The notes below the pieces were generated by a model. The model was not told the DNA's origin, made no database searches, and saw only the letters and a list, made by a program, of their open reading frames with translations. DNA of 64,000 nt. It comes from Capitulum mitella. Its lineage: Eukaryota > Arthropoda > Thecostraca > Pollicipedomorpha > Pollicipedidae. Made by a program: the position numbers and the translations under genes. The stretch covers positions 22,137,201-22,201,200 of the forward strand of contig CP099846.1 in the NCBI GenBank assembly GCA_030062745.1. Direction: 5' to 3'. Below are positions 1 to 64,000 of the stretch, piece by piece; position 1 is the first letter of the stretch, and each line of letters starts with the position of its first letter.

Positions 1-75
1 AGCATCATTTCAGTGCAGTACACTCAATGTTCTGCCAGCGGGGCCAGTGTCAAACACCTCTCTCGCTACACGTAC

Positions 76-210
76 CGAGATAATCTTTCTGCGCCTTGTT
101 GCGAGGCACCTTGTTCTCCACGCCGAGCAGCTGATTTTCACGGTCTCTCTGCGACAGCTGGAGCGTGTCCGTTATTCTGCGACTGAGTGCGCCCTCGTGC
201 TCCAGAAGGC
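76..210 (-). CDS. RHPN: rhophilin exon (end of BRO1)
   Basis: The acceptor is ctgttgacag and the donor CTCG|gtacgt. It encodes [20 protein letters not shown] and later NKAQKDYL. It continues the previous exon in phase and corresponds to the region before the basic 'GK-HL' segment of rhophilins. The following exons, including the PDZ domain, are outside the window. Confidence 0.75.
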
Positions 211-3200
211 CTGTCAACAGAAACAGTGCGACCTTACACCAGGGACGTCACGGGCGTCACGAGTAGCCTACTTCAGAAGAGGAACATGATTTTAGGCCTC
301 TAATCATGTTAGTGGTCGATTCTGCCACTGTATTCTCCTTACAAGCTTGGAAGCAATGCATCTGCAGTATGACAAGCGTTCAGTGTCGAAGTGTCATGGC
401 TGTAAGAGTTTTCGAAAATTAACTCTCCAAACAAGATCAGTTTAATCCCAATGAAATCTACTCCGTCATAGACTGATCTGTTTCAAGTATTTGACAACGA
501 TTTTGATAACAAATACGGTTTTGGTTTGCCTAGTAGGCCACAGAGCCATCCAGCAGGGCTGTGCACGTTCTCATAACCGCTGCAGTCTCGAACCTCTGCT
601 GACCGATGACTGGGATTTTCGCGCACGTGCCCATTGGCTCCACCCATCCTGCGCCCGGACCCACCGACAGCGAAGTGGTGATGAGAGAGAGCCGTGTAGT
701 GGACTTCCTTGATGTGAATCAGCTGCTGCCAGGACAGCGGCAGCGACTCCTGGACAGATGGTGCCGCCATCTGCTCCCTCAGCCTGTGGTACACTTCTGA
801 CACCTGGCGGCGGTAAGATGAGTTATTGCCCCGCCAGACGTTTTGGGGTGCTCGTCAGTCATGAATTTTCCGATAGGCGCTGATGCAGCATTCAACCCAC
901 ATTCGGCGGCACCCAGCATTTCAAACAGCAATCAAATCCGCATCATCCAAGTTTTGAACATCCCATATTTTGGGCGTGACGATCTGGGCCGAGATCCTCG
1001 CTGGTCGGTTCCAGGACGGGCAGCTCACCTGGGCCGCCTCCTGCCCAATGTCCAGCTGAGCGCTGAGGTCCAGCTTCTCGGCGGGCAGCAGCAGCTTCTC
1101 CAACAGGCACTCCTTGGCCTGGGCCAGCAGCAGGTTGGCCAGCACGTCCAACACGTCCGGGTCCAGGTCCCGACTGGGTGCGTTCGAAAAGTTCTCCAGA
1201 ATATACCTGAGGTGGAAAACAAACATACACGTCATGCTCGGGACGTAGCAAACACCCCAAAACGACCCAACACCCTAACCAAAAAAAACTTACGTCACCA
1301 CGACTGAAAGCAAAGAAAAAGACATTTAAAAACGGCGTTTTCTTCGTTTTGGGCAGTATGCACCGTCTGTGGTCCGTCCGGGCTTCCCTTGTGAGTGTTC
1401 TGTGAGTTGATCTCACCGGTAGATGCCGGCCGCTCTCAGGTAGCTGTCGACGGCGCTGTCCAGCCCCTCCTGGGAGCTGCGATCCTGCCGCGCCGCCAGC
1501 TGGCTGTACAGCGCGGCCATGTTGAACAGCACGGACGCCTTCTCGAAGGCGACCGTGCGCTGACAGCTGGGCAGGCCCGTCAGAGAGTCGTACCTGGGGA
1601 TGGACGGGAGATGTCAGCAGGTCGTACCTGGGGATGGACGGGAGATGTCAGCAGGTCATACCTGGGGATGGACGGGAGATGTCAGCAGGTCATACCTGGG
1701 GATGGACGGGAGATGTCAGCAGGTCGTACCTGGGGATGGACGGGAGATGTCAGCAGGTCATACCTGGGGATGGACGGGAGATGTCAGCAGGTCATACCTG
1801 GGGATGGACGGGAGATGTCAGCAGGTCATACCTGGGGATGGACGGGAGATGTCAGCAGGTCATACCTGGGGATGGACGGGAGATGTCAGCAGGTCATACC
1901 TGGGGATGGACGGGAGATGTCAGCAGGCCATACCTGGGGATGGACGGGAGATGTCAGCAGGTCATACCTGGGGATGGACGGGAGATGTCAGCAGGTCATA
2001 CCTGGGGATGGACGGGAGATGTCAGCAGGTCATACCTGGGGATGGACGGGAGATGTCAGCAGGTCATACCTGGGGATGGACGGGAGATGTCAGCAGGTCA
2101 TACCTGGGGAGGGGCGGGAGATTGGAGGGAAACTGCTTTTTGAAAGTTAATTCAGCCACTAAAAAAAATGGTGACCCGACCGCATAAAAGATTCCATGGC
2201 AAACGCACTCAGGATGAAGTCGCAGAAAAAGGAGCAAACGGTTCTTCTTGGCATTCGACGTTGTCGAAGCAACACAGAAAGTTCGGTTAATGTGCTCTTA
2301 CTCAGGGAATCGGACCCAGCTAAATCACTCCGACAGGTTATTGACGGAAGACATGGCCACATGGCAGTGCAGGCAAAATCAGCGTTTGGTAAATATGACC
2401 ATTAAAGGAAATACTCATTAAAATAGTAATGTAGTAACATATAATGGTAGTATGGGAACACTAGAAAGCCCACGATCGAAAAGCGGCAAACTTTGTAAAA
2501 AAAGAAAAGAATGGTTGCAGGGAACCATTCATGTTAAGACACACTTTTCCTCCTTTTAAAAGGAACAAGTCAGCCCTTTCAATCGCAAACCACTCGACTG
2601 CAATACTGAGGTAGAACTTGCACGAGTCCTCGTCAATTTTCCTATCTAAGTGCCATCGTTAGCAAACACATATTTTTTGGTTGGCGGTCATGTCATATGA
2701 GGTGGCTCCGTTACACTGGAGGACACCGGTTCTACAGGCGATTGTTCCATGTCAACACACGAGAACTTCGCGCACGCTACATGCAGTAGCACATGAAGCA
2801 TAGTGATCGGTCATGTCTTAGTATCGCATGTGGTAACCTGAAACCTCCCCTATAACAAAATCTGCGTATTTTCTAAGTTATGATACGATACAGTGCTGAG
2901 CTCAGCATTATTATAACACCTTATGCATGCATTACTAGCATTCTGCTCTTGATATCAAAATTAAAGACCATAAGAACTAGGATATCCTAATTTTCGGCAT
3001 CAGGAGTTATTTTAGGCGTCTGAACGAAGAACAGTTACCATTCCCCATTACCCATCTTTTTACGGTCTATCCGGCGGGCGCCTCATTAACGCTCGTGCGT
3101 TCTGTAATCGCGGCCTCGTTGAAGGACAGTCAGGTCCGGGACGACCACATTCCGCGCACGCTCGACGCCGGCACAGCGCGGCGCCCGCAGCCGGATGAAG

Positions 3201-6200
3201 ACGGAATAACAGGTCTGCAGCGGGCCGAGCGCCGTCGCCGCGGCGCCACACACGCTATCGAGCTCCGACGGAGAGAGCTTTGGTCAACAGCGGTCGAACT
3301 GGGATGGCCGCACCAGCGGTCGGTTAGACACCAGGTCTGCCCGCTGCCAGGGTCCGACGGTCAACACGGGTAGGCTAACACACCGTGACTGGGCAATCAG
3401 GACCTATCAGGTGCCGTCTGAAACGGGGAAGACATGCACTGGTGCGGGCCCTCAGGAACGACTTTTTCTTCTTCTCAGGGGGGAGTAGAGGAGAGTGTGA
3501 CAACTTTGTATGGTGACGGACTGTCGGAACTTAGGAGAGGATTTGCTTGTTGGGGCCGATGGTACCAGGTTTGATGGGCGTGAACCAAAGAACTGGACTT
3601 GCTGCGTGGGACTGACAGGGACGGAATCACAAATCTCCCAATGCGGACATGGGTTAGCGGAATGTTCGGTGGTCTTTACTTATTGTATATTCTTTATTTC
3701 CTGTACAGAACTTTATGATTTATATTCGCACGTATTGGGGTGGCCGATGCGTGCCAAACTGAAATGAACACAAGGCGGAGGATGTCCTTCTCGCGGTCCA
3801 CCCCTCTGGACCTTCCTCTGGCAGCCGATGGAACCGGTACAGAACAGGGTTCGGTCTCAACCAGGAGGGGCTGGCGTGGATCCGGTGAAACGAGCTTGGT
3901 CCAGTGTTAAACCGTCACGACTCGGTGAGTCCGGCATGGGCCGCTGGGACAGCGTGAGTTCCGCGTGGGACCGGCGGAACTAGGTGGGTGCGGCGGATCC
4001 TGAGCGAGCTCAGTTTCATTTCATCGGGACCTGATGGAAGGGACCGGTAGAGCCTGGTGGGCCCGGTGTAGGACAGATGATGCCCGGTGGGCGCGGTGTG
4101 GGACCAGTAAGACCTCGTGGGTCCGGTAAGGGAACCTGATGGGTCCGGTATGGTGATACCTGATGGGTCCGGCGTCGGACCAGTGACACCTGGCGGGTGC
4201 GGTGCGGGACCGCTGGGACCCGACGGGTCCGGCGCACCCGGGGCAGAACGGAACAAACACAGCCGTCTCCCACGTCACGGCCGTCCACTGTCGGCGATGG
4301 CCGCACGCACCGCCGCCCACCGCCGGCCGGCACCAATCAAGCCGGCCAACCGCCATGAAAAGTGAAATCGGACACTTTCCGGCGCGGCGCGTGGGGAGAG
4401 GACAGTCCGGCCGGCCGAGCCCCTCCCCCCCGTCGCGTGCTCGGCTGCTGTTGGGGACAGCTGCACCGACCGCCGCCGAGCCGCCGTCACCGGTCATTAT
4501 CGCTGCCGCCGGGTGACGTCACAGACCGGATGTGGCCCGCGGATGATCCATCCCGAGAAACGGACGCGTCACCAGCCCTGACGGCGGGAGCAGAGGCAGC
4601 GGCGCGGGGGCGAGCCGCCCGGCGAAAGGCGGGGGCGCTCCCTCCCCGGCGGCCGCAGGTCTCCTCAAGTCTCCTCAAAACAACGCGCCGAAACGACGGA
4701 GGCGTTCCTTGGCCCCGCCAAATTACGTGAGGGAGAGGCGGAGTGCTGGCGCCTGGTGACGCCACGCCCAGTGAGCGGGACAGCCGTCTCAAGGAGTCCG
4801 GAGTCAACAGAGCGGTCTCTTGTGCGGGTCTCTCGTGCGCAGGTGCGGGCGATGCGGCCCTGGCCGGGCGGCGTCACTCACCACTCGAAGTGGATGCCGA
4901 GGCTGCGGTCCGGCGGGAAGAACCGTCTCTCGATGAAGTACAGCTGGTTGTAGTACTCGAACAGCAGCGCCAGTCCGGTCTGGTTGCGCTGCGGCGTCCT
5001 CATGGCCTGGGGACGGAGGGTCCGGCGTGTCACACGGCCCAACGGCACAACAAACACAGACAGACTGGTAGGTCGGAGAGGCGATTTGGTTACAAACAGT
5101 AAAACCTGTCTCCAGATGGCGTGTTCAGAATTTCAAACGGCTTGCCCGCAGTCTCACGGCACTGAATAGCCCTAGGTGCTCTCATATCTTTCAAAGGACG
5201 CTTCACCCATAAACCAGTTTATTGGTTCGACTTCTTCGATTGCATTGCGCTTCTGCACTGTTGGTCATGATGGCTTTCTCTTGTGCACTCATGATCTTGA
5301 GCTCACATACTTGATTAGTTTTCATTGCTTGCCATATCTAAAAATACCAGCGGCCATGACAAAATGTGAAAATTTCTAGTATGACTTCTGTTAAAGATGA
5401 TGGTTTCTGATAGCCATAAGTATGCATCTCACAATCGCTTCAGTAACCATCATCCCTATACTGCGACTGCATTGTTCCGTTACTGGTAGATGAACCTTTT
5501 CGAACGGCGCTGCTTCGTGGATCGATACCAGTTACTTTATCAGTGTCCAGGCCTGTTGACCTTTCACGTCGTAAACGATCTCCACTGTCATATGCCACAT
5601 GAAGCTTAAAGGAGCTCAATTTGGTCTGACGACTTCGTCGCTTTTAGATTAAAAAAGTGGCGTCAGCATTCATTAAAATGTTTCGTTCAAAAAATGTTTC
5701 TTCGTGTGAAATGTTCCTAATTTAAAGAAGTTAACCTTGTTCTTTGCAGCACGCCACGGTTGAAGAGTCAAAAAACACACGGATAAGCGTGGGAAGGCAC
5801 CGGTTTCCTATCAAACAATGGGTCATTTATGAGTCACGGCGGCCACCTTTTGACAGGCGGGATTGACTTAGGCACGAACGACCTTTACGCTCTGTGATGG
5901 ACAACGCTGACGCGCTCGCAGACAGACATGCCGCGAGCATTCAGGCCAAAGGTCTTGATGAAGGGGATCCAGGAGCGCCGAAACAATGGCGCTGGCGGTT
6001 TTCGCCCGTCTTCACGACGCGGGAAAGTAAGCCATAACGTTACCAATCAGTCTGAGATCGGTTTCCGAAACAATGTAACTGCGACTACGCCGTATGGTCT
6101 TTTGACGAATGGGTTGACTTTCCAAGATCGGAAAACAGGCCTTGAGGAAATAATATTTTTGGCGCCATGACGGACTTATCCATCGAAATCTTTCTCGTGT

Positions 6201-9200
6201 AACTATATCTCATCGTCCCCTGGACCGCGCCAGGCTCCTAAACGCGCGCCGTTTGAGTCATGTCGCGTCAGCAGGCGCCCGTCCGCCGGGCAGCCGGGTA
6301 TCGGTGTGGCGGCAGACGGCAACACCGTCAGACGTCTCTTGCCGCTGCCCGCGGCCACAGCTCCCGCAGCCAGCGGCCACGTACGCCGGCTACAGACGAG
6401 CTCGGGGGGGGGGGCGCAGCGGCGGCTAATTCTGCCCCGTCGTGGCGAGCCCCTCGGTTATCTGGTGGCCGCAGGCGAGCCCAGGACGTGGCCGAAGTGG
6501 CCGAAAGTAACGGATATGCCGTCGTGGAGCGCAAACAGTCATGACCCGACCGGCACTGGACGCATGCTAGACGAAGCATCCGGAACAGAAACGTAATGCC
6601 AACCGGAAAATCGGTACCTCGACAGCTAGCTCGCCGACATGCGGGTCCCACAGCCTGCCAGTTTTCCGACACCTGGGTGATGCCCACGGCAGGCCGTCAC
6701 AGCTCACCTGTCGGATGTCGGTGAAGTCCTGGATCGCCCCGACGTACTTGTCGGCGTCTTCGCTGTAGTGTTCCAGGATAAAGTCCTGAAACACGTCCCG
6801 CATACCCGTTAGGGCACGGCCCGGCAGGGCAGGAACTCTTCAAAGGTCGATCGGAAAGCGACGGTCAGACCGCCACAGCTCGGGGCGAGCAGGTCCTGGA
6901 GATCATGTCCCAGATCGGCGGCAGACACACTCAGTCCGCGTCATAAACGGCGGCTTACGTTCCCCTCGGCCGTCCTAGGTGGCCGATTCGAGCCAAAAGC
7001 CGGAAATCGGTGATCGATCGACTGGTAATCGCGTTTATCGTGACACATCGTGACGTATCACCGCGCGAGGAGGCAAATCCATCGCACGTCCGTATCCCGC
7101 CGATCCTGACGCCTCTCCGTTTCAGCTGGTCTTCCTCTGGTGTTCGTATCTATCATCCGTGTTATCTGCTTCTTCTTCCATGTACGTAAGATAGCAGCGA
7201 ACACCGTCACGCGTTTGTAAAGCAACGCAAGATAAGCACTAAAACGACCGACTTTAATATTACCGGCGAGCTATCTGGAATCAGTTGCCTCACTGGTATT
7301 AGCTGGTCACGGGACTACCGACAGACGGTTCTAATCACCAGGATCATTCTACGTCACCCATTCGAAAGCCGATTACCGTACAGGAAAATGGAGTAGACGA
7401 TTCTTTAATCGTCGCAATTTTAGCACGTACTTTACCATCTTACTTCCCACAAATCCCACAGGCTTCTCGAAGGGCCTGCTATTGCATACCGTTTCCGCAC
7501 ACCTACGCACAGGACAATTACGTACAAAACTTTAATCTTTTGAAAGCTTACTTCGGTTGCTATCAGCGACCGCCCGGGCCTGCTTCTATTTATGCCTATG
7601 AATTGGTAAAACTGTGAAATACGCATAACTCTGCAGTATGCGGCTTACAACATAAGGGCGTCAGCTAGCACTGCTCAGGTTTGGAGAATCTGGACACTGT
7701 GTTCTGATATCAATAGAGTTATGTTATATTCATCTTACCTTGAATGCGTCTCCAAAGTCGATGTACTTGGTCTCCTTAAGTCCGAACGGAATCATGGGAA
7801 TGTACGGCGCTCCACTGTAAGACAACACAAACCCAGCTATTCAAATGCATTAACGACATTACAATTTGACCCCAAACCACAGTTCACTAAACCGCAGCAG
7901 ACAACGACGTAAAGAAAACACTTCAGGTACAATCAGCGTCTCATGCGATTGCATAAGACGTTATCAAGGGGACCATCTATCCCACATGCCGCAAGCCACA
8001 ATAGTTTCTGGCATCATGACTTGTCATGATAATTTTCCACAGTGACAAGCGAAAACCAAATAAGCTGCCGGCATAAAAAACGAGTCTGTTTGCGATGTAT
8101 GTGATCTGAAATGAGAATCTGAAAATCTGATATCTGAACTTTGATAAGTTTGGGAACAATCTGAAAATGGGCACATATGAATAAGAACACAAGCGGCTTC
8201 CAACGTCCAACCGTACCATGCTCGCAGCCTTTTCGTGAGGCCTTTGCGTGCTATCGCGTGGTCTGCTCCGAACCGTTAGCCCGTCACTCTCATGATCTGA
8301 ACCTGTTGAATGCTGACTGGTCGGACTACTCAAGGGTAAACTGTTCTCTAGTCGACGCACGCACGGCCTTGAAAACCACACAACACTGATTATAGACGTT
8401 CTCTCAGCTTCCGCTCACCGAAAAAGTGGGCTTTCGTTCGCGTAAAGCCAGTTATCGTAATGATTTAACATCGGAAACTGTTAGCGTTTCTGATTCTTTG
8501 TTCCATGTCGCATGATACCCACTACCTTTTTGGCACTTTTTGAGGCTCCAGCTTCATGTTCCTTCTTACGAATTACATTAACGTACTGCCGCTGAAGGCA
8601 TAAGAACGACGAAGAGAAGGGACAGGAGGGGTACAGACGGTTTTAACCACGTTTATGCAACATCTGTTTTTGCAACACAACACTGAGTTTATGCAACACC
8701 ATAAACTCAGAGCAGAAAACTCCCCAAAACAGAACGCCACGGTACACTTCCTCCCGTTCCTACTCGCTTCACCGCCACTACCAAACGCTGCCTTTCGCCG
8801 ATGCCATACGCATGCATACACATAAATGCGTGAGGATGAGGCCTTGATATTTTCTATCAACCAACAAAACTGCCGGGGGCCCACTATCCACTCCAACTGA
8901 GGGAGTCCGCCATAGGAGAGAACAATGGGCGGCATAAAGGTCCCAGTCTGTAAGAACCCACGGGCAACATGCTGAAACTGAAAAAGCTGAAGTCACGTCC
9001 CCGACTCCCTCTTCTGGCGCAGTCGTGGCTGCATCGCTATGTGCTAGTGCAGTTTTGTGTTTTCCATTCGTTTGTTGCCACCTATGTAAAAACATCTTCC
9101 AAAGCTACACCACGTCAGAATGCGCCATTTCGTAAAGGGCGTACCTGTCTCCCTGGTAGATTTCCACCGAACTGTTCAGGTCCGACAGTTCTTCCTTCAA

Positions 9201-9809
9201 ATACTGAAGGTTGGAGGTGACAAAACTCAGCTCCAGAGATACTGCCTGGCGAACCTTTTTGTTGTCGGCCGCCCTGAAATGGAACGTTGTTATAGAATAG
9301 TACAATCAGCTCGATCTCCCATGGCTACCTGTCACAACTGTGCCGTCAGATGAGGACCAGAGATGTGGCGATGACCTCTTGTACAGTCTTTACTAAAAAG
9401 AAATGGAACTGTTACTGACGAAGCGCAGGAAAAATGGAGTAGTTGACCGGCAAAGTTTTGACATGCCAATCGCTTGAAAACTCGCCCCGCCAACTTCACT
9501 GAATGTCATATCGCTTTCATACACTCTTTATTTCCAACTGTATAGACAATACGTATCGAACCATAATTTTGCTTTACTGTGAACAATTTTCGAACGAACT
9601 GCCTTAAGCTTCGCGAGAACCGGGCACCTAACGGCGCCGATGTCATCAGCGCGGCGGCAGCGGTCGCCACGGCTGGCCTGGTGCCCGACTAACCTGAGCA
9701 GGTTCTCGGCTCCCTGGCGCAGCAGCAGGTGTTTGTTGATGTCCTGATTGAGCTTGGACCGCTTGAACTGCAGTTTGCCCCGGCAGGTAGCGGCCCGAGG
9801 GTCCGACCC
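76..9809 (-). CDS. RHPN: rhophilin-like Rho-binding scaffold, 9 exons, partial at both ends
   Basis: Rhophilins bind Rho-GTP through an N-terminal HR1/REM1 coiled coil and carry a BRO1 domain followed by a PDZ domain; they act as cytoplasmic scaffolds at the actin cortex. Minus-strand exons in coding order are 9694-9809, 9145-9273, 7739-7814, 6708-6785, 4882-5006, 1417-1593, 1029-1206, 665-803 and 76-210, giving about 384 codons. Every intron is GT-AG and all eight phase joins work. Diagnostic segments include [17 protein letters not shown] (HR1), [29 protein letters not shown] and [17 protein letters not shown] (BRO1), which fit rhophilin better than the other BRO1 families, ALIX and HD-PTP. 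The start codon exon was not found beyond 9809, and the PDZ-encoding end lies left of the window. Its largest visible intron (1594-4881) begins with a 34-bp minisatellite touching the acceptor. Family assignment is confident; paralogue number is not. Confidence 0.9.
665..803 (-). CDS. RHPN: rhophilin exon (BRO1)
   Basis: The acceptor is cttaccgccgccag and the donor TGTCG|gtgggt. It encodes [20 protein letters not shown] and [20 protein letters not shown], in register with the end of the BRO1 helical bundle. It leaves one G, which the next exon completes to Gly. The donor is chosen by phase and homology; the frame stays open further, so the 3' end is slightly less certain. Confidence 0.82.
1029..1206 (-). 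CDS. RHPN: rhophilin exon (BRO1)
   Basis: The acceptor is gttttccacctcag and the donor GCCCAG|gtgagc. It holds one base plus 59 codons, including [35 protein letters not shown] and IGQEAAQ. It is in phase with both neighbours. Confidence 0.92.
1417..1593 (-). CDS. RHPN: rhophilin exon (BRO1 core)
   Basis: The acceptor is gtccatccccag and the donor CTACCG|gtgaga. It encodes [38 protein letters not shown] and [15 protein letters not shown], the hallmark BRO1 core of rhophilins. The exon begins GTACGAC, and the tandem repeat upstream in its intron carries copies of this same junction. Confidence 0.93.
1594..2115 (-). repeat. 34-bp minisatellite at the acceptor of a rhophilin intron
   Basis: Fifteen complete 34-bp units plus a degenerate one run from base 1593/1594 leftward in gene orientation, ending exactly at the acceptor of exon 1417-1593. 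Read on the minus strand, each unit contains ctgac (branch-point-like), a pyrimidine-containing stretch and ccatccccag followed by gtatgacc or gtacgacc. Each unit is therefore a near-complete 3' splice site plus a degenerate copy of the first exon bases (GTACGACTCTCTGAC). Units are almost identical; the variation is mainly cgta/cata. Confidence 0.95.
2116..3914. other. rhophilin intron, unique sequence
   Basis: This is AT-rich intron sequence with a short GC-rich patch at about 3.06-3.40 kb. No convincing exon, RNA gene or long repeat is seen. Confidence 0.5.
3915..4235. repeat. degenerate 30-bp tandem repeat in rhophilin intron
   Basis: Roughly ten diverged units of about 30 bp share cctgatgggtccgg and ggaccagtgaca-like blocks. 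They lie inside the rhophilin intron, away from a splice site, and run into a GC-rich patch at 4.2-4.75 kb. Confidence 0.7.
4882..5006 (-). CDS. RHPN: rhophilin exon (BRO1)
   Basis: The acceptor is cgtccccag and the donor GAGTG|gtgagt. It encodes [20 protein letters not shown], then [20 protein letters not shown]. The final TG joins G of the next exon to make Trp in the W-YDSLTG motif. Confidence 0.92.
5007..6707. other. rhophilin intron
   Basis: This is intronic sequence with a GC-rich patch at 6.24-6.52 kb, including a run of ten or so G near 6400. No other feature is supported. Confidence 0.5.
6708..6785 (-). CDS. RHPN: rhophilin exon (BRO1 start)
   Basis: The acceptor is cgtgtttcag and the donor CAG|gtgagc. 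It holds exactly 26 codons, starting [15 protein letters not shown] and ending FTDIRQ. It is phase 0 on both sides and matches the start of the rhophilin BRO1 domain. Confidence 0.9.
6786..9144. other. rhophilin introns around the 7739-7814 exon
   Basis: The introns at 6786-7738 and 7815-9144 are unremarkable mixed-composition DNA. No further exon or repeat array is visible. Confidence 0.5.
7739..7814 (-). CDS. RHPN: rhophilin exon (HR1-BRO1 linker)
   Basis: The acceptor is gtcttacag and the donor AAG|gtaaga. It encodes [20 protein letters not shown] followed by GDAFK, the conserved 'P-IP-GLKETK' entry to the BRO1 domain. It has one leading base and ends in phase 0. Confidence 0.9.
9145..9273 (-). 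CDS. RHPN: rhophilin exon (second half of HR1)
   Basis: The acceptor is gttccatttcag and the donor GACAG|gtacgc. The first base completes an Arg codon from the previous exon. The 42 codons include [16 protein letters not shown] and [11 protein letters not shown], a typical HR1 helix pair. It leaves AG to be completed by T of the next exon (Ser). Confidence 0.88.
9694..9809 (-). CDS. RHPN: rhophilin exon (first half of HR1)
   Basis: The acceptor is tgttctgtcgcag before GGG and the donor is CTCAG|gttagt. It holds 38 codons plus two bases, beginning [13 protein letters not shown] and ending GAENLL, with phase 0 in and phase 2 out. The [13 protein letters not shown] segment is the conserved start of the HR1 region in rhophilins. 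Confidence 0.85.
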
Positions 9810-12054
9810 CTGCGACAGAACACAGAGCTCGTCAGAGGACAACCTCATCCACGACGCACATCCGCGTCATGTTTCCCATCTCCACGCGAAGAACAAGAAG
9901 CAGCATAACAGAAGGAAATGCATGATCAAGTTTTCCAAGAGCAAACTGATCTGCGGGTTCTCAACACTTTTCTACAAATCACGTCAGCTCAACGATCCGC
10001 CACTCGTGACACACAGTTCGTTGTTCTCATATGGCGTATCTGGAGGACAACGTAATTATCAGAAGTGGTAATTCAGTGCAGACAGGAAGCTAAACGACCA
10101 ACTGAAGGCAATTAGATGGAGTCATTAATCGCCGCGTCTAACAGGCTGAGCGGCATCTGTCTAATTGTCGCGTTAATGATCAGCCGGAAGCCATTTCACG
10201 CCCCCACTGACTGAAAGACGATCTCGTTTTAATCGGGGGCGAAGTGGGCTAACGCAGGCAGGCCCGGCTCGGCGGCGGCCGGCCGCGACACGCCCGGGCC
10301 GCAGTTACGGCGCCGGAGCCGCGACCTCTGCAGGGCCGCCAGTTATAATGAGACGCCCGCCGCGCCGCAGCAGGCACGGCTCGCCGGCTCAGTCAGTGGG
10401 GAGGTCACGGCACCCCCGGTCGGCGCATTGCGTAACGACCGCCCGTCCTGGCACGTGCTGCCGTGCAGAGACCGCTCCACCGCTGGAGGTGGAGCCGTCT
10501 GCTCCACCGCTGTCCAGAGTCTGCCCCACCGCTGCACCTTGGTCTTGGTGGACAAAACAACGTCGGTGAACAGTCAAGATCCAGTGCAAAACGACGGCTG
10601 ACTTTATTTGAGATAAAGCTGACGGACCGAATGGCGAATGGCTCGACAACGGCAAACAAAACAAGCGACACCGACAGGCCCGACACGAACAAAACTGGCC
10701 AGACGGATTGGCTCGACACCAGCAAACAGAGCTGTCGAAGCCGACTGCCCCGACCCTGGCGTACAGCGCGACCCGAGCGCGCCCGCTCGGGGTGTCGATG
10801 GCCACGCAGCGGCGGCAATCAGCCACCATTGTTCCTTTGTTTCGGAGCGCCGGCGGGCGGCAATTTTCGAGGCGGCGTCTCGAAGGCAGCCGCTGGCGCA
10901 ACTGTTCGGCCGGCTCGGACGCGGCCGAATGTAGGCCGGCCGACACCGGCGGCCGGCCGCGCCCCGCTGCCCGGAGAAACTGCCGACACCGAGCGCCGTC
11001 GAGCCGGACCAGATCCATAACCGTCCTCCGCCGCGCGGCAAAACGATCGGCCAATCAATAAGGCCGTTAACAGCTTACCGGCGGATGGTGGCGCGGTGAA
11101 ATCAACCTGACGCCCGGAACGGTCATCGGGCTATATCCCGCCGCGCCCATGCCGCCGTCAGTGATTTCCGCGTTCGTGCCCACAGGCGGACAGTCCGGCC
11201 GACGCGAGGGCTTCAGAGTAATGTTGACAAGACTCGCAAGGCTGGGCAGTCTTGTGCCTGGGGCTAGCCGGCACTGATCGACCAAACAGCAGCGTCGGCC
11301 CGGGTACTGAGCTGGTGCCGGGCGTCACCGCCTGACAGACAGTCTGGTGCAGTGGTGCAGCCTGGTGCAGCGGTGGACGAAATACGGAAGACAGCGGGCG
11401 ACACTAACGTGCATTCAGCAGGTCACACTCGCACTGTGAGAGCAAGGTGTGACTGCATTTCTACGTTTATGATCTCTTTGTTCTTTTGTCATCTACACAT
11501 GCAAACTCCACAATGCATTTTGTAACTTTGTGTCGGTTAGAACGCTGAAAATATGAGCTTCCAGGGGTATTTCGGGCAGTATTTTCCATCCTCTGCTATG
11601 ATAAGACGCTGTATGTGAATTTAATAGTTCCGAAACAACATGAAACATTGCAGCACATTTGGGAAACTTATTCTGACATTCCTAAAATCTGGCTAACAGT
11701 CAGGTTGTCTGTACAAAATATCTAAATGAAATGATTTAAAGCAATTGCTTGGCAGCCGTGAAGCGTACTGAGCAAGTTAAAATCATGTACCATATACTGT
11801 GATGATGGTTTTCTCAATATTGACAAAGCTTACGATAAGGTGCCTCAAATATTGTTCCACGAGACATAAAAACAAAAGCACGACTTTCGCAGAAAATCAC
11901 GGCAAAAGTGATGTGCAGAGGCGATCTCGAACGCAACGAAATATCGGTTTCTCAAAGTACCATAATGAATAACAAAGTTTTCCAACAAATTAGTTGAATG
12001 TACTGGTCTAAACTGCTTCCTCGCTCTTACTAATGTAATTTTATCACGTTTCAG
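9810..12054. promoter_or_regulatory. spacer between divergent genes with GC/CpG island at about 10.24-11.29 kb
   Basis: The stretch 10240-11290 is strongly GC-rich and CpG-dense, with many CCGGCC/GGCCGG steps. Rhophilin runs left from here and the EFHC1-type gene runs right, so the island is a candidate shared promoter and first-exon region. I could not identify the rhophilin start exon or the EFHC1 upstream exon in it. The stretch 11.4-12.05 kb is AT-rich and leads into the splice acceptor before EFHC1. No TATA box is assigned. Confidence 0.4.
12024..12054 (+). promoter_or_regulatory. splice acceptor just upstream of the EFHC1-type start codon
   Basis: A tactaat branch-point consensus is followed by a T-rich stretch and gtttcag ending at 12054, one base before ATG 12056. 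This is close to an ideal 3' splice site. It implies an upstream exon, either 5' UTR or a short N-terminal coding exon joined in phase. Confidence 0.7.
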
Positions 12055-12055
12055 A

Positions 12056-13909
12056 ATGCTACAGTTTTCTGGAAAAGACCCCTCAAAAATAAGGTTCGGA
12101 AGGAGTCAGCTATGCGGATTCAAAAACGGCTACAACTTCGTGGGCCATGGTGGGCCGCTGAGCTGCGCAGACTCTGCTCCCGGCCTGGAGGGAATGCTAG
12201 ATGAGCTAGCTAGCCACGATCCCATCCTTACCTACGGCGACCCCAAATGTAAGCGTGGACCAAAAACCAGATTCGTTCCATCGTACGTTGCTTACGACAA
12301 GAAAGTCTTGAAATTTTTGGCATACTTCAAGCAAACGACTCCCAATTCCCAGGAAGAAAAGTATCGCATTAGGTTCGTGAATATTCTTTATTTCCTGGAG
12401 GACGACACAATCTGCATCATGGAACCAAACGTCGATAACTCGGGCATACCTCAGGGCAAGCTTCTCCGTCGCCACCGCGTCCCCAAGAACGACGCCGGTG
12501 AATACTACCACTGGAAGGACTTTGACGTGCAAAACGATGTCTGCTTCTACGGCCTCTACTACCACATCTTCGACTGCGACCCGTTCACGCGACAGCTGTA
12601 CGAAAGTGAGGGCATTGACCTCAGACCCGGGGAGCCGGTGGAGTCCATCCCAGAGGATCCGTACATCCACGATCGCAAGATGCGCCTGCGGCCGCACACG
12701 TACGTGACGCCGTCGCAGTGGGACAAGCTGAGGCAGTTCCTGCACATGGACCGACAGGTGCTCAGGTTCTACGTCGTCTGCGACGACCGCGACGAGCTGT
12801 ACGGCGAGCTGAGGAAGTACGTGTTGCTGTACTACCTGGCAGACGACACGATCGAAATCCTGGAGGTGCACGAGAAAAACGACGGGCGAGACCCGTTCCC
12901 CTGCCTGTTGAGGAGAATGAAGGTGCCCAAGAAGTTGCGTCACTCACTGTTGTTCCCTTCCATCTCCACAGAGATCTCCCCCACGGAGGTAAAGGAATGG
13001 TTCCTGGACACCGATCTGAAGATAGGCGAATCCGTTTGCATTTTCAACAAGCGTTTCCTGATTTACGACTGCGACGAGTTCACCAAGAACTACTACCGAA
13101 AGAACTATGGCATCACCGACTTCACTCCCATTGACGTCTCCCGAAGAGCGCAAGGCTTAGAGAAGAAAGTGGCCCAGCCACCGCCAAACCCGGAGCCGCT
13201 GGTTCTCAAAACGCCCGCAAAGGACTACATGAAGTACCTGGAAAACGACGGCATCGTTCTCCGTTTCGAAGGCGTGCTGGAGTCCCTAAAGCCATACCAT
13301 CGCGAGCGACGTTTTATTATCTCTTACTACCCATCCGACGACACCATTTCCATCTACGAGCGCGTGCTGCGCAACTCGGGAGTCATCGGCGGCAAGTTCC
13401 TGCACCGCATGAAGGTGGAAAAACCGGAGAGCACCAAGGAGCACCCCGTCTACTTCACGCTGCGCGACTTCTGCATCGGCGCCACGCTGCAGATGTACAA
13501 CCACCGCTTCAAGATCGTCAACGCCGACCGGTTCGTGCTGACGTTCCTGGAAGCGAACCCTTGCGGCTTGGAGGGCACCATCGCCAGCCTGAACCAGTTC
13601 TTCCAGGCGCACCCCGCGCCGCAGCCGGTCTGCACGCCGGAGGAGGGTGCCGACAGCGATGAGCGGGCCCAGGCCGCCGCGGCCGGCCTCGAGGTCCGCG
13701 AGGTCTCCATGATACCCGACATGAGTCAGCCCAGCTACAGGTCACCCGTCGAGATGTACCTCGACGAGAGGAACAAAAAGGAGGCGGAGATCGAGCAGAA
13801 CAAGGCCAGGGCGGACAGCATGGCCCAGATCTGCTCCGACCTCAAGGAGAAGACGCTGGCGCCGAAGAAGGTGACCTTTTGCGAGGATGCCGTGCAGAAA
13901 TGCAATTGA
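12056..13909 (+). CDS. EFHC1: EFHC1-like axonemal protein with three DM10 domains, uninterrupted 617 codons
   Basis: EFHC1/EFHC2 proteins are microtubule inner proteins of ciliary and flagellar doublets. Three DM10 domains are visible at about residues 84-187, 231-354 and 399-503, each with the family pattern: an opening VLRF/VLKF, a middle strand YFLEDDTI, YLADDTI or YPSDDTI, and a basic GKLLRRHRVPKND-type block. NSGIPQGKLLRR and NDGRDPFPCLLRRMKVP are near-diagnostic for EFHC1-type proteins. Residues 565-600 are charged and helix-prone. Human EFHC1 (about 640 aa) ends in an EF-hand region; no EF-hand loop is visible here and the protein stops at KVTFCEDAVQKCN. The coding part is one uninterrupted exon although its neighbours are split into small exons, suggesting a retrocopy or intron loss. 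The frame is intact over 1.85 kb, so it is probably functional. ATG 12056 follows an acceptor, so a few N-terminal residues may come from an upstream exon. Confidence 0.92.
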   Translation: MLQFSGKDPSKIRFGRSQLCGFKNGYNFVGHGGPLSCADSAPGLEGMLDELASHDPILTYGDPKCKRGPKTRFVPSYVAYDKKVLKFLAYFKQTTPNSQEEKYRIRFVNILYFLEDDTICIMEPNVDNSGIPQGKLLRRHRVPKNDAGEYYHWKDFDVQNDVCFYGLYYHIFDCDPFTRQLYESEGIDLRPGEPVESIPEDPYIHDRKMRLRPHTYVTPSQWDKLRQFLHMDRQVLRFYVVCDDRDELYGELRKYVLLYYLADDTIEILEVHEKNDGRDPFPCLLRRMKVPKKLRHSLLFPSISTEISPTEVKEWFLDTDLKIGESVCIFNKRFLIYDCDEFTKNYYRKNYGITDFTPIDVSRRAQGLEKKVAQPPPNPEPLVLKTPAKDYMKYLENDGIVLRFEGVLESLKPYHRERRFIISYYPSDDTISIYERVLRNSGVIGGKFLHRMKVEKPESTKEHPVYFTLRDFCIGATLQMYNHRFKIVNADRFVLTFLEANPCGLEGTIASLNQFFQAHPAPQPVCTPEEGADSDERAQAAAAGLEVREVSMIPDMSQPSYRSPVEMYLDERNKKEAEIEQNKARADSMAQICSDLKEKTLAPKKVTFCEDAVQKCN

Positions 13910-14210
13910 AACCGGACTTCTCTGATGACGGGGTAAACAGCCGCGTCCTTCCGAGGTTGCGTGCGTACCTTAACGTCGATCTTTTACTGCGCTTAGAGCT
14001 ATCACATCAGCTCGCAACAAATCACTGCCAGTGAGCCAATACATTCGCCAGCAATTCGCGATGCACCCGCGTGCGCACTCGTCTTAAAGCCATCACATCC
14101 TAGAGCCGAATTAAACACACCAGTTGCACGAGTCGAGTGTCCTTTGACCTTCCCATGTCTTTTTGCGTGCTTTTAAATCGACTTGTCGCCGACCACTGCC
14201 AATCAATAAA
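13910..14210 (+). terminator. EFHC1-type 3' UTR and polyadenylation signal
   Basis: A canonical AATAAA at 14205-14210 lies about 300 bases after the TGA stop at 13907-13909. No other gene signal is seen in between. Confidence 0.65.
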
Positions 14211-14582
14211 GCTGGACCGTTCGGACGTCGGAGGCGGCCAGTTTGGGACTCGGTGTCGGCGCGCTGAACGCGGCTGCGGCGCGGGCGAGCCTGCTAACCG
14301 GACGTCGCCGGCGGCCGACGCCTGACCCGGACCAGCGCTGCCGGTTTCACCGCCCCCACGCCGCCTTTTGAGACCAGGAGGACGCGTCCCGGCACTGAGA
14401 GCCGCGCCGAATTCATCAGGCCCGGCCGCGGCCGCGCACCGTTACAGCGACGAGCGACGGCGGCGCTCGCGCAGCATGCAGATGCCGGCGGCTGGCTGCA
14501 GTGGCCGGCGCGGAGCCGGGCCGGGCCGCGGTACGGCGAGGGTCGGGATATCCAGCGCCGGAGACGGCAGCAGCAGCATGCC

Positions 14583-14835
14583 ATAGATCCGGTGTCCGAG
14601 ACGGGGGATCCGGTCTCGGAAACGGAGGATCCAGCGCACAATACGAATCGCCCGGTATCCAGGGCGGCAGATGTAGTGTCCGAAACGATGGATCCAGTGT
14701 CCGAGACGACGGATTCATCGCTGAGACGTCGAATCCGGGGCCCACCCGACGCTGCCGATCCGGAACGCCGGAGCGGCGGATCCGACGTTCGAGACGGCGG
14801 ATTCGCTGTCAAAGATGGCGGATCCACTGCCCTGC
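14583..14835. repeat. degenerate short tandem repeat
   Basis: Diverged units of about 23-24 bp carry a gatcc core with gtccgagac or gtctcggaa blocks. They sit in a GC island and no coding role is seen. Confidence 0.55.
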
Positions 14836-16573
14836 ACGCCGGACCGCGGTCTCCGGCGGGAAGCTCGAGCGGCAAAAACGTCGTCCCGGCGCGCCGCCGC
14901 CAGCTGGCGCGGCGGCAGACGTGGAGGCACGGGCTGCGCGGTCCGGCCGACACCAGTGGAGTCCAGTGACCCGCGCGGCCGGGCCGGGTCAAACCCGTCC
15001 TGCCTGCTGGACACGTCGACGGCCAGGCGTTCCACGTCTGACTTGTCTGGCATGCCTTGTTCCCATAACTGGCAAGACATTTAAGAAATGGCGCAAATTT
15101 GCGTGCTCGTGGCGTCACGGTATTTTACAACGTGTTAGCAATAACACGCTGAAAATACGCCCAGTAAACCCAAAACGTAAATGCAACCAAAGGGATCCTC
15201 CTAGCGTTCCCTTTTGTCTTCCGCGGAGAACAGCACGCTTAACTTTGTACAAACTCATGGACGTTAACGATGACACAAAAATACCTGTCTGCGTCATTGC
15301 AGATGTTTCCGAAATCGGTAAGGCCAGAGCCCTTTAGGCGATTTCTTTCCAAGCAACATCATACAGCTGATGTTTTAAATAATCCAAATCCGGGCCGCCG
15401 CAGCCCAAATTGACTGAGGAGCCCAAGGGCCGTTGCGCTAACCGCTGTGTCCGCCGACTCTCGCCTCTGTCTCGGTCCTGTCTGTCTCGCTCTGCCGCCT
15501 CGGCCGGGCGCCACCTGGGGACGTCCGGCCCGGGAGACGGGCCGGCGCCGCGCCCTCCCAGAGCCGCCGCGCGCGCCGACCGCCGTAAATCACGCCGGCT
15601 GCGTTCTCACGCGTCGACAGCGACCAAGGCCGGCCGGACGCGGGCGGCGGCCGGGCGAATGTGGAGCGGCGCCGCCCAGCCGCCGGTAGCGACAGGTGCG
15701 GCCGGCGGCCGACAATGGTGCCGCCCCGATTGGGCGCACGTATCCGGCCCTGGCTCTGGGAAGGAGCCGGGACACGTTCACGTCCTGGCCCTGGATAGGA
15801 GCCAGGACGCGTGCCGCTGTTCGGGGTACGTGCGAAGTGTCAGACGCCCGCTGGTCCAACGCCCCGTCTGATATTAGTTCTGAACACTTGTCGCCACGTG
15901 TGATCTCCGTCAAGAGCTGATCCTCCGTCCTCCTGCTGGGAGTAGGGCTCTCGCGCACGTGCGGCTCCACCCTGAGGGTGTGCCTGCGCTGACTTGGTGA
16001 TCAGTTCATTTCCATCAGGCCAGGGGCGTCTCAGTAATTGCTTGGCAAAACGTGAAGCTTGTTTACATTTGCTGTGGCATATGATTGAGGAGCTAGTGAT
16101 TTAGAGGGCGCTAGTTTCAATTTGTTTTCCTGGTAACTGCCTCCTGTCAGGCTTGGAAAAATGACGCAAATGTCCATTACGGTTCCGTGACCTGGTCAGA
16201 CAGGATGTGTCATTATATAACGTTTTTTTTTCGGATGGATGACGGGGAAACCATTTATCCAAGACCAAAATATTTTTTTTTCGAGGCATCACTCAAAATA
16301 ACCGTCAGAAATTTGTACATTCGTATAACGAAGATGAAGAGTACATCGCGCTGAAAACTACGGGGCCTTCCGTTTGGTCAGAGACGCATCCTACGGTAAC
16401 ATAACCCGCCCACTCGCCCACCAACTGGACGATATGAGGCCAATCGTCAGTGTTCTCCACAGGCCGCACGGCTCCGGCTCCAGGAGTGGCCGGCCGGCGC
16501 CTGCGTCTTCCGGCTGACCGTCCAAGATAGACCGGCCCCGTCTCCCGGACCGAGATGGACCGTTTCCCAGCGG

Positions 16574-16672
16574 ACCTAGACAGACCGTCTCCACGAGCCA
16601 GCCGAGGGTCGGACAGACCATCTCCTGGAGCCAGCTGAGGGTTGGACAGACCATCTCCTGGAGCCAGCCGAG
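16574..16672. repeat. 33-bp tandem repeat, three units
   Basis: Units lie at 16574-16606 (diverged), 16607-16639 and 16640-16672 and share acagaccatctcctggagcc. Confidence 0.8.
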
Positions 16673-17882
16673 GGTCGCAGAGGTCAGAGTTAAACTGGCA
16701 CGGACGAGCCCGTAGTCGGCCGCTCGCCGGGCCGACCAGGTGTCGTCACCGGGCCAGCCGGCCCATCGCGGCGACGGTCGTTCACACCGGGCCTGCCGAT
16801 TTTCTGGCCCGTGCCAGCGATGATGGGTCTGGCGAAACGCCGCTGATGTCGCTAAAACGCCGCGACGGCGTTCCGCAGCGGCAAACGCAGACTGGAAAGC
16901 CAGCTCAGAAGTTGTGCAATGACATCTGTGCTGCACATAATTAGGCTTTCCTGCACGACACTGCCGTCTAGAAGGGAAGTGAGACAGTTTCCCTCTGCAC
17001 AATACGCGCGAGGAACCTCGCAACTTCCATTCACCATATCCGGGAACATCTGCATCTGACTACCTGGAGTGCATCAGTCAAACGCCACATAGACCAAAAA
17101 TACTGCGCAGTTCTGTATCAGAGTAGATCCAGGAAAACTGAGAACGCCTTTAGTTTGAAATATTGCACTGCAGTATGGAAAAAACTGCCGTAACTTCTTG
17201 TACAAGGCACACAGCATTTTTAGAGTAGAAGACGATAATTTCTTTTCGTCCTGCCAAGTTAATTTTCCTTTGCTTTCACACAACAGTACATCCCGATCAA
17301 AAAATGCGATTCAAGCCAGAATAAGATAATCAACAGGTCGACGCCTGGAAAATTTCGGCCAGGGAAAATTTTGAGGTATTACTGCATTGTTCTTTTTCCA
17401 GGGCTTCCAATTTAAGCCTAATGTAACCATTCGAAAAAGTTAGGGGACGACGTCCCAACCACTCCCGCATTTCAAAGCTCGTGCACACAGATTGTTCGGC
17501 GCGAGTTTCTCACGGCCACTGGCACAAGCCCTTGAGACAGATGGTACACAAGTGCATTATTCGGGGCTTTCAGTACGTCACCACTGACGGGCTGGAAACA
17601 CCAAGTTAAATCAGCGTGCCGTCGTGCAGAATCTAGACGGAAGGAGACGCCGTATCGCCGCTTTCGTGTCCGGTCCACCGAGCCTCGCCCGCAGGGGGCT
17701 GCCTCAGACAGAGGCGGATAGAGAGTCACGGGTCGGCAGCGGCGGCGGTAGCGTGCCGACCTGCCGTCGGCCTCGGCAGGGCGCGCTCGACTGTGACCGG
17801 ACGCGCTCGGCCGTGCCAGATCGCCGCCAGATCACCGCGGCGACCGGCGCAGCACGGAGTCCAGCCGGCCGCCTGCAGCGCC

Positions 17883-17993
17883 GCGGCGTCCAGCGCAGAG
17901 TCCGCCCGGCCACCCGAGGCGTCGCCTCGTCCAGCGCACAGTCCGCCCGGCCACCTGAGGCGTCGCCGCGTCCAGCACAGAGTCCAGCCCGCC
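17883..17993. repeat. tandem repeat of about 41-42 bp
   Basis: Between two and three units share gtccagcgcagagtccgccc and a ggccacctgagg block within a GC island. Confidence 0.7.
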
Positions 17994-19248
17994 GCCATCG
18001 GGCCGTCGGAGCGACAGAAACATGCAGCGTGGGAACGTGGTTCTCCCAAAGGGTGGAAAATGACCTCACCGCTCTCTTCTGCCGCAGAAGGTAATATTCA
18101 TCCTGCGGCAAAGGGCGACAGAGGACCCTTTCGGCAGAGGCTGGCAGAGAGGCAGACCCTCCTGTGTAAAGAGACGGCCGAGGGACGCTCCGATGCGGCA
18201 GATGACTGATGGACCCTCAACAACTCAAACAAAGAGCCCAGTGACACTACAATGTGACCCACGGCATCCAGAGATCGCTAAAACATCGATCCTAGCCTCC
18301 GGATGGGGTCAAACGAACCCCCACGGTGTGTTCAGGTAGCACTGATTTGACCCGGTTGCACGTGTGGCCAATCAACCGGCAGGTGCGGCCCAATGGCCAC
18401 CAGTCCACCGTTCTCGCGAGGAGATTCCTTTTTTCCTCCGACCGCTCACGGTAGACAAACAACCTCGGTGGCATTGCCTGCCATCTGTTCAGTTAATACA
18501 CGGCGATGGCAACGCTGCACGCAAGTCACCCTCCAGGCCTATAATTTTGCGGCGTGCTGTTGTGGGTCGATAAAGTGAGCACATTTCTTCCCGCGCATAC
18601 ATGCTCTGAAAGGTACGGTGCATGCCAAGAAATCGGGTAAGCGCTTTGCGAGTTTCCGTATGTTTCCATTGGTAGGCAGTGGCATTAATTCGTGAACGTC
18701 TCCAAAACTGGTGGGACTAGAGCCAGCTGCAGGCCATTTCGTTCCACACAATACCATCCAGCTAAAGTTGAAACTGCGCAGAGTTAGTAGGACCCGAGTC
18801 AAGTTGGTACGGCCGCCGTCGTGTCTGTGCTATCGGCTGCTACATGAATGGGCTGCAGATAAGTGGGTTTCCCCTACACAATGCACATTCCGCCTGCTCG
18901 CACTTTACAGTCTACGATGGAAATCCCACGCATCAAAACAACGTCCCCAATGGCGATCCAGCCAGGGCGGCACCACCCGCCCCGCCCGGACGGCGTTTCC
19001 TCCGGCAGTCCCTGTCCATCGCCCGAACCCGGACGTACAAGGCCAATACCGCCGCACCCAGTGCAAGCGAACCCGCCGAACCGGTCAAGAGGAGCGCGCC
19101 GGCGGCCGGCCACCGCCGTCCGCCGCTGCAGCCCGTTCTGGGTCACTGGCGGCCGGTCTGGCGGCGTCTCTGGGTCAGCCCGCTGCCGGAGCCGGCCGCC
19201 CGCCGCACCGCACCGTGCTGGATAACGCCACCGGCTTCGGATGGCCAC

Positions 19249-19460
19249 GAATCGTGACGGCCCGCCGGACCGCACTGTATCGGGCACCAGTCACAATCGT
19301 GACGGCCCGCCGGAGCGCGCTGTATCGGGCACCAGTCACAATCGTGACGGCCCGCCGGAGCGCGCCGTGCCGGGTAACGTCACCGGCTTCGGTTGGTCAC
19401 AGTCGTGACGGTCGCCGGGCCGCTCCGCACCGGAGAACCGTCACAAATCGTGACGGCCCG
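19249..19460. repeat. tandem repeat of about 45 bp
   Basis: Units begin aatcgtgacggcccgccgga and end gggcaccagtcac. The first two full copies are close to identical and later ones diverge and lengthen. The array is inside a large GC island. Confidence 0.75.
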
Positions 19461-20179
19461 CCGCCCAGATGGAGCAGACGACGCCCTCCGGCCGGCGCCA
19501 ACAGCGGCGATCGGCGGCAATGGGCCAACACGGCGCGTGTCGCAACCTGTCCGCTGCGTGGCGCCGACGGGACAAGGTCAATGGGCGGCTCTTTACGCGG
19601 TCGTGAGACGGAGGGAGCTGTCGCGCCGGCCGCCCGGCGCCGGACTCCGCGCCGGCTGAGGGGCCGCCAGGTCCCGCGCGGTGGCACGCCGGGCGCCGCC
19701 TCCTCGCATTTCGCTCGGCGCCGCGCCGCCCCCGGCCTCGGCTGGCCCACTGAGCCCGGCCCGGCCCGGTGGTGATGACCGGTCGCCGCCGGTGCCGACG
19801 GTAACCGGACGGCGGACGGTCGCGTCGGTGCCAGCTGTGACCGGTCGGCCGACGGTCGCCGCCGTTGGGCTCCTGCTAGAGCGACGGACGACCGCCGCCG
19901 GCGCCGCTCGTGAGAGGACGGCGCCTCTGCCGGTCACGAGCGCGCGCCGGCGCCGACCGCGACCTTGGCGCCCGCTCAGCGCGCCGCTCCGCGCGGCGGC
20001 GGCGGCGGCCGCCGGCGCCCCGATGTTGTTGCTCCCGCGGGCAGGTGCGGGCCTGTCCAAGCGCCGGCTGCTGCCTCCCAGCAGGGGGCCAGGCGGTCCG
20101 AGCCGCTCAAGGTCTGAGCACGCTCCTCCTGCGTGCGGCCCGGCCGGCGGCGCTCGAGAACGCGCTGGACGCCGTTTTT

Positions 20180-21290
20180 AGCCGGCCGATAAACACCACC
20201 GCCAGAGGAATGCCGGACGAGCCGGGAGACTTATGTTCCGAGATATGGTCTCGAGCCCGGCCCGCACGCTGTTCGTTCGTATGCTTACCGGCGCGGACAT
20301 TTTTTTGAACGGTTCACGCGCTTTGAATGACGATGAGCCTCAGGTGGAAGTAGACCACGGGGATTAGGATCACGTGAGATTGGCTCCTTAATGCTTATGT
20401 TGTTTTGTTTGTTCGCCAGACACCAACGGTCTTCCTGGTAATTCCCGCCAGTATTCACTCTGTTATGGCCTGAGCTGTAGCTGCCCTAACGAGAACGGGT
20501 GTAACTTTGCGGGGGCTGCGGAGGACAAATCCCTCGCAGTTTTCTATAACTGATGCTTTGTTCCCCTAATTTTTAGTGTATCAGGTACGTTTTTCCCGTT
20601 GGCCACACAATTTCTTGAACTTTCACATCTAACAAACGGGATGTCAACTGTAGTTTGTCATGCTACGCCCCCCAAAAATACTATTGCTGGGGGCGTAAGG
20701 ATTGCAGTCAGCTTGCCTCCCCTACCCCGATTTCTGTACTGCGGTTACATCCATGCCGCAGAAGGACAACGGGACCACGCCCTGCCCACGGTCTGCGTCG
20801 CTCAGTCTCAATGCGCTGGGCGGAGGTATTCCCAGCGACAGAGCCGTCCGGGTGTAGACTTCTTCGAGAGAGCGCTCAATGATCGACCAGAAAGCGGCGC
20901 AAACCAGATCGAATGGCGGGAGAAAATTCGGCCAGGCGGCGGCCGGAGGCAGTGGCCGGCTGTTAAACTCAGCCGCTGGAGGGAAGCCAGAGTGGCTGTT
21001 TTTACCGAGGCTGTTAATCGTAATCTACGCCAGACGCTGCGAGGAGTGGCGTGAGGCGGCTTAATCGTCCCAGCTGGGACTACAGATCGGGGCTGAGTCA
21101 CCAGAAACGGCAGATGGCCGAGTCTGAGCGCCAGGATGCAGCGCAGACCCGCCCTGAGTCACCAAGCATGGCGGGTAGCTCAGACCGGCTTTGAGTCCCT
21201 TGACACAGAGGACAGTGAACCAAGTGCTTGAAGAGAGCCCAGTGGCCGGCAGATGATTCGGCGAACTGCTTTCGGCACCGGCATGTGAAT
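20180..21290. other. no supported feature
   Basis: This is mixed-composition DNA between a GC island and the 21.3-kb repeat. No exon with credible splice sites was seen. Confidence 0.4.
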
Positions 21291-21295
21291 GGGCC

Positions 21296-21379
21296 ACGGC
21301 CGTCTCCCACAGAATGCAGGACCACGGCCGTCTCCCACAGGATGCAGGACCACGGCCGTCTCCCACAGGATGCAGTGCT
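21296..21379 (+). repeat. 28-bp tandem repeat carrying acceptor-like ends
   Basis: Three units start at 21296, 21324 and 21352. Each contains gtctcccacag followed by AATGCAG or GATGCAG. The third copy leads directly into a segment bounded by AG (21368) and a gtaagc donor (21419). Confidence 0.85.
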
Positions 21380-21418
21380 GGCTGTTTTCAACACTGGCAA
21401 ATGGCAAACGGCAGTTCA
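21369..21418 (+). CDS. candidate small exon, unidentified gene
   Basis: Fifty bases lie between gtctcccacag and GTTCA|gtaagc. One frame reads DAVLAVFNTGKWQTAV. Another starts at an ATG (MQCWLFSTLANGKRQF) and is the only one that joins in phase to the exon at 21858. The product is unknown. The case rests on both splice sites and the adjacent array that copies the acceptor. Confidence 0.3.
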
Positions 21419-21857
21419 GTAAGCTGTCCTACTTGCCATAGGATTGGCATTGTCGTGGGTGCAACCGATCGTGGTACAAGCCAATTCCATGACATCGTGA
21501 TAATGATAATTGGCCATACCATTGGAAAACGCAAAAAGGCAAGTTTGAACATCTTACGCCAAGAACATTGCTGGCTCACGGTTATTGTGCCTGCTCCAGG
21601 GCAGCCCACCAGTCGGGTTCCAGCCGAGAAGTGCGTTCTTTATGAACCGTTTCCGGTGGGCCCACCTGCCCACCCGGCTCTGGGGGAATGGGCGGGTCAT
21701 TTCACGGCCTGTTGACCGTAGAAGAAAGGGACCGAGGGGTCAGCACTGTCAAACGGAACCGACACTTCCTTCAATGTGCTGGGGAAATACGCGCGTGACG
21801 CATTATTTATCACTGTCCTGACGGGAAGGGGGACGAATCTGTGGCTGTGTTTTCCAG

Positions 21858-22005
21858 CTAAGGTGTGTGCGGAAATCGCACGGGTTCTGACCCCAACAGA
21901 AAGAGGCGTCCTGAATTTTGATCGCGGCCGGGCTCGTCATGGCTTTGCCTGGCACGACGGAGCTTGCTTGACGGAATTCCAAGATGAGGAAAAGATAGCC
22001 ACAAG
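21858..22005 (+). CDS. candidate internal exon, unidentified gene
   Basis: A strong acceptor (gtgttttccag) and a donor (CACAAG|gtacga) bound one open frame of 48 codons: two leading bases, then KVCAEIARVLTPTERGVLNF and RHGFAWHDGACLTEF. The residue mix is that of a normal protein. I do not recognise the family. It ends in phase 2. Confidence 0.45.
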
Positions 22006-22497
22006 GTACGACTGATGGGCGGCATGACTTTAGGGAAATGATTCACGGTGAACTAGCATAAGAAATTAGTTTTTAACCCCAAGGTCAGTTCAATTTAGCG
22101 AATACCAGTAAATAGCTGCATTAATTGACTAAGCGGATTTCACTCGAAACTTCGAATTGCAGTCGTAAGAACCAGATAAAAAGGGAAAGTACCCAATGGG
22201 GGTGTCACTCTGTATTCTTTTGAGCGGGCCCTGGCCAACCAATGTTGATTTGCCCCCCAATATTTTCTGCCGGTTCTAAAGGGAAATGAGTAATGACATC
22301 GACAGGAACGGCCGGAATAGATAAGAGATACGCAGAAAGTGAAGCAAAGCAAAACAATTTTTATATGACAGATAGTTACCAGAAAACTTGTATATTTCCG
22401 TTGGTCAGAATAACGTGGACTAAATCTGTTGGGAAAACAAAATTTTGGGGAGGGTTACGTTGTCCGGTCCTTGTTTCTTCCCCCTAATCATTTACAG

Positions 22498-22630
22498 AAA
22501 TTGACATCCCTGAGCGCACAGGAGAAGGAGCCAAACTTTTGGTGACGAAATCCAAGGTACTGACCTCTAACACAGTGATCACAGTTGCTCCAGGACCCGA
22601 CATGAACGGAAAAACAGTCCTCCACGAAAG
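22498..22630 (+). CDS. candidate internal exon, unidentified gene
   Basis: The acceptor is cctaatcatttacag and the donor GAAAG|gtacga. The only open frame has two leading bases, then IDIPERTGEGAKLLVTKSKV and NTVITVAPGPDMNGKTVLHE (43 codons). The composition is protein-like. The phase does not join directly to the exon ending at 22005, so either an exon between them is missed or they are not adjacent in the mRNA. No family is recognised. Confidence 0.4.
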
Positions 22631-22639
22631 GTACGAAGT

Positions 22640-23590
22640 ACATGCAGTACATGCAGAAACGGCGCCCACTCTCCGAGTCCGGCGACGGGTCTCGGCCGAG
22701 GTCGTCCAGTGGTGACCAGCCAGTCAGCAGCTCACCTTCACTGCAGCCTGCTTCTGCGCCCGCTCCACAATGGCCCGCATGGCCTCCTGCGAGAGCCCCA
22801 TGCCGAGAGCCCGGCCGACTGCCGATCCTGCGCGGTCGCACGTGCCACCCACTCCTGCGAGCCACGCTCCGACACTGAACGGCAGGCCGGCGCCCGGCCG
22901 GCCGGCCGACGCCGGCTTTCACGGCCCAGAGAGCAGCGACGCTGGCGCCGCCCCACGGAGCCAGCCGAAACTAGCCGCCGCCACCGCCCAGCCGCGGGCG
23001 CCGAGCCGCCGGCGCGGTCACTACAGGCCGTGCCGCCGGCCGCTGGCAGCCGCCGTGAGAAAACGGTCCGGTCAGCCCGACCCAGGAACGTGACCCGTGC
23101 CGGCCGAGCCCGCGCGGCGGCGTGACGGCAGCGCCGCGGTCGCGGCCCATTTAGCCGGCAGCCTTGGCGCAGGCCGGCCCGGCCACAAAAACAATATTCC
23201 TCTTGACACTGAACTCGCGGCAACAAGGACACGAGAAAAACGGGCCCATACCCGACGACCACGCCCTGCAGATCACACGGAGGGCCCGTTCTCCTGAGAG
23301 CAGTCGGCGACCGTCGGGCCGGGACAAGGCCGGGGTCCGAGTTAATGGCAACAGGAGGCAGGTCGGGCCCGCCGCGGTCCAGCTGGGAACAGGGACAGGG
23401 TCTCTGCCGGATGCCGCCTGGGTGCGGCAGCACTCTGGCCGACTCGCGGAATCCGCAAGGGCTGGTTCGCCTGGAACGCGGACGCTTACGTAGAACTGTA
23501 CGGCCGCCTGTTCTGGGGACGGTCTGCTTAAGAACGTCGGTCACCAAAATAAGTGCACTCATCAAAATCAGTGTACTTTGAAGAATAAGC
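22640..23590. other. GC island
   Basis: The stretch 22.69-23.18 kb is CpG-dense with many GGCC/CCGG steps, fading to about 23.5 kb. No gene is supported. Confidence 0.5.
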
Positions 23591-23599
23591 CACTCCGAG

Positions 23600-25400
23600 T
23601 ACAATAAAAAACCATGCGTGTTTTTTATTTTTTCTTAACAAAAAAACCATGCGTCAAAAAAGATAGGTAGGGATCCCGGAAGAACCAGGGCCATATTTAA
23701 CAAGGGACCGGCGGGCCCCAAAATAAAAACGACACCGAAATATGTGAATTTGCGAAGAAAAATAGAACAAAATGGGCGTAAACGACAACGCGGAATCGAG
23801 CAACAAAGTGACGCAGTGTCATCGACTGGATCGGGCATAAAAGCCGAAGTTAATGCTGAACGCGCCCCGACCTTAGACCTCATCTCTATGTCAGGTGCCC
23901 GACGTAGCATATACCAGAGTGGGAACGCTATGGAAGCGACCCTTGAATTTTTGCCTCTCTAGACGTTAAATGGGAGCAAACGCATTAAAAACCTTGTCAC
24001 TAATTCAACTTCTGATCCATGACGGAGCCCTCCGGTCGCAGAACGAGTGGCAGACCTAAGACCTAGATAATCCCCCACATGTGAGGGGCTCTGAAGACGA
24101 GTGCACCTGGGAACCGCGATGCGTAGAAAGACAGCACATGAGGGGCCCGACGTCGGAAGCTAGTGTTGTATTTGGGCCTGCAGAACTTGAAGGCCCCAAA
24201 GCACGATAGCGAGGTGAGTCCTTGGCTATGGAGTGCGGGGGCCCCAATGTCAGACACCTCTCACGCTTCAGCCGTCCGGGGCCACAAATTCATGCAGACC
24301 ATGGTTGGAGATTTCCGAACATTAGAGGGGGATCCTCACGGGATTTCAGACCATTTCTATATAGCCACTGCCACAGGCCTAGTGCCAGAAGCCCTAAATA
24401 TTGGGGGGTCCAGCCCTAAATACTGTGTGATCGCAAGCGCGCGAAAGTAATTCCTGGTGATGGTGAGGAGTGAAAAACATCATCAAAAAAGCGTTCTGAG
24501 CAGTCTGAAAAGGAACCTTTTGGTATTTGTTGCGTAACTTTTCAAATAATCAAACTCTGTGACATGATGTTTTTCTCCATTCAATCCTGCAAATACGTGT
24601 GGATGGACAAGAAAAAATGGACCATCATGATCAACTCAATGCCATATACTAGAATCATTAGCGCGCCCAAGATTCTCATAAGAAAGGTTAAGGGCTGACA
24701 AGGGCAAAAAGAAATGCTTTGAAAAATCCGAAAAATCTGCCCACCAGGGCGCATTCAGTGATCATACAATGCAACACTGATGCTTTTGACCGGCACTGGA
24801 TATTTCCAAGTCTGCAGGCTTCGATGCTAGTTAGAATGTCCCTATCTTTTTTAACAAAGCTTTTCGGCAATCATAATCTCCGAATACCAACCATTTGTCC
24901 TCGCACTTGTGTTCCTGAGTCTCAAGGAGTTGAAAAAACATGCGCCACTGTTTTTGAGCCCTCTGAAAATATAAAGCTTGTTTCACTCTGAAGCGTGATA
25001 GCATAAGGCAATCCCATTATCTCGGCCTTCCCCTCCGAAGCAAACGGGCAGTTTGCGCCTGCACTCAGATGTACTCTGAACATGACCGCTTTAACCAAAT
25101 TCCCTTGGGGATTTCCAGCCCATGCTGCAGGAGCCATTGATACCGTTTTCTGCAATGTTGATTTTGACCTGCAATGGAGATGGCGGATCTGCAATAGGCA
25201 AACCGTTTCAAATAGCTTACAGTTTCGGCCAGTCTTGCCACGTTATCTGTAATAAGAATGCTAGCTTGTTTGGAAACACTCGACAAAAAATGAAGCTACA
25301 ATCTCTCGCGGCGAAGGAGCGGAGGTCACGACACAATCGCGCCAGGCGCTTTGCTACTACGCGGGTGGATTTAAGACGGAAATGCGGGCCATGTGCCCCA
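23600..25400. other. unassigned stretch, possibly a decayed interspersed repeat
   Basis: A short direct repeat (aaaaaaccatgcgt) occurs at about 23607-23620 and again near 23640-23655. From 23.65 to 24.47 kb both strands stay open for 60-90 codons without recognisable domains. This could be a degraded mobile element, but no transposase, reverse transcriptase or terminal repeat was identified. Confidence 0.25.
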
Positions 25401-25429
25401 CGAAGCTTGTTTTCACTCACAAATCTCCG

Positions 25430-25870
25430 CCGCCGGCAGTGAACAGGAGCGGACGCTCCGTTTCGCGCCGGCGCCGGGGAGGCGGCGGCAGCGCGGCTGT
25501 CTGTTTTACGAGGGCGTGGCCCGACCTCCAGCAGCGGGCCGGGCGTCGGCCGGCGCCGAAAGCCGAGCCGCGGCGCCCCGTGCGGTCGGGTTTCCAGAGC
25601 GGCGCCGCGCGCGTGCCGAGCCGGCCGCGCGGGCGCCGCCGGGAGCCGGGCGTGTCAGCGCCGGCCCGGCCGGGCGGCCCCAGGACGGCGACGCAGCGCG
25701 GCCGGCCGACGGTCCTGCGGCCACCAGTAGGTCACCGCCCGCGATCGCGGTCGCGGCGCACAAAGAGGCGCGGCGGCGGGCGCGCCGCTCGGCGCTCGTT
25801 GTGTAATCGCGCCGCGTCCGGTCCGCGCGAGTACACACGACCGCCGCCGACTTCCCGGGACGCCTCTCGT
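25430..25870. other. GC island
   Basis: Very GC- and CpG-rich with multi-frame open translations of Arg/Ala/Pro. No gene is supported. Confidence 0.5.
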
Positions 25871-25879
25871 TTCGTTTAG

Positions 25880-28800
25880 AAAGCGAGTTTGTGGGAAACG
25901 TCGTTGCCGGTGCTGGGGTCCTGGAATGTGATTAGGCTCTTCGATACTTTGGGAAAGACAGGCGGAAATAGTGGCGCGTGTGAGCCCGCAAAAAAAAACG
26001 GAGCCAGACGAGGCACAGCCGGAGTAATGGAATCTCTTCTTGACTACCACGAAGCGTGGACTTTATTTTGTATTTCTAACGAATAGATTTTGCCACAGGT
26101 TAGGATGACTTTTCCCCATTTGCATCTGGATTACCACAAACCCTCGTAACCACGCATGTGCTGTTACCCGTATGTGGTCGGCTTTGGCAATGCAAATATA
26201 TACCAAAATACCGTCTACCTTTGTTTGTTTGTTTTTTTATGCAACAGTAACTAACAGTCTGCTGTGTCAGCGCAGAGCAGCAGATATGAGAGGCACGGAC
26301 GTCCTTCAGGATGAGGAATGGCGTTCGTGCGGGACAGCGCACAAGCTCGCAAACAGTTTGAAAAACAAGCCACTTGTTCGGGACCCCGGCTTCCGGCCCG
26401 CCTTGCGCCCTGGGCGCGGAGTCGGCTCGGTCCACGTGGGGTGATCCAGTCGCCTGTGGGCGTGATGGCCTCCGGCGCCCGCGCCTCTGCCGCGTGAAAG
26501 CAGCTCAGTATGCAAAGTGCCTGCGTTGTTTACTCAAGCCATCCAGACACGAAAGAAATGTGGGTTAGCTGGTGTCTCCGAGTCAGACGTGATTAGTGCG
26601 GATTTACATACATTTATCGGCTGCCCTCGGAATACACAAACGCCGTCTGCCCATATCCAGAGATATGCAACGGTACCGTGGCGGTAAAAACAGAGCCAGC
26701 ACCAATCAGGCGGCCTCTCCTGCGACCGCGGCGTACGTAAAATCTATTGAGCCCGTCTGCAAGGTTTCTCTGCCCCCTGTGACCTGCTGAAAGGCGGGCG
26801 GCCAAACTCTCACAGGTGCTCCAAGCACGAGGCTTTGTTTCTGACCGCAGCCCGAGGCCTCCAGTCGGAACATTTCAGTCTCATGATGCTCATGGTGGCG
26901 TAAAAACCAGCTGGTGCGTTTTTATCTGGTAATGTTACATCGGGCGTGCATGTCGAGGAAAAGGTGGATTTTGTAAGCGTCCCCACGTTCCAGCCAGCGA
27001 AGCAGCTGGGGCGGCTGCCATCACGCACTTCACAGGGGGTAGATGACCGGGCGTAGGACACACTGCCGCCGCCTGACGCTTTCTCCGCAGCAGAGGGGAT
27101 CTGCTCGGGCCGCGCACAGGCACGTGGACGGTAGCGGCGGCCGCGCTCTCCGCAGCGGTCCCGGCGGGCTGAGGGAGATCCGGCCAGGCCCGGACAGACC
27201 CTTGCCGACCCGGCGGCCCGGCCGGCCGTCTGGACGATCGCCCGTCGCGCCGGCACAATGACCATTGTGCGGGCCGCAGCGGAGGCCCAGCCCCGGCCGG
27301 CGGCCGCGCCCAGCCGGCCCGGCGCGGCTGCCGCTGCCGCCGGGCCCCGTCAGGAGGTCCGCCGTCCAGCCGGACCGCCGGCACCTCCGCTGCCGGAGCC
27401 GCCCCGCCCGGACGCCCGCCGCCGACGCGGCCACAGCTGCGGCAATCGGCGGAGAGGCCGGAACGCGGCTCCGCGGCCGGTCACGCGCGGGACGGACTGA
27501 CGGGGGGACCAGATGGATCGGCGAGCGACGGCTGGAGCGCAAACGATCACACCGCTGCCTCCGCGTCGTCTGACGCGCCGGGAGAAACGGCCGACAGTGA
27601 CGGCGAAACCGGCCAGACGTCACCCGTCTGGTCTCGGCAGACGGCTGACGGAGGATCCTGGATTTCAGTCGCCCGGTCCTGACGTCACCAGACGGCGCAC
27701 TGCCAGGCCCCACGTCCTTTGGTCAAAGAGGTAAGGTAAAAGAGGTTCACTGACTCCGCTGACCCCGACATTGTGTACGCGGGTTCATGAGCCATGTCAG
27801 GAGGCAATGCGTTCTCCTCCAGAGCAGCAGAAACTCCCTAATAATGTGAGCCATCACTCAACGGATAGGTATTTTTCAACGAGACGTGTGAAAATTTTGA
27901 AGGCAGGTGCTGTGATTGACATCTCGAGTATTCATTTTGTGGCTGCAACGACTCGACCTGGTCTGTGCATCACCGGTACTTCGGGAAAGCTCCGTTCCCG
28001 GTCTTCATGCTTTAACTGATATCTTCGCTCTCAAATCTTCCTTCACGGCGTGAGCAACGGATGTAGGACGAGTCAACCTTGCGTTATACAACTGAACACC
28101 ACCCGCCTCAAAGGCGAGAGACTCCTTCGGAGATTTCGCAGGAGTCATCCAGAAACAAGAAGAGAGCACCAAAATTCGGAGACTGCAGAATCGCACAGGA
28201 TGAAGCACCATGAGAAGACGCTAGACGCGTGCCACCAAGCAAGACGCATTCGTCGTCCGTTCAGCGTGTGAGCGTCGGCATCTCAGTCGACGCCGCAGAC
28301 GAGGTGGCCAGGCTCAGCGACGGCCGGGTGTACTAACAGAAGCCAAGGACCTCCTCAAGTACTCGCCAGCGGGGAGGAGGGAGGGTGTGTGAAGGGTGAC
28401 GGGAATGGCACAAAGGAGTGCAATATTATTGGACACACGGACCCTAAGGACCTCTTCACGCCCTCGGCAGTGAAGAGCAGCAAGAGAGCGCGGAGGCTGA
28501 CAGCGGCTGGACAGACGTACGCAGTCTTTTCTGACTGAAAACAGTGAAAAGGAAATTGATTAGGGCCTTGCAGCTCGTAATCATTCGTTACCCCGGGAAA
28601 ATGGCGCCAGGTGTCCCGTATTATCAGAATGTTAAAATAGCGGCGTGATGCAGACAAATAGAGGCGATTCACTAGAAATCGGCGACCGACACTCGCAAAC
28701 CATTTCTGGCCATTGTCCGTGACAAAAACAGCCTCGGAGGCCATCGAATCGTGCTTGTTTCAGCACTCCAGCGGCAACTGCACCACGCATTCCACGACGT

Positions 28801-31395
28801 GCCGTCCCATCCGGCAGGGGTGCCAGATGACACGTGGCACGGCGCTTCGCAGCTGGCATGCGAGGTCACGTGTGCGGACGTGAGGACCGGAACGGGGAAA
28901 CATCCGGTCAACGCAGAGAGAGAGTGGCCATTCCGGCGCGACGCACGAGCACACCTGCGATGGGATCAAAGGGGACGGTTCCGATAATTTGGGGACATTC
29001 GGAACAGACACCAACATGCTACTAGCCAGGAATGCGGGTCACGGGCGTGGCAAACTGAATAGTATGGCTCCAGCGGACCCAAACAATCGGAACAAACTTT
29101 CCACTGACCACAACCCAGACACGTGATCCCATTCACCTCCGTGAAATTGCCCTAACTGACCCTGGTCAACGCATCAGTGGTTACCAGCACATTACACATC
29201 CCGCTGCCTCCTCAATGTCTTCACTATTTCATAAACCAGATCAACACGAGTACAGTCATTTTGTTAAGAGTATTAAAGGGACTGAATAAGGAGGCCCGCT
29301 GAATTTACCCTGATTTCGACCGCAACCAGGACTGACTAAATTCGAGTCACTTCTTTGCCCCATTTAAGCGTGGACGGAACGCCACCAGTCGTACTGGTGG
29401 TCCAACCTACTAGCATCCCAGTGCACCCCGATTGTGACCAATGCCCGTGTGATTTTACTGATCCGGCGTACCTCGCGCAATTAATCATTTGGTCTAAACG
29501 ACTCAGAAGACAAAAGCACAGAATCGTGCAGCCTAATTAGACAAACGGGTGCGGCAGCCGTGGGCTGTTCGGAAAGCCGCCCGCGCAGTGCGCTCCCCGC
29601 CTCAGCAGGTGCCGGCGGCGGCCGCGCGTGCCTGGCGAGGTCACCGGCTGTCGGCGAGTCACAGGCTCTAATCGTGCACGGCAGGAAATTGTCGGCTCCG
29701 GACGGGTCGTTACCACCGGCGAAAGCGCTGTAATTGAAGCTGTCTTGCGGTTTTGCGTACGGTCCGAGTGGTCACTAGCGGTGCTGGCAAACGGTACGGC
29801 TAGCCAACTCATTCACGAAAGCGTGTTTGCGATATAATGCACGCTGGTCGAATTACGGACAATGACAAAAAAACAATAAATTGAAGGATTTCGCGCCTCC
29901 TGGCTTTCGTCGACGGGTCGCAAAACCGGCAGACGAGCCATGCTACAAGGCAAGTCTGTCTCCTGTGATTCGGACGTTGGCGCCAGCTTGGAACAAGGAC
30001 TGTGCACACCACGGCCACTATATAAACGCGCCATTTCTGCCGCATACCTTACTAGCTCCAAGTTTCCCACATTTTCTTTCGCTTTACTAGAACGAAGAGC
30101 AATAGACGTTTACAGAGGACAAAAGGTCCCCAAAGCTGGTTTGAAGACTCTGGCATTTAAAAGAAAGACGACTGAATAGGTTACCTTGCTGGTCCTTATA
30201 CTCCGAAGTCCATTTGTTCTCCGGCTTTCCGCACCCAGTTCTGGACTACATCAAACAAGGTGACCAGCCGCTCCGCTATTGTTAGGTCTTCCCTTCCCAC
30301 ATTTTGATACGCTTCAGCGGCGGCGGAGCGCCGTACAAAACGGCCCACATGAGTCAATCGAACGGACGAGACTCACCCGGCACTATTTCACCGGAACCGT
30401 TCCGAGACGACAGCGACGCATGAGAGCTTGTGTACGGTCGGACCCGCCCTCAGGGCGGTGCCAGTCCGGACGGGGTCAGGTGCGACGTGACCCAGCGTCG
30501 ACCTCTGACCTCGTCATTACAAGGCGGGGTGATTCCACCAAACGTTAGCATTGATCAAATCCGTCGAAACTCCCAGGTGGTTTGTGTGTTAGAGAATGCG
30601 ATGCTGAACTTGCGTAGGTATCGCACAAAAGAAACTTAGTTTCTTAGATTAACTGTCTCCCCGGAAGTTTGGTGCGGAGATATGTGGACTCAGCAAGGAT
30701 GATGTGCAAACTAAAAATTGCTAAGATCTTTTTAATGATGTTCGGCTATTAATTAAAGCAGTGTGGCGGACGTCTATTTGTTTGAGCGTCCTACTTACTG
30801 TTGTCAAGAGTACTGTTGGACCACTTTTCTACACAGAGAGGCTGAGTCAAAAGACAAAAACAAATCATCCAGAGAAACGCCTGGTTGTAACGCCTCAAAT
30901 GATGACAATATCATTAACGATAACAGCAGGTTCCAGATGGATTAGGTAACGTCGTATGCCACTTCCTGGCCACGCTGCTTATTACCATATAACGAAATGA
31001 TATCATTTTGTAACAGAAATGTGTTACGGAGGTAATGACCACAAAATGTTAACGAAACTAACCGAAACTACCGCATGTACTGGCACAGTACCATGCCGCG
31101 TCAGATATGTTTCAACATTTCAACATGACAGCGCTGAGCAAACAACATTTCCATGTCTGTCACTGAAAGCAGGACCTAAGTATCTACTCAGGCGTGTTAA
31201 GTCTGCACAAAAATAGGAGCCTTGCACCTAAAGCAGGATCTCCGCCACTGGCCCATGATTCCGGACAACGTCGAGGCTTCCATAGCATTGCCAAAGTCGG
31301 CGAAGGTTGATACGCCAAACGCAAAACGCCGAAAATCATCCCTACAGACAATGCCGACGGGCCGATCGTATCCGACTGCCTGCGACTGCCGACTA
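25880..31395. other. gene-poor stretch
   Basis: This is mixed DNA with one GC island at about 27.04-27.70 kb. Short open frames occur on both strands (for example 28005-28211 minus and 29355-29540 plus) without splice support or known domains, so none is called. Confidence 0.4.
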
Positions 31396-31401
31396 GTTGA
31401 G

Positions 31402-31459
31402 ATGGCAGCCGCTAAATCTGACTTTGATGAACTATACACCCAGATAGACAACGCACACA
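31402..31459 (+). CDS. candidate first coding exon, unidentified gene
   Basis: ATG in a fair context (gttgagATGG) starts MAAAKSDFDELYTQIDNAH and meets a consensus donor A|gtacgtaaa after 19 codons plus one base. An acidic, helix-prone N-terminus like this is plausible for a real gene. No following exon was identified, so support is thin. Confidence 0.25.
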
Positions 31460-31469
31460 GTACGTAAAT

Positions 31470-33600
31470 ACGAACGCAAAGATAACTTTTTCTGATGCAG
31501 CAACGTTAGAAAACTTAACATGTCTTTCGCTGCTCAGTATTGGGGGAAACATGGGTAATATCGGACGGTAGATGCTTTCGGGCACCTTCATTTGTTCGCC
31601 ACGGTTAGTCTCACGTCCAGTATATAAATATACATATATTAGAATTGGCATCCAGACAATATCTATTTTTGCTGTGTTGCGCATACGAGGAGTTGCATGT
31701 CTTAGGTACATATTTTTTTCTTTGAATCCACTGTTTCCATTTTAAAAATTTCCGATTCTCTTTTATCTACCATTGAACAATCCACAACAGGAGTGTGCAC
31801 AATTACCATATCACACTCTATTCGTGTATTTATTTCATTTTAGAAGTAGCTGCAAATGGTTGAAACCGTCTGCATCGGCACCACGCCGCACCTTCTAAGG
31901 CACCGCCTTCCCGGTAATAATGGACACCGTCCGATAATACCCGAATACCCGAAATCTGTGCTTTAACCGGACAATGACTGAGGGAGGGGCGTTTAACGTC
32001 CCCTTCAAGTAAGCAGGTCTGATCAGCCCGTCTGATCTTCTTCCAATTTCAGTCTTTGAGAAACTGACCGCCGTTTAAATGTATTTATGTACTGACTGAT
32101 GGCATAAAACCCACTTTGTGGAAGCCTCCTACTACACGAATACCGAATACCAAATACCCCCCTGTCGCATTTCCTTGATTTCTCCCAAACAAACAAACAC
32201 AGCATCCTAAAACTTTCAGTTTTTTCTTTGTCAATTGTACACATAATGGCAAGAATTTGAAAAAGAGGTTATCTTAGGCCACGTCTTAAGGACGTCATAA
32301 AGACGACTATGTCTTGCGATTCGGCGTCCAGTTTTACTTCGCCGCCGTATTGTCGATGCTCTTACAACGTATCGTGATTTTGGCTGCCACTGCACATCAG
32401 CATGACCTGAGCGTTCAATAGGGAACACATATGACGTCACAGTAGGTCGACCTACGCCAAATACATATTTTTCATTTTCCGGGTCCTGTGAGAGTACATT
32501 TTAAAAAAGGTGCTTAAGAAATTGGTCTCTGGACGCGGCCAGATGGATTATCAAATTTTCTTCAAACAATCTTAACGTACAGCTTGCGCAGAAATTTCTT
32601 GCAACATTGCAATTTTTTCGTCGTGTGATCTTGGGTAGTTTTATGCAAATTTCAGCTTAGCGAGCAAAATGGAGGCGTCCATATGACGTTCTGGATGACC
32701 GGTGTTGAGTAATCGGCCTTTGCAATGCTGCGCAACATTTCGTGGAGATGTGTAAGACCGGACAAATTGACTTGTAGGGCCATCAAGAGATATCAGACGG
32801 AGGTGACTACTGTACTCGCATTACTCCTAGTATGAAACTAAAAAATGTTGCAACGTTGCATATGAATGATAATCTGGGCCATTTCAGGGCTTATTTCTAA
32901 TCAGGGCTCTCTGAAAGTATCTTTGAGCATCTCCGTGTAAAATGGGCTAGGAAACATGCAATGCATGACACGTTATAATGGAGGTCAAATTTGACCCGTC
33001 CTGTAGCCACGACCTTTTATGATATATTTATGAAATATTGTTCCTTTTATGACCTTGGGTCAAGTGACACATACGAGATTAAGCTGCCAGGAACATATTA
33101 TCACGCAAACTTCAGTCTCGTTCTGCTTTTCATTATGATCAGGCGACTCTAGAGAAAATGGTCACTTTCCGTGTCTGACCTGACCTGCGACATCATCAGT
33201 GAACCCAAAGTAAAACGACAAGTACTAAGCCACAGGACCTTAAAGTTTGGTGCTATCGTTTGGTGTTTGAGTCACACGTATCGGACGACAGGTTCTCGAG
33301 ACAGACAAGAAGGCGTTAGATTCCTCCCCCCCTCCAATCAGCGGAAGGTGGCAAAATACTCCAGTCAATGCCGGGTCAATATGTGCAGAAAAAATACATT
33401 TTTATCGAAACCATTTTTTCATTAGAAACGCGTGGTAGCACTTAAGAGTTGGCCGGCTGGCAGAAGTTTCACAGAGAATCGACCAGGCGACTTCTGGTGC
33501 CCGACGACAGCAACAGCAGCGGTGACGCGGCAAGACAACGGCAATAGCAATGAAGGCGGGAGGTTCACATGAGGGTTGATACCTAGCTTGTGAATGAACG
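31470..33600. other. AT-rich stretch without features
   Basis: Low GC, frequent stops in all frames, no recognised gene or array. Confidence 0.45.
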
Positions 33601-33608
33601 GAGAAATT

Positions 33609-33692
33609 CCAGCTGAGCCTCAACTAGCACCGTCTGTATTAGACACGGGTCCAGCTGAGCCTCAACTAGCACCGTCTGTATTAGACACGGGT
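33609..33692. repeat. exact 42-bp tandem duplication
   Basis: Two identical 42-bp units lie at 33609-33650 and 33651-33692, beginning ccagctgagcctcaactagc. Exact identity implies a recent duplication or an assembly artefact. Confidence 0.95.
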
Positions 33693-33699
33693 CCGGTAA

Positions 33700-36600
33700 A
33701 TTTGGACGGTCGTCTGAAATGACCGAGCGGCATCCGGAATTACCCAAGACTCAGAATTTAGTTTTAAAAAGTTATTGCAGTTAAACGAATGCCCACAGCA
33801 GCAATTAAAATGGTCACATTTTTTATCTGAAGGTGGTCTTTCATTTGAATGTCCGTTGGTTGACTTGCGCCCATATGGGAATCAACTACAACCGATTTTA
33901 GGTAGGCGTCCGATATTAACCGATCCTTCCCCTACACATGGCTATCCAATATCCATTAGCGACAGTCTCCGTAGAGAACTGGCAGGCTCTGAGCAGTGAG
34001 CACCGACCCCAACCGGAGTCGGAGAGCCAGAGGTTTTCTGGGCCTCCGGCCAGCACAGGTCCTGTCCTATGACCTCCAGTCACGTAATAATAATCGATGT
34101 GTATAGACTGACCACCAGATGGCAGGTGTCACCAAACGAATGCTCACAGACGGTTTGACTCGCACGCCATCTTTCGTCGACGCATCTCAGCGGGCACGAT
34201 CTGACTGGCGCGCCATCTGTGGTCGACGCATGTGTACCTGCTTGGCATCGAGGAACGACAGCGACACGATCCGGAGCCACGTAGTTCGCCCACTCGTCAA
34301 TAGATGGCAGGGCCGCGGCGCAACGGCTAATTCCGACGGGGAAGCGGCGCAGCTTACCTGAAACGACAAGGAATGCGGCGTTAGGAGCGGGCACGGTAAT
34401 CGTTGTCAGCTGACCGGCTTCGGCCGCCCACAAAAACGATTTCGGGGCGAGCGGAGGGGGGACGCTTCGCAGCAGAAATACCAATGAGGCACGACGGCGG
34501 GCTGTCACCGAACAGAAAAACAGCACGCAGGAACGTGACAGCCAGTCAAGCCACCTTGTGCAAGGTCAGAAAGGTCGTGTTAATGAATCTGTATACAAGC
34601 TTGAGCAAAGCGTGCAAATGAACATATGATGTCTGTGGTCGACAACTATGCTTAAGCTATTGACTTCTTACCTGGAATGGAATTACATTGCGATATACTT
34701 AACATCGCACCACACTGATTTATCACGCCCATCTACCCATGGTTATTCCAGTCCTTTAACTTCATTGTTTTATGATAATTAGTTTCCTAATGGCCAGCAT
34801 ACCTTCGCGGTGAAAGCTCAGGTGTTCCAGAGGATCGTATAAGGAAGGAAAATGGTCTTAACAAATGACGGTTCAATAGGCAAAATTAGATTTATGCCTC
34901 TTAACACGCAGCCATGAGGTCGGCCAAACAACTTGAAAACGCTGTTTGAAGTTCAGTAACCCGGCAATGACCTAAACTTGGCCTCTAAGGATGGCAAAAA
35001 AAACTGAACATTCTCACCAGATTTGCTCATAACTCAGGGCATGGTAGGCCTTCCGCGAATTACTTAATAGACGGGCAGGGGAAAGGGTTCGTGACGACCA
35101 ATGCGATAATGGTTAATAGACAGGCACTCCATGTCTAACAAATGTTACAAGGGAGGGACACAAAATTGCGGGCGAATGCAGTACGCGTGGGTGTAGCAGC
35201 CTACGTAGGAGGCAGGGTGCTGGCCCTGCCAATTTTGGAAAATCGTAATATGAGTATTACAGCATTAAATGGGCATAAATTACCCAGAATTGGCACGTCT
35301 AGCCAAGTTAAAAAGCGTTTCTACACAGATGGTGATATGTCATTTATGCACAACCTCTAAGATGGTATGTGTGAATTATACAGTCACGAAGTTTGTCTTT
35401 GAATGTGCTTTGAAGCCCCATTTCCAGACCGTCCTCAGGTCAAAGATGAAAATTTTTCAGTGCTTACTTCCATCCACGTTATTGCATATTGCCAAAAAAT
35501 ACGCCCCTATTGCGCTAACGTTTTTGGTTGAAATTCCAGCTACTGAAACATCATCCCACCACCATCATGCAAGTCATATGCTGAGGCACCAGTTCAGGAT
35601 GCATAAGGCAAATATCGCCATACGTGCCCATCCGTGTTTAAGCCATCAAATACGTTAGATGACTACTCGAGCAGTTTTAGGCGGTCATGACTATGAGATA
35701 TCATCCTCAGAATGGTTTCAAAAAACATTCGTCACGTCACTTGGATTGCCTAAATTTTCCTGCTAGAATATTCCCTATATATTATAATATTATAATATAT
35801 TATAATGCATTATATATATAAATTTTCACTTTATATTATAATATTCACTATATATACCAAACATTCACTCACTAGAGGGAATTTTCCGAAAGGAGGTGAG
35901 GCCACCATTACCACCGAGGACCATTTCATGATCCCAAACTCAAAGACTCTGAGCTGGCCACCTGGCAAAAGACAAATACATCCCGCTTCTCCAGAAAAAA
36001 GACGATATTTAACCTGTCCACATTTTTACAACCGAGCCTCCGGACTGCAAACAGGCGCTGTGCAAACGTCGCACAAGTCCTGAGGCGTTGCTGAGGTGTC
36101 CAAGGCCGTGCTACAGTGCCAACATGGTTACCAGGCAGTCCGGAGACCGCCAGCCTACACCTGCGCAGTGATGTAAATATTCGACGGACTGGATTTGTGT
36201 GCGTCTTTATTTGCGCCGTCTGGTGCGTGGATGGCGTCAGCCGCCTCCGCCAAAGAAACCGGGCGTCTCTGGTGTTATTGTCAGATGATACCAACAGGTA
36301 ATTAAATTCGCCACGATTGCGAAATCGAGGTAATCTGCGCCTGCCGCAGTCTTGGAATGCAAAGGTCAAAAAGCGGACGCAAATGACGGGTCTAAGCCCG
36401 AAAGCGGTTGAGTCACGGATGTTTTTAAGAGTGAATCGTTCTTGCGCAATGCGCCGTGCCTCTCCCGTATACCTAAACGCACGACGAGCCTCGACCAAAA
36501 CAGCGGTCTGTCTGTGCGGATAATGTTTCACAACGCCTCGTCCTCGCGAAGCCCCGCAGTTGGGAGTCGGTCGCTTTTTAGTGGGACACCGGAGAACGCT

Positions 36601-36760
36601 GGATTACATCCAGCGGCGGGGGCCAACGCCCGACGGGAGCCGACGAGAAGCCCACCAGCAGCCTTGCTGTTCTGACACTGGATAATGTCGTAAGACGACT
36701 GGGCCGCCGCGCCACCGGACAGCGCCACGGCGAGATCAACCTCAGAACGCCACACCGAGC
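33700..36760. other. no supported gene
   Basis: This is mixed to AT-rich DNA. A 201-codon open frame on the minus strand (35926-36531) has no recognisable domain and is not called. Confidence 0.4.
35780..35860. repeat. AT-rich low-complexity palindromic run
   Basis: Alternating tattataat and atatat blocks form an almost pure A/T stretch of about 80 bases. Confidence 0.85.
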
Positions 36761-36767
36761 CTGTCGG

Positions 36768-37010
36768 CCCACAACACGACTGGGGCAGGACCTGACACCG
36801 GACCAGTCAACCCAGCGACTGGGGCAGGACCTCACACCGGACCAGTCAACCCAACTGGGGCAGGACCTCACACCGGACCAGTCAACCCACGACTGGGGCA
36901 GGACCAGTCAACCCACGACTGGGGCAGGACCTCACACCGGACCAGTCAACCCGCGACTGGGGCAGCACCTCACACCGGACTAGTCAACCCGCGACTGGGG
37001 CAGGACCTCA
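36768..37010. repeat. minisatellite, unit about 38 bp
   Basis: About seven units share gactggggcaggacctcaca and ccggaccagtcaaccc; some have internal deletions. No exon was recognised at either edge. Confidence 0.85.
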
Positions 37011-37019
37011 CACCAAAAT

Positions 37020-39770
37020 GGTCTTGCCAGGGCTGGGACGGATCGGCTGCCTACTACTTAAATGAAGCGCGGCCCATCTTCTACCGGGCCAGAATACCCG
37101 CGAGCTCACCAACACAACCGAGCACGTCCACCGACAGGCAGGATAACTGGCATGAGTAAAAAAAGCCCTGCAGTGCATGTAGCATGTTGGCCCTACCGAC
37201 TTTGGAAATTTCAGCTAAAGGTCTGTCGTGATGTTTGGGAAGAAATCCCCTTAAAGCGGTCCCGGCCTTACAAACTTTCAACGTTAATGCGCACGTTACA
37301 CCGACCCATACGCCGAGCCAGGCAAGCAATGTGTTGTCCACCTGAGCTTCATTTCAGTGATGAGTACCACAACCACGGTGAGGATCTTCTGATTTCTGAG
37401 TCCGACCCAAATGGTGGTCACCAGCGGCTGACGGCGGATCGGCTCTTCCTGGTCGCCTTATTTGTCACGCGACCATTTCCCGTCACGCGTCGAACAATGG
37501 ACTTCATAGTCATGTCGCGGCTAGGCCGCAGGCACCGAACGACAGTTATCACGGTTGTGATCAGTTTAGTTTGCCTGAAGTAGGAAATGACGTGGAATGA
37601 GTCCTTTTCCTCAGAATGTGGCATATTGGCCCAAGGCACGCCATCATCTACGGTCGAACCTTGACCATATTTTCAGCTCTGAAATCTGCGAAGTAGGTTA
37701 TCTCGAGGCAGATCAAGCCAAGTGAGACGGATGATAAATTATCTACTTAAGGTCTATTGATAGCGTCTCGCCTCGTTTCGAAACGCAACTAATCATCCAC
37801 GGGAAAGAAATACAACGACCCGTTCTCCATCGTCTTGCATCAATTGAAACGATGCATTCAACAGCACACTATTTCCCCTCGAAAGAACACATCCGTCTTG
37901 GGCGACCAAAAGCAGTCAACGTGACACGACCTCCAGCCGACGAGGCCACTTTCGTCGGAATTCCGCACACGAGATTAGGGTCGCAGCGCGCGCCTGCGAC
38001 GCAGTTCCAGACCGGCGAGCTGCTTATACGGGCGGGCGGACGTCCGGCGGGCCGGCGGCCGGCCGATGCACGCTAATCCGCGCCTGTTTTCTCCGCGTCG
38101 GCGAAGTGAATCACGCAGAAAAACAGCGCCGCGTCGCCACGTCCGGCTCGGCAGCGGCACTACGGCCGCCGGCTCGGCGCGGCCGACCGCCCGCCGAATG
38201 CCGATCTGCATAGCCGGCACAATGGCCGGGCCGGGCGCTAGGTGCGCCATTGTTGGCGCCGCTTCCGTCCCGGCCGGCACGAGCCGCGCTCGCGCCGCAC
38301 GGAATTCGTCGGAAACGCGGGCTCCTGGGGCGGCGAGGCCGCCGTGGCTGGGTTCGCCGGGCAGTCGACACTCCCCTACCCGCCCTCCCCCACGGCGGCC
38401 TCGTCCGGTGAATACCGACCGTGAGCCGGGCCGGTTCGGCCAGGACTCGGACAGGCTGGCGGAAGGACCGGACGGTTCCGACCCACCCCCGGGCCTCCGT
38501 CGCCGTCTGCCGACCCTGGTCACTGGTGCCCAATGGGGCCAGTAAGGTCTCCGTTTTACTCAGCACCGGTATCCGTCATAACACAGAAGCACGCCTACAC
38601 TGAAGTGGCTTGCCAAACACTTGAGCCCGAGAGGCCAACCGTGCCCAGAAGCATTCCGTGCAAAGAACGGAACCCACGTTAAATGGTCGATGTTAGGCAC
38701 GAACTGTTATTTCAACTGAAACATTGCAGCGATAACTCTCAGCAACTTCGTGCGTTATGCGAGGTCAAAACGGTGAATGGAGTGCATATGGAAACCGTAC
38801 CCGCTAGAACCATTCACCAAGGACGTCAGCAATGGCTTTGAAACATGCGCCCACAATACTGTATCGGCGTGTAAAAAGACTACCGTACCGACGTGTGGAA
38901 AGAAAACAGATAAAAATTGGCAGGCGAGCCCAAAGTGGAACCACTGTGTGGTTCCAATGTGCGCGGAGCGTCCTGATATTCAGAGTTCAGAACGAACTGA
39001 GGACCGTTTTCCTCGCGTTCAAGGACCCTCTGTCGTGAAGGAAACATCATTGCTAGACATTAACCCCACTGGTGGCAAACCGCGTTTTTTCGCACTCTTC
39101 ATCGGTGATTATGCTGGGCGCGCATTCCATGTCTCAAATCAAAGATGAAAATCAGTCCAGAAGACAACAATGTTTTTGTCGCGAACTGAAACAGGTGATG
39201 ATGTTGGACTGAAGCAAACTCACCGACTAGCGTGAACTCACCAGCCAACTCAGGACACCACGGGATTATTCCTCCGGACAACAGAACAGGTATAGCCTCG
39301 GAACGATGCAGCAAATAAAACAGCGTCTCGAGTGGCCTAAAAGACGCTAGTTTCGCGACGCACCACACACGACTCAGTCTGTATAAGAAAAACAAAAACA
39401 TGTAAATGTTGATTTTTCTGATTGGTGTGGTGCTGTCAGGCTTTTTTAATCTACTTTCAGCATAGGACATCGCAAATCTGTGTTCACTCTGTCAATTATG
39501 CACGTTACGCTGCAGGGTTCAGTTTCACTACAAAATAGCAAGCAATGCATTTGTATGAAACAAATTGCGTTGCGTCAGAAACCAGCTTCATGCCAGCTAA
39601 ATACACTGCTGTTGAATGGTTTAGCTCGCGGCTCATGCGCGCTGTCATTCACAGGCCGCTGACCGTCTCCCCCCTCGAGGATCAGCTTTCCCGACCATGT
39701 GACGGCCGCAGTCCAAACGTGGACGCCGGGTCACCGAAGCTCCAACGGTAGACGCGCCCGGCCGCCGGCC
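37020..39770. other. no supported gene; GC island at 38.0-38.5 kb
   Basis: A 173-codon plus-strand frame (37062-37583) has no known domain. The GC island translates in several frames as expected from base composition. Nothing is called. Confidence 0.4.
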
Positions 39771-39780
39771 TGGGCCCGAT

Positions 39781-39816
39781 CAGGTCAGGTCAGGTCAGGT
39801 CAGGCCCGTCAGGTCA
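39781..39816. repeat. CAGGT pentamer run
   Basis: A run of caggt pentamers contains overlapping AGGTCA hexamers, followed by one more pair. A similar run in the opposite orientation lies at 42386-42408. Confidence 0.85.
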
Positions 39817-39829
39817 GGCTGGTCGTATA

Positions 39830-42380
39830 CAATGGTCGGGCCAGGGCAGACTCGGGCAGCAGCCGATCCTCTGCCGGCGGAGCGCGGTAACCCTCACGAT
39901 CAGCGCGACAGCGCAGCGGCTCGCTGTTCGTCGCGACAGCCAGCGGCGCGCTGGCGCTGCGGACGCAGCGCCAGCGCTCGCCGACTTCACAGACACGCGC
40001 TGGCCGCCGCCTGAGACGTGACTCGCAAACACCCTGCCCCTCGCCTCGTCCCTTCCGTCCCCACCGTGCGACGACGACCGGCCTCGTTAGACCCGCTCCA
40101 GTGCAACAATCGCCGGTCCAGCGACCGGACCCCGGCCGCCGTCACCCTGTCCCGGGGGAGCGGCCCACGTTCCCGCGGACAGCGACGGTCCCTTTCTCCC
40201 TCCCCGGGTGCCGGTCGATGGTGGCCGCTGCGGGCCTGCGTCCACTCCGACTTTCCACAACCGAGGAGCGCGCCCTCAACGTGGGTCGCGCGGGCGATTG
40301 CGTAACGCCCGGAGAGCGACATTAAGCCGCGCCGCGGCGAAGATCCAGATGGCAGAGAGCGTCGTCCAGATGCCCGCCGAGATAAAACGATCTGCGAAAA
40401 CAGCCGAACTGCAGACCTGCTACACAACAACAGGCCGGCGATGGGCGGCTCTGGGTGTGGAGGCCGCGTCGCGCCGGTCTTCGGAGCCGCGCGGCCCGTG
40501 AGAGTCGGCAGGCCCCGATCGATGCCGCCCGAGAATCGATAGCGACGGGCGCGGTGGCGGCGGCGGGTCCAGAAACGGTCGCTGCATCAGGGCTGCGTCG
40601 ATCGCACGGCAGACGGCCGAGCAAGGTCAGTGGGTCACAGCCGACCTGCCAGGACGAAGACGTACTGATGGGTCCGAATAGCTAATTGGCCGTGCCACAG
40701 TTTGTCGTGGATAAATGGTGCGTAGGTCAGACCATTAAGACGGGTCTGAGCGGGTCGGTGAATCAGATCCATACCGACGGGGCATGGGAGCTGATCCATC
40801 AGACTGCAGCTGGTGCATCTTGGGTGGGACAGCGGTTCAACGGTACCACGGGACAGCGCTGTGAAGGGGCAGTGGCGCTGAGGCACAGCGGGACGGAGAC
40901 ACGGCGCACGGCAGAGGAGCCGGACAGCGGAACAGCGTCACACGGCAGCACGGCGGGACAGCGGGACGGCAGGACAGCGGCACAGCGGCACAGCGCGGCG
41001 GCGGAGCGCCGCCGGCGTTCATTACGCCGTGGCGAAATCTCCGGCCGGGCCGACCCGGCTCCAAAATGAGCCCGGCCCCAGCCGGCGGCAACCAGAGCTG
41101 GCTCGCCTTGGCGGCTGGGGTCGGGTTGGACGGGTCACTGTTCAAGGCGGTCCGGGCTCGGCCGTCAGCTGGGTGATTAGGGGAGCTGGAACGCCGCGCT
41201 GGCCACGACTCGGCCGCGGCTGGTGCTCGGCCGAGGCTCGTGGTGAACGGTCCTCACGCTTCTCCGCCGATGAGCCGGCCGCCGAACGATGTTCGAGGTG
41301 TTGCGGTTTGCCGACGGGACCTTGGGCCTTGTCAAGTCCTTTACTTTCCCTGAAGTCTTCGTCGCCCACGTGTTGGCGGGCTAATATTTGCATGCAGAAG
41401 AGCTCGAGTTCAGTTAGTTTATTCACTTGCACCGTCACCTTGGAAGTGCTGCTGTCTTTGATAGTTCGTATACAATGGCTCAGTGTATGAATGCCAGGCC
41501 GACAAACACCATATCATACAGACGTACGCTGGTCCCATCTGATCTTGTGCCACCATAATCATTATGTCTTATGATTATCATGTGCGAATCATGATATGAA
41601 GCTCAGTTGTCCCTGACAATCGGAGTTTGGTGCATGCCGTATTGGCGTGGGAGACTAGTCCGTGTTTCCCAATCTCTTAGATTTTGTCATCCGTTTAAAG
41701 CAAATACGACGTCATTTTCGCGACTCTTCGCGCTGCCAGTAGCTGCAGAGAGTCCTGAAATATCGTCTAAAGAATTACTTCGAAGCTTTGCGCGGTGAAG
41801 GAGATAGGGAGTTTTTCTTAGCCGCAACATCGTCCACTGAACGGCTGGCGGAAACCGAAAGTGGAGAATATCTACTGTAAAATGGTTTCCGACACGCCTG
41901 AATCCGATCCTCCACGATAAAAAATGACCCACAAGGTTTTAACCTAGATAAACGCGACAGCAGCCTACGCAGGCGGGGCGACAGAAGGTCCGGCCTGACC
42001 TTCACAAGACGTCTCCGGCCGGCGGAAGGCCGAACACCTGCTTCGTGCCGGCCCAGCCGGCCCTGCACGCTCCAGCTGCCGGCTGCAGGACATGACCTAA
42101 CCGGCGTGAACTGAACGGATCCCCGGCCCCATGACTGGGGATTCGGCGGCCTCTTCCGTCTCCGTCGGGCGCGACTCTCCGGGCTCAGAGTTAGACTCCC
42201 GGCTGGTCCGACGGAAACGACCAGCCTCGGAGAGGAAGGTCTCGGGGAAGAAGGTTAGAGTCGTGAGACCCTGAGTTCCGGGCGAAGTGGACCGATGAGC
42301 AGCGTGGGGGGAGGGGATGGTGGCCTTCCTTCGGGGCTGGTTGAGATGGCGGCGGGAGCCTATCGTAATATGGGAGGACA
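39830..42380. other. GC islands, no supported gene
   Basis: GC-rich segments lie at 39.83-40.62 and 40.86-41.30 kb, the latter with simple cagcgg-type repeats near 40.9-41.0 kb. A minus-strand frame at about 41.14-41.46 kb reads protein-like (for example LTELELFCMQILARQHVGDE) but lacks good splice sites or a clear ATG. Confidence 0.35.
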
Positions 42381-42385
42381 CGACA

Positions 42386-42408
42386 AGACCTGACCTGACC
42401 TGACCTGG
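42386..42408. repeat. CCTGA pentamer run
   Basis: The run of cctga pentamers is the reverse complement of the run at 39.78 kb and carries TGACCT hexamers. Confidence 0.85.
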
Positions 42409-42479
42409 AAGGTACAAACCGAGAGACCCGTGAGCACCAAACCGGCGCGGAGCGTTCTCTCCCGAGTGGCATCCCACTG

Positions 42480-42995
42480 CGGCGGGACCGGCACCGGCTC
42501 GGTACCGGGACGCGCGTGACCTACTGCCGGCGCCAGTCGCGAGGCACCGGCAGAGAGGCCCTGTCCCGGCCGGAGAACCGCGACTGGCACGGACAGTTCG
42601 CGGTCAGCCGCGACCGGCGGCGGCCGGCCGGCTCCGCCGCCGCCGCCGGCGCCCGACGGTCCAGATCGGCCGGCTTTCACCTATTGGTCCCGCGTGACGT
42701 CACGCGGCTCCCGCGGCGGCGCGCGCTCGTCAAAACAGCGCGCCGCCGCCGGCCGGCCGCCGTGGGAAGGCGAGGGCTCGCCGGTGCTAGGCCAGGCCGG
42801 GCCGGGCCGGGTCCGGACAGGTGGGCCGCGCCGCTGCGCCCCTTTGTTTTTGTCGTCTGGAGAGGGGGCGCCGGCGCGGCGGCGGATGTGGCGGCCGGGA
42901 CAGGGGTCGCAGCCGAAGAGGGCAGGCCGCGCCACGGCCGGCCGCTCCCGCGAGAGGGTAACGTCGGCCGTGGAGATGGCGCCGCCAGTGGAATG
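42480..42995. other. GC island
   Basis: Very CpG-rich, open in several frames, no gene supported. It runs straight into the 43-kb minisatellite. Confidence 0.5.
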
Positions 42996-43380
42996 GAGCC
43001 GCACCACTGCCACCGTCACACGGCAGCAGTAACCGCACCACTGCCACCTTCACATGGCAGCAGTAACCGCACCACTGCCACCGTCACACGGCAGCAGTAG
43101 CCGCACCATTGCCACCTTCACACGGCAGCAGTAGCCGCACCACTGCCACCGTCACAGGGCGGCAGTAACCGCACCACTGCCACCGTCACACGGCGGCAGT
43201 AACCGCATCATTGCCACCGTCACACGGCAGCAGTAGCCGCACCACTGCTGCGGTCACACGGCAGCAGTAGCCGCGTCACTGCCACCTTCACACGGCAGCA
43301 GTAGCCGCACCACTGCTGCGATCACACGGCAGCAGTAGCCGCGTCACTGCCGCTGCCACAGGGCAGTAGCAGTCGCGCCA
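42996..43380. repeat. 34-bp minisatellite, ten complete units
   Basis: Ten 34-bp units run from 43021 to 43360 with partial units on both sides. Each begins cggcagcagtaaccgcacca or a close variant and ends accgtcaca. There is no length variation between units and moderate base variation. Confidence 0.93.
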
Positions 43381-43389
43381 CGCTGGTAA

Positions 43390-46300
43390 ACACCATGGCC
43401 AGCCGATGGCAGCGGCGGCGAACTTGACGCGAGGAGTACGCACCGTGGCGCACTGGTGCAGGTGGGTGACATAAAGGCTCGCTTCACATAGTCACTCCGA
43501 GGATGGTAACTAACCAAGTTACAGGGTGATAACGGTCGCGTTCAGTGGTAACGGAACAGGTAGCCGACAGCTGAATGTGAGACAATGGAACGAAGCGCTC
43601 CTCAGCCCTGATTATGTGAGATTCTCCGGCGTTTCACATTGTTAATGCTAAATTTCTGACAGGCAGCCGTCCACCTACCACTTAGTCGGCTCTTGATTTG
43701 TATTTAGCAGTTATTCCATGCCTAATGCTACGAAACGGTACTGGCGACAACACTCGTTCGGCAAGAAAGCGTATGAAGTGTCGTAAAACAGATCTGTGTG
43801 CGATCAGTTTGGCCCGTAAGACTGGTCGACGCGACACATCAAATAGCACAGCCATGCCCATCTTCCTACAAACCCTCAGGGCTCCATATTTATTGGCAAT
43901 GTTAAAAACTTAAGGCTATATATAAGAAACCTGGTTTCATGAAAGGCTGGTGTAAAAGCACAAAGGAGTTTCCGCGCTGAATGTATGTATGCTGACACAA
44001 ACATTCATTTGCAGTTTAAATGATATCAATGTCCACGGAAGCCATCTGAAAGAACATTTAATGTTGTTCCTGATCATCTTTGAGCCGATGCGGGAGCTGG
44101 TTCCAAACTGCTTACATAGTGTGCATGCATGCTTACCTTGGGTAAGCGACTGGCAACAAAAACCCTAGAGGGACAGGAACGGCACGCTTTTTCATTGGAC
44201 GCACAAGTGAAGGTAAGTGAACGTTAGAAGCGACACGCGTGTCGGACTGGACCCTTAGCGGGACCAGCCAACCAACTCAGGACGTGACGGAATGCTCGGA
44301 CCTCGGAACTGGCGCCGCGAACAGTACGGACGAGCATCGCAGTCACGTCACGGCTGCACGGACGGCCTTCGGGCTCACCTCTCCGCCATCCGGAAGGCCT
44401 GCGTCAGGCCTGGGAGTGTCCGCCCGTTTATCTCGGCTGAACAGAGCGCCGGCACCGCTGCGGGGGTGAGACGCTGGTGAGTCAGCCGGCAAAGACTGAG
44501 CGGGACCAGGATGCAGCCCGCCGCCATTCTGCGCCCGCGGCGGCGCCGGCGTCCTCAGAGCGCCGCACCACAGCCGCCGTCAGGCCGCCGGTCGGCGAGC
44601 AGTCCGGCTCGGCGGCGGAAGTCGCTCCGACCTGGCAGCGGACGGCGCGGAAGGGACGGACGGCGCGGGAGGGACGGACGGCGCTCGCCGGATGTTTTCT
44701 TTTACGCGCCGCGCCGCCGTACTATGGCGCCGTTAAGTCGTGAGCTTCGCCGCTGCATGGCCGGAAAAACAAACGGCCTCGAAAGGTAAAGCCCGCTCTC
44801 TCTCCGGCTCGGAGCGGGTGAAGCCAGGCGGCGTCGGCCTGCGCTGCCTTCTGGGAGCGCAGCCTTTGTCTGCCGCCGCCCGCCACGCATAACGTGGCTG
44901 GAGGCGCGGCCAGATAAGAAAAACGGCGGACCGTGATGGATGGAGGGCATATCGGCAGCGCGTCTGCAAACACGAGCGTGGCCGGCACAAACACGAGCGT
45001 GGCCGGCACAAGCACGAGAGCGGGAGGCAAAGCAGCGCTCCCTGATAGCTCGCCACTATCAGCGGGAGCGTGTACTTCACGGGATTTCGAGAACCGCAGG
45101 ATGTGTGCACAGCAAAGCTGACGGACACACAGAACCTGTGTGCGACGTCTCTGGTGCTTCTCATTACATTCGGTCTGTATTATCACGTGCGATCCGCTAT
45201 GGTCGAGTCTGACAGTTGGACGCATACGTTTTGCAGCTGCGGCCGTGCAATTTATGAGTGTGCTTCCACTGAGTGTCCTATCTGTCTGTAAATGGCGACC
45301 AATCACCTTGAACTGCCCGTGTAAAAGCCACTATTTCCACGAACTTGGGCATTTAACTTGAAGTCACGCCATTACACTATGTCAGCGCGTGATCGGTTTA
45401 CCAAACATCCCAATAATTCGTGATTCTGCCGAATTTCCCGCCTTCCCCCGATCCCCGCCCTCACTCAAAGCGGAGCCGACAAATTTCACCGCTTCACTCG
45501 GACCCAACACTGCGCCGGAGAGGGCGGTCCCCGCATGATGGTCGACCAGCCAGTACCAGACATGACCCGGGCCTGGCCTGGCGGGCCCAGCGGCGGGTCC
45601 CGACAGCGGCGACCCGGCGGCGGCGGCGGCGGCGGCGGCGGGGGGGCCAGGCGCCAGGAGCCCCAGCGTCCGGCGGCGACCGTCTCCGCGGCCCGCCGCC
45701 GCCCCGCCGCCCGTCACGGAAGGCAGCCGGACGAGGCGGTGGGAGCGGACGGGCGGGCGTGCGCTCACACAGCCGCCAGCCGTGAGCGGGCTGCCGGCGC
45801 GCCCGGCCCCCAGTCCGGGGTACGTCCAGAGCCAGTCCGGTCCGGTCTGGTCCAGCCTGGTGGCGGGCCGGACCGGGTTCTGGCGCGGCTGGGCCAAGGC
45901 CGCCAGAAAGTCATTTCCGGTTCTGGTGATGTTCCGGGATGTCCTGTTTTTTTTCTGATTATTTTGCTAGGCATTTGGACCAACAGCACAAGGCCCTGCA
46001 CAGGTGAGGATGTAGCAAACACCTTCTTGTGACACTCTCCCTTCTCCTTTTTTGACGAAACGAAACCAAACTTAGTTCAGGGTAGTCAGAGCAGCCTTCT
46101 GGGGGAGAACTTACTTAACGTCCATCGCTTTCTAAAACCTTGAATTCTTGCATGACTGGTCTGTTTGTGCAGCTTTACGCCAAGTCCTCCCTTTTCAGTC
46201 CAGGACATGTTGTTAACAAGGGGCATTTTATCTAGGGTATCCGTTCGTTAAGCAAACACTTCAGGGTAATCACATAAAGACAATTTGTGCAGATTCCATG

Positions 46301-46660
46301 CCAGGTATCCATGTGGCAACACTGGATTAATATTTATCAATGTCGTAAGGTTGTGTGCAAAACGGAATGAGACAGAGCCGGACTATCCTGTGGCAGAGTA
46401 GATAGTTTCGCAGCTCATGACGGTACATTGGTCGCTGATGTCCGTTTCGCCCTGTTGTGAAACCGGCCTTCGCATGCCTCGTTCACCAGGTGCCGACAGC
46501 CCTCCACGCCGGCCCACTCGGTTTCATTCGGTTCATCTGATCCGAGCCGGGCCCGTGCCGAGCATTTCTCGCCCATTCGTCATCGACCGCGACCGAGCAG
46601 ATCGAGTTCCCGTCCCGGCTCTGCCGCCGCGTGTGACGCAAGCTGCGATCGATTTCCGGC
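43390..46660. other. no supported gene; GC islands at 44.4-44.9 and 45.43-45.9 kb
   Basis: This includes a 2.5-copy 21-bp repeat at about 44970-45015 (aacacgagcgtggccggcac) and a CGG trinucleotide run at about 45619-45645. No exon with credible splice sites was recognised. Confidence 0.45.
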
Positions 46661-46670
46661 GCAGTCGGCA

Positions 46671-47333
46671 GGTGGCTGCTCTCTGTCCCGGCCTGCAAAC
46701 GAATGTTCTCTGTCCCGGCCTGCGAGCGGCTGTTCTCTGTCCCGGCCAGCAGGTGGCTGTTCCCTGGCCCGGTCAGCAGGTGGCTGTTCTCTGTCCCGGC
46801 CTGCAGACGACTGTTGCCTGTCCCAGTCTGACTGTTCCCTGTCCCAGTTTGCAATCGAGTGTTCTCCGTCCCGGCCAGTAGGTGACTGTTCCCTGTCCCG
46901 GTCTGCAGGCGACTGCTCTCTGTCCCGGTCTGTAGGTCGCTTTTCCCTGTCCCGGTCTGCGGGCGATTGTTCCCTGTTTCAGCCTGCAGACGATTGTTCC
47001 CTGCCCCGGTCCACAGTCGACTGTTCCTTGTCTCGATCTGCAGATGACTGTTTTGTGACCTGATCTGACTGTTTCCTGCCCCGGTCTGACTGCTCCCTGT
47101 CCCGGTCTGCAGGCGGTTGTTCCCTGTCGCGGTCTGTAGGTGACTGTTCCAGGTCCCGTTCTGCAGGGGACTGTTCTCTGTCCCGGTCTGAAGACGATTG
47201 TTCGCGGTCCCGATCTGCAGGCGACTGCTCCCGTCCCATTCTGACTGTTCTTTGTCCCGGTCTGTAGACGAATGTTCTCTGTCCCGGTCTGCGAGTAGCT
47301 GGCTGTTTTCTCTCCCTAGCCCCGTCTGCAGGA
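46671..47333. repeat. 30-bp minisatellite, about 20 units
   Basis: Diverged 30-bp units are built from ttctctgtcccggtctgcag plus a gcgactg-like linker. Plus-strand copies look like pyrimidine-rich acceptors ending in CAG. On the minus strand the array is open for 318 codons (46483-47439) as a Gln/Thr/Gly/Asn-rich decapeptide repeat, with a hydrophobic N-terminus starting MLFLPCQPLHVCLVAFLF. Because 30 is a multiple of three and the unit lacks stops, openness alone is weak evidence for coding. Confidence 0.88.
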
Positions 47334-47488
47334 AGACTACAAACGAGAGGGGAGCCGGCGCAAACGGTACTGAAGCAGTTGGTGTAAACAGGAAAGCCAC
47401 GAGACAAACATGCAATGGTTGGCAAGGGAGAAATAACATACGCCCACTGACGTGCGAACATTTGCCAGAAGTAACTAAAAACTTGTGA
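47332..47488 (+). CDS. candidate terminal exon after the 30-bp array
   Basis: The array ends with tctccctagccccgtctgcag, after which one frame (one leading base) reads KTTNERGAGANGTEAVGVNR to HLPEVTKNL and a TGA at 47486-47488. An ATTAAA at 47566-47571 could be a polyadenylation signal. The family is unknown. The call depends on the analogy with arrays at proven acceptors elsewhere in the window. Confidence 0.2.
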
Positions 47489-48368
47489 CGATAACACTTA
47501 TCCCTAAGGTAACATAAATAATGTAGCTTGATATGTCATATTTTCCAATGACATCATGAGTCGGCATTAAAGTTAACAACATTACAGTTCTGTTAGTAGG
47601 ATTTGCCCATAATCGTTAAGATTATAGTTATAATAACAAAACTGTTCTTGTTCACACATATTGCCAACAGCCAAGTCCAAGTATAGGCAAAGACAAAAAA
47701 CCGTGATGTGTGTTTTAGTTGTACATGAACTTCACTCGAGTAAAATTTTCCCAAGTGTTTTCCGTTCCGCTTGACCGCCTCCAGCGCCGAATTCGCACGC
47801 CTCGCCGTCACCGAGGACGTCATTCGACTGCCACGTCGCCTCCGGAGTTCCGTATTCGCAGTCGGCGGGCGTGACGGCCAGGGGTGGCGCCAAATGTTCT
47901 GCATTGTGAGCGATGCCGGCCAGATGGGCCGCCGCCGGCTCACCGTTAGGCGATTGCGGTTACAGTTCGCCCCGTGGCAAGCCGGCCAGAAGTGCGAGTG
48001 GCCCAGCTGGTGTCGCGGGGTATGTCAGCCGTGACGGCCTGGTGACGTCACAACACTTCGATCAGCTCCTGTTTCCGAACAAAAGCCACCCGCTATGACA
48101 TCCCGTGGACCACGGAGGTTACGCTATACCTGGGTTGGAGTAACAGGAGTCACACTATACCCACCGTCCCAGATAACGTTAGAACTGTTTCAGACTAACC
48201 GACAAGCTGCTAAGACCTTGCGCTATTTAAACATCAGGTTTTCTTCTAGCAGCTGGACCCTCCATTTTCTTACATCGCCTAAACGTTTCGGAGTCAACTA
48301 AAGGGCCCGTCCTCTGCTTTGGCCTTTCGCAAACAGCTCAGCTGACAAAGGCTCAGCTTGGAAGCCCC

Positions 48369-48478
48369 GAACTCAGCTGCGCAGTCGCAGTAGGATCCGG
48401 CGCCTGCGTCCAGGTCGCAACAGGATCCGATACCGGCGCTGGGTCGCAGCAGGATCCGGTACCTGCGTTTTAACTGCG
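48369..48478. repeat. short tandem repeat of about 30 bp
   Basis: Three diverged units share cgcagcaggatccggtacct-like blocks. Confidence 0.7.
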
Positions 48479-50854
48479 CCCGGGCGGGGTCCTGCCTCCT
48501 CACGCGCCGGCCGCGGTACCACAGCCGCTCGGCGGCCTGACGGGCTAACTCCGAGGAGGGAGCAGGTGCCACGTCACCGTTAAGTGGATCAGGGACAGAG
48601 CAGACCGGGAGCAGACCAGCCGCCACAAGGACAGTCTGCCGGCCGCGCTCGAAAAGCGGTCCGCTAACTGGCGCCGAGGAGCACGCGATCCAAGTCGGAG
48701 CACCGCTCGTCGACGTCGGAAAATCGACCTGTCGCTGAGGCCTGTCGTCTGAGAACTGCCGGCCTGACGCGGAAGACTGGTTCCGGTCTTACAGGGAGCT
48801 GCGGGCTGGCCGTTCCGAGCTCTGCCTCGCCAGCCTGGGAACCGCTCGGCGGCCGAGAAAATCGCCCCGTCATCGGCTCCGCGCCGCCCAGTCGGCCAGT
48901 AAGGACAGTTCCGCCGGCGTGAGCGTCCGAAACGCTCGATCGCCGTCGCTCTGAAGCCGTTACACCGGCAGCCACTGGACCGCCGCCGGTCTCCATCGTC
49001 GCCTGGCCGCCGCCCGGACCCGCAGCGTGCCGCGCAGAACGCGCCGAGAGCGACCGATAATCGATGGACCTTCGTCGTCACTCCGTCGAACGCAGCTGCC
49101 GTCGGCGTCGGCCGGGCCGATGTTGAACAGCTAGGCTCGGGACGTCTGGCCTCCGCCGTACGCAGACGGTAAACCAATCGACCGGGACCCAGTTCGGCAG
49201 TAGCGGCCGCCGCTGCCGCCGCCGCCGCCGACACAGGTGTGCGCTGGTGTTCCCACGGTGCCCGGAGGGTAGCGACCCCACTCCGCGGCCGCCGCCGCCG
49301 CCGCCGCGCGGCACCCGACCGGCCGCCGCCGGCTGACAGCGCTGTCACGTGACCGCCGCCGCCGTCGGCCAGCGGGTCACGTGACGCTGTGCGCCGGCAC
49401 GGCCGGCGCCGAACTACAATCAGGTGGCGGTGTGCGCGGTCACGGCGGCTGACATTCAGGCAGCCCGACCGTGCGGCGGCCCAGCGGAACTGCTGTCCCC
49501 CGGCGTCAGCGTCAGCCGATCAACCCCACCCCTCTCCCCTCCTCCGCTAGTTGGCACCGGCTAGCCGTCCATAGCTATCGTTCCCGCCAGATCTCATCGG
49601 AATACATACGGAGGCGGGATCGGTTTCGTTGTTCGAGAGGTGGCGAGGTGACGAGGCGGTTTGGATTCACGAGGGGCCACACCGGCCCACTACCAGAAGA
49701 TTTACGGCCAGAAGTTTTCTCACCATGGTCAACGGGCTCGCAACAACGTTGCAGAACTTTCGTTTTCCCATGGGAGCTGAGATTCGGAGTCGTCATGGAC
49801 GAACGCAGTGCGCCACTGCCACAGCAGCGGGTTTGTATACGGAGCCGGAGCGCAAGAGCCAGCAGTTTGCCAACATCCGAGAGGAGAGAGGAGAAAGGCC
49901 CCGTGCGTGTTGTCTGGGGAATGCAACGTCCCGATCCAGGGGATCGGGAATGGCTTTCACTTGAGACCGATGGTGTGATGTTAACATCCGATTTTGCAAT
50001 CTGAAAATGAGCGATGCATGCATGATATGAACTCGTAAACTCATTCGGCCGTTCACATCGGAACCGAATCGACGTCACCGCCGAACCGGTTGCGGCTTGT
50101 GGATCGATCTTTTGACATGGAACGAAAAACTAGATTTGCGTTTTTCTTGAATGCGTCAAGATATTACGAAACTTATCACGCCACTAAAACTTGTGTTGCC
50201 TGATGCTCGAATCTTAGCTTGGGTGTTTGAACTAAACGTCAGTACCTGAGTGTTTCACTGAGTCCGAAACCCATGCAACTCTCCAAAACTTTCTGCATTG
50301 CTGCAAAGTCTATCTCGCTGATATTTCGTCTAAAACGGCACTCCCGTTTTTCGGCACTGGTGATGTCCAGATTGAGTATCGTTAGAGTGGATTCATGGTG
50401 AAGCTACGCGACTCGAATGCTGGGACCCGTCAGGGCCAATGCGTACCCCTGGTTTATCTGCACACAACAGAGAGCAGAAAACGAAAATTCTCTATTGTGC
50501 AGCGCACTGTGCACGGGACAGGGGCGCGCCTGATCATAATGCAGCGTGCAGTGAGCACGTGGCACCGGCTCAGGACGCTGCAACCTTGGTAGGCAAGCCG
50601 GGATTAAGGCTTTGTCTTGCGGTCACGCCAGGCTCTCTCGGAATTCACGCAGGCGATACCGCCATTCAATGGGCATCGTGAAGCGATGTGTGTAAACAGC
50701 GAGTTCCGTGTACCAGAGCATACCATCATCCTGGGTAGTAAATAACCACGGAAAAGGACGCTAACCGAGGCTCGTCCGTATCCATCTCTGACCGACTGTG
50801 TAAAAAATCCGTTGCCCGAGTCCTTGGGTGGCGGCGGAGCCCTCCGGAACAGTT

Positions 50855-50890
50855 CGTCGTCGTCGTCGGCGGCAGCGGCGGCGGCGGCGG
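50855..50890. repeat. CGT/CGG trinucleotide run
   Basis: cgtcgtcgtcggcggcagcg followed by a CGG run. Confidence 0.8.
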
Positions 50891-53260
50891 CGACTGGCGG
50901 GCGCCGGCGCGTCTGCTCCGGGCCAATGAGCCGCGTCTGGAGCGGCGCCGCCAGCCGGAGGCCGGTCTGGGACACCGTCGGCCGCGCCCGTCACGCTGGA
51001 GCGGGGACGGCGCCGGGCCGGTGACGTAACACCAGCCGCCGGCGCGGCGGGGCCGGGCCGCCCCGCTCCCCGTCCCGGTCCGGCCGCCGGCGGTCGGGTC
51101 CAGAGCCGGCCGGCCGGACCACTGGCCGATCCAGAGGCTGACAGCCGCACGGCGGGTCTGTGTTTGGAGTCTGGAGGAGAGGTGGATCCAGGGCCTGCAG
51201 GCTCGTGAGCTGGCTCAAAAATTTCCCCGAGTAGTCAAAAATTCTTATTCCCTCTAGGCTTCCACGTTTATGTTTTGATTAATTCGTTCACCGTTTTTCG
51301 TAAGGGTCCAAGTGTTCATATAGACGGACAAGACAGTTAATACTATTCCACCTCTCTGGTGCATTCTGGGTGGTTTATTTCAAGCACGAACAAACGAATG
51401 ATTGGTAAGGAACCATCTCGTTTGGCACAACTGAATCAAGTGAAACGCGTCGCATGGCAGTTTCACATAACATAAGGCGTCCATTTATATACTTCATACC
51501 CACGCTGTCAAAATCACGTTTATTGAATAGTTCATACCCCCAGCTTTCGTCCCAACCGAGATTTTCCGCCCTCTGCTGATGAACGCCACGCTGGCCTCAG
51601 TGCTCAGGACCCGTTCTCGAGGGCGGATTCTGCTTTCCACCTGTTTCATTGTCCGCAGTTTTTCTACAGCAACGCATCACCGTCACCGCCTCATTAACCA
51701 AATACGACGCAGGTCATTTCAAGGTCTCCGGCGCGGCGCCAAACGGGGCACGTCCGCGCCGCCATGATGGCCTCCAGCCCCCTCCCCTCCAGCCAGGTCT
51801 GGTGTCGCGCGTGGCTGTCCTGTATGGCATCTCGGGCGCATGTCTGCCCATGCACGCACGCTGTCGCGCGGGCCCGCTTTCCTAGCAGGCCTGTGCAGGA
51901 CACCAGACGGCGATGCCCTAAGCGTAGTTTCGACGGACACTGGATATCGGCCGCGCAGAGCAGGTTTTCAAACGACTACGTCCTGCTTTCGGCACAGTTC
52001 TCGGAAACCCGACCAGTGTGCCGGCAGGAAGAAGAGAGTTCTGTGCGTGCGCTCTGCAGACGCTCTCCGCGTTAACTGTTTGAAGTCGACTGGTTTCGCC
52101 ATAGCGTAACAGCTAGTATTACACTGGGTGCGTCCTGGCGCGATTATGCTATCCTCCCCCCTCACGACGAGGAAATTTCTCGGTAATGCGCGTTCTCCGT
52201 GTTCACGAGAACTTAATATTCCTGCCGCGGTCTGCCAGTGAACGTCTCCCCGACAGCCCTCGTCCAGCGGCACATAACCTCGGCTCTGTCGAATGTCGCA
52301 GTCATCGCTGCAATGCAGAATGCATCAGGAAACCGCTGCAGATGAGCGCCTGTCCAAGCCGCCCATTCAACAGCGAGGATAAGCATCAGAAACACCGGCC
52401 TAGCGTGCTCATGGCCGACTCTGAAGCCCTGCAGCAGGCTGCAGGCTGGGCGACGGCGGCGGCGGCGAGCGATGACCGTCAAGTGTCCCCGTGAGCTGTA
52501 TCGATCCGGACCTGGTCAGACCCCCTGTATGACGACGAGCCGCGGTTCGCCGCAACCGCTGAGTCCAGTCGCAGTCTCCTCAAACGTGCTCAAAGAGTCC
52601 GCCTCAGAGCCTCTGGACTGTGACCAGAGTATTTCCATCGAGAAAGTGGAGTAGACGGCGTGGCACAGTCCGTCTATACTGAAACCGGCTTACGTTTGTG
52701 GTTAACTGGGACATGTGTTTTCCGGAAACTTCGCGTATTTCCTTGAGAAAGCAAATTCTGATGGTGCCCAACAGGTAATGCTCCCTGGCCGGAGCCCAAA
52801 ATCTCGAAAAAGGTTGCTGCGTACGCCACATTAAAGCGGACAATGCATCAACTGTCCAGTGGTGGCCGACGGTCCGCATCTGAACTCTCCCACCGTCCGA
52901 ACATCCTCTCGGAGGTCTTCTCTCAAAGGCCGGACGCGGTGCCGTGCTGGTCGTCCGTTCGCCCCGCACAGCCCGGCCCTCCCGGCCCGACAGTCCGTTC
53001 TCACGGCGCGCCTGTCGGCCGTGTCGACGTCATTATGCGGCCGGCGGCGTCCGTGCGAGCCACCTGGCACCAGGCGCCCAGCCCCCCGCGGTCAGACGCG
53101 CTCGGCCGGCGCCGGCTAACGGGTCACGGACGGACCAAATCGCCAAACACGCCCGAAACGGCCACCGCCGCGCCGGGTCAGCGAATCGGGGTCAGCCGGC
53201 GACGGCAGCGGCCGGCGCCGCGAGATCGACTGTCGCAGACAGGTATGGCCCGCCCTCAAC

Positions 53261-53735
53261 GCCGTCATAGTCTGCCGATACACTGCCGTCAGTCTCCTGA
53301 CACACCACACCCACACCGCCGCCACAGTCTGCCGATACACCGCCGTCAATCTCCTGGCACACCACACCCTCACCGCCGCCACAGTCTGCCGATACACCGC
53401 CGTCACCCTCCTGACACACCACACCCACACCGCCGCCACAGTCTGCCGATACACCGCCGTCAGTCTCCTGACACACCACACCCACACCGCCGCCACAGTC
53501 TGCCGATACACCGCCTTCAGTCTCCTGACACACGCCACACACACCACACCACCGTCACAGTCTGCCGACGAACCACAACGCCGTCACTCTCCCGACACAC
53601 CACACCCACACCGCCGTCAGTCTTCTGGCACATCACACCACACCGTCCGTCGGTCTCTGGACACACCACATCACATCTCCGTCCGCCTCCCGGAACATCC
53701 ATACCGTCATCAATCTGCCTGTGCATCTTCGGCTA
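53261..53735. repeat. 57-bp minisatellite, then degenerate units
   Basis: Four to five close 57-bp units run to about 53530. They share gtctcctgacacaccacacc and ccacagtctgccgatacac, then decay to 53735. As 57 is a multiple of three, both strands stay open through it; no protein is inferred. Confidence 0.88.
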
Positions 53736-53999
53736 TCAGCTCGGCTCCACCGTGACCTATCGAGAGACCATAGCGGCGCGACAGGGCCTATTTCAAGCAG
53801 ATTGCAACCCTTTTCCCCATCAAGAGGACCTCTCCTTTTCTAACGCAACGCCTTCCGTATTTCCAAGATGCCGTCGTTATCATAAAAGCAATGCCGTCTG
53901 TCAATGAAGTGGCCTGCCAGGCGCTGTCCGTCTCTGTCGTGCACTGTCCATAAACCCTCACGCTGCGGTCTCTCGAGGCCACTGCCACTCCCCCCGGGA

Positions 54000-54420
54000 G
54001 CCCGCCCTTCCACACATCATTTGAATTTCCGCCGCTGGCCCGCTGACCCGGCCACGGCACGGCCCTGCCGGCCTGGAAGACGCCTGCCTCAGACGGCGGC
54101 TCTGCTCCGTTGAGAACCAGTCCAGTGAGCGTGAGCGCGCGCCGCGTGCCACCTCGCAGTCCACGGCGAGCGTCGCGCGCGTAGCCGGCGGCGACGAGTA
54201 GCGTACTCGGCCGCGGCCGCCGCCGCCGCCGGGCGTAATCAGCGCTTCCGCTGCCGCGTGCGTCCACGAGGCGGTCATGCAGTTCTTGGAACGTCGCCGC
54301 CGGACGGGCGCCGCCGCCTCCTCTCAACGCGTAAGCCGCAGGCTCACGCACTGCGCCGGCCGCTGGCGAGAGGTCCCCACCCCGGCCGGCCGAGATTTCT
54401 CCCGGACGCGGAAGCTGCTT
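54000..54420. other. GC island downstream of a candidate first exon
   Basis: This GC-rich stretch would be the first intron of the minus-strand candidate at 54423-54542. No further exon was identified. Confidence 0.4.
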
Positions 54421-54422
54421 AC

Positions 54423-54542
54423 CTTAACTCTTTTGAAGTAGCTCTCCTTCTGTGGGTCTTCGACCGCGTCCGCGTCGGGTTGCTTCTCCTTCCTCGCGAA
54501 GCTTTTCATCACGCTGTTGAATCGATCCTGGATGCCGTTCAT
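54423..54542 (-). CDS. likely first coding exon of an unidentified gene
   Basis: ATG in a good context (gccaaaATGAAC) opens exactly 40 codons, MNGIQDRFNSVMKSF through QKESYFKRVK, ending at a strong donor GTTAAG|gtaagc in phase 0. The peptide is charged and helix-prone. I do not recognise the family. The gene would run leftward, divergent from the SPIDR-like gene, but following exons were not found. Confidence 0.5.
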
Positions 54543-54739
54543 TTTGGCACTGAGACGCTTGCACCGGGCAGCGCGTCTCACCAGCCCTCACCGCACCACC
54601 GACCGTTCTCTCACTGCCTCGGCAGCGGCGCTCTGCCGCGCTGCTCCGGCTCAACAGGTAACCAATGACGTCACAACTCCCAGGTGCCCAGGTGCTGAGG
54701 CTTTGTCAACCGCAGCGACATCTGTTTTGTGAAATTGGA

Positions 54740-55500
54740 AACCAAGCTTTATAATCAAAGCGCTTGGCATGAAAAGTGAAGGGAAGTCAAAGTGTTACCA
54801 TAAAACAGAAATATGGCAGTAATCACGAAAACCAAAATCACCGCGCTTTCTTCAAAGTCACTGCGCTCTGCTTGCTGTTTGGGTGACGGGTGTGATCCAC
54901 ATACGATCCTGGCTGAAAATGTCTTGATTTTGGCGAAAACAAGAGCATTGTTTGGGTATGGGTACGGGTTTACATAGTCTTGGGTATGGATATGGGTGTA
55001 GTGGATGTGCCAGTCTGTGGTATGGTCATGGGTAATTGTCTCCTGTCTTACCATAAAAGAGATCTTTTTTTATTTTTGTTTTGAGGCCATGCTTTTCGAT
55101 GACCACAATTGGTCCTCAATACAGCCACATAAGAAAGCTTTTCCAGGTTAGCAGTTATAAACAAGTTTAACAAGTTTCCAAGTTAACAAGTGGGGCTTAT
55201 CCATGCTAATGCATATTGCAGCAGCCAGGAGGTTTAGTTTGTACAAAGGTTGGGAAAGTTGTTTTTGGTGTTGAAGAACACCAAAAGACATGTGCTCCAA
55301 AAACATTTAATACTCCAAAAGTTTGGTCTTGTGCCTCCATCAGAAAGCTGCATTATAATCATGTTGACAAATTTCTAACTCCACAAGCTTCAAACAGAAC
55401 TGTCTCCAATGGGTAAAAGCAGGTATGGTGTGAAAGAAAACCAACACACAACAACGCGCGCAAAAGGAAGCGTTTTTAAAAAACAACAACATAACACGGA
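54740..55500. other. AT-rich spacer, CpG-poor
   Basis: It includes a degenerate gggtatgg-type run at 54.95-55.03 kb and one copy of a dispersed repeat at about 55279-55321. A small cluster of CpGs sits at 55.45-55.50 kb; none is seen between about 55.10 and 55.45 kb. Confidence 0.5.
55279..55321. repeat. dispersed repeat copy 1 (tactccaaaa family)
   Basis: It carries tgtgctccaaaaacatttaa followed by tactccaaaa. Related copies lie at 59603-59650 and 59950-59990 inside the SPIDR-like gene. Confidence 0.5.
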
Positions 55501-56783
55501 GCTCATTTTTTTTTTTTTTTTTTTTTTTTTTCCTTTTTAAAGGATTACCTGATGTCACAGCTGACTTACACCAAGAATGCCAAGTTAAATCTCAAATACT
55601 CTGCAAAATTTTGTGCTCTAAGAACAAAGTTATTATCAAGAGCAAAAGCCAAATTACCAACCCTGGTTTGTACCTTATGTGGCTGTTTTATCAGGCCAAA
55701 ATTGTCTGCCCATTTTTGTATTTCACAATATGTCTTGCTAGGCCATTAATGAGCTCAGACATTGGGGCATTCAAAGCTAGGGGAAATTGAAGGCATAAGT
55801 TTTTTGAACATTAGTACATGTAATGAGAATTACTGCTGAGTAATGACAGTTTGGAAGGGAAAGCATCTCCCACATTACCCCTTGGCAACAGCCATGCATA
55901 GCTGGTATTTTGGTGTGTTATTGGTCAATGCTAAATCTAGGAGATTTGCTATGTAGTGCTGGTTCCTTAATGGTTTGCAGAAATTGGAATCCAATAGATC
56001 AGCCAGATCATTAATCCAAATGTTAAATGGGCTAGACTGTCATCTTTTGCAACATTGTCCACCACTGGCCAAAAGGCTGTTGGAGTAGAGCCAGTGCCAT
56101 GTGGTCCTGCCTTCTGGTACCCCATGACAGTTATTTAATCCTACACAGCATAGCTAATGGAAAAATGTTGTGGATTACAGAAAATGTTTTGCATGGAGGC
56201 CAATGAAAATGTTTGTTGGTTAAGACCCTGCAATGGCCATAGCAGAAGTGATGTATGTAGAACAAAACCTGTTTCTACCTCCTGATACATGATCCTGATT
56301 CCAGCCACCAGAGTGTATTTCAGGTGTAGTGTGATGACATGTGATGTGCTCATGGTCATGTCAGTACCATGTTTTTTTTATTTTAATAAATGGAATAAAC
56401 TTATTGTTAACATGTTTTGTATATGTACAGTCATGTAACACAGAGTTGTAGATTTGTCAGCATAGAAGAATAATGCAGTATATGATTTCTATGTATTATG
56501 GTACCATATCATATAATATGCATAACTGTGTATGTAATATAATTTATGTACCATTATGATGTTTGAGAAGCCTCCACATTTTGTCACTATCTACCTGGAA
56601 TCTGACATGCCTGCATAGTCACCTGGAATTCTGACATTGCTGTTGCATGTGATCAAAAATAGATAATGACACCTGCCCAGAAAGAAATTATGGCTCAGAA
56701 GTAAGATTAGTTTGGGTCTGCTAGTCTTCATGAAATGAAATTTATGAAACATTATTCCCATTAAATTCATTTTTGCCTTTCAG
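55500..56783. other. CpG-free AT-rich block
   Basis: Reading through all of it I find no CG dinucleotide, while TG and CA are common. The first CG after it is at 56787, inside the exon. A plus-strand frame at 55552-55749 contains a CTLCGCFIRPKLSAHFC segment but has no other support. The block ends with tttttgcctttcag, the acceptor of the first recognised SPIDR-like exon. Confidence 0.8.
55507..55532. repeat. poly(T) tract
   Basis: About 26 consecutive T. It may be the poly(A) end of a minus-strand retroelement; the CpG-free block begins just here. No target-site duplication was established. Confidence 0.9.
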
Positions 56784-57774
56784 TTCCGATGCTCCGCCGA
56801 AGAGGTGGCCCTTTCCATGAGGTGGACTCGGACCTGCTGAGTGCCGCCGCCTCCGATGATGAGGATCCCTCCGATAGGATCTCGTGGTCGGAGACCCAGT
56901 CGTCGCCGTCGCTGAGCGGCGGCGCCGCTCCGGGCGATGGCCCGGCCGCCGTGGAAGGCGCCGCCCCGCCGGCCGCGGGGGACCGCGCACCGCTCTCGCG
57001 GTCCGTCGACAGCTGTCCCGAGGCCGGCGACGCGGCCGCCTCGCCCGTGCTGGGCGTGACGCTTGCGGCCGCGGGCGGTCCGGAAGACCACGGCGCCGGC
57101 CGACGCGCCGCTCCTCCCGGACAGCCAGCCGTCGCCGGTGCTGCGCCGCGGCCGCCGGGGGGCGCCGCTGCCGTCCGCGGCCGGCCCCCGGTCCGGGCGG
57201 CGTGTCGGGGCAGGGAGCCGCGGCCGGCCTCAGTCCGCCGGCGGTTACGGCTCGCTCCGCTCCCCCGTGCTGGGGCCTGCGCGGCGCCGGAGGGCGGCCG
57301 ACCGGGCCGACCCGGCGCCGCCGCCGCCCGCTGGCGGCCGGGTCTCGCCCGTGCTCGGCGCGTCTCCCGTCATAGAGCGGCGGTGGTGCGGCCGGCGGCG
57401 GCGCGGCGCCGCGGCGGACCGGCCTCCGGCCAGCGGTGGACAGCAGCCGGCCGCGGCCCGCCCGGCGGCGGCAGGCGCCCGGCCCGGGGCCGAGGGCGGG
57501 GCCGGTGCGGCGGCTGTTCCCGCTGCCGGAGCCGGTCTGCGGCCAGGGCACGCCGCTGGCCGGCCTCAGCGCGTCCGGGGCGGCAGCCGATGCCGGCCGG
57601 CTGCCGCCGTATGAGCCGACCGGACCGGCCAAGCGCCGGCGCGCCCAACCCGACCTGTGCGAGGACCTGCGGCGGCGGCCCGAGCAGGAGAGCGTGCCGA
57701 CCGTGTCCAGCCAGGAGCGGCGCCGCTGGCTGCGGCACGTCACCGGCGCGCACGACGAGCCGCCGCAGCCGACG
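56784..57774 (+). CDS. SPIDR: SPIDR-like exon 1 of those visible (N-terminal region), frame changes inside
   Basis: The acceptor is ttgcctttcag and the donor CCGACG|gtgcgt. ATG 56789 opens an acidic start (FHEVDSDLLSAAASDDEDPS). An SPVL motif recurs at 57041 in one frame and at 57132, 57261 and 57345 in the next; the end (AKRRRAQPDLCEDLRRRPEQ to HDEPPQPT) is in the third frame and joins exon 2 in phase. Two indels, sequence errors or unseen micro-introns are needed. Extremely GC- and CpG-rich. A preceding exon is likely because an acceptor directly precedes the ATG. Confidence 0.6.
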
Positions 57775-60700
57775 GTGCGTGGAAGGGCGGTCATAGTCGG
57801 GCAGCTATTAGTAGGGATGTCTGGATTGATTTTTCACGTGCCTTCTTGAACAGGCACTTTGTATCCTGCGCATGAACATACGGAGAAGAGAATTACGCCT
57901 TAACACGGCTACAGGCGTGCAATATATGCTAAATACTGTTATATATAGGATATGGTGTGTGTTCCGACTTGTAGGTGTACGGTTTGATCTCCGGGCCGAT
58001 TCAGTGATTCGGGATGTCTGTGACATTGGCGACGCCAGCGGCCGCCCTTCAGCTCGGATCCTGTTGTCAGGTGGGGGAGCAGCGTGCCTCCGATTGGCTG
58101 CGACAGATCCGGCGCACCGAGGTCACGCCGGAGAAGACGGCCGCCGAGCCGGAGGTGCCGCCCTCCGCCAGGAAGGCGCAGCCCAAGCGGTCAGTGGTGG
58201 GCGGCGCCACGCCGTCGGTGGACCGACCCGCTGGCAGGGACGGTACTGGCTCTTGCGACACGACCTAGAACTAAAGCTTGTGGAACAGTGCTATGGATCC
58301 AGTCGCCCTTGGCGTGTGCCGCTCTCGGTTTTGTGAACGTTGAACCGCAGGCGACCCCGTGGTCTCCTGTCGGCTGCCCTGATGGCCACATGGCGGGTCG
58401 TCCTGAGCCACCACCTTCGGTCGTCGTGAGCTGCCACTGTCGGTCATCCACAGCCACCACTGTCGGTCTTTCCGACTGCTGCCACTGTCGGTCGCCCTGA
58501 GCCGCTACTGTCGGTCGTCCCGAGCCGCCACTGTCGGTCGTCCTGAGCCGCCACTGTCGGTCGTCCTGAGCCGCCGCCGTCGGCCGTCCTGAGCCGCCAC
58601 TGTCGGTCGTCCCGAGCCGCCACCGTCGGTCGCCCTGAACCGCCAGTTAATTGTTTTGAGTTAATCTGCCGACCGTCGTATGTCCCCACTGTCGGCCATC
58701 CTCTTAAATCACCGTCTGAGTCTGAGTTCTGAGCTCTGTCGACCACCGTGCGTGCCGCTGTCAGCTGTCGTGTGCTGTAAATGTCGGCCGCCGACAGGCG
58801 CGGTCTGGTGCAGAAGCTGCGCCGTCTGCTGAAGCGAAGGGAGGCCTTCGCCCGCATGAGCCGACACACGAGCGGCCCCGGCGCGGACGAGGTAACTGTC
58901 CGGGATCTGCCGCCGCTCCTCCGCGTGTCCCGGAGACGGCGGCGGCGGCGGCCAACCCAGCGTAGCTCTATCCCAGGCTTTCTGCCGGCTGTAAACAGCA
59001 AGCAGTGAGTCCCGGGCTGTTGAAGTTGACGTAAATGCTGCGTACTAGGTACGGAGCGACAGGCGGCGCTGGTGGTCGTCTGGAGGTCATTTCTGCCGAC
59101 GGTGGCCTGTTCTGGTGTAGCTCGTTCGTCGCTTGTGTAACCAGTCCGCGCCGATGACAGGCTGGCCTGCTTGCAGGCGACGCTCTGTGTCTGTGCCGAG
59201 CGCTGTGAACAGCAGGCCGGCGCTCTGATGGTGCTGGGACGGACGGCCAACCTCGGCCCCGTGCAGGTGGTGCTGTCGAGTGGCTCGACCCACACCGCCG
59301 CTTCCCCCGGCGACAGCCTGCTGCTGTACCCGCCCTGGTCAGTCTCTTGCTGTTCTTGTCCTGGTCGGTTTCCTGCTGTACCCGTCTGGGTCATTGCAGT
59401 GTCTGCCTTGGTCAGTCTGTTGTACCTCCCCTGGTCGGTCTGCCGTACCTCCTATGCTCAGTCTGGTGTACCTGCCCTGGTCAGTCTGCTGTACCTCCCC
59501 TGGTCAGTTTGCTGTGTCTCCCCTCGGGCGCGCCCTCGTCATGCTGCGGTTCTTACTATCGTGAGCATTGTTGGAAAAACTGTCGTTTTCTGATGTCAAG
59601 GAGCACCAAAAAATGTATACTCCAAGAAAAATTTTGTACTCCAAATGATCATTTGTCCCCTACCCCCCAAAGACATGGGTATTCCCACTGAACCAGAGTC
59701 TGAAGTTGTCTAGCGTCCCCTTTCCCCCTTCAAGTTGATGGTTTATCGTCCATTCTTAGCTGCTGAAGTACACTCCGAACTCACGGTCAGCCGCCTCCCC
59801 TCCCCCCCGGTCAACGACTCCGGAGACCTACCATGTAGACCCAGGAAACTGGTTTGCCTCTCAAAGGAGCCACTGGATCCGTCCCTGCTGGCCACATATG
59901 CTTGCAAAGCACCTAGTTAGTCCATGTTTCTCATATAAACACATGACATTTTATACTCCAAAAGAGAATTTGTGCTCCGACACCAGCAAGAAAAACCAGG
60001 TTTCCAAAACTGATCGTGAGTCTTCTGTACCTGTCCTGACAGTCTTCTGTACCTGCCTTGGACAGCCTGCGGCCCTGGTCTGCTGCCCTACCTACCGTGG
60101 CCAGTCTGCCAGCGTGCCCGCCTGGCCCAGGTCGGCTGTGCTGACAGAAGCCTCTGTGTTCGAGCAGGCAGCGGCTGCAGGTGGAGCGCGGGCCGCCGGT
60201 GCTGCTCCCTGTAGGAGGAGTCTGCGTTCAGCCAGGACCGGCCCCCGACCCCGTCCCGGCCCGAGTGGTGCTCTTCACCTGCCCCTGCCCGCCAGGTCTG
60301 TGGAACTGTCGATAGGCGGGCGTCTTTTGGATTGGGTAGCCAAAACGGGATGTACATGTGGTAGGTGTGCTTTATTTTTTGTGCAGTTATTATGTGTGTA
60401 CAGTCCATGGCGCGAAGGACATTGCCCTGCGTTTAAGTTACTGCGTCACTTCATGTGATGAGAAGAGTACTGTTGCGATTCCCGACTGAAGAATTGCACG
60501 GCCACCCTCAGACGCTCCGCTGCCTCGAGTGTGTCTGAGACCCCTGCCGCAAATGGATCCGAAGCCGGAGGCTTCTACCCAGAGCCATCTAACGACCGTC
60601 CGTGAAGCCTCGTTTCCGGGGTGTCCGCCGGATGGCAGCACGGTGCTGGCAGCTCTCGGCTGCGGTGGCGACGTGGTCAGACCCGTGGAGGCGACTGTGC

Positions 60701-63700
60701 GCCACGTCTGCCAGTATCGGTGGGTCTCCCGTTACAGACTGACCGTCTGACTCCGGATGAGTGCTCTGAAAAGGGAGTGCTGATGTTGGGCTGTGGGATA
60801 GTCTTTTACCTCATTTTTACTGACTTAGTACGGGTCTTCTTTCTACAACTGCTCTCCACCGTGCGACTAAGAGCTACTGTGACCACCGTGGTGACTGCCG
60901 CCGCCGCCGGGTGACCGATCGGCGGATTGACGCGCGGCGTCCGCGGCCCGCCAGCTGCCCGGCCGACAGCCAGACCTCGGACGGGGCCGAGGACGAGTGG
61001 TGCTGGTCGCTGCTGGTGGTGGACGGCGCCGGCACGCTGGCCGAGCTGGTGGTGCCGGCGGCCGTGATGCGGCCTGTGCGCCACCTGTGCAGACCGGACC
61101 GGCGGCTGCGGGTCTCTGGTCTGGTGGTCAGGGAGAGGACCACCAGCGACAGGTCAGTCCTGCAGGGAAGGGAACCACCAGTGATGGTTCAGTCCTGCAG
61201 GGAGGGGACCACCAGCGACAGGTCAGTTCGGCAGGGAGAGAACCACCAGCGACATGTCAGTGCTGCAGGGAGAGAACCACCAGCGACATGTCAGTGCTGC
61301 AGGGAGGGAACCACCAGCGACATGTCAGTGCTGCAGGGAGGGGACCACCAGTGATGGGTCAGTCCTGCAGGGAGTGGACCACCAGTGATGGTTCAGTCCT
61401 GCAGGGAGGGGACCACCATTGATTATCTAGTTCTGCAGAAAGGAGACCTTAAAAGTCAACCCTGCAGGGAGAGGTCCTAAACTTTGTAGTGTCCGGAACA
61501 TTGCAGTCCTTCATTTTGCCTAAATATTGGTACAGAATATGAAGCGGCGATAAATTCTTCTTATGAATATGGTTCTAAATTCTGGTCTACACTGGCAACG
61601 GCCTCAGAGATTATTCTTAAATACGAGACAATACGGATTGCACCGTGACGGAAGATCAGTTGTGTTGTTTTGAATTGCTGTGTGGTAGGGTTGTGTGAGA
61701 TGAGTATTGCATGGTTAGGGCTTGAGAGTCTAACGTTGTTTATAAGGAATAGCATGCGTGTGTGTTCGGTATCGGGGAAATGTGCGCGCCACTAATGTGG
61801 AAGATGTATGTAAATGGCGGTCCCTGTGGAATATTTCTGTTCTTGTCCATTGTCATGTGATGTGAAGTGTTTTGTGTTTTGCCACCAGGTGTCCTGCCCT
61901 GGCCAGCATGGTGCTGGCCCTGACCGGGGCCGATCCGGGCTTCACCTACGTGCTGCAGGCGCTCCCCGGCGAGACCAGAATAACGTTGCTGCCGGAGGCC
62001 GACTGTCCACCTGCGCAGCCCGCGGGCGGCGACCTCCGCTCGACGGCGCCCGACCCGCCATCTGCCGACGGCCGCGTGAACCTCGAGTGCCGCCTGCTGT
62101 CGCCGCTGTCCGGGACGGCGCTGGTGCTGACCGCGGATGGCCCGCGGCCCGTGACGCTGGAGCCGGACGCCGGCCTCCTGCTGGCGCCCGGGGAGGACGC
62201 CGAGCTGCGCCACGTCTGGCGGCGACAGGGCCGCCTACTGCTGGACAGGTGAGCTGACCGCTACTGCTGGACAGGTGAGCTGACCGCTGCTACTGGACAG
62301 GTGAGCTGACCGCTACTGCTGCACAGGTTAGCTGACTGCTGCTGCAGAGGTGAGCTGAACGCTACTGCTGGACAGGTGAGCTGACTGCTGCTGCCGGACA
62401 GGTGAGCTGACCGCTACTGCTGGACAGGTGAGCTGACCGCTGCTGCTGGACAGGTGAGCTGACCGCTACTGCTGCACAGGTTAGCTGACTGCTGCTGCAG
62501 AGGTGAGCTGAACGCTGCTGCTGGACAGGCGAGCTGACTGCTGCTGCTGGACAGGTGAGCTGACCGCCGCTGGACAGGCGAGCTGACTGCTGCTGTTGAG
62601 TAGATGAACTGTCAACCTTATTTCTGTGCGCCAACATGATTTCTTGCTTTACACCATCCAGGCATTGTTGCAAAGCCCGTGTTATGTGCAAGTTTGTAAA
62701 ATGGGCACTGTTATGGCAGTAAGTCCAGAAAAGTTAAATCCACGATTTTCCACAGAGATCGTAAAAGTTATTTTACATTATTTTACGGATTTTTCGGTCG
62801 GTGCCGACTGTGTATGCTAATTTCGGCTTGTACTTATGTACGCAGGGGAATGCAAGAAATCTTTTACTTCAGAAAGCTGTAAGTTTCACCAGAAACTGGG
62901 TGACAGATTTGAGTATGATCGAACATTTTGTAATGCCTTGTAACAAGACATAGACGCTAAACGTTATTTATTGCTACAATCATTCCAGTGGCGTTATTTA
63001 ATCCCATAACAGCCTAGAGAGAGAACTCCCCAGTCACCGTGTGCCATTGCACCATCCCCATCCACATGTGGATCGCAGCTCTTTTGCGACATGTTGTACA
63101 ACTTTATTTCGAAAGCTGGAGCACCACTGCCCGGAATGGATCTGCCAGGCAAGCTCCATTAGGCTAGATTTGCCAGATTTTTTCCTAGCAAGTGAGCCTT
63201 GAGGAAAGTTACCACGACTGCTGTCGTGTTCCTTCGTTTTGCGGGGACATTGTGCGTGGACGTGCAGCACAAGAGCTGTGTGGCCGCACAGGTGGTCGCA
63301 GTTCTGGTTTTGCCGCTCTGTCTGGCAGGAGCCGTTTTTAGTGGTCCTGACACCGGCAGATTCACACCACCATCCGTCGCTCCCTGATGTGCGGACCTCT
63401 GTCGCCAGGTACAGGATTCCTGAGCGGCGCGGCAGCCTGGTCCTGGTCGTGGTCCCGCCGCCTGCGGTCCCCTGACGTCCGGTCCCCTGTCGCCAGGTAC
63501 ACGGCTCTGGAGCGGCGCGGCAGCCTGGTCCTGGTCCTGCTCCCGCCGCCTGCGGTCCCCTGACGTCCGGTCCCCTGTCGCCAGGTACACGGCTCTGGAG
63601 CGGCGCGGCAGCCTGGTCCTGGTCCTGCTCCCGCCGCCTGCGGTCCCCTGACGTCCGGTCCCCTGTCGCCAGGTACACGGCTCTGGAGCGGCGCGGCAGC

Positions 63701-63873
63701 CTGGTCCTGGTCCTGGTCCTGGTCCCGCCGCCTGCGGTCCCCTGACGTCCGGTCCCCTGTCGCCAGGTACACGGCTCTGGAGCGGCGCGATGACCTGCTC
63801 CTGCCGTCGCCGGCCGCGCCGCTGCCGCCCATCACCGACGCGGTCGAGCCGCCGCAGCTGGTCTGTCTGTCAG
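56784..63873 (+). CDS. SPIDR: SPIDR-like DNA-repair scaffold, 9 exons, partial at 3' end
   Basis: SPIDR is a nuclear scaffold that links BLM helicase and RAD51 in homologous recombination. Exons are 56784-57774, 58071-58189, 58798-58891, 59177-59337, 60168-60295, 60512-60719, 60955-61152, 61889-62248 and 63767-63873; the phase works at every join if exon 1 is read in the frame it ends in. Matches to the vertebrate family include an acidic ISWSETQSSPSLS segment, PEKTAAEPEVPPSARK then RGLVQKLRRLLKRREAF, CAERCEQQAGALMVLG, LLLYPPWQRL followed by PPVLLPVGGV, CPPDAPLPR, and the OB-like core WSLLVVDGAGTLAELVVP. The gene continues beyond the window. Exon 1 changes reading frame internally. Five splice junctions carry tandem repeats. 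Family assignment comes from remembered family motifs, not a search. Confidence 0.72.
58071..58189 (+). CDS. SPIDR: SPIDR-like exon 2
   Basis: The acceptor is ctgttgtcag and the donor AAGCG|gtcagt. It encodes VGEQRASDWLRQIRRTEVTP then EKTAAEPEVPPSARKAQPK, phase 0 in and phase 2 out. The basic and proline-rich stretch parallels the segment before the conserved GL--RL helix of SPIDR. Confidence 0.7.
58410..58650. repeat. 23-bp minisatellite in intron 2
   Basis: About ten units are built on cactgtcggtcgtcctgagc. Unlike the other arrays in this gene it does not touch an exon and does not obviously copy a splice junction. Confidence 0.85.
58798..58891 (+). CDS. SPIDR: SPIDR-like exon 3
   Basis: The acceptor is cggccgccgacag and the donor GACGAG|gtaact. 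One leading base plus 31 codons: RGLVQKLRRLLKRREAFARM then SRHTSGPGADE. It corresponds to the conserved GL--RL--L--RE--A helix of SPIDR. Confidence 0.75.
59177..59337 (+). CDS. SPIDR: SPIDR-like exon 4
   Basis: The acceptor gcctgcttgcag was chosen because it restores phase (an AG 16 bases upstream would not). It encodes ATLCVCAERCEQQAGALMVL and later SPGDSLLLYPP; final TG joins G of exon 5 to form the Trp of the conserved PPW. The donor is gtcagt, copied repeatedly in the following intron. Confidence 0.75.
59338..59525 (+). repeat. 23-bp array at the donor of intron 4
   Basis: About eight diverged units follow exon 4 directly. A good copy reads gtcagtctgctgtacctccc then ctg, so each unit repeats the last exon bases (tgtacccgccctg) and the donor (gtcagt). 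Related units appear again at about 60015-60075. Confidence 0.8.
59530..60167 (+). other. SPIDR-like intron 4, remainder
   Basis: It holds two copies of the tactccaaaa dispersed repeat (59603-59650, 59950-59990) and further diverged donor-repeat units at about 60015-60075, then the acceptor cgagcag. Confidence 0.6.
60168..60295 (+). CDS. SPIDR: SPIDR-like exon 5
   Basis: The acceptor is gtgttcgagcag and the donor CCGCCAG|gtctgt (weak beyond GT). It encodes QRLQVERGPPVLLPVGGVCV then QPGPAPDPVPARVVLFTCPC. Together with exon 4 it rebuilds the family pattern PPWQ-L--P-G--PV. Confidence 0.72.
60512..60719 (+). CDS. SPIDR: SPIDR-like exon 6
   Basis: The acceptor is ggccaccctcag and the donor TATCG|gtgggt. 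G of exon 5 plus AC gives Asp, so the junction reads CPPDAPLPR, matching a conserved CPD-PLPR motif of SPIDR. It ends VRPVEATVRHVCQY. The acceptor is moderate and was selected by phase and homology. Confidence 0.65.
60955..61152 (+). CDS. SPIDR: SPIDR-like exon 7 (OB-like core)
   Basis: The acceptor is cggcccgccag and the donor GCGACAG|gtcagt. It encodes DGAEDEWCWSLLVVDGAGTL, AELVVPAAVMRPVRHL and RLRVSGLVVRERTTSD, a beta-rich pattern like the SPIDR segment preceding its 'RGRT' loop. In phase with both sides. Confidence 0.75.
61153..61435 (+). repeat. 34-bp array at the donor of intron 7
   Basis: About eight 34-bp units begin at the donor. A typical unit starts gtcagtgctgcagggagaga and ends accaccagcgacat. 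The unit repeats the last 15-20 bases of exon 7 (gaccaccagcgacag) followed by the donor gtcagt. Confidence 0.9.
61436..61888 (+). other. SPIDR-like intron 7, remainder
   Basis: Unremarkable AT-richer sequence ending in the acceptor tttgccaccag. Confidence 0.6.
61889..62248 (+). CDS. SPIDR: SPIDR-like exon 8
   Basis: The acceptor is gttttgccaccag and the donor CTGGACAG|gtgagc. One base plus 119 codons: CPALASMVLALTGADPGFTY, YVLQALPGETRITLLPE, RLLSPLSGTALVLTADG, DAELRHVWRRQGRLLLD. Single open frame with protein-like composition; in phase with exons 7 and 9. Confidence 0.75.
62249..62600 (+). repeat. 26-bp array at the donor of intron 8
   Basis: About 14 units of 26 bp (some 23 bp) begin exactly at the donor. 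Each reads gtgagctgaccgctactgct then ggacag, so it contains a copy of the exon end (ctactgctggacag) joined to a donor; a few copies have gttagc or gcgagc instead of gtgagc. Confidence 0.95.
62601..63390 (+). other. SPIDR-like intron 8, middle
   Basis: AT-richer sequence without a recognised exon or RNA gene. Confidence 0.5.
63398..63766 (+). repeat. 88-bp array at the acceptor of intron 8
   Basis: Acceptor copies (ctgtcgccag|gtac) occur with exon-like starts at 63409, 63497, 63585 and 63673, then the true exon 9 at 63767; spacing is 88, 88, 88 and 94 bp. Each unit repeats the exon start (gtacacggctctggagcggc) and then about 60 intron-like bases containing a TGA in the exon frame. Confidence 0.95.
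63767..63873 (+). CDS. SPIDR: SPIDR-like exon 9
   Basis: The acceptor is cctgtcgccag and the first usable donor TGTCAG|gtgggt. It encodes YTALERRDDLLLPSP, PLPPITDAVEPPQLVCLS. The frame stays open through the following 33-bp array to the window edge, so the exon may be longer. Confidence 0.65.
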
Positions 63874-64000
63874 GTGGGTCACCGCCGCAGCTGGTCTGTC
63901 TGTCAGGTGGGTCACCGCTGCAGTTGGTCTGTCTGTTAGGTGGGTCACCGCTGCAGTTGGTCTGTCTGTCAGGTGGGTCACCGCCTCAGCTGGTCTCTCT
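63874..64000 (+). repeat. 33-bp array at the donor of exon 9, runs off the window
   Basis: Units start at 63874, 63907, 63940 and 63973 (the last is cut by the window end). Each reads gtgggtcaccgccgcagctg then gtctgtctgtcag, i.e. donor plus a copy of the last 23 exon bases. Thirty-three bases equal 11 codons with no stop in the exon frame. Confidence 0.95.

Follow-up and report, generated by a model that had tools for sequence, protein, structure and literature searches.

Six exon-intron junctions of the barnacle Capitulum mitella lie inside tandem arrays whose unit covers the splice site together with 11 to 25 bases of the adjoining exon. All six were located with TRF in a single 64,000-nucleotide stretch of DNA (the window), in a rhophilin gene and a SPIDR-like gene (Table 1). 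Junction-spanning repeats that copy exon ends along with their splice sites are a known, little-studied quirk, first described in amphioxus. The sections of two reports that deal with these "mirages" place them at Adh3, BflGb6, BflGb9, troponin C and PGBD5 (PMC3087553; PMC3902484). There they are described as minisatellite-like tandem duplications across exon-intron boundaries, whether at 5' or at 3' sites, which keep AG/GT in many copies, have a unit length that differs by locus, and show length and somatic instability with normal splicing undisturbed (PMC3087553; PMC3902484). We consider it probable that the barnacle arrays are mirage-type minisatellites, the product of ordinary turnover that was sometimes seeded across an existing junction, and unusually often so in the SPIDR-like gene.

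Table 1. Modeled exons and junction-spanning arrays in the window
Feature	Coordinates	Strand	Evidence and details
Rhophilin exon R5 (BRO1 domain, YDSLTG...AGIYR)	1417..1593	-	BRO1 profile positions 90-150; frame and spliced alignment
34-bp array x16 at rhophilin R5 acceptor	1579..2122	-	TRF; AG/GT kept in 16/16 copies
Rhophilin exon R4 (last residues ...GIHFEW), supplies the donor of the array-bearing intron	4882..5006	-	BRO1 profile positions 43-91
SPIDR-like exon D, donor TG/GTCAGT	59177..59337	+	In-frame join to exon E
Degenerate 26/23-bp array, exon D donor	59314..59524	+	Two TRF rows (59314-59393, 59409-59524) merged; AGGT 0/8 sites, TGGT 6/8
SPIDR-like exon G, donor AG/GTCAGT	60955..61152	+	In-frame join
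34-bp array x8.5, exon G donor	61129..61418	+	TRF; unit = 24 exon + 10 intron bases; AGGT kept 2/8 sites
SPIDR-like exon H, donor AG/GTGAGC	61889..62248	+	In-frame join
26-bp array x14, exon H donor, 153-bp higher-order period	62238..62595	+	TRF; AGGT kept 12/14 sites
88-bp array x4.6, exon I acceptor (other end of intron H-I)	63382..63789	+	TRF; AGGT kept 5/5 sites
SPIDR-like exon I	63767..63873	+	In-frame join
33-bp array, exon I donor, in frame with exon	63849..64000	+	TRF; AGGT kept 4/4 sites

Exon ends in both genes are models based on reading frame, phase and unbroken profile matches. The rhophilin gene carries BRO1 and HR1 domains, and BRO1 model positions 43-91, 90-150 and 151-204 map to successive exons by profile match. 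Joins B-C, C-D, D-E, F-G and G-H-I of the SPIDR-like gene are all in frame. Its spliced protein matched DUF4502 weakly across the D/E join (E = 0.12, far under the curated cut-off), and in the 10 kb that follow the window DUF4503 reached 23.2 bits (cut-off 27); we take DUF4502 plus DUF4503 to mean SPIDR. SPIDR went undetected in the window when single frames were scanned against Pfam, the SPIDR-like protein had no match in the PDB, and neither the Rfam nor the tRNA scan had any hit in the window.

Arrays hold 6 of the 31 modeled junctions (1 of 16 rhophilin and 5 of 15 SPIDR-like junctions), a count that leaves out the SPIDR-like E-F join and the donor of the first exon (A). Four are donors and two are acceptors, and at every one the unit, 23 to 88 bp long, spans the boundary; at the R5 acceptor it comprises 19 intron bases ending in CCCCAG and 15 exon bases (GTAYGAC...CTGAC). 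The first-pass annotation had named these six junctions as places where arrays duplicate the splice site and exon bases, and TRF recovered an array at each; it had also placed the array limits at the junctions themselves, whereas the arrays overlap all six but start 11 to 25 bases within the exon. Its reading of AG/GT at five of the six was correct (the exception, 59337, is TG/GT), compared with 10 of 25 array-free junctions (Fisher P = 0.072). The 33-bp array at the exon I donor continues for 74 bp beyond the window end. Every array fills only part of its intron, and the two ends of intron H-I carry different arrays.

The units had been called unrelated, and most of them are: 11 of 15 unit pairs gave a shuffle P of at least 0.05. 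The remaining four pairs (P < 0.05) resemble each other mostly through the splice consensus, and the exon H and exon I donor units align across 25 columns. Searching the assembly (477 Mb, 16 contigs) with the array at 62238-62595 returned just four weak partial matches elsewhere. These results, together with three recurrences in kinesin genes, uphold the view of a recurring process rather than one repeat family. TRF also reports higher-order periods (102 and 153 bp), and inner copies are nearly identical; both features fit array turnover.

In the window, which was selected for showing the pattern, contact between arrays and junctions was compared with several nulls. With arrays confined to introns, five of seven touch an intron end (P = 3.7e-5), and the same fraction of intronic arrays overhang an exon by at least 10 bp (0.34 expected; P = 2.6e-6). 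Six of eight arrays have an edge pinned to a junction, against a mean of 0.43 (0 of 50,000 draws reach this). Plain random seeding falls short of explaining contact above the intron-confined null, and the SPIDR-like gene, which lies in repeat-rich, G+C-rich DNA, forms a local hotspot of junction arrays. Under a looser null, in which arrays may cover whole exons, six of eight compares with a mean of 3.44 (P = 0.059), and in a positional control 19.4% of junctions (6/31) lie in repeats versus 19.8% for intron interiors. For the window counts we merged rows 59314-59393 and 59409-59524, as well as sub-periods, and dropped rows 59608-59644 (19 bp x1.9, within an interspersed repeat), 57378-57417 (within coding sequence) and 63700-63725 (within the exon I acceptor array). 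Arrays between the EFHC1-like and SPIDR-like genes were excluded, since little of the DNA there looked coding by a crude score. Viral contigs searched for a relative of EFHC1 contained none.

The kinesin sample comprised 16 loci, picked for compactness from roughly 28 gene groups (our own grouping of 129 matches), with 75 introns, 150 junctions and 23 arrays counted at a TRF score of at least 50. Two junction contacts in L034 at score 40 were left uncounted, and L035 and L041, whose spliced alignments include doubtful junctions, were retained. An exon overhang was seen for 1 of 23 arrays (1.67 expected) and contact with a junction for 2 of 23 (2.85 expected). The sample is thus at chance level, as expected of ordinary turnover, and it did not bear out the proposal that the process marks many introns across the genome. 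Seven of the 23 arrays lie over or at most 20 bp from a junction (4.04 expected; P = 0.09), a hint of clustering by splice sites. Repeats contain 3 of the 150 junctions, versus 7.4% of intron interior positions; these three fall in three kinesin genes, so the pattern recurs in genes that were not chosen for it. The donor in one of them, L037, has eight unit copies including the junction itself.

Paralogues allow the order of intron and array to be addressed. The rhophilin paralogue on C12 shares the phase-2 intron at the R5 position and its first 28 exon bases are identical, but the junction array is absent at the equivalent acceptor, where the sequence before the AG differs; the one array there is small, has an unrelated 12-bp unit and stops about 80 bp upstream. 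Likewise, kinesin paralogue L042 has the intron in common with L037 and a single unit copy, the junction itself, with none further (mean in shuffles for this comparison, 0.01). No SPIDR-like paralogue was found when we looked for one, so this comparison is confined to rhophilin and kinesin. Because the paralogous introns at both junctions lack the junction array, the introns appear to predate the repeats, and where the order could be tested, by sequence comparison at these two junctions, the repeats appear to decorate introns rather than make them. Array loss from the L042 intron could be an alternative to original absence. Among 12 introns, no significant sharing of a unit between the two ends was detected, the lowest shuffle P with arrays being 0.07 (local-similarity P of 0.07 and 0.08 for introns G-H and H-I).

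These comparisons bear directly on the first-pass proposal that the arrays show intron creation, with a tandemly duplicated AGGT-bearing segment founding each intron (the Rogers model) and the arrays being remains or expansions of the founding duplications. The higher share of AG/GT at array junctions (P = 0.072) and the frequent retention of both sites in the copies speak for it. So do the precedents in ATP2A1, fission yeast SPOG_01682 and potato RdRp, as far as PMC4974935 summarizes them; there too an AGGT-holding segment is tandemly duplicated, in some instances across an intron-exon boundary. Part of PMC3087553 also proposes mirages as a road to new introns in amphioxus, with the globins as the case in point. 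The barnacle loci differ from ATP2A1, SPOG_01682 and RdRp in having paralogues with the intron but not the junction array at two junctions and no unit common to both intron ends, and on these two grounds no gained intron is demonstrated. The partial filling of each intron and the different arrays on intron H-I also argue against such an origin, which we regard as very unlikely.

A duplication process targeted to junctions, for example through transcription, R-loops or splice-site sequence, could instead seed minisatellites at splice sites genome-wide. It would account for the exon-overhang enrichment in the window, the recurrence in three kinesin genes and the near-junction kinesin arrays, yet overhang, contact and junctions in repeats all fell below expectation in the kinesin sample and the window was picked because the pattern is present; we judge it unlikely. 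Selection could also maintain arrays, either because spare splice sites are of use or because the copies allow exon length to vary. In keeping with this, all three extra exon I donors within the window (33-bp array) are in frame without stops, and the intact exon G copy at 61221, whose score is similar to that of the used donor, would add 69 bp in frame. However, the donor is lost in most exon G copies, the exon D copies are degenerate, and all 13 extra exon H donors and all 4 extra exon I acceptors break the frame and bring in stop codons. Selection is the least probable of these accounts.

Ordinary turnover at existing junctions would proceed as follows. A short tandem duplication would happen to cover a pre-existing exon-intron junction, and slippage or unequal exchange would then enlarge and homogenize the array on the intron side only, as selection would probably remove any expansion into coding sequence. 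Splicing would keep to the copy nearest the exon and the other copies would be decoys, part decayed and part intact. We infer all three of its elements, namely the event order, the turnover mechanism and splicing at the exon-proximal copy. More speculatively, and with rather low probability, junctions in hotspot genes of this lineage such as the SPIDR-like gene may themselves nucleate minisatellites, and fast-changing arrays may let exon ends lengthen or split between individuals, as with the in-frame 33-bp unit of exon I.

Like the amphioxus mirages, the barnacle arrays span boundaries at donors and acceptors with largely unrelated units across junctions. They differ in their host, in unit lengths of 23 to 88 bp, in striking five junctions of one gene, and in that a rhophilin paralogue holds the intron without the array. 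Mirage anatomy is now found in another animal genome, that of an arthropod, and paralogues provide a direct test of whether a repeat grew on an old junction or an intron was born from a repeat. Junction arrays can serve as markers for splice-site decoys that are young and may vary. If hotspot genes do behave as speculated above, such arrays would keep a reservoir of new splice sites available beyond the cephalochordates.

Tandem arrays span exon-intron junctions in this window, as the first-pass annotation had claimed for six of them. At all six (the acceptor of rhophilin exon R5 and, in the SPIDR-like gene, the donors of exons D, G, H and I and the acceptor of exon I), the array unit contains the splice site together with 11 to 25 exon bases. 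The exon ends are models, well placed by reading frame, spliced alignment and a BRO1 profile. Rhophilin exons R3 to R8 together form one open frame, and spliced alignment recovered R3 to R6 exactly, with the end of R7 2 bases off; the BRO1 profile matched three successive rhophilin exons at its positions 43 to 91, 90 to 150 and 151 to 204, the middle exon beginning at the claimed acceptor. In the SPIDR-like gene, the joins D-E and G-H-I are in frame. AGGT is kept in the arrays at R5 (16/16 copies), the I acceptor (5/5), the I donor (4/4) and H (12/14), in 2/8 copies at G, and in 0/8 at D, where the junction itself reads TGGT. Many copies scored on par with the used site under a small matrix built from 12 array-free donors.

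The window (G+C, 56.5%; CpG ratio, ∼1.05) comes from an assembly of 477 Mb in 16 contigs. The SPIDR-like gene was tentatively identified from two domains that we take to point to SPIDR: DUF4502, matched weakly across the join of exons D and E (E = 0.12), and DUF4503, matched in the 10 kb beyond the window (E = 2.8e-5, under the curated cut-off). The EFHC1-like protein occupies a single open frame of 646 codons, and the adjacent genes are broken by many introns. For the interspersed repeat in intron D-E, 39 of the 40 scored matches, drawn from 1211 candidates, lie elsewhere on many contigs at 82 to 86% identity.

Genes, repeats and paralogous loci considered in the analysis
Feature	Location	Strand	Description
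Rhophilin		minus	BRO1 and HR1 domains
EFHC1-like gene	window 11969-13906	plus	best PDB match EF-hand domain-containing protein 1, E = 4.5e-150
SPIDR-like gene	window right end	plus	tentative identification
Intron D-E repeat	window 59563-60013		∼450 bp, interspersed
L037	C3:975400-978600		kinesin, inverted paralogue of L042
L042	C3:1035000-1037700		kinesin, inverted paralogue of L037
Later rhophilin intron array	L011:7477-7974		22-bp unit, 22.7 copies

Within the window, which was picked because a reader had seen the array-junction pattern in it, 6 of 31 modelled junctions lie inside arrays (rhophilin, 1/16; SPIDR-like, 5/15). Relative to random placement of each array in its own intron, allowing it to overhang by as much as 30 bp, junction contact by 5/7 arrays was improbable (P = 3.7e-5), as was an exon overhang of at least 10 bp in 5/7 under random placement within own introns (P = 2.6e-6). 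Edge-pinned arrays numbered 6/8 against a mean of 0.43 by free placement, a value equalled in none of 50,000 draws. Opposing controls pointed the other way: when any crossed junction was counted, free placement gave a mean of 3.44 against the observed 6/8 (P = 0.059), and by position junctions were not commoner in repeats than intron interiors were (19.4% versus 19.8%).

An independent sample was taken from the kinesin motor family (129 exon matches), in which 16 loci yielded 75 introns, placed by splice-aware alignment of seven motor-domain queries. Junction-spanning repeats recur there, at the L037 donor (eight copies, the junction's own included), the L034 donor and the L039 acceptor (three copies, counted by eye). 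Among 23 intronic arrays, one had an exon overhang of at least 10 bp (1.67 expected), two touched a junction (2.85 expected) and seven lay over a junction or within 20 bp of one (4.04 expected; P = 0.09); a direct self-similarity measure placed 3/150 junctions in repeats versus 7.4% of 5,820 interior positions. With contact at the expected level, these arrays and introns, a small sample, do not support targeting across the genome; the pattern recurs nonetheless. Of the first-pass proposal, recurrence of the process holds, and its action at many introns genome-wide is not supported by this sample. The SPIDR-like gene is a hotspot for junction arrays, because 5/15 junctions would be very unlikely at the kinesin rate (binomial P = 8e-6). 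In 16 unselected stretches of 10 kb each (160 kb), 31 arrays occupied 4,566 bp. Several kinesin intron arrays (L030, L035, L039 and L040) stop 7 to 17 bp short of the acceptor, leaving it uncovered, and the array of a later rhophilin intron apparently stops 17 bp upstream of an acceptor-like CCTGCAG, near the junction and not over it.

The first-pass annotation had also inferred that the arrays show intron creation by AGGT duplication, or its later expansion, a reading that paralogues do not bear out. A rhophilin paralogue on contig C12, whose exons match at 43 to 83% protein identity, has the R4-R5 intron again in phase 2 at the unchanged position FEW|YDSLTG; its first 28 exon bases are identical to R5, the sequence preceding the AG differs, and the junction carries no array, just a short 12-bp array ending ∼80 bp upstream. 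The kinesin loci L037 and L042 lie 60 kb apart in opposite orientations, with exon 2 identical at 370/371 bases; identity is 94% in the block around exon 1 and 92% in that around exon 3. They share the position of the intron after exon 2, with eight unit copies in L037 versus the junction's own only in L042. Both paralogues have the intron without the junction array: in neither case does the intron depend on the array. The L042 intron could instead once have had an array and later lost it. If introns were born this way, their two ends should also share sequence; none of 12 introns was significant (lowest P, 0.07 and 0.08, among array introns). No paralogue of the SPIDR-like gene was found when one was looked for. 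Where it could be tested by such sequence comparison, then, birth of the intron from the array is not supported. The introns that follow exon 2 in L037 and L042 are unalignable save near the acceptor, as if the exons had been homogenised, and L042 uses a GC donor there.

Arrays of this kind are already known. In amphioxus globin genes, according to PMC3087553, exon-intron boundaries have undergone minisatellite-like duplication; the paper notes that haplotypes differ, puts forward a model of how introns may be gained, and credits the earlier Adh3 case with the name mirages. PMC3902484 adds PGBD5 and cites troponin C, and PMC4974935 treats the AGGT duplication model of intron gain and its cases. 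Our literature search found no report joining barnacle, minisatellite and intron, and a wider one found nothing on junction-spanning arrays in arthropods among the matches listed. To the extent covered by these searches, neither the host nor the paralogue test has been reported before.

If the extra copies were used for splicing, stop codons would follow from 13/13 extra H donors, 4/4 extra I acceptors and 14/15 extra R5 acceptors; the extra R5 acceptor nearest the junction (34 bp) would shift the frame. The 3/3 extra I donors inside the window are in frame and open, and the copy of the G site at 61221, an intact donor, would add 69 bp in frame. From this we infer that in most of these genes splicing, to be correct, normally has to rely on the copy next to the exon.
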